Shown here in pieces: positions 1 through 19,424 of a stretch of DNA of 19,424 bases. Under the pieces are notes generated by a model. That model worked only from the letters and a program-made list of their open reading frames with translations. It did not search any database and was not told the origin of the DNA. Positions within the stretch are counted from its first letter, which is position 1. Every line of letters begins with the position of its first letter. The position numbers and the translations under genes are program-made. Origin of the DNA: Bryobacterales bacterium (GTDB lineage: Bacteria; Cyanobacteriota; Vampirovibrionia; Obscuribacterales; Obscuribacteraceae); contig CAJCHQ010000657.1 in assembly GCA_903970295.1 (NCBI GenBank), positions 1 to 19,424 on the forward strand. Reading direction: 5' to 3'.

Positions 1-2348
1 GTGGTCGTCTCAGGCGCATCTAAATGTGTGGAGTTTTCTCCGTTAGTGATTGTCACTCCCCTCAGGGTCTGGTCTGAACCGTTTCCCCGGTCATCCGGCC
101 TGGCAATGGGCTGGGGAGTGGCGTTCAAAGCGTTGTACAGATAGTTCGGACTAAAAGGACTTAGCCCGTCGATCAGTGTCGATGCTGTGCTGATCGGAGT
201 GTCAATAGTGTTGGTACTGTTGCCTGCGGCGACAATACCTTGGACAGTACCAGTGGTGTTATCGAAGACGGGACCGCCAGACATACCATGCACGCCTGGA
301 CCTGACGTATCTAAGTAAGTCGTGTTGTCGCTCAAGCCAGGAGCAGAAAAGGAGGGCGTTACCAATCCTAAATAGGTAGAGTTAATTGCAGTGAACGTTT
401 GTCCGGGATAGCCAAATGAAGTTAAGCTATCGCCGGGACTAGCCTGCGAGTTAGGATCAATCTGGACAGAAGGATACGGCAGAGTAGGACCGGTGTTTGG
501 GACCGGAAGAATTGCTACGTCCGGATTGCCGGTGAGTTGAACTCCATTAGTACTAGTAACTGAGGAATTATTGGCGATTGGACTTGCGGTTTCTCGCGTT
601 CCGTCGTTAAAAATAATCGTCGATGGCCCTTCAGCATAAGTAGTTTCTCCGTTCTCGTTCGGCACTCCGTCTTGCCCCGTAGCAGCGGGAACATGCGCGG
701 CTGTGACAACGTATTGCTGGAAATTGCCATTTGCATCAGTGCCATCTACGATAAATCCAGTCCCTCCGGCTTTTGACTCAGATAGTTCGCCGTTCGGTCC
801 TACAGTCACTATCGGCGTAGTTATTTGTACCGTCGCTTGTGCTACTGCTGCTTGCGCGGGCGTTAACGTGGCCATTGTCGAAGCGCTGGAATCAGCAGCC
901 TCATCCGCAGTAGCGGCAGCCTGACCCGTAGAACTCATCGACTCTAATGCTGTCCCTGCCGTAGCCGGAACGCTTACTGCGCTGTCGGTGGTAGAGCCGG
1001 TGGTCGGCGTACTCTCTGGAGCTGCTCCAGAAGTGGATGTCCCAGTAATCTGCGGAAGGACATTTAGAGATGAGGGAATTCCGGTAACAGTATCCATCAG
1101 ATCTTGCGCTGCTTGTGGTTGGGTGTATAGAGTGGTGGCATCTGGATCGTAAAGTGCATTTGCGTGTGAGTTGTCGTATGACCCGCCAGTGCTCATATCT
1201 AGAAATCCACCGATTGCAACCTGACCGCGGTCAGTGACCAGAGGGGTCGAGCCAGAGGTGCCCATCGCCATATCGCCGTCGCCAGTTATCATTGACCGTG
1301 TGTCGTTATCGCCGAAATGGACGTACTGAGGACCGTAGGACGCGACCGGTTCCACTCCCCGGTAAGTCGTAGACTGCACTGCTTGCTCAGTTTGACCAAA
1401 GGGATAACCGATCGAAGTCAAACTATCGCCGGGAGAATACTGAGGGTTCGAAGCGATGGGCAGAGACGGCTGATCTAAAACTGGACCGTCTAGCTGAAGA
1501 GCCGCTAGATCATTTGAATCCGTGCCCACGACATGTGCGCTGAAGGTGCCGGTAGAATTGGTGATCGTAATTGGTCCGGCCGTAGAATAGTTGTTCTGGC
1601 TATCAATACCGTTGCTGAGAACATTGTGGCCGTCTGTGAGGTAATACTGCTGGCCATCTGCACCCGTGGTATTGACTGCAGTGCCAACCTCTTCCATGTT
1701 TGAAACTTTTCCGTCTGGATCAATCGAAGAATATTTGGTCACTATTTGCCCAGTTGCCTGCGAAGCTGTTGCCAATTCGTCCGCCGTCAACTGCCCGGCT
1801 GCAGTAGGCACGCTGACACTGTCTGTTGGCAAATCTGCCGCTGCTGTCGGCGAAACTGCCGCTACTGCACCTGGTGCAGTGTCCGCCACTGATGCGTTAG
1901 TGGGCGCTGCGATGGCAGTATCTGCCACCGGCTCTCTATCGGTCGTAATCATTCCGCGGTCTGTTGTCAGTCCTCGGTCTAGCGCAGTCGATCCGCGGTC
2001 TACTATTGGCGTTGACGCTGTCGCACCACTCTCGGCCGCTACCGGTGCTGGCGCGACTGTTGCAGCTTCAGCTGCTGGCGCTGGCGTTGCAGCTTCAACC
2101 GCTGGCACCGCTGGCGCTGCCGTTGCGGCTTCAACCGCTGGCGTTGCCGTTGCAGGAGTGATCAGATCTGATTTAGGGAAACCATCCGGAAGGGCAGTAT
2201 CGGTTCTTGATAGAGCCGCTGCTCGATCAGCTCCTCCCGCCGGAGACCAGATGTCAGCCGCGATAGCGGCCTGCCCATAGACATCGTCTCTCGCTAATGA
2301 GGGCTGAAACCTGGAGCCATCTGAACCAACTGATTCGTTTGAAGGCAT
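1..2348 (-). CDS. Tandem trypsin-like serine protease, Ala-rich, 3'-truncated by window edge
   Basis: The frame is open from an ATG at 2348-2346 to the left edge (782 codons), so the C-terminus is missing. A good ribosome site (TGAGGATCACTT then ATG) fixes the start. Two paralogous chymotrypsin-fold domains are visible. Domain 1 (about residues 195-415) has His241 in TDGHNVL, Asp280 in NDLAALQL and Ser365 in GTSGSTPLV. Domain 2 (about 505-735) has His552 in VTAAHV, Asp610 in NPDVAILPV and Ser690 in GMSGGPVF. Both carry a SPGDSLTS[IF]GYP strand, which supports an origin by duplication. Residues about 64-105 are a PAVEAAT/APA-type low-complexity stretch followed by repeated DRG motifs. A second Ser/Thr/Ala linker joins the domains. 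The N-terminus (MPSNESVGSDGS) is polar, so no Sec signal peptide is present. Family membership (Trypsin_2/HtrA-like peptidase S1) comes from the motifs. The substrate is unknown, and domain 1 could be weakly active because its His motif is atypical. Confidence 0.85.
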   Translation of the reverse strand, partial: MPSNESVGSDGSRFQPSLARDDVYGQAAIAADIWSPAGGADRAAALSRTDTALPDGFPKSDLITPATATPAVEAATAAPAVPAVEAATPAPAAEAATVAPAPVAAESGATASTPIVDRGSTALDRGLTTDRGMITTDREPVADTAIAAPTNASVADTAPGAVAAVSPTAAADLPTDSVSVPTAAGQLTADELATASQATGQIVTKYSSIDPDGKVSNMEEVGTAVNTTGADGQQYYLTDGHNVLSNGIDSQNNYSTAGPITITNSTGTFSAHVVGTDSNDLAALQLDGPVLDQPSLPIASNPQYSPGDSLTSIGYPFGQTEQAVQSTTYRGVEPVASYGPQYVHFGDNDTRSMITGDGDMAMGTSGSTPLVTDRGQVAIGGFLDMSTGGSYDNSHANALYDPDATTLYTQPQAAQDLMDTVTGIPSSLNVLPQITGTSTSGAAPESTPTTGSTTDSAVSVPATAGTALESMSSTGQAAATADEAADSSASTMATLTPAQAAVAQATVQITTPIVTVGPNGELSESKAGGTGFIVDGTDANGNFQQYVVTAAHVPAATGQDGVPNENGETTYAEGPSTIIFNDGTRETASPIANNSSVTSTNGVQLTGNPDVAILPVPNTGPTLPYPSVQIDPNSQASPGDSLTSFGYPGQTFTAINSTYLGLVTPSFSAPGLSDNTTYLDTSGPGVHGMSGGPVFDNTTGTVQGIVAAGNSTNTIDTPISTASTLIDGLSPFSPNYLYNALNATPQPIARPDDRGNGSDQTLRGVTITNGENSTHLDAPETT
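2040..2160 (-). repeat. Imperfect Ala/Pro/Val-coding minisatellite in protease gene
   Basis: Units of the type GCTGGCG(C/T)TG(G/C)CGTTGC (plus strand) followed by (A/G)GCTTCAACC recur about four times. They encode the PAVEAAT-like segment near residues 64-105 on the minus strand. The repeats are imperfect but clearly related at DNA level, so unit number could vary between strains. Functionally this is probably a flexible linker. Confidence 0.6.
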
Positions 2349-2503
2349 AAGTGATCCTCATGAGAATGCGGCCGAACGCGCAAGTGTCACAGCAGCGATC
2401 GAGTGCTATCTGCAAACTTGTGATTGAGATGGTAAATCAGTCTCCAACAGGGTTTGTTCGCCCTGGGCTGCCCAAAATGGGCAAAGCAATCTTCTGTACT
2501 GGC

Positions 2504-2538
2504 TACTGTAGGGCGCGAAAATTACACGAGTGCGACAC
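2504..2538 (-). promoter_or_regulatory. Shared 35-bp upstream element, copy A (protease gene)
   Basis: On the minus strand this begins GTGTCGCAC and contains the core GTGTAATTTTCGC. It matches the element at 19088-19122 at 28 of 35 positions without gaps and in the same orientation relative to the downstream gene. The near edge is 155 nt upstream of the protease ATG. GTG-TCG-CAC is a short dyad. The sequence TACAGT 11 nt after the core resembles a weak -10 box, but no good -35 box sits 16-18 nt upstream. This suggests an activator site or a promoter for an alternative sigma factor. Function is inferred. Confidence 0.6.
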
Positions 2539-2628
2539 GGCGGCAAATCGATTCGCTCACCTAGAAATATGTCACGACCGTTGCAGAAGATCTGGAATAA
2601 CCCGAGCAGATTCTCCGGACTTTGATTA

Positions 2629-3207
2629 TCAGTGCACTAACAAAGCAATTTGATTAGCGTCGGCGTTTCGATTCCGCTTCCCGTTGCTTTCTAGATTTAG
2701 AAGTATTGTTTTGTTTGCCAATCCGCCGGCGAATCCGGTGAGCTCCCCGGAAGCTCCAATGACGCGATGACAGGGAGCAATAATTGAAATAGGATTTTTT
2801 CCGTTTGCAGCCCCGACCGCCCGCGACGCTTTTTCGTTGCCGAGCTGTTTGGCAATCTCGCCATAACTTCTGGTTTCACCAAATGGAATAGTTAGCAGGG
2901 CTTGCCATACACTTTTTTGGAAGTCGGTGCCAACAAATTCCAGCGGCAGCGAAAATCGCTCTCTGGTGCCAGCGAAATATTCGTTTAGTTGACGCTCTGT
3001 TTCGAGCAGGATGGCGTTATTTTGATCTTCCCGACCATGCGCAAGTCGAACGCGTGCGGGATTGTCGCTTTCCCAGAGTATGGCGGTCAATCCTCTTTCG
3101 CAGGCCACTAATTTCAGTTTTCCCACCGGCGTGTCGATAAATTTATACACGTGACTGTCCTCGCTTTTCCTTGCCGGATTTTGGACGATTTGATTTTCGG
3201 GGATCAT
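2629..3207 (-). CDS. ogt: Methylated-DNA--protein-cysteine (O6-methylguanine) methyltransferase
   Basis: The 192-residue product transfers the methyl group of O6-methylguanine (or O4-methylthymine) in DNA to its own cysteine, a suicide direct-reversal repair. The acceptor Cys146 lies in the diagnostic PCHRV motif. RAVGAANGKNPI at 129-140 contains the conserved helix arginine and asparagine of the family. GTDFQKSVWQALLTIPFG at 93-110 and SYGEIAKQLG at 114-123 are typical of the MGMT fold. The N-terminal YKFIDTPVGKLKLVA matches the ribonuclease-H-like domain. A strong ribosome site (GAGGAAAG) precedes the ATG at 3207. The gene lies 45 nt downstream of the Ada/AlkA fusion on the same strand, so the two probably form an alkylation-response operon. 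A basic tail (residues about 175-192) extends past the usual end of the family. Identification is firm; the choice of name ogt over mgmt is conventional. Confidence 0.93.
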   Translation of the reverse strand: MIPENQIVQNPARKSEDSHVYKFIDTPVGKLKLVACERGLTAILWESDNPARVRLAHGREDQNNAILLETERQLNEYFAGTRERFSLPLEFVGTDFQKSVWQALLTIPFGETRSYGEIAKQLGNEKASRAVGAANGKNPISIIAPCHRVIGASGELTGFAGGLANKTILLNLESNGKRNRNADANQIALLVH

Positions 3208-3252
3208 TTTCTTTCCTCAAACAAAGAACTTGCGGTAGCTGATTCGAACGAA

Positions 3253-4674
3253 TTACAAAGACTTCCACATATGCATTGCCGCATATGCTCGCCAGGGACG
3301 ATATTTGTCAGTTTCCTGTAACATCGCTTTCTTGCTGTTCAACCCGAGTACTTTCCTGATACCAAGATCGCCATGCGGAAATGCGTCGGGCCATGCCAGG
3401 CAGCGCATGGCAATGTATTCTGCGGTCCACTCGCCTATACCGGTAAGCGAAGTCAGTTGCGCCACTGTGCTTTCATAGTCAACTCCCGGTTGCAGATTCA
3501 CTTTACCATCGACGAAACTTTTAGCGAGTGCAACTATTGTTTGGGCGCGTGCCGGCAGTATTCCTAATTCAGATATTTCGCTAGGAACGGCTGCGGCTAC
3601 AGTACCGGCTTGCGGCGTGATTAAGTTCAACTGTGGAAAAGGCGTAATGATCGGCGTCCCAAACTTTTCCGCCAAACGACCAGCGAGACTCGAGGCTGCT
3701 TTGACACTAACCTGTTGGCCGAGTATGGCTCTCACTGACACTTCAAACGGATCGCAGGCTCCTGGAACTCTCAGTCCGGGGTGCTTTTTGGCAAGACTTC
3801 CTAATTGATTTTCGATCAGCTCTGGTTTTGCCTCCAGATCGAAGAGTCTTTTCAGACGCGTCAATATCTGTAAAAACTTGGGCGCCAGTGAAGAAGACAG
3901 TGTCACCTGAAGCGCCGATTGATTTTCACTCATCGTGATGCTCAACCAACCGGTTACTTTTTCGATGCAGATTGTACGCTTGTAGGTATTCGCGTGGACG
4001 AACTCAACGCCAGGGCACGCTCGAGCGCGAAGAAAATCGAGCATCGAATTCCAATCATAAGGTGGTCGGAAAGAAAGTTGGCAATCAAATGTGTCTGACG
4101 ATGAAGGTTTTGACAGTATCGATTTGCGCAGCTGACTGGGATTTAGTCTGTACCTTTCGACGAAAAGAGCGTTAAAACGACGTACGCTCGCGAAACCGCT
4201 TGCCAGCGCTATTTGAGTAATGGGCAGTGCCGTGTCGGTGAGCAATCTTTTAGCCAGGAGCAGTCGCTGAGTTTGAACGAACTGCACGGGAGTGACCCCA
4301 ATTTCCGATTCGAAAACGCGTCTCAAATGGCGACTGGTAACGCCAAGCTCCGCTGCTAATTCTTCGAGTGAATTGCTCGAGACGGCGCCGTCTTCGATGC
4401 GATTTATAGCTTTCGTGACCAGTCGACTTCTGGCATCGACGGATGAATTGCCGGGAGCCAGTTCGGGTCTGCACCTCAAGCAAGGTCTGTAGCCGTCGCG
4501 TTCGCACGATGAGGCGTTTTCATAAAAGGTACAGTTTTTCCGCTGAGGCGGCTTGACTGTGCAAATCGGTCGGCAATAAATGCGAGTCGACCGCACCGCA
4601 ACGAAGAAGAGCCCATCGAAGCGGCGGTCTCGAGTAATTAATGCCTGATAGCAAACTTCTGGAGTAAGATTCAT
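3253..4674 (-). CDS. alkA: Ada regulator / 3-methyladenine DNA glycosylase II fusion (Ada-AlkA)
   Basis: The 473-residue multidomain alkylation-repair protein starts at an ATG (4674) with AGGA about 8 nt upstream. Residues 1-75 form the Ada zinc domain, with Cys34, Cys38, Cys65 and Cys68 in YCRPICTVKP and RPCLRC. By analogy with E. coli Ada, Cys34 would take methyl groups from phosphotriesters and act as the damage sensor. Residues about 82-182 are an AraC-type double helix-turn-helix (SLEELAAELGVTSRHLRRVF, then ITQIALASGF). Residues about 195-300 match the AlkA N-terminal domain (FRPPYDWNSMLDFLRARA). Residues about 305-473 form the HhH-GPD glycosylase (RAILGQQVS, LTGIGEWTAEYIA), with catalytic Asp436 in AFPHGDLGIRK. 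The O6-methylguanine transferase activity that E. coli Ada has in the same chain is here supplied by the next gene. The protein probably activates its own operon after methylation, and excises alkylated purines. Confidence 0.93.
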   Translation of the reverse strand: MNLTPEVCYQALITRDRRFDGLFFVAVRSTRIYCRPICTVKPPQRKNCTFYENASSCERDGYRPCLRCRPELAPGNSSVDARSRLVTKAINRIEDGAVSSNSLEELAAELGVTSRHLRRVFESEIGVTPVQFVQTQRLLLAKRLLTDTALPITQIALASGFASVRRFNALFVERYRLNPSQLRKSILSKPSSSDTFDCQLSFRPPYDWNSMLDFLRARACPGVEFVHANTYKRTICIEKVTGWLSITMSENQSALQVTLSSSLAPKFLQILTRLKRLFDLEAKPELIENQLGSLAKKHPGLRVPGACDPFEVSVRAILGQQVSVKAASSLAGRLAEKFGTPIITPFPQLNLITPQAGTVAAAVPSEISELGILPARAQTIVALAKSFVDGKVNLQPGVDYESTVAQLTSLTGIGEWTAEYIAMRCLAWPDAFPHGDLGIRKVLGLNSKKAMLQETDKYRPWRAYAAMHMWKSL

Positions 4675-4787
4675 GGTCTTATCCTAACGCAGCTTCCGTG
4701 AAAAGACTCGCCGTTTTCGGACTTGGGTATTTCGGGTTCTGCTACGATACCGACACATAATTGCATAATGAAAGCGGAGTTCGGAAA
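4675..4787. promoter_or_regulatory. Divergent intergenic region between repair operon and ADP-ribosylhydrolase
   Basis: These 113 bp separate the oppositely transcribed Ada/AlkA and ADP-ribosylglycohydrolase genes and must hold the 5' control signals of both unless longer transcripts enter. An AT-rich stretch near 4755-4770 (CACATAATTGCATAATG) could hold a plus-strand -10 box. I could not define convincing -35 boxes or an Ada box, so only the divergent layout is supported. Confidence 0.5.
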
Positions 4788-5726
4788 ATGCTTGACGAGT
4801 CTTCCAGAGTGAGGGGAGCAATATATGGTCTACTAATCGGCGATGCGCTGGGGGTGCCGTATGAGTTCCATGCACCAGACGCGATTCCACCTTTTGATCA
4901 GATCGAATTTGAGCCGCCGGAAGATTTTCGCCGCACGCACTCTACGGTAAAGCCGGGCACTTGGTCTGATGACGGGGCTCAAGCTCTCTGTTTGACAGCG
5001 TCACTTTTGGAGTGTGGCAAATTAGATCCAGACGACTTGGGGCAACGCTTTCTAAAATGGTACGACACGGGTTACATGGCCGTAGACAACATTGTTTTTG
5101 ATGCAGGAATTACAACGATCGAAGCAATTGATAGATTGCGTGCAGGCACTAACTCACTTGCTGCTGGTCCCAGTGATGAGCGGAGCAACGGTAATGGCGC
5201 CTTGATGCGAGTTTTGCCGCTGGCGATCTGGCATCGTGGTTCTGATAGTGATTTGATTGCCGATGCGTTCGTGCAATCAAGTGTTACGCACGGACATCTG
5301 CGTTCGAAAATTTGCTGCGCGTTACTTTGTCTGTACGCCCGAAACGTTTTTCGGGCGCAGCCCGAGCCGTGGAAGCGAGCATACGATGTGATGTACGAGG
5401 CCTTCGCATCAGAAGATGATGTAGTTGATGAATTGAAATCGCAGATCCATCCGGAAGATGAACCTGAAGGCAAAGGTAGCGGATATGTTGTCGACTCGCT
5501 CCGTTCAGCGTTGATGGTGCTGAACAATGACTCGTATGAGAAGATCGTACGTGCTGCCGTGCAACTGGGCGATGATACCGATACTACCGCCTGCATCGCA
5601 GGCGGTATCGCAGGATTGCGCTATGGCGAAGAAGCGATCCCCGAACGATGGCGTAATGGTCTGAGGGGGCGAGACATCGTCGAACCGCTATTGCAGCGTT
5701 TGGTTGAGCATGTATGCGCGTCGTGA
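4788..5726 (+). CDS. ADP-ribosylglycohydrolase (DraG/ARH family)
   Basis: The 312-residue enzyme is predicted to hydrolyse ADP-ribose from a modified protein, nucleic acid or small molecule, using a di-magnesium centre. An upstream in-frame TTG (4761) exists, but the ATG at 4788 has GGAG nine bases before it and starts the family-typical helix (RVRGAIYGLLIGDALGVPYE, residues 7-26). Metal-binding motifs are TWSDDGAQ (Ser60, Asp61, Asp62) and the C-terminal GDDTDTTACIAGGIAG (Asp262-Thr266). NGNGALMRVLPLAI at 134-147 is also typical. The second residue after the SDD motif is Gly where many relatives have Thr, a mild deviation. The protein is probably cytoplasmic. It is transcribed away from the alkylation-repair pair, and its 3' end overlaps the next gene by 13 nt, implying co-transcription. 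The family is clear; the substrate cannot be told from sequence. Confidence 0.9.
   Translation: MLDESSRVRGAIYGLLIGDALGVPYEFHAPDAIPPFDQIEFEPPEDFRRTHSTVKPGTWSDDGAQALCLTASLLECGKLDPDDLGQRFLKWYDTGYMAVDNIVFDAGITTIEAIDRLRAGTNSLAAGPSDERSNGNGALMRVLPLAIWHRGSDSDLIADAFVQSSVTHGHLRSKICCALLCLYARNVFRAQPEPWKRAYDVMYEAFASEDDVVDELKSQIHPEDEPEGKGSGYVVDSLRSALMVLNNDSYEKIVRAAVQLGDDTDTTACIAGGIAGLRYGEEAIPERWRNGLRGRDIVEPLLQRLVEHVCAS
5336..5357. repeat. Perfect 9-bp-stem hairpin inside ADP-ribosylglycohydrolase gene
   Basis: CGCCCGAAA at 5336-5344 and TTTCGGGCG at 5349-5357 are exact reverse complements around a 4-nt loop. It lies fully inside coding sequence (ARNVFRA), so it is not a terminator at a gene end. Confidence 0.6.
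5585..5607. repeat. Perfect 10-bp-stem hairpin inside ADP-ribosylglycohydrolase gene
   Basis: TACCGCCTGC at 5585-5594 and GCAGGCGGTA at 5598-5607 are exact reverse complements around a 3-nt ATC loop. The hairpin lies within the codons of the conserved TTACIAGGI metal-site motif, about 100 nt before the overlapping start of the next gene. Confidence 0.6.
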
Positions 5727-6238
5727 GGGGACTTATCCTGAAAACCGCTATGCTATTCACAGCGGTGGTCGGCACAACTAACTATGCAAATGCGCAAGGA
5801 AAAGTTGAATTAAAGTCCGGCATAGTGACGCAAAAGGGAGATGCATCAGCCGGTACGAAACAAAACCCGCAGATGGAAACCGGCACAAATGAGACCGTAA
5901 ATCTAAGCAATGATTATGTCGCCGCAGTGAACGCAGAGGCCTTGACTCAATATTGTAAAGCCGCGAATCAGTACACTGAGGAATGTTTGAAAAGCGGCAA
6001 ATACTTCGATATGAGAAAGTTCAACGACCGTATCGTCGCAAAATCGAAAGGACAATTGGTTAAACTTGCTCGCGGTACTAAGGTGCACGTCCTAGAGCGG
6101 TCACGCCCGTGCGCCAAAATTGAAGCTGATGATGTACATCATCACCGCAACATCTACATGATTATGGATTTACAGCTAGGAACGGATGACAGTCCGCCAG
6201 ATCTTCCGAAGTTGCCTTTTGAAAAAAGAACGCCCTGA
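5714..6238 (+). CDS. Small secreted protein of unknown function
   Basis: The 174-residue product is not recognised. Residues 1-27 form a clear Sec signal peptide: Arg-rich start, hydrophobic core LILKTAMLFTAVVG, and a likely cleavage site after ANA (Ala27, before Gln28). The mature part is polar and slightly basic, with two cysteines (QYCKAA, EECLKS) in a predicted helical segment around residues 80-95 and a third at RPCAKI, plus a histidine cluster (DDVHHHR) near residue 140. A short segment (GQLVKLARGTKVHVLER) resembles the beta strands of small SH3-like or OB-like folds, but this is only an impression. The start overlaps the end of the ADP-ribosylglycohydrolase by 13 nt, so the two are probably co-translated. 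The ribosome site is weak, which fits coupling. An internal Met13 start would cut the signal peptide short. Confidence 0.75.
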   Translation: MRVVRGLILKTAMLFTAVVGTTNYANAQGKVELKSGIVTQKGDASAGTKQNPQMETGTNETVNLSNDYVAAVNAEALTQYCKAANQYTEECLKSGKYFDMRKFNDRIVAKSKGQLVKLARGTKVHVLERSRPCAKIEADDVHHHRNIYMIMDLQLGTDDSPPDLPKLPFEKRTP

Positions 6239-6352
6239 TCGCGTGGGCGTGCTCTGGGGGGCACCCGCGATTGAGATTCTCAGATCGCGAGCAATGCCTT
6301 TTGGACGCGGAGTCGAAGCTGTCACTACCGGACAAAGTTAGACGGTCGAAGG
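6239..6352. other. Convergent intergenic region, weak bidirectional terminator candidate
   Basis: Two genes converge here. Around 6237-6276 a bulged stem (ATCGC...GTGC pairing with GCAC...GCGAT) is followed by a small perfect inverted repeat TGAGA-T-TCTCA. There is no U-tract, so a Rho-independent terminator is only weakly supported. Confidence 0.3.
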
Positions 6353-6949
6353 TCACGCAAGAAACCAGTCAGCAATTCGCTGAACTACTTCTGGCAGTCT
6401 GGGATTTACAAGTTGATTGTCGAGCATTTCGTTTAATGAATGATCTACCCCCTCGATCCGCTCTGCGGTGAAGGGCCGGTTGTGCGCGGCAAGTTCTGCC
6501 AATAACACGTCGAATGAAGTTATAGGGACAGATGTGTCATCAGTGCCATGCACAATGTATAGCTTCGTTGAGCAATGGAGCAGTTCCTCCATCGGAGAGT
6601 TAGAACAAAATGAATACCAGCGCCTATAGGGGTGCCCGCTCATGAATTTGGCAGTGCTGTCTTTATTTGCCACTATGTCTTTCCACTTCTGCATAACGCT
6701 TTCTGTGGCCATCGACGAGGTGAGAAAGTCAGGGCCTCCGGGCACGGCGCCTTTTGATTGCTCCGCACAATCTTTTTGCATAGCCAAAAGAAGATCGAAA
6801 AGTTGTGTTGGTCCATTGCCTGCAATTCTAGCCACGTGAGTAACACTTGGATTGGAGAATGCAACGTGCGTTGCGACTTGCGCGCCTTCAGAATGACCAA
6901 TGACCAGTGATTTTTTCTTGCTTATTCCCGGAAGTTTTTTGGGCCGATT
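6353..6949 (-). pseudogene. Alpha/beta hydrolase, C-terminal part (second frame of a frameshifted gene)
   Basis: This reading frame is open from 6949 to the TGA at 6353. Its first ATG is at 6835, so an annotation based on start codons would call only a 160-residue protein. Reading upstream of that ATG reveals SLVIGHSEGAQVA, the nucleophile elbow of the alpha/beta hydrolase fold, with the serine codon at 6890-6892. Later residues supply the acid (Asp in YIVHGTDDTSVPI) and the base (His in EGVDHSLNEML). The part upstream of the frameshift is the next feature. Joining the two needs the removal of one base between about 6891 and 6949; runs of six T on the plus strand at 6911-6916 and 6935-6940 are the obvious slip sites. 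This is either an assembly or sequencing error, or a recently broken gene. Confidence 0.8.
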
Positions 6950-7556
6950 TTATTGCAGAGTTAATGGCTTCCGTCCAGCGCTCTAATGTATGCTCGAAAA
7001 GAAAATCTTGGGGCCAATCTTCTGCGTTGCCCCGGCCACGATCAAAAAGCGTAACACCTGGTTTTTCCACCACCATTAGACGTGCTCTGTTTTTGAGAGG
7101 ATTTAGATATACATCGTAGTTGGTACCGCACCAAAACCCCATTTCATTTTTTTGGAACACGGAGGTTGCTCCCGAGCCCTGAATGTAGAGAACTAGCGGT
7201 AAGTCTCCATCGTCCGATGCATGTTTTGCAACGTAGAAGCTAATAGTGCGGTCTAACGCATCCCTTGTATGGTACTGCTGAAAAGAAAGGGATTTTTTCC
7301 AGTCAATTATAACCCGTGTTGCTTTCGGGATTTGTTTCTCTGATGCTTTTGTCATAGCTTCTCGGGATTGCAAATGAGAAAAAACGCGCGGGTGATGAGT
7401 TGAATGGATAGCGTCGAAAAATCTGCTTGCATCGCGAAAGTTGTCCATTCTGCGACTAAAATTTATTCGGCGAAATTCAAATGCAACTGGTGGCACGTCC
7501 AAAATAACTGACCCGTTTTGCCAATCAGTGTCGCCGCATAAACCGATGTCATACAT
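6888..7556 (-). pseudogene. Alpha/beta hydrolase, N-terminal part (first frame of a frameshifted gene)
   Basis: The first part of the split hydrolase is 222 codons if started at 7556, or 156 codons if started at the internal ATG at 7355 (MTKASEKQIPKATRV), where recognisable sequence begins. It contains DLPLVLYIQGSGATSVFQ, which carries the oxyanion-hole strand with a QGSG motif, and ARLMVVEKPGVTLFDRG, typical of serine hydrolases and peptidases. It ends in KQEKITGHWSF followed by TGA. The TGA (6888-6890) overlaps the serine codon of the GHSEG nucleophile motif read in the other frame, so this half lacks the catalytic residues. The first 67 residues before Met68 have no family likeness that I see, and no ribosome site precedes 7556, so the upstream start is doubtful. 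The substrate is unknown. Confidence 0.75.
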
Positions 7557-7900
7557 AGTCGAAATGAAAATTTTTTAGCTCCTGCCCCTCTAACCCACAT
7601 CATTAGTCCGCACCAACATTGTGCCCCGGTCAGTTGATTCGGTTCCAAAATGTTTTTAGAAGCAAGACTGTTGTCCATCATAAGTTACGGACTCGTCGAC
7701 ATACAACTCGCAGTTTTCTTCGTTGCCGAAAATTCTCCAAAATCTGGGATGTCGTTTAGACAGAGTTTGCATCTTACACCTCGATCGGATTATTCAGCAT
7801 TGCGACTGCGGAACGTCTACAAGCATTATGCAACTTTTGCAAGATATTTGAAAACTGGTAAGCAGCTCGAGGGGTCGGCTGTCTATGGCGCTGATCGACT
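7557..7900. other. 344-bp region without a supported gene
   Basis: This lies between the split hydrolase and the end of the DUF6493-like gene. A 72-codon minus-strand frame (7463-7681) and a 118-codon plus-strand frame (7650-8006) cross it. Neither has a convincing ribosome site or protein-like composition, and the second runs into the larger gene. The region may hold the hydrolase promoter or decayed upstream codons of that gene. Confidence 0.5.
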
Positions 7901-10900
7901 TCAATCGTGCAGACCATCACGACGGCGCCATTCCACCCAGCGCTCAGCTCGCTCAAGGCGCTTTTCTAAAACATGTGCTAATGCCTCTTGCCGCTTCTCT
8001 TCGTAACGTGGCCCTCGTTTCAGATTAAGCAATTGCTTGACCAGCTTGGCTGTTTTAGTGGTGCCTTTTTTCTCGCTCAGCGCCGTCAAATATTGGCGTG
8101 TCTGGGGATTTTCGACGCAGTCATTGGCCTCGACCAGGCAGAACAGTAAAATTTCGAGGAGCAGATGCAAGTCCTTTGGCGCGCAATCCGGATCATCACG
8201 ACATAGTTCTTCCAGGCAAAGTGCCACCGCTAGAGCGTGGTACGTGGAGCAGCGTGACACCAATGCTAGTGCCTTAGCCCAACGGCTCAGCGAGACGAGT
8301 GGCTGAACTGGCGTGTTGCGATCACTGAGTTGGAGCGCCCTCGGCTGGAAAAGCTCGTGCATTACGCGACGAACATCGCTGCCCACGACCCGACCATCAA
8401 AAATAGCCTTATACAATGCGTTCCTCACCGCGGCACGATCCCCTTTTTGTTCGGGTGTCAAACCCAACGACTGTACGATCTGGTCCAAGCGTTCGATTTT
8501 GAAAGCTTTCATATAAAAGAGCTCTGACATGATGCGGCCGAGCTCGGTGCCCGTCAATCGACCATCATCGATGGCCGCAATTAATGCCTCTACCGCCGTC
8601 GCATGTTCGTCTTTTTGCTCTGACGTCAGACCCAAAGCGAGCATGATCAGACCCAGGCGCGTGATAGAAACGTCCGGGGCGTACAAAAGCTCAAGATATG
8701 GGAGGTTAGTCTTATCCGACTTATATGCTCCCCTGCCGATTTTTTCGATTCCTTCAGCAAAAAATGCATCTAAATTCGCTGGCGTGATTGAGCGTCTCCA
8801 ATCTATAAGAATCTCAAAATGCCAGCGAGAGTAATCCATCTGGTGCATTCGCACGGTGATAAGATTGTCTGCTTTGCCATTGGCGGGAACGCTTGGACTA
8901 CGCTCAAGAAGCCTGAATGATTTGGCCGCTTGGACGTGGTCGCGAGGCGATTCTGTTGTAAGCGTAAGTTTATACTGCGCAAGATGTGTGGCATCTGGAC
9001 CGAGGTCTGGAAAGCGCGCCGCGATGCGAAGGTCGTCGCCAAAAGGATTGCGTGCTCGAGCTGCTGCGATCCAGAGTTCTGCAGTTTCGCCGATCGCTAC
9101 ATCATCGACACCAAGTGCATAACGGAATGCATCGATAAATTCGGTTTGCGGTAATTTCGACATTTGAGATAGCGCCAACGGTCGATTGTCCGGTGCCAAT
9201 CTAAGGAGGGCCAGGCTTTGATCGAGTAGAGAAGTGTTTTGAACGGCAGATTCCTGGGCTAAACCCATGAAATTGAGCAATCGATCGACAATCGTGGTAC
9301 TTGGGGGTTTATGCTTGTCGCCGATTTGACCGGCGGCCAGATCTCGGGCAACTCGCTGGACAAGAATCAATGGATCGATCCACCCTCCCTGGTGCGTTGG
9401 TGTGCTCAACAACGGTGAGCTTCGTCCCTGGATCATCTCTTGACTGACGGCGAGAAAACGATCGCGCAGTAACTGGTCTGCCGGAGTTGTCGGCGGTGTC
9501 CAGCTAGGTTGGGCAGAAGTGATGCTGGCTTGCGTAAACATTCTCGGCGCAGTGCTGATTCTGTACTTGATTGGCATAACGCCTGTCACCCAAGCAGCTG
9601 CGGCGAGAAGAAGAGGATCGCCCGTGGCAGCTGATGTTTGCTCTGCCTTTGCTCTGATCGCTTCAGTACGCAGTGCGAAATCGTCTGGGCGCTCGGCGCC
9701 GAGCCGGGCAAACGCATCCAGAACTGTTTCAATCTCGTCGGCCGAATGCGCCTTCAATTCTGCACTTTGCAAAAATCCGGCTAGCAGAAAAATTAAATCG
9801 TCTATGTTATCAAGCAATTGCAATTGCTTGTCCGGATCCAATCTTGGCATCGCCATCTGACATAGATCGAGTGTGTCGAGCTCGGATGCTTTGTTTTCTA
9901 ACAGGTCCAAAGCCGTATCCACTCCAGCGATCCGTCTCAGATCCTCTGGGATTTTCTCCTGGCGTTGGCGATAAGAGATGAGATCGATAGCCTGCTCGGC
10001 CGGAGTCGGTTGAGGTCCGCCTCTCTTAAAAGCGACAACGTTCGACGCTTCTGGATCCGTTGTTTCGATTGAGGTTGATTGCTCCTCACCGTCCCCTCGA
10101 TTTTCCTTGCCAGATTCTTGCGATTGGGCGAGCTGTAGCCACTCGGTTGCTCTCGCTCTGTGCACGATTGCCACTCTGGATAATTTCGATTCCATTTGTG
10201 CGATCAATTCATTATCTTGAAATTTCAGCTTTTCGAGAAGCACCAGGGCGCGTTTTTGCACCTCCTGGCTTTCGCTCTCTAGTGCCTCGACAGTGGCGCT
10301 CGCCACTTCACGTTTAAAAGAAGGTCGGGTGTCGGCGATCGCTTTGAGCGTCTTGAGCGCTTGCGTCGAGTGCTCATTTCCTTTGAGCAGAAATGCCGTG
10401 CCGATGCTCTCGCAAACTGCCGCTACTGGGAAGTCCGGATGTTCCACGATCGATGCTAGCTTTGTTGCTGCCCAAGTCACGATTTTAGCATTGCGGCATG
10501 ACAAAAGGCGGATGTAGTCCTGAGCGAGCAGGGTCTGTTCATCAGAGTTGGGATTCAAATTGTCGAATAATTGCGTAAACCACTCGATTCTGAGCGTGCT
10601 GCCGCTTTCTGAATGTTCGAGATTGAATCTTGTGAAAAGCGCCATCACGGACATCAGAAGTCGATTTTTCTCAAGTTTCTTTTCATTACACAAGTCAACA
10701 AGCGCAACTTGCCAACTCTGGTTGGCAAACTCCGTTGCTCTCCAGCGCTCCATCAAATGTGTTTGACGCAGTTCGCGCCAGCCACGCGCAGGCTGTCGAT
10801 TCAATAACAATCTCATCGTTTGATCGTCGGCTAGCATGCCCCAGATTTCCGCCACCAGGGTTTCGTCATGCTTGAGTAAAAACCGGATATTGACTGAAGA

Positions 10901-11530
10901 ACGTGGTGCTCTAACGAATTGGCCGTTCTCCCACCTGGGAGGAGGCGGAATGTCTGCTCGAGAGAGGCAGAGAGCCATAGCGGTGTAATAGTTGGAGTTA
11001 TGCTCCACTTGAATGACTCCTTCACGCTCCAGCCGGCGTACTGTCATCCAGTGCGTGTGCGGCGCTTCTGTCGTGATCCACTGCACCCAGTTGGAAAGCC
11101 AGCTGGGTCTGCGAGTACTTAGAACCTCATAGCAAGGATCAGGTTTCGACACCGCGCTCCTTTTCTTGATATCGGATAGCCCGGCAGTCGCCAGCACCGC
11201 GATTTCGGCTATCGGAATTGTCTCAGGGCTAACTGCTTGTGGTGGCATCGTCTTGGCCATCACTTTTGCTTGCTCCAGCTGTTCAAGCAGCTTTTGAATC
11301 CTCTTGGGCGGCGTCATTCCGTTCGTTTGCCTGTTGCCGAAAAGCATGCCGCCTGGCACATACATACGAAACTCAGCATCTGAATTATTGTGAATAGCAC
11401 AGACGTCAAGCCACTGCAAAGCTCTCGCGGAATATGTTTTGCGCTCTTTCTCAGGCATGCCCTTGAAGAAATTGAGTACTTCCTTCTCGTTGAGAGTGCT
11501 CAATACTTGATCAAGATCTTGCTCTTGCAT
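7901..11530 (-). CDS. Large alpha-helical DUF6493-like protein, partner of SWIM protein
   Basis: The 1209-residue protein starts at an ATG at 11530-11528, which has an AGGA ribosome site inside the TAG region of the preceding gene. A further upstream in-frame start (11599) would overlap that gene by 59 bp and add a non-family-like tail. No signal peptide or membrane segment is visible. Residues about 1-40 (LSTLNEKEVLNFFKGMPEKER) resemble the N-terminal helix pair of DUF6493-type proteins, recalled from actinobacterial gene pairs with SWIM proteins; I cannot confirm this by search. Residues about 335-470 look like HEAT/ARM-type helical pairs (IVTWAATKLASIV, TQALKTLKAIAD, QKRALVLLEKL). A charged Glu/Ser-rich linker follows near 480-510. 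Residues about 955-1065 hold two copies of a roughly 55-residue unit (ALGLTSEQK...DDGRLTG and SLGLTPEQK...FDGRVVG). The alpha-solenoid character suggests a scaffold. The catalytic role is unknown. Confidence 0.8.
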   Translation of the reverse strand: MQEQDLDQVLSTLNEKEVLNFFKGMPEKERKTYSARALQWLDVCAIHNNSDAEFRMYVPGGMLFGNRQTNGMTPPKRIQKLLEQLEQAKVMAKTMPPQAVSPETIPIAEIAVLATAGLSDIKKRSAVSKPDPCYEVLSTRRPSWLSNWVQWITTEAPHTHWMTVRRLEREGVIQVEHNSNYYTAMALCLSRADIPPPPRWENGQFVRAPRSSVNIRFLLKHDETLVAEIWGMLADDQTMRLLLNRQPARGWRELRQTHLMERWRATEFANQSWQVALVDLCNEKKLEKNRLLMSVMALFTRFNLEHSESGSTLRIEWFTQLFDNLNPNSDEQTLLAQDYIRLLSCRNAKIVTWAATKLASIVEHPDFPVAAVCESIGTAFLLKGNEHSTQALKTLKAIADTRPSFKREVASATVEALESESQEVQKRALVLLEKLKFQDNELIAQMESKLSRVAIVHRARATEWLQLAQSQESGKENRGDGEEQSTSIETTDPEASNVVAFKRGGPQPTPAEQAIDLISYRQRQEKIPEDLRRIAGVDTALDLLENKASELDTLDLCQMAMPRLDPDKQLQLLDNIDDLIFLLAGFLQSAELKAHSADEIETVLDAFARLGAERPDDFALRTEAIRAKAEQTSAATGDPLLLAAAAWVTGVMPIKYRISTAPRMFTQASITSAQPSWTPPTTPADQLLRDRFLAVSQEMIQGRSSPLLSTPTHQGGWIDPLILVQRVARDLAAGQIGDKHKPPSTTIVDRLLNFMGLAQESAVQNTSLLDQSLALLRLAPDNRPLALSQMSKLPQTEFIDAFRYALGVDDVAIGETAELWIAAARARNPFGDDLRIAARFPDLGPDATHLAQYKLTLTTESPRDHVQAAKSFRLLERSPSVPANGKADNLITVRMHQMDYSRWHFEILIDWRRSITPANLDAFFAEGIEKIGRGAYKSDKTNLPYLELLYAPDVSITRLGLIMLALGLTSEQKDEHATAVEALIAAIDDGRLTGTELGRIMSELFYMKAFKIERLDQIVQSLGLTPEQKGDRAAVRNALYKAIFDGRVVGSDVRRVMHELFQPRALQLSDRNTPVQPLVSLSRWAKALALVSRCSTYHALAVALCLEELCRDDPDCAPKDLHLLLEILLFCLVEANDCVENPQTRQYLTALSEKKGTTKTAKLVKQLLNLKRGPRYEEKRQEALAHVLEKRLERAERWVEWRRRDGLHD

Positions 11531-11540
11531 CACGTTATTC

Positions 11541-12911
11541 CTATGAGTAGTTCTCAGACTCGGAGAGGATTTCCACGGCCAATATATGTTTACATTCACC
11601 GCGATCAGTCGGGTGTTTACTTTTCCATTCGCAGGTGCACTGTGCTTTTTCTGCGGTCAAAACCACGCGGTGTTCCACATCGGTTCCTTTTACATAAGCT
11701 TCAACTTGATTCGCCGTGTGCTTTGTGATCCGCACTTTTTTCTCCTCGATCAGATTGCGAGCGTTAATCAGTCGTGGTTGAAGCTGTTCGACTATCTCTA
11801 GATCGAATGGCAGTTCTCGATGGAAGTATGCGTTTGCGGATAAATCGTATCCGACCAATCCTCGCGTGCCCAGTGTGGCGAGGGCGTCTGCAATCGATGC
11901 CGGGTCCATATTTAAATTGGATGCAAGCAGCCGGGTGTCCACGCACGCTTGCCACTGCAAGTTGGCGCGCACCTCCGCCAGCTGTTCGTCACTGCGGGTA
12001 CGGGCTAGCTGAGACAAAACCTGACCTTCTCCAGAAAATCCACGGGAAGCATCGGGACTGAGAACAAGATGAAAACTGGCATCGTCTAAAATGACTTCCC
12101 AGGCGCTGACGCCATGATCGCCACCGTAGACGCGAACTTTGCCGGCATAGCGCATGAGTTGCTCCAACACTTTCAAACGTCCAGCCGCTCCTAATGTCAC
12201 CGAATCAGCTGATTGTCTCGGACTCATACGCATGCTTTTGCCTGATGGCACCACATATGATACCGTGCCTTTATCGGTGATTTGCTGCTTTGGTAAACTG
12301 CTGAAAAAACGCCGCGCTTCATCGCCCGAAACTTCAAATTTCGGCTTCAACCTGGATTGATAAGCCTGTACCTCGACAAAACCCTTCAGCCAGCGCACCG
12401 GCAGCTTCACTTTCTTTTCGACTACTTTCTCCGCACCCCGTTCAATTTCGACGCCTTCGGCACCGACATTGAGCCCGACTTTTTCAGAGTTCAAAATGCT
12501 AATTAACGCCGCCCGCATCGGAGCGTTGAAATCGACATTAGTGGTGCCGCGCCCGACGAAATCTCCATCGATGGCATTGGGACGCAAGTCGACGCGCGCG
12601 TAGACTCCACAGCAAACAGAAAAAGCTTCGAATCGCAGTCGATCGCCGCCACTGGTGACCACGGGATCAGCCATCGCCAACATCCGTTCGCGCACTTCTC
12701 GTGGTGAATAGAAGCGGGTGCGGCTTACTTCGGAGCAGGTAAGTAAAAGATCTGCGCAGCGTCTGGCCTGAACAAATCGCCCTTGAAAGAAGTATGGATT
12801 CTTTTCTACGCCTCCGGAGGTTGCCAGACGCAGATGCTTGCCGCCGGCTACAGCTTCTAATGAAGATTCGAAGGGATAGGTATACGCGTGACTGACGCCG
12901 CTGCTACTCAT
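11541..12911 (-). CDS. SWIM zinc-finger protein
   Basis: The 456-residue protein has a C-terminal SWIM zinc-binding motif, Cys425-x-Cys427-x12-Cys440-x-His442 (QCTCEW...ECKHILA). SWIM domains bind DNA or mediate protein contacts in bacterial, archaeal and eukaryotic proteins. Before it, residues about 325-375 (LLASNLNMDPASIADALATL, then GLVGYDL) look like a winged-helix segment. The long N-terminal part contains strands and an RWLKGFVEVQ motif that I associate with the SWIM proteins paired with DUF6493 genes (recall, not search). A GAGG ribosome site sits 6 nt before the ATG at 12911. The stop is 10 nt upstream of the ATG of the next gene, so the pair is almost certainly one transcript and probably one complex. 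No MoxR ATPase or VWA gene, which accompany SWIM proteins in other known clusters, is in the window. No signal peptide is seen, so the protein is cytoplasmic. Confidence 0.88.
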   Translation of the reverse strand: MSSSGVSHAYTYPFESSLEAVAGGKHLRLATSGGVEKNPYFFQGRFVQARRCADLLLTCSEVSRTRFYSPREVRERMLAMADPVVTSGGDRLRFEAFSVCCGVYARVDLRPNAIDGDFVGRGTTNVDFNAPMRAALISILNSEKVGLNVGAEGVEIERGAEKVVEKKVKLPVRWLKGFVEVQAYQSRLKPKFEVSGDEARRFFSSLPKQQITDKGTVSYVVPSGKSMRMSPRQSADSVTLGAAGRLKVLEQLMRYAGKVRVYGGDHGVSAWEVILDDASFHLVLSPDASRGFSGEGQVLSQLARTRSDEQLAEVRANLQWQACVDTRLLASNLNMDPASIADALATLGTRGLVGYDLSANAYFHRELPFDLEIVEQLQPRLINARNLIEEKKVRITKHTANQVEAYVKGTDVEHRVVLTAEKAQCTCEWKSKHPTDRGECKHILAVEILSESENYS

Positions 12912-13150
12912 GTACTACCTCGCAGAATTCAGCAATGTTAATGTACCCAGAAATTGGATGATTTGCCGTCACCTGTTTTTCTCCATCCCTGGGCCCAAGT
13001 TTTGTATTTTGTTGCAGATATGTCTCAAGCATCTCGGAAGGCGAACACTTCGCCGACTGTTTGACGTTTGCATCCAATTAGATTTGGACTATTTATAGCT
13101 GTTCGCGCAAGACGCCGATCCTTACATGATCTGCTGGATCCTTACGTCTT
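12912..13150 (-). promoter_or_regulatory. Upstream region of the SWIM/DUF6493-like operon
   Basis: This 239-bp gap between the TPR gene end and the SWIM gene start must carry the operon promoter unless transcription reads through from the TPR gene. It contains an exact direct repeat GATCCTTAC at 13117-13125 and 13137-13145 (20-bp spacing, two helical turns), immediately downstream of the TPR stop. I could not define -35 and -10 boxes with confidence. Confidence 0.35.
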
Positions 13151-14284
13151 TCAAGCATGTGTCCCGAGTAAGTAATCGGTCAGTGTGCGATAAAGGTTCT
13201 CCTTATTGCCACTCATCTGGTAGCATTTGACTAAGCCTATCAATCCGGCATTTTTGAAGAATGTTGAAGATGATTTGGCGCCCTGTTTAAAGTGCTGTTC
13301 GGCCTGCCGAAAACGATGCATTTTCAAGCAGTGGGATCCGAGTTTATACTCGTCGCCCCCAGGATCGCTGCCAGCAGCTCGAGGGAGCTGGAAGAAGCCT
13401 CCCCCTGCTGAAGCGTCGCCGAATGTGAAGTAAAAGGATGCTTCGTCGATGTCAATTTGAGGTGGATACTTGCGGAACAGGGCTTGTGCCTTTTTATATT
13501 GACGTTGCTCGAACAAGCAGACGAGCAATGCTCGCTCGGCTTTTTCTTTTGAAGCGGCAGAATCGACTGGCATTAATTTATTGGCAGAGTTTACTGAGGT
13601 GCAGAGCGCAATTAATTTTTCAATGCAAGTTTGTGATTTGGCAAATTGATGGCGAACTCTATAATATCGACTGATTCTCAACATTTCATTGAATTGATAA
13701 CTCGTGATGCGTTGTGCCGTCGGAGTTAAATAATTGCGGAAAACTTGATCGTACAATGCCTCTGCTTGCGCGTTTCGGTCCGAATTCGCATACCAATTTG
13801 CGAGATTGAATAGATGCGTTTGCAAAGTCGGGTCTTTCGGCGCGAGCAGGGGAATCAAGCGTTTGATTGTCTCAATAGCCAGCTGATACTCACCGATAGA
13901 GCCATAAGCGTCGGCCAGGCTCGCTAGGTCGGTGATCAAACCCGGGCTCTTTCTCTCACCGGCCGAGTCACGCAGCGCGAGAGCATCTGTGAGATGTCTT
14001 ATTGCTTGGTCCGGCTCTTTAACAGACCACTCGAGTTGTCCCAGAGCGCTCAAGATATCGACTAAATCGGAAGAATTGATTGGCGGTTCGCTTTTTCTTT
14101 TGAGCAGGGCTCCTCGCAGTGCAGATATGGCCGCCGCCTCGCCCTGTCCTGTGTTGGCTGGGTCATCGCGTGGGGCAAACGAGCTAAAGACATCACTGCA
14201 GTTAGAATTCTCGGCTTGTGCTTGATGGTAGAGAGTCAAAACAAGAAGACAACTCAAGGCGCAAATCATCGTTTTGGCGTCCAT
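13151..14284 (-). CDS. Secreted tetratricopeptide-repeat protein
   Basis: The 377-residue protein has a Sec signal peptide: MDAKTMICALSCLLVLTLYH core, likely cleavage after QAQA (Ala24). The mature chain is made of TPR-like helical pairs, for example LGQLEWSVKEPDQAIRHLTD (about 90-120), LADAYGSIGEYQLAIETIKR (about 127-150), LANWYANSDRNAQAEALYDQ (about 167-190) and a late pair HCLKMHRFRQAEQHFKQGAK (about 325-345). TPR arrays act as protein-binding scaffolds, here presumably in the periplasm or on the cell surface. A Gly/Ala/Asp-rich insert (DASAGGGFFQLPRAAGSDPGGD) interrupts the helices near residue 300. The ATG at 14284 is preceded by CAGGGAC at a slightly long spacing. No partner can be named from context. 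The gene is transcribed in the same direction as the SWIM operon, 239 bp upstream of it, and could be a separate unit. Confidence 0.85.
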   Translation of the reverse strand: MDAKTMICALSCLLVLTLYHQAQAENSNCSDVFSSFAPRDDPANTGQGEAAAISALRGALLKRKSEPPINSSDLVDILSALGQLEWSVKEPDQAIRHLTDALALRDSAGERKSPGLITDLASLADAYGSIGEYQLAIETIKRLIPLLAPKDPTLQTHLFNLANWYANSDRNAQAEALYDQVFRNYLTPTAQRITSYQFNEMLRISRYYRVRHQFAKSQTCIEKLIALCTSVNSANKLMPVDSAASKEKAERALLVCLFEQRQYKKAQALFRKYPPQIDIDEASFYFTFGDASAGGGFFQLPRAAGSDPGGDEYKLGSHCLKMHRFRQAEQHFKQGAKSSSTFFKNAGLIGLVKCYQMSGNKENLYRTLTDYLLGTHA

Positions 14285-14631
14285 AAACTTTGTCCCTGAA
14301 GCAGATGTTCTTCTATGAGGAGCACTGCGGATAACTTAACACTAAAATCACGCGCATCATAGGGGTATCCACTTACTACTGGGAGGAAAGTGCGATTGAC
14401 CAGGAAACTTTTAGGCATTTGCGCGCGCCCTCAAGAAACAGCAAGTTAGTCGATCACCTGTATTGGATGCGAGGGAAGTGATGAATTTGTGACACTGCAA
14501 CTTTAGACTGCCTTCAATGCCAGAGCCAGGCGCCGCTGTAGAGAGTAGCGCTTCGCTTTCGTTCTAAGAGACCGACCAACGGTTAGCATGGCTATCAGCA
14601 GGAAATAATCGCACTCAGAGGGGATGACATA
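14285..14631. other. 347-bp divergent intergenic region
   Basis: It separates the minus-strand TPR gene from the plus-strand small ORF and should hold both promoters. A minus-strand frame of 69 codons (14503-14712) overlaps the small gene and has no ribosome site. I see no tRNA, strong hairpin or clear repeat here. Confidence 0.45.
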
Positions 14632-14829
14632 ATGGCTTACGAGACTTTGCAAGATGAGCTTAGAGCTTGTCAGCAAGATATGTTGCAGAATAGTCCTGAT
14701 CACATCTTGCATCCTGCGATGATAGAAGAATGCAACAAAATTGCGAAGCTGACTGGCAAAGATGTCGAGACACCGAATTCTGTTCCAAAGGCCAAAGTTA
14801 CGCCTAACTCAATCGAGTTTCACAACTAG
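14632..14829 (+). CDS. Small acidic-to-neutral protein of unknown function, 65 aa
   Basis: This short open frame has a strong ribosome site (AGAGGGG eight bases before the ATG), and its amino-acid composition is natural for a soluble helical protein: two amphipathic stretches (TLQDELRACQQDMLQ and MIEECNKIAKLTGKDV) followed by a polar, Pro/Asn-rich tail (TPNSVPKAKVTPNS). It has no signal peptide or membrane segment and two cysteines. I do not recognise a family. It stands 127 bp upstream of the SGNH hydrolase gene on the same strand but is probably expressed independently. It is supported mainly by the ribosome site and composition, so it remains a candidate. Confidence 0.6.
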   Translation: MAYETLQDELRACQQDMLQNSPDHILHPAMIEECNKIAKLTGKDVETPNSVPKAKVTPNSIEFHN

Positions 14830-14863
14830 GTATCGCTCTTGCTTTCCTCAAATGAAACTGTGA

Positions 14864-14946
14864 TGCTTTGAATCTGATTTTGCTTTGAACTGTGAAAGAA
14901 TATTCAAAGAACGAAACCAAATGGATTTGAGGTCGGTGTGCTTTGA
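14864..14946 (+). repeat. Three copies of TGCTTTGA upstream of SGNH hydrolase gene
   Basis: The exact octamer TGCTTTGA occurs at 14864-14871, 14881-14888 and 14939-14946, all within the 127-bp gap before the hydrolase ATG (14957). The first two are 17 bp apart. They may be regulator half-sites, or chance in an AT-rich spacer. Confidence 0.35.
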
Positions 14947-14956
14947 GATGTTTTGA

Positions 14957-16894
14957 ATGACCGTACGTGCCAAGTCGGAGAAGACTCTAAAACAGAATCA
15001 ATTAGTGACGAATGAGTTAGTGAACAAGGGCAAATCGACGAATACGATATCTCCTTTTGGCACTGCTTATCTCTTCGCTGCCATTTTATTTCTAAGCTCT
15101 TTTGATCATTGCACTCCAGGACTTTGCGCTGAGCCGCCAACTAGCTCAGCCGATGCACCGGCGGTCATTGACAGCGTGCGTTTTTACCCGGCGAAAGGAC
15201 ACGAACAAGACGTGGTTGGGGCCGTCATTATGGGTTCAAATATTTCTGCCACCGCAGGATTCGTGCCCCTGGGAGAAATAAAAAGCGCTCCGCCGTCGCA
15301 AAAGTGGACAACACTGGAACTCGATAATCGTAAACCGTTTCGTTATTTGCGGTATGACGCGCCGTCCGGCTCGCAATGTCGCATTGCAGAACTGGAGTTT
15401 TACGCGGGCAAGCGACCGTTGAAAGGACCTTCCTTTGGCAGCACAACTGAGCATGAGGCTCCGGGAGCCTGGACGCGGGCATTTGACGGCAAAACTGAAA
15501 CCGAAGTCAACCGCACGAGGGCCGATGGCCAGTACATTGGAATTGACACCCTGGATCTTGCTACAACAAAAAGTCCTTCGATGAATCCACCAACCGGTGA
15601 TTACCAAACATCGCAAAAAGTAACCCTTGCCTCGCGCACCGCCGATGCCACTATTATTTACACCACTGACGGTTCCTATCCGACTGCCGTCCCGAAAAAC
15701 GGAAGCACCTATAAGGAACCGATCGCAGTTACAAAGAATACCACCATTCAGGCTATAGCCGTGGCCAGGGGTGAGGAGCCCAGCCCTGTGAGCAGTTCCA
15801 TTTATCTCATCGGTACGCCAGTCCTGAGTATGAACACGCTGCATGTAGGCAACAGCCTGACTAATTCCACACACAACCTTCATCTCTATGCCAAGACGCT
15901 CGGATATCAAAATCACTACCGAGCATTTCTCCACGGCGGAGCGACCACAAAAGTATTGTGGGAAGATGCCACTGGACCCAAAAGCGCTGAATGGGAAAAA
16001 GACCTGCAGGACTTTTTAGAAATCGATCACTTTACGCTCCAACCACGCGACTTTAACCTTGACGAGGAAGCTGACAACGATATGCGTTTCCTTGATGTAG
16101 TGAGACAAAAGTGGCCAGCGCTGCAACCCTGGCTGTACGCCGAGTGGGTAGAATTTGAGCGTCACCGACCAACAGATCTGGGTAAGGAAAAAAGCCCACA
16201 AATGTTAGCGGTCTGGCCCGCTCAGTCATGGGAAGAGTCGATGGGAGCGATGCTGTTATATGTCGAAGATCTTCAAAACAAAATAGCTGAACTGGACAAA
16301 ATAAAATCAGACTCAGACAAATCAAAGCCCGACTCAGAGAATAGAAGTTCCTACAAGGCTCTCAAAATAATTCCCAGTGCTATAGCAATGGGTTGGATGC
16401 ACAACATGATCGAGAACGGAAAAGTGCCGGGCATGAAACCTGGTTCTTTTCACTCAAGCTTGTTTAGCGATGGCGTACATCCCAATGCTGAGGGACAATA
16501 CCTGGTCGATCTCACCTGGCTCTGCGCTTTTACCGGCAAACCTGTTAATGGCGCTGTCCCGGTTGATACAAAACTCTCTGCTGAACAAGCCGCCTTGATG
16601 CAGAAGCTGGCCTGGGACGTAGTGCAAAATTATCCTCAGGCTGGATTGTATAAGAAAGGCAAAAAACGAGTTGCAGACCCGCATTTGAAGAGCGATAAAG
16701 CGCAGACCGGCAGCACGTGGAAAATAACATGCAAAACTCCCGATGCGTGGTTTCGATACACTCTTGACGGCAGCCAACCCACGCATACTCATGGTTATGT
16801 TTATTGCGGAGTGCTGAACGCACCTGAAGGCACTAATTTAAAGGTAGTAGCGTTCAAAAACGGCATGGCAGATAGCAACGTTGTGGCACAGTAA
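14957..16894 (+). CDS. Exported SGNH-type hydrolase with discoidin-like and chitobiase-C-like modules
   Basis: The 645-residue protein has a hydrophobic segment at about residues 35-52 (YLFAAILFLSSF) behind a 32-residue polar/basic leader, with cleavage possible after GLCA (residue 58). An in-frame GTG at residue 22 would give a more usual signal peptide. Residues about 70-200 look like an F5/8-type (discoidin) carbohydrate-binding module (FRYLRYDAPSGSQCRIAELEF, WTRAFDGKTET). Residues about 208-285 and 572-645 are two chitobiase/beta-hexosaminidase C-terminal-type domains (TIIYTTDGSYPT; FRYTLDGSQPT). Between them lies an SGNH/GDSL-like hydrolase core with nucleophile Ser300 in HVGNSLTNS and the Asp505/His508 pair in SDGVHPNAEGQY. 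The protein may therefore deacylate or deacetylate a polysaccharide outside the cytoplasm. The substrate is not determinable. The GxND block is not obvious, so activity is likely but not certain. Confidence 0.85.
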   Translation: MTVRAKSEKTLKQNQLVTNELVNKGKSTNTISPFGTAYLFAAILFLSSFDHCTPGLCAEPPTSSADAPAVIDSVRFYPAKGHEQDVVGAVIMGSNISATAGFVPLGEIKSAPPSQKWTTLELDNRKPFRYLRYDAPSGSQCRIAELEFYAGKRPLKGPSFGSTTEHEAPGAWTRAFDGKTETEVNRTRADGQYIGIDTLDLATTKSPSMNPPTGDYQTSQKVTLASRTADATIIYTTDGSYPTAVPKNGSTYKEPIAVTKNTTIQAIAVARGEEPSPVSSSIYLIGTPVLSMNTLHVGNSLTNSTHNLHLYAKTLGYQNHYRAFLHGGATTKVLWEDATGPKSAEWEKDLQDFLEIDHFTLQPRDFNLDEEADNDMRFLDVVRQKWPALQPWLYAEWVEFERHRPTDLGKEKSPQMLAVWPAQSWEESMGAMLLYVEDLQNKIAELDKIKSDSDKSKPDSENRSSYKALKIIPSAIAMGWMHNMIENGKVPGMKPGSFHSSLFSDGVHPNAEGQYLVDLTWLCAFTGKPVNGAVPVDTKLSAEQAALMQKLAWDVVQNYPQAGLYKKGKKRVADPHLKSDKAQTGSTWKITCKTPDAWFRYTLDGSQPTHTHGYVYCGVLNAPEGTNLKVVAFKNGMADSNVVAQ

Positions 16895-16950
16895 AGTTCG
16901 GTCGGCGAATTTCCATACACGTCACCATCCATCGTTACCTAATGTTGATG
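16895..16950. other. Short convergent spacer
   Basis: These 56 bp separate the convergent SGNH hydrolase and GH16-like genes. No stem followed by a T-tract is visible in either direction. Confidence 0.4.
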
Positions 16951-18954
16951 TCAGCCGTCATAGTCGCTAGTAATATCGCCTGACAGAGCGGTTTCTTGGT
17001 TTTTAAGTTGATTGTACTCCTGGGCGGTGAGGGCGCCGCCGTTACTAGCCGCATCAGCCTGTTCCTGCTGACGAATAGAGTTGTCTTCGCTCATCAGTTG
17101 ATCATAATGACCACTCAAGCCACTCTTGTCTTGATTGATCTGGTTACTCAAATTGGAATAGAGTCCCAGCACTTCGGAGCGTAAGGGACGAGCGGCTCGA
17201 AATTGAGCGTCGCCAAAGCCGTAGTTGTCGCTGCTAATTTGGCTCGACAGGCTGTTTTCTTCGCTTTTGAGTTGACTATATTCTTGGTCAGTGATATGGC
17301 CTCCGTCGTTAATGGCATCAGTCTGCTCCTGCTGACGGATGGAGTTGTCCTGGCTCAGCAGTTTACTGTAGTTACCGTTCAGATCACCCATGTCTTGATT
17401 AATCTGATCGGACAAACTCGCATTGAGTCCTAGCACATTGGAGCGGAAGGAATGAGCTGCTTGAAACTGGGCGTCGCCGGCGCCGTAATTGTCGCTGCTT
17501 ATCTGGCTAGACAGGCTGCTTTCTTGGCTGTTTAGTTGATTGTACTCTTGACTGGTGATTTGACCGCCATTGGCAGCTGCATCAGCCAGATCCTGTTGAC
17601 GGATGGAATTGTCTTCGCTCGTCAGTTGACTGTCATTACCATTGAGATCGCCGGCATCCTCGGTGAGCTGATTATTCAAACCAGTAGCGCGTTTTAGCAC
17701 TGCGGCGCTTCCTGGATTGTCATTTTGAGACCCCGAGCCCGGTGTGTAAATCTGCATGTTGGTCACGTCCATTGCTTCACCATCGCCGGTGCCCAAAATC
17801 CAATTCATCGGTGTGGTCAGGGCCGGGTCGCCCGCTTTTAGTTGAAACTTTGCAGTCTGTTGCCCATCGACGTAGGTCGTGACGGTATCATTATCCTTAT
17901 CAACGAGGGCCGCGATTTCAACTCCTTGAGTTGCGGCATTGTTAAATAGGCTTGGGTCGATCGCCGATGACTCACTCGTAGAGCCAGCATGGTCGCCCTT
18001 AATCCAATCATGAAGAGTGCTTCCAGCGGGCTTGTTCCCATTGGCTTTTCCGAAATATTCCATGGTATCAATTTCTTGATTGAGATTTGAACTTGCATTC
18101 CACCCGCTGAGCCCCCAAACAGCAGGCCAGCTAGTCATCTTTCCTCCATCAAAAGTCGCTTTCCCGACCGTGTTGGGATTGAACTTCACATCGGCGACAA
18201 ACAGTTGCGTACCGGTAACCGATGTCTTCGGTGCCAGGTCACCACCATAGCCACTTGGATCGTTATCAATTATAAATCCGCCTTTGCCGTCAGGTTTTCC
18301 GTATTCCGACATCGGCTTGGCTGTTGTTCCAGAGCCACTATATCCGGTGACGTTGTCAACGACAGGTCCGGAAAGGGTGGCTTTCAATCCCATACTGCTC
18401 ACTAAATTCTGCAATGTAGGAGACAAATTTATGTCGCTGCCACTGGCTGTTGATGCTGATGCAGCCGTTGATGCTGATGCAACTTTTGGCTCGGATGCAA
18501 CTTTCGGTGCTGAGGCAGCTTTTGGTGCTGGCGCGGCTGATTTTGCTGTGGCTTCTGTCGGTGTCAGTGCGACCGCTTTAGTTACTGCTGTGTGCTCCGT
18601 GCTGACCGACTTTTGCGAATCCTGAGTGGAAGGAACTCCAGCAGCCTTAGTGGCATCAGCTTCTACATCGTTGGCTGAGCCATTTGTTCCTGTAGGCACA
18701 CCAGTTTTATCGTCTGTGGGAAGAAGTGGTGAGTTATCGCTGCTTTTGGTGAGCCCGGTCAGACTTAGGTCAGGCAAGCTGGAATCACTGTCATTTGCGG
18801 TTGGCTGGAAAGTTTGCAAATAGTCTTTGCTGTTAGCCGCGGAATAAGTATTTGCTGCGACACTGCGAATAGTTTGATCGTTGGCTGCGGGCTGTTTTTG
18901 TACTTCCGCAGTTTTTGCAACTTCGTTGGCAGTCGCAACCGCTTGAGTGCTCAT
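16951..18954 (-). CDS. GH16-like glycoside hydrolase with C-terminal 88-residue repeats
   Basis: The 667-residue protein starts at the ATG at 18954, fixed by a strong ribosome site (CTGGAGGTTCT directly before it). A GTG 30 bases upstream is less likely. Residues 1-180 are low complexity, Ala/Thr/Ser/Lys-rich (PKAASAPKVASEPKVAS), with no Sec signal peptide. Residues about 190-405 form a concanavalin-like domain carrying the GH16 signature QEIDTMEYFG, with Glu294 as expected nucleophile, Asp296, and Glu299 as expected acid/base. Nearby SWPAVWGLSGW and HDWIKGDH are also GH16-like. GH16 enzymes cleave beta-1,3/1,4 glucans and galactans; the substrate here is unknown. Residues about 425-667 are nearly three copies of an 88-residue helical repeat with the motif DNSIRQQ-x8-NGG-x-[IL]T-x-QEY-x-QL. 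The gene shares a 35-bp upstream element with the protease at the left end. Confidence 0.85.
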   Translation of the reverse strand: MSTQAVATANEVAKTAEVQKQPAANDQTIRSVAANTYSAANSKDYLQTFQPTANDSDSSLPDLSLTGLTKSSDNSPLLPTDDKTGVPTGTNGSANDVEADATKAAGVPSTQDSQKSVSTEHTAVTKAVALTPTEATAKSAAPAPKAASAPKVASEPKVASASTAASASTASGSDINLSPTLQNLVSSMGLKATLSGPVVDNVTGYSGSGTTAKPMSEYGKPDGKGGFIIDNDPSGYGGDLAPKTSVTGTQLFVADVKFNPNTVGKATFDGGKMTSWPAVWGLSGWNASSNLNQEIDTMEYFGKANGNKPAGSTLHDWIKGDHAGSTSESSAIDPSLFNNAATQGVEIAALVDKDNDTVTTYVDGQQTAKFQLKAGDPALTTPMNWILGTGDGEAMDVTNMQIYTPGSGSQNDNPGSAAVLKRATGLNNQLTEDAGDLNGNDSQLTSEDNSIRQQDLADAAANGGQITSQEYNQLNSQESSLSSQISSDNYGAGDAQFQAAHSFRSNVLGLNASLSDQINQDMGDLNGNYSKLLSQDNSIRQQEQTDAINDGGHITDQEYSQLKSEENSLSSQISSDNYGFGDAQFRAARPLRSEVLGLYSNLSNQINQDKSGLSGHYDQLMSEDNSIRQQEQADAASNGGALTAQEYNQLKNQETALSGDITSDYDG
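16954..17682 (-). repeat. 264-bp tandem repeats encoding 88-residue helical units
   Basis: DNSIRQQ recurs at residues 448, 536 and 624, an exact 88-codon (264-bp) period. QEYNQL/QEYSQL and SSQISSDNYG recur in register. The first two units are complete. The third stops after its helical half, at the end of the gene. DNA-level similarity is obvious, for example GAGTTGTC near 17076 and 17340. The repeats look like paired amphipathic helices, possibly for adhesion or protein binding. Confidence 0.85.
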
Positions 18955-19087
18955 AGAACCTCCAGTATTTAGACGCCACCCCACTGAGGTGCACGGCTAT
19001 ACCCGTAATGACTATTAGTAAGGAACTATTGGACAAGCGGTGAAACAGTTAAATAGTAAAAACGAAACTCCGCGAGCCCAGTGACCG

Positions 19088-19122
19088 TAATATAGGATGC
19101 GAAAATTACACATGTGTGACAC
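19088..19122 (-). promoter_or_regulatory. Shared 35-bp upstream element, copy B (GH16-like gene)
   Basis: On the minus strand it begins with the perfect dyad GTGT-C-ACAC and contains the core GTGTAATTTTCGC. It is then followed by TATATT, a good -10 candidate. It is 133 nt upstream of the GH16 ATG and matches 28 of 35 positions of the element at 2504-2538. A further related octamer, GTGTCAGA (minus strand, 19126-19133), precedes it, as if a second half-site were present. Confidence 0.6.
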
Positions 19123-19165
19123 AACTCTGACACAAAATTGTGCTAAACCCGGTGCATTAGCTGCG

Positions 19166-19191
19166 AAGCTCAGCTTGGTCACGCTGAGTTT
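19166..19191. other. Stem-loop candidate in intergenic region
   Basis: AAGCTCAGC (19166-19174) can pair with GCTGAGTTT (19183-19191) over nine positions, including one G-T wobble, with an 8-nt loop. It could be an operator or RNA structure; no T-tract follows on the plus strand beyond TTTGTG. Confidence 0.3.
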
Positions 19192-19374
19192 GTGTTGCGC
19201 TCCGCAAGTGGTGCCTGATTTTCTGCCCGACTGCGGGGTCAAATAAGGAATCACCGTTCCTGCATTTTTGCACCACGAAAAGCCTGATGCACCAATCAGC
19301 GCCATATCGGTGGTCAACGGCCCCGACCTGGTAAAGTAAAACAAATTTGCTTTTTCACGCCAAAAGGAGCATCG

Positions 19375-19398
19375 TTGAATTTTTCCGGAGGGATTTAA
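19375..19398 (+). CDS. Possible 7-codon leader ORF (TTG start)
   Basis: AAAAGGAG followed 5 bases later by TTG opens a seven-codon frame ending in TAA at 19396-19398. The GTG start of the next gene follows at once. The arrangement could couple translation of the next gene. It could also be chance, with the first purine-rich site unused. Confidence 0.25.
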   Translation: MNFSGGI

Positions 19399-19424
19399 GT
19401 GACGAACAAATCAAATCTTCCAGC
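19399..19424 (+). CDS. Start of a gene cut by the right window edge
   Basis: GTG at 19399 has a strong ribosome site (CCGGAGGG) at suitable spacing and opens a frame (V/M-T-N-K-S-N-L-P) to the edge. Only eight codons are visible, so no function can be given. It is transcribed away from the GH16-like gene. Confidence 0.5.

What the first reader, a model, noticed from the sequence alone, without database searches (positions are those of the whole stretch)
2504..2538. A 35-bp element shared by two genes 16 kb apart
Positions 2504-2538 and 19088-19122 agree at 28 of 35 positions without gaps, with a 13-bp identical core (minus strand GTGTAATTTTCGC). Each lies upstream of a minus-strand gene in the same orientation, 155 and 133 nt before the start codon. 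The two downstream proteins are unrelated in fold (tandem protease and GH16-like), but both lack a Sec signal and have Ala/Ser-rich N-termini. This looks like a regulon operator or alternative-sigma promoter. The dyad GTGT-C-ACAC (degenerate in copy A) and the following TATATT/TACAGT fit an activator site next to a -10 box.
Basis: seen in the sequence. Interest (0 to 1): 0.75.

Follow-up and report, generated by a model that had tools for sequence, protein, structure and literature searches.

The report
Shared response-regulator switch for hydrolase genes
Two genes for probable exported enzymes in an uncultured, non-photosynthetic relative of cyanobacteria share a promoter element that looks like the docking site of a two-component response regulator, and relatives carry the same kind of site beside that regulator and beside other enzymes of the same type.

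Summary
In detail: 2504-2538 and 19088-19122 match at 28/35, and among twelve upstream regions 0 of 150 shuffle sets reached that score. The window is a contig of Obscuribacterales type. The literal element is not widespread: 22 hits against 23 for a control pattern in 53 genomes. Read more finely, copy B is three 7-bp boxes (TGTGTCA, TGTGTCA, TGTGTAA) in 11-bp phase, 11 bp before TATATT; copy A is a degenerate two-box version before TACAGT. In relatives such arrays sit beside one clade of OmpR-family response-regulator genes and upstream of Sec-less, exported-type proteins (SGNH-GH5, lytic transglycosylase, LysM, a 475/477-aa family); in the seven that I assigned, TA...T follows the last box by 9-10 bp. 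The one 6-mer motif shared by those seven leaders, TTAC(C/T)A, is also in both window leaders. Best explanation: operators of an OmpR-type response regulator driving a small hydrolase regulon. Against: boxes face the other way in the window; copy A is not significant by boxes alone; arrays were found with a pattern modelled on B; the window's own regulator is unseen.

The parts
2504..2538 (-).
   Evidence: 28/35 to copy B
2533..2539 (-). Copy A box 1, CGTGTCG
   Evidence: 11-bp phase with box 2; PWM score of the two boxes 11.8, not significant alone
2522..2528 (-). Copy A box 2, CGTGTAA
   Evidence: as box 1
2505..2510 (-). Copy A -10-like hexamer TACAGT, 11 bp after the last box
   Evidence: inferred function
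2430..2435 (-). Leader motif TTACCA, 87 nt before the protease start
3..2348 (-). Protease gene with two Trypsin_2 stretches, Sec-less Ala-rich N-terminus (runs off the window)
19088..19122 (-).
   Evidence: 28/35 to copy A
19128..19134 (-).
19117..19123 (-). Copy B box 2, TGTGTCA
19106..19112 (-). Copy B box 3, TGTGTAA
   Evidence: three-box PWM score 30.7; best of 200 shuffled windows 19.4
19089..19094 (-). Copy B -10-like hexamer TATATT, 11 bp after the last box
   Evidence: inferred function
19016..19021 (-). Leader motif TTACTA, 67 nt before the GH16-like start (a second TTACTA at 19054-19059)
16951..18954 (-). GH16-like protein with a C-terminal tandem 88-aa repeat, Sec-less N-terminus
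   Evidence: fold only weakly supported

Best explanation
The two copies are operators for an OmpR/PhoB-family response regulator. The regulator, phosphorylated by its histidine kinase, would bind head to tail to 7-bp half-sites spaced by 4 bp (11 bp, one helical turn) lying where a -35 would be, and recruit RNA polymerase to the -10 that begins 11 bp further on. It would switch on a small regulon of exported hydrolases made without a Sec signal, here a trypsin-like tandem protease and a GH16-like glycanase. The transcripts would have leaders of roughly 130-150 nt carrying TTAC(C/T)A, a second shared element of unknown role. Shown by sequence: the shared element, the phased boxes in B, recurrence of such arrays beside OmpR-type regulator genes and Sec-less genes in relatives, and the leader motif. 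Inferred: binding, activation rather than repression, the start sites, and that a regulator of this clade exists in the window's genome.
For: (1) Copy similarity among upstream regions: 0 of 150 shuffle sets reached it. (2) Pattern TGTGTCA-N4-TGTGTMA-N4-TGTGTMA (up to 3 mismatches): 32 hits against 17 for the reversed pattern in 53 genomes, 28 distinct sites. Four of the 28 lie at loci of one regulator clade: G037:C15 and G042:C176 (array, kinase, regulator), G037:C31 (regulator, then array), and G043:C122, where the contig ends after the array and the kinase lies on another contig, so the link is inferred from the orthologous divergent gene. Fetching loci of the same clade gave two more arrays, G036:C159 and G038:C2, both in the order kinase - regulator - array - Sec-less gene. 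Four regulators scanned (one outside this clade) have Response_reg and Trans_reg_C domains. (3) Genes downstream of the seven arrays that I assigned: SGNH-GH5 (three genomes), 475/477-aa family (two), LysM protein, SLT transglycosylase; 7 of 7 have TA...T 9-10 bp after the last box and no hydrophobic N-terminal stretch. (4) A box matrix from seven relatives' arrays scores B 30.7; no site reached 18 at 2,012,410 scored positions (both strands, about 1.0 Mb) of G045/G021, none reached 17 in 400 kb of G038, and the best of 200 shuffled windows was 19.4. (5) Enumeration of 6-mers (at most one twofold position) gave one motif in 6 or more of the seven relatives' leaders, TTAC(C/T)A, in 7 of 7 and in both window leaders; background 7.2% of 373 leaders; 0 of 60 random sets of seven had such a motif. 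(6) G036 has the same situation as the window: two unlinked genes sharing a promoter block, 47 of 57 identical.
Against: Boxes read TGTGTCA towards the gene in the window but TGACACA towards the gene in all seven assigned promoters of relatives, with the -10 at 11 instead of 9-10 bp. Copy A has two imperfect boxes and is not significant by the matrix alone (11.8; shuffled-window maximum averages 12.8). The arrays were found with a pattern modelled on B and five of the seven matrix arrays came from it, so the matrix score of B is partly circular. 22 of the 28 pattern sites, among them 10 of the 16 that score 23 or more, are not assigned to this system, and 18 of 28 overlap an ORF of 60 aa or more. 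No array was found at the loci of the more distant regulator paralogs fetched nor at most of 30 kinase loci, several of which were cut by contig ends and so not tested. The three GH5 leaders, and the 475/477 leaders, are related to each other, so the leader motif rests on four independent groups; I saw the motif by eye, window B included, before the enumeration.
Confidence: 0.6

Rival explanations
1. Operator of a different kind of regulator (CRP/FNR-like dyad, LysR or other), the 11-bp phase being incidental.
For: Copy B contains GTGTCACAC and ACACATGTGT dyads; box orientation differs from the relatives; hits inside the window's own genome could not be sought.
Against: Period 11 is the best self-match of both copies; copy A does not keep the dyad; arrays of 3-5 boxes in the same phase recur at OmpR-type regulator loci.
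Confidence: 0.2
2. Promoter recognised by an alternative sigma factor.
For: The shared block runs into the -10-like region and includes AATTTTCGC and CCTA outside the boxes.
Against: The scan for sigma-70-type promoters found none at A and only an unrelated plus-strand site near B; in relatives the tandem boxes recur while the -10 hexamers vary (TAGACT, TATGCT, TAGGCT, TAAGAT, TACTAT, TATGGT). ECF or other sigma consensus sequences were not searched.
Confidence: 0.08
3. A promoter copied once between the two loci by recombination, with no living regulatory role for the shared block.
For: Only two copies are known and the literal element is absent elsewhere.
Against: Similarity is confined to the box-to--10 block and falls to background on both sides; a similar pair exists in G036 with different flanks.
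Confidence: 0.07
4. Chance similarity of two AT-rich upstream regions.
For: 1 of 20 whole-window shuffles reached the same score, and another real pair in the window has it.
Against: 0 of 150 shuffle sets and 0 of 2000 pair shuffles for upstream regions; the leader motif is shared too.
Confidence: 0.05

Closest known systems
WalR/VicR box of Firmicutes, TGTWAH-N5-TGTWAH (proposed for S. mutans VicR as TGTWAHA-N4-TGTWAHA); passages of PMC4168254 seen
   Same: OmpR-family regulator; direct-repeat half-sites beginning TGT in 11-bp phase; footprints over the -35/-10 region at some targets. The WalRK system controls cell-envelope remodelling genes (start of the abstract of PMC9210968 in a search listing), compare LysM and SLT proteins here.
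   Different: Fourth base is G or T here, not A/T (W), fifth mostly T and sixth C; three or four boxes rather than two; targets here include extracellular-type glycanases and a protease; the organism is of another phylum.
PhoB pho box, CTGTCATA-W-A-W-CTGTCACA-WWN as quoted in PMC4168254
   Same: TGTCA-type half-sites in 11-bp phase.
   Different: No phosphate genes among the assigned targets; 29 pstS upstream regions of the order showed no 5-mer repeated at 11 bp in two or more of them, though some may lie inside operons.
HLR1/RpaB and OmpR sites (recalled, no call)
   Same: OmpR-family, direct repeats; TGAAACA boxes of the GH5 promoters resemble OmpR half-sites.
   Different: Spacing of about 10 bp in those sites as recalled; not tested here.

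Membership tests
OmpR/PhoB-family response-regulator operator | two or more half-sites as direct repeats in about 11-bp phase | tested here: met
   copy B: three boxes, matrix score 30.7. Copy A: two imperfect boxes, inconclusive alone
OmpR/PhoB-family response-regulator operator | site next to or over the promoter -35 region | tested here: inconclusive
   -10-like hexamers 11 bp after the last box in both copies; no mapped start sites
OmpR/PhoB-family response-regulator operator | a cognate OmpR-type regulator is encoded with such sites | tested here: met
   in relatives: arrays at G037:C15, G042, G037:C31, G036:C159, G038:C2, and by inference G043. In the window's own genome it cannot be seen
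OmpR/PhoB-family response-regulator operator | the regulator binds the site | not testable with these tools
   needs EMSA or footprinting
WalR/VicR box | TGTWAH-N5-TGTWAH | tested here: not met
   boxes read TGTGTC/TGTGTA: G at the W position (consensus)
Pho regulon (PhoB box) | shared with pstS promoters of the order | tested here: inconclusive
   no 11-bp repeated 5-mer in two or more of 29 pstS upstream regions; operon position not excluded
CRP/FNR-like dyad | TGTGA-N6-TCACA or close in both copies | tested here: not met
   read from the sequence: absent in A; B has one half TGTGA on the plus strand without a matching second half
Alternative sigma promoter | fixed -35 and -10 of a known class | not tested
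   only sigma-70-type scan run, no site at A, unrelated site near B

The most novel reading that the evidence does not exclude
The element marks a dedicated effector regulon of Obscuribacterales: one OmpR-type two-component system switches on a set of hydrolases (GH16-like, SGNH-GH5, trypsin-like, lytic transglycosylase, LysM) that leave the cell without Sec, several of them through a shared N-terminal module (roughly a hydrophobic-A-x-x-x-aromatic-S stretch followed by LPxLSL), with a TTAC(C/T)A leader element as a second common control. That would point to an undescribed export route and predation- or polymer-degrading programme in this lineage.
Probability: 0.25. Interest if true: 0.75.

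Novelty: new member of a known kind. Interest (0 to 1): 0.5.

Why it matters
Regulation in Obscuribacterales and their uncultured relatives seems little studied: 'Obscuribacter' with 'response regulator' found no paper in the library, and 33 papers mention Obscuribacterales (15 listings seen). A box that can be scanned for, tied to a specific regulator clade and to Sec-less hydrolases, makes both the regulon and the question of how these enzymes leave the cell testable. It also turns a two-copy curiosity into a site with a named candidate regulator.

Tried and rejected
Literal element: 22 hits v 23 control hits in 53 genomes, 22 of 22 inside ORFs of 60 aa or more; 13-bp core 9 v 9, contexts without further similarity; longer pattern 0 of 386 genomes of the phylum; 0 in viral contigs; no plasmid match. 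Position weight matrix of A and B over about 1 Mb of G045/G021: nothing above control; that run masked A and B behind spurious ORFs, so it was no test of the window. Orthologous upstream regions: none available. Pho hypothesis: no repeated box in pstS upstreams. General TGTGTMA enrichment upstream of genes in G045/G021: none, it was rarer than in shuffles (2 against a mean of 13.2). RNA element: no Rfam match; folding of the copies not alike (A z +1.2, B z -2.4). Terminator: none at A; one on the plus strand upstream of B. Other proteins with the same C-terminal repeat: no boxes seen by eye in their upstream regions. N-terminal module as a marker of the regulon: rejected as specific, since new hits in G019 and G034 have no array, and most cross-family N-terminal pairs are not significant. 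Structure: full GH16-like protein pLDDT 44, domain pLDDT 50.7, too low for a firm fold.

Full report
Observation. The two segments agree at 28 of 35 positions with a 13-bp identical core and lie 155 and 133 nt before the start codons, as stated. Taken over the whole window the match is only suggestive (1 of 20 shuffles equal, and another real pair of the same score). Among twelve upstream regions it is clear (0 of 150 shuffle sets, best 18 against 21; next real pair 14).

Anatomy. On the minus strand copy B reads TGTGTCA-gagt-TGTGTCA-caca-TGTGTAA, then 11 bp, then TATATT; copy A reads CGTGTCG-cact-CGTGTAA, 11 bp, TACAGT. Period 11 has the highest self-match count in both. The shared block also includes the spacer AATTTTCGC and CCTA before the -10. 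No Rfam family matches the window. No sigma-70 promoter was found at A, and only an unrelated plus-strand site near B.

Origin. The window equals a 19,424-base contig in the protein database, and no whole genome is held for it. The C-terminal repeat of the GH16-like protein led to an Obscuribacterales genome and to a genome titled Proteobacteria that the tool places in the same order. The DUF6493 protein has its best matches in the order in G021 and G045 (46-61% identity over segments).

Genes. The protease has two Trypsin_2 stretches. The other protein matches no Pfam, NCBIfam or PDB sequence. A low-confidence domain model (pLDDT 50.7) has a GH16-type endo-beta-1,3-glucanase as first Foldseek match, mixed with galectins, and the stretch QEIDTMEYFG is largely conserved in two homologs; that this is the GH16 catalytic motif is recalled. 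Neither protein has a hydrophobic stretch in the first 60 residues.

The literal element elsewhere. It is not enriched in 53 genomes of the order (22 v 23; core 9 v 9), all 22 hits overlap ORFs, and a longer version is absent from 386 genomes of the phylum. GH16-like orthologs are absent from the 53 genomes and the protease has only weak partial matches in two.

The box array elsewhere. A three-box pattern gave 32 hits against 17 for its control, 28 distinct sites. Eighteen of the 28 overlap an ORF of 60 aa or more and most are unexplained. Six could be assigned. At G037:C15, G042:C176 and G043:C122 an array of four boxes lies between a divergent Sec-less SGNH-GH5 gene and, in the first two, a kinase-regulator operon; in G043 the contig ends there and the kinase is found on another contig. 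At G037:C31 a five-box array follows a regulator of the same clade. At G036:C132 and G038:C5 arrays precede a LysM protein and an SLT transglycosylase, with no regulator of this clade noted in the fetched stretch. Searching with the regulator gave the same clade in G038:C2 (83% identity) and G036:C159 (71%), and both loci have the order kinase, regulator, array, Sec-less 475/477-aa gene. The remaining RR loci fetched gave weak box matches inside ORFs and one unassigned intergenic match.

Architecture of those promoters. In gene direction all seven assigned promoters have TGACACA-type boxes in 11-bp phase, then 9-10 bp, then TA...T. The window copies have the opposite box orientation and 11 bp. 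This is the main structural objection. Two unlinked G036 promoters share a 57-bp block with 47 identities, a parallel to the window's pair.

Scores. A matrix from seven arrays gives copy B 30.7. Leaving out each related group changes B only to 29.2-31.1, while the left-out arrays score 21.1-26.3 at their better offset. Background: none at 18 or more at 2,012,410 positions of G045/G021, none at 17 or more in 400 kb of G038, shuffled windows at most 19.4. Because the arrays were first found by a pattern modelled on B, this is a consistency test more than an independent one; the independent parts are the position of the arrays at regulator loci, the -10 spacing, and the leader motif. Copy A's two boxes score 11.8 and are not significant; A belongs through its similarity to B and its leader.

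Leader motif. Enumerating 6-mers with at most one twofold-degenerate position in the last 120 nt before the seven relatives' starts gave a single motif in six or more of them, TTAC(C/T)A, in 7 of 7. It is in both window leaders; background 7.2% of 373 leaders; 0 of 60 random sets gave a comparable motif. The seven fall into four groups of unrelated genes. I had noticed the motif by eye before this count.

N-terminal module. The GH16-like protein, its homolog P0001 and the SGNH-GH5 proteins share a pattern A-x-x-[QTI]-[WY]-[SNH] ... LP[DGES] near the N-terminus: among 1050 ORF products it occurs in the window's GH16-like protein and the three GH5 orthologs only, with none in reversed or internal controls (the pattern was taken from these proteins). 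Pairwise significance is weak. A profile search of 53 genomes found, beyond its own rows, G019 (E 2.3e-4) and G034 (E 0.0025) with the module at the N-terminus but no array. So the module is wider than the regulon.

Mechanism. The most likely reading is activation of hydrolase genes by an OmpR-type regulator bound to direct repeats over the -35 region. By architecture the nearest described sites are the WalR/VicR and PhoB boxes (passages of PMC4168254). It works like these but is not a WalR box by sequence, and the Pho link found no support.

Noticed in passing
L181:7921-8036 (G037:C31): A five-box array follows the regulator gene, but the 475/477-aa gene present at this place in G036 and G038 is absent; a fasciclin-like gene also found at the G038 locus comes next. 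It looks like a promoter left behind after loss of its gene.
   Followed up: partly
L186 (G023:C47), arrays at 7062 and 7640 of the reverse strand: Two near-identical box arrays (TGTGACA-TTTGTCA-TGTGAAA type) 578 bp apart upstream of small genes, in a contig stretch that also holds an OmpR-type regulator and a kinase.
   Followed up: no
53 genomes of the order: Very large families of one histidine-kinase and OmpR-regulator type: up to 24 kinase matches listed per genome (the number scored was capped at 24) and up to 42 regulator matches at the thresholds used.
   Followed up: no
L279, L280 (G019, G034): Sec-less proteins with the same kind of N-terminal stretch ending in LPxLEL but without the array: possible export signal of wider use.
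   Followed up: partly
window 19399-19424: A plus-strand gene seems to start with GTG at 19399 behind a GGAGG-like site and runs off the window; copy B lies between it and the GH16-like gene and could serve both.
   Followed up: no
window 2568-2585 (+): A further weak two-box match (TATGTCA-N4-CGTTGCA, score 14.6) close to copy A on the other strand, within the range of shuffled-window maxima.
   Followed up: no
window 16953-17744: Three 264-bp tandem repeats encode an 88-aa unit that in relatives occurs in small proteins, several with signal-like hydrophobic N-termini.
   Followed up: partly
window 2629-4674: A methylguanine-DNA methyltransferase gene lies beside an Ada-AlkA type gene on the same strand, an alkylation-repair pair; copy A lies in the gap after it.
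   Followed up: no
window 4761-5726: ADP-ribosylglycohydrolase whose best named matches come from several different phyla, so probably spread by horizontal transfer and useless as a lineage marker.
   Followed up: no
L002: A genome record titled 'Proteobacteria bacterium' (Centralia_MAG_505) is placed in the same order as an Obscuribacterales genome by the tool.
   Followed up: no
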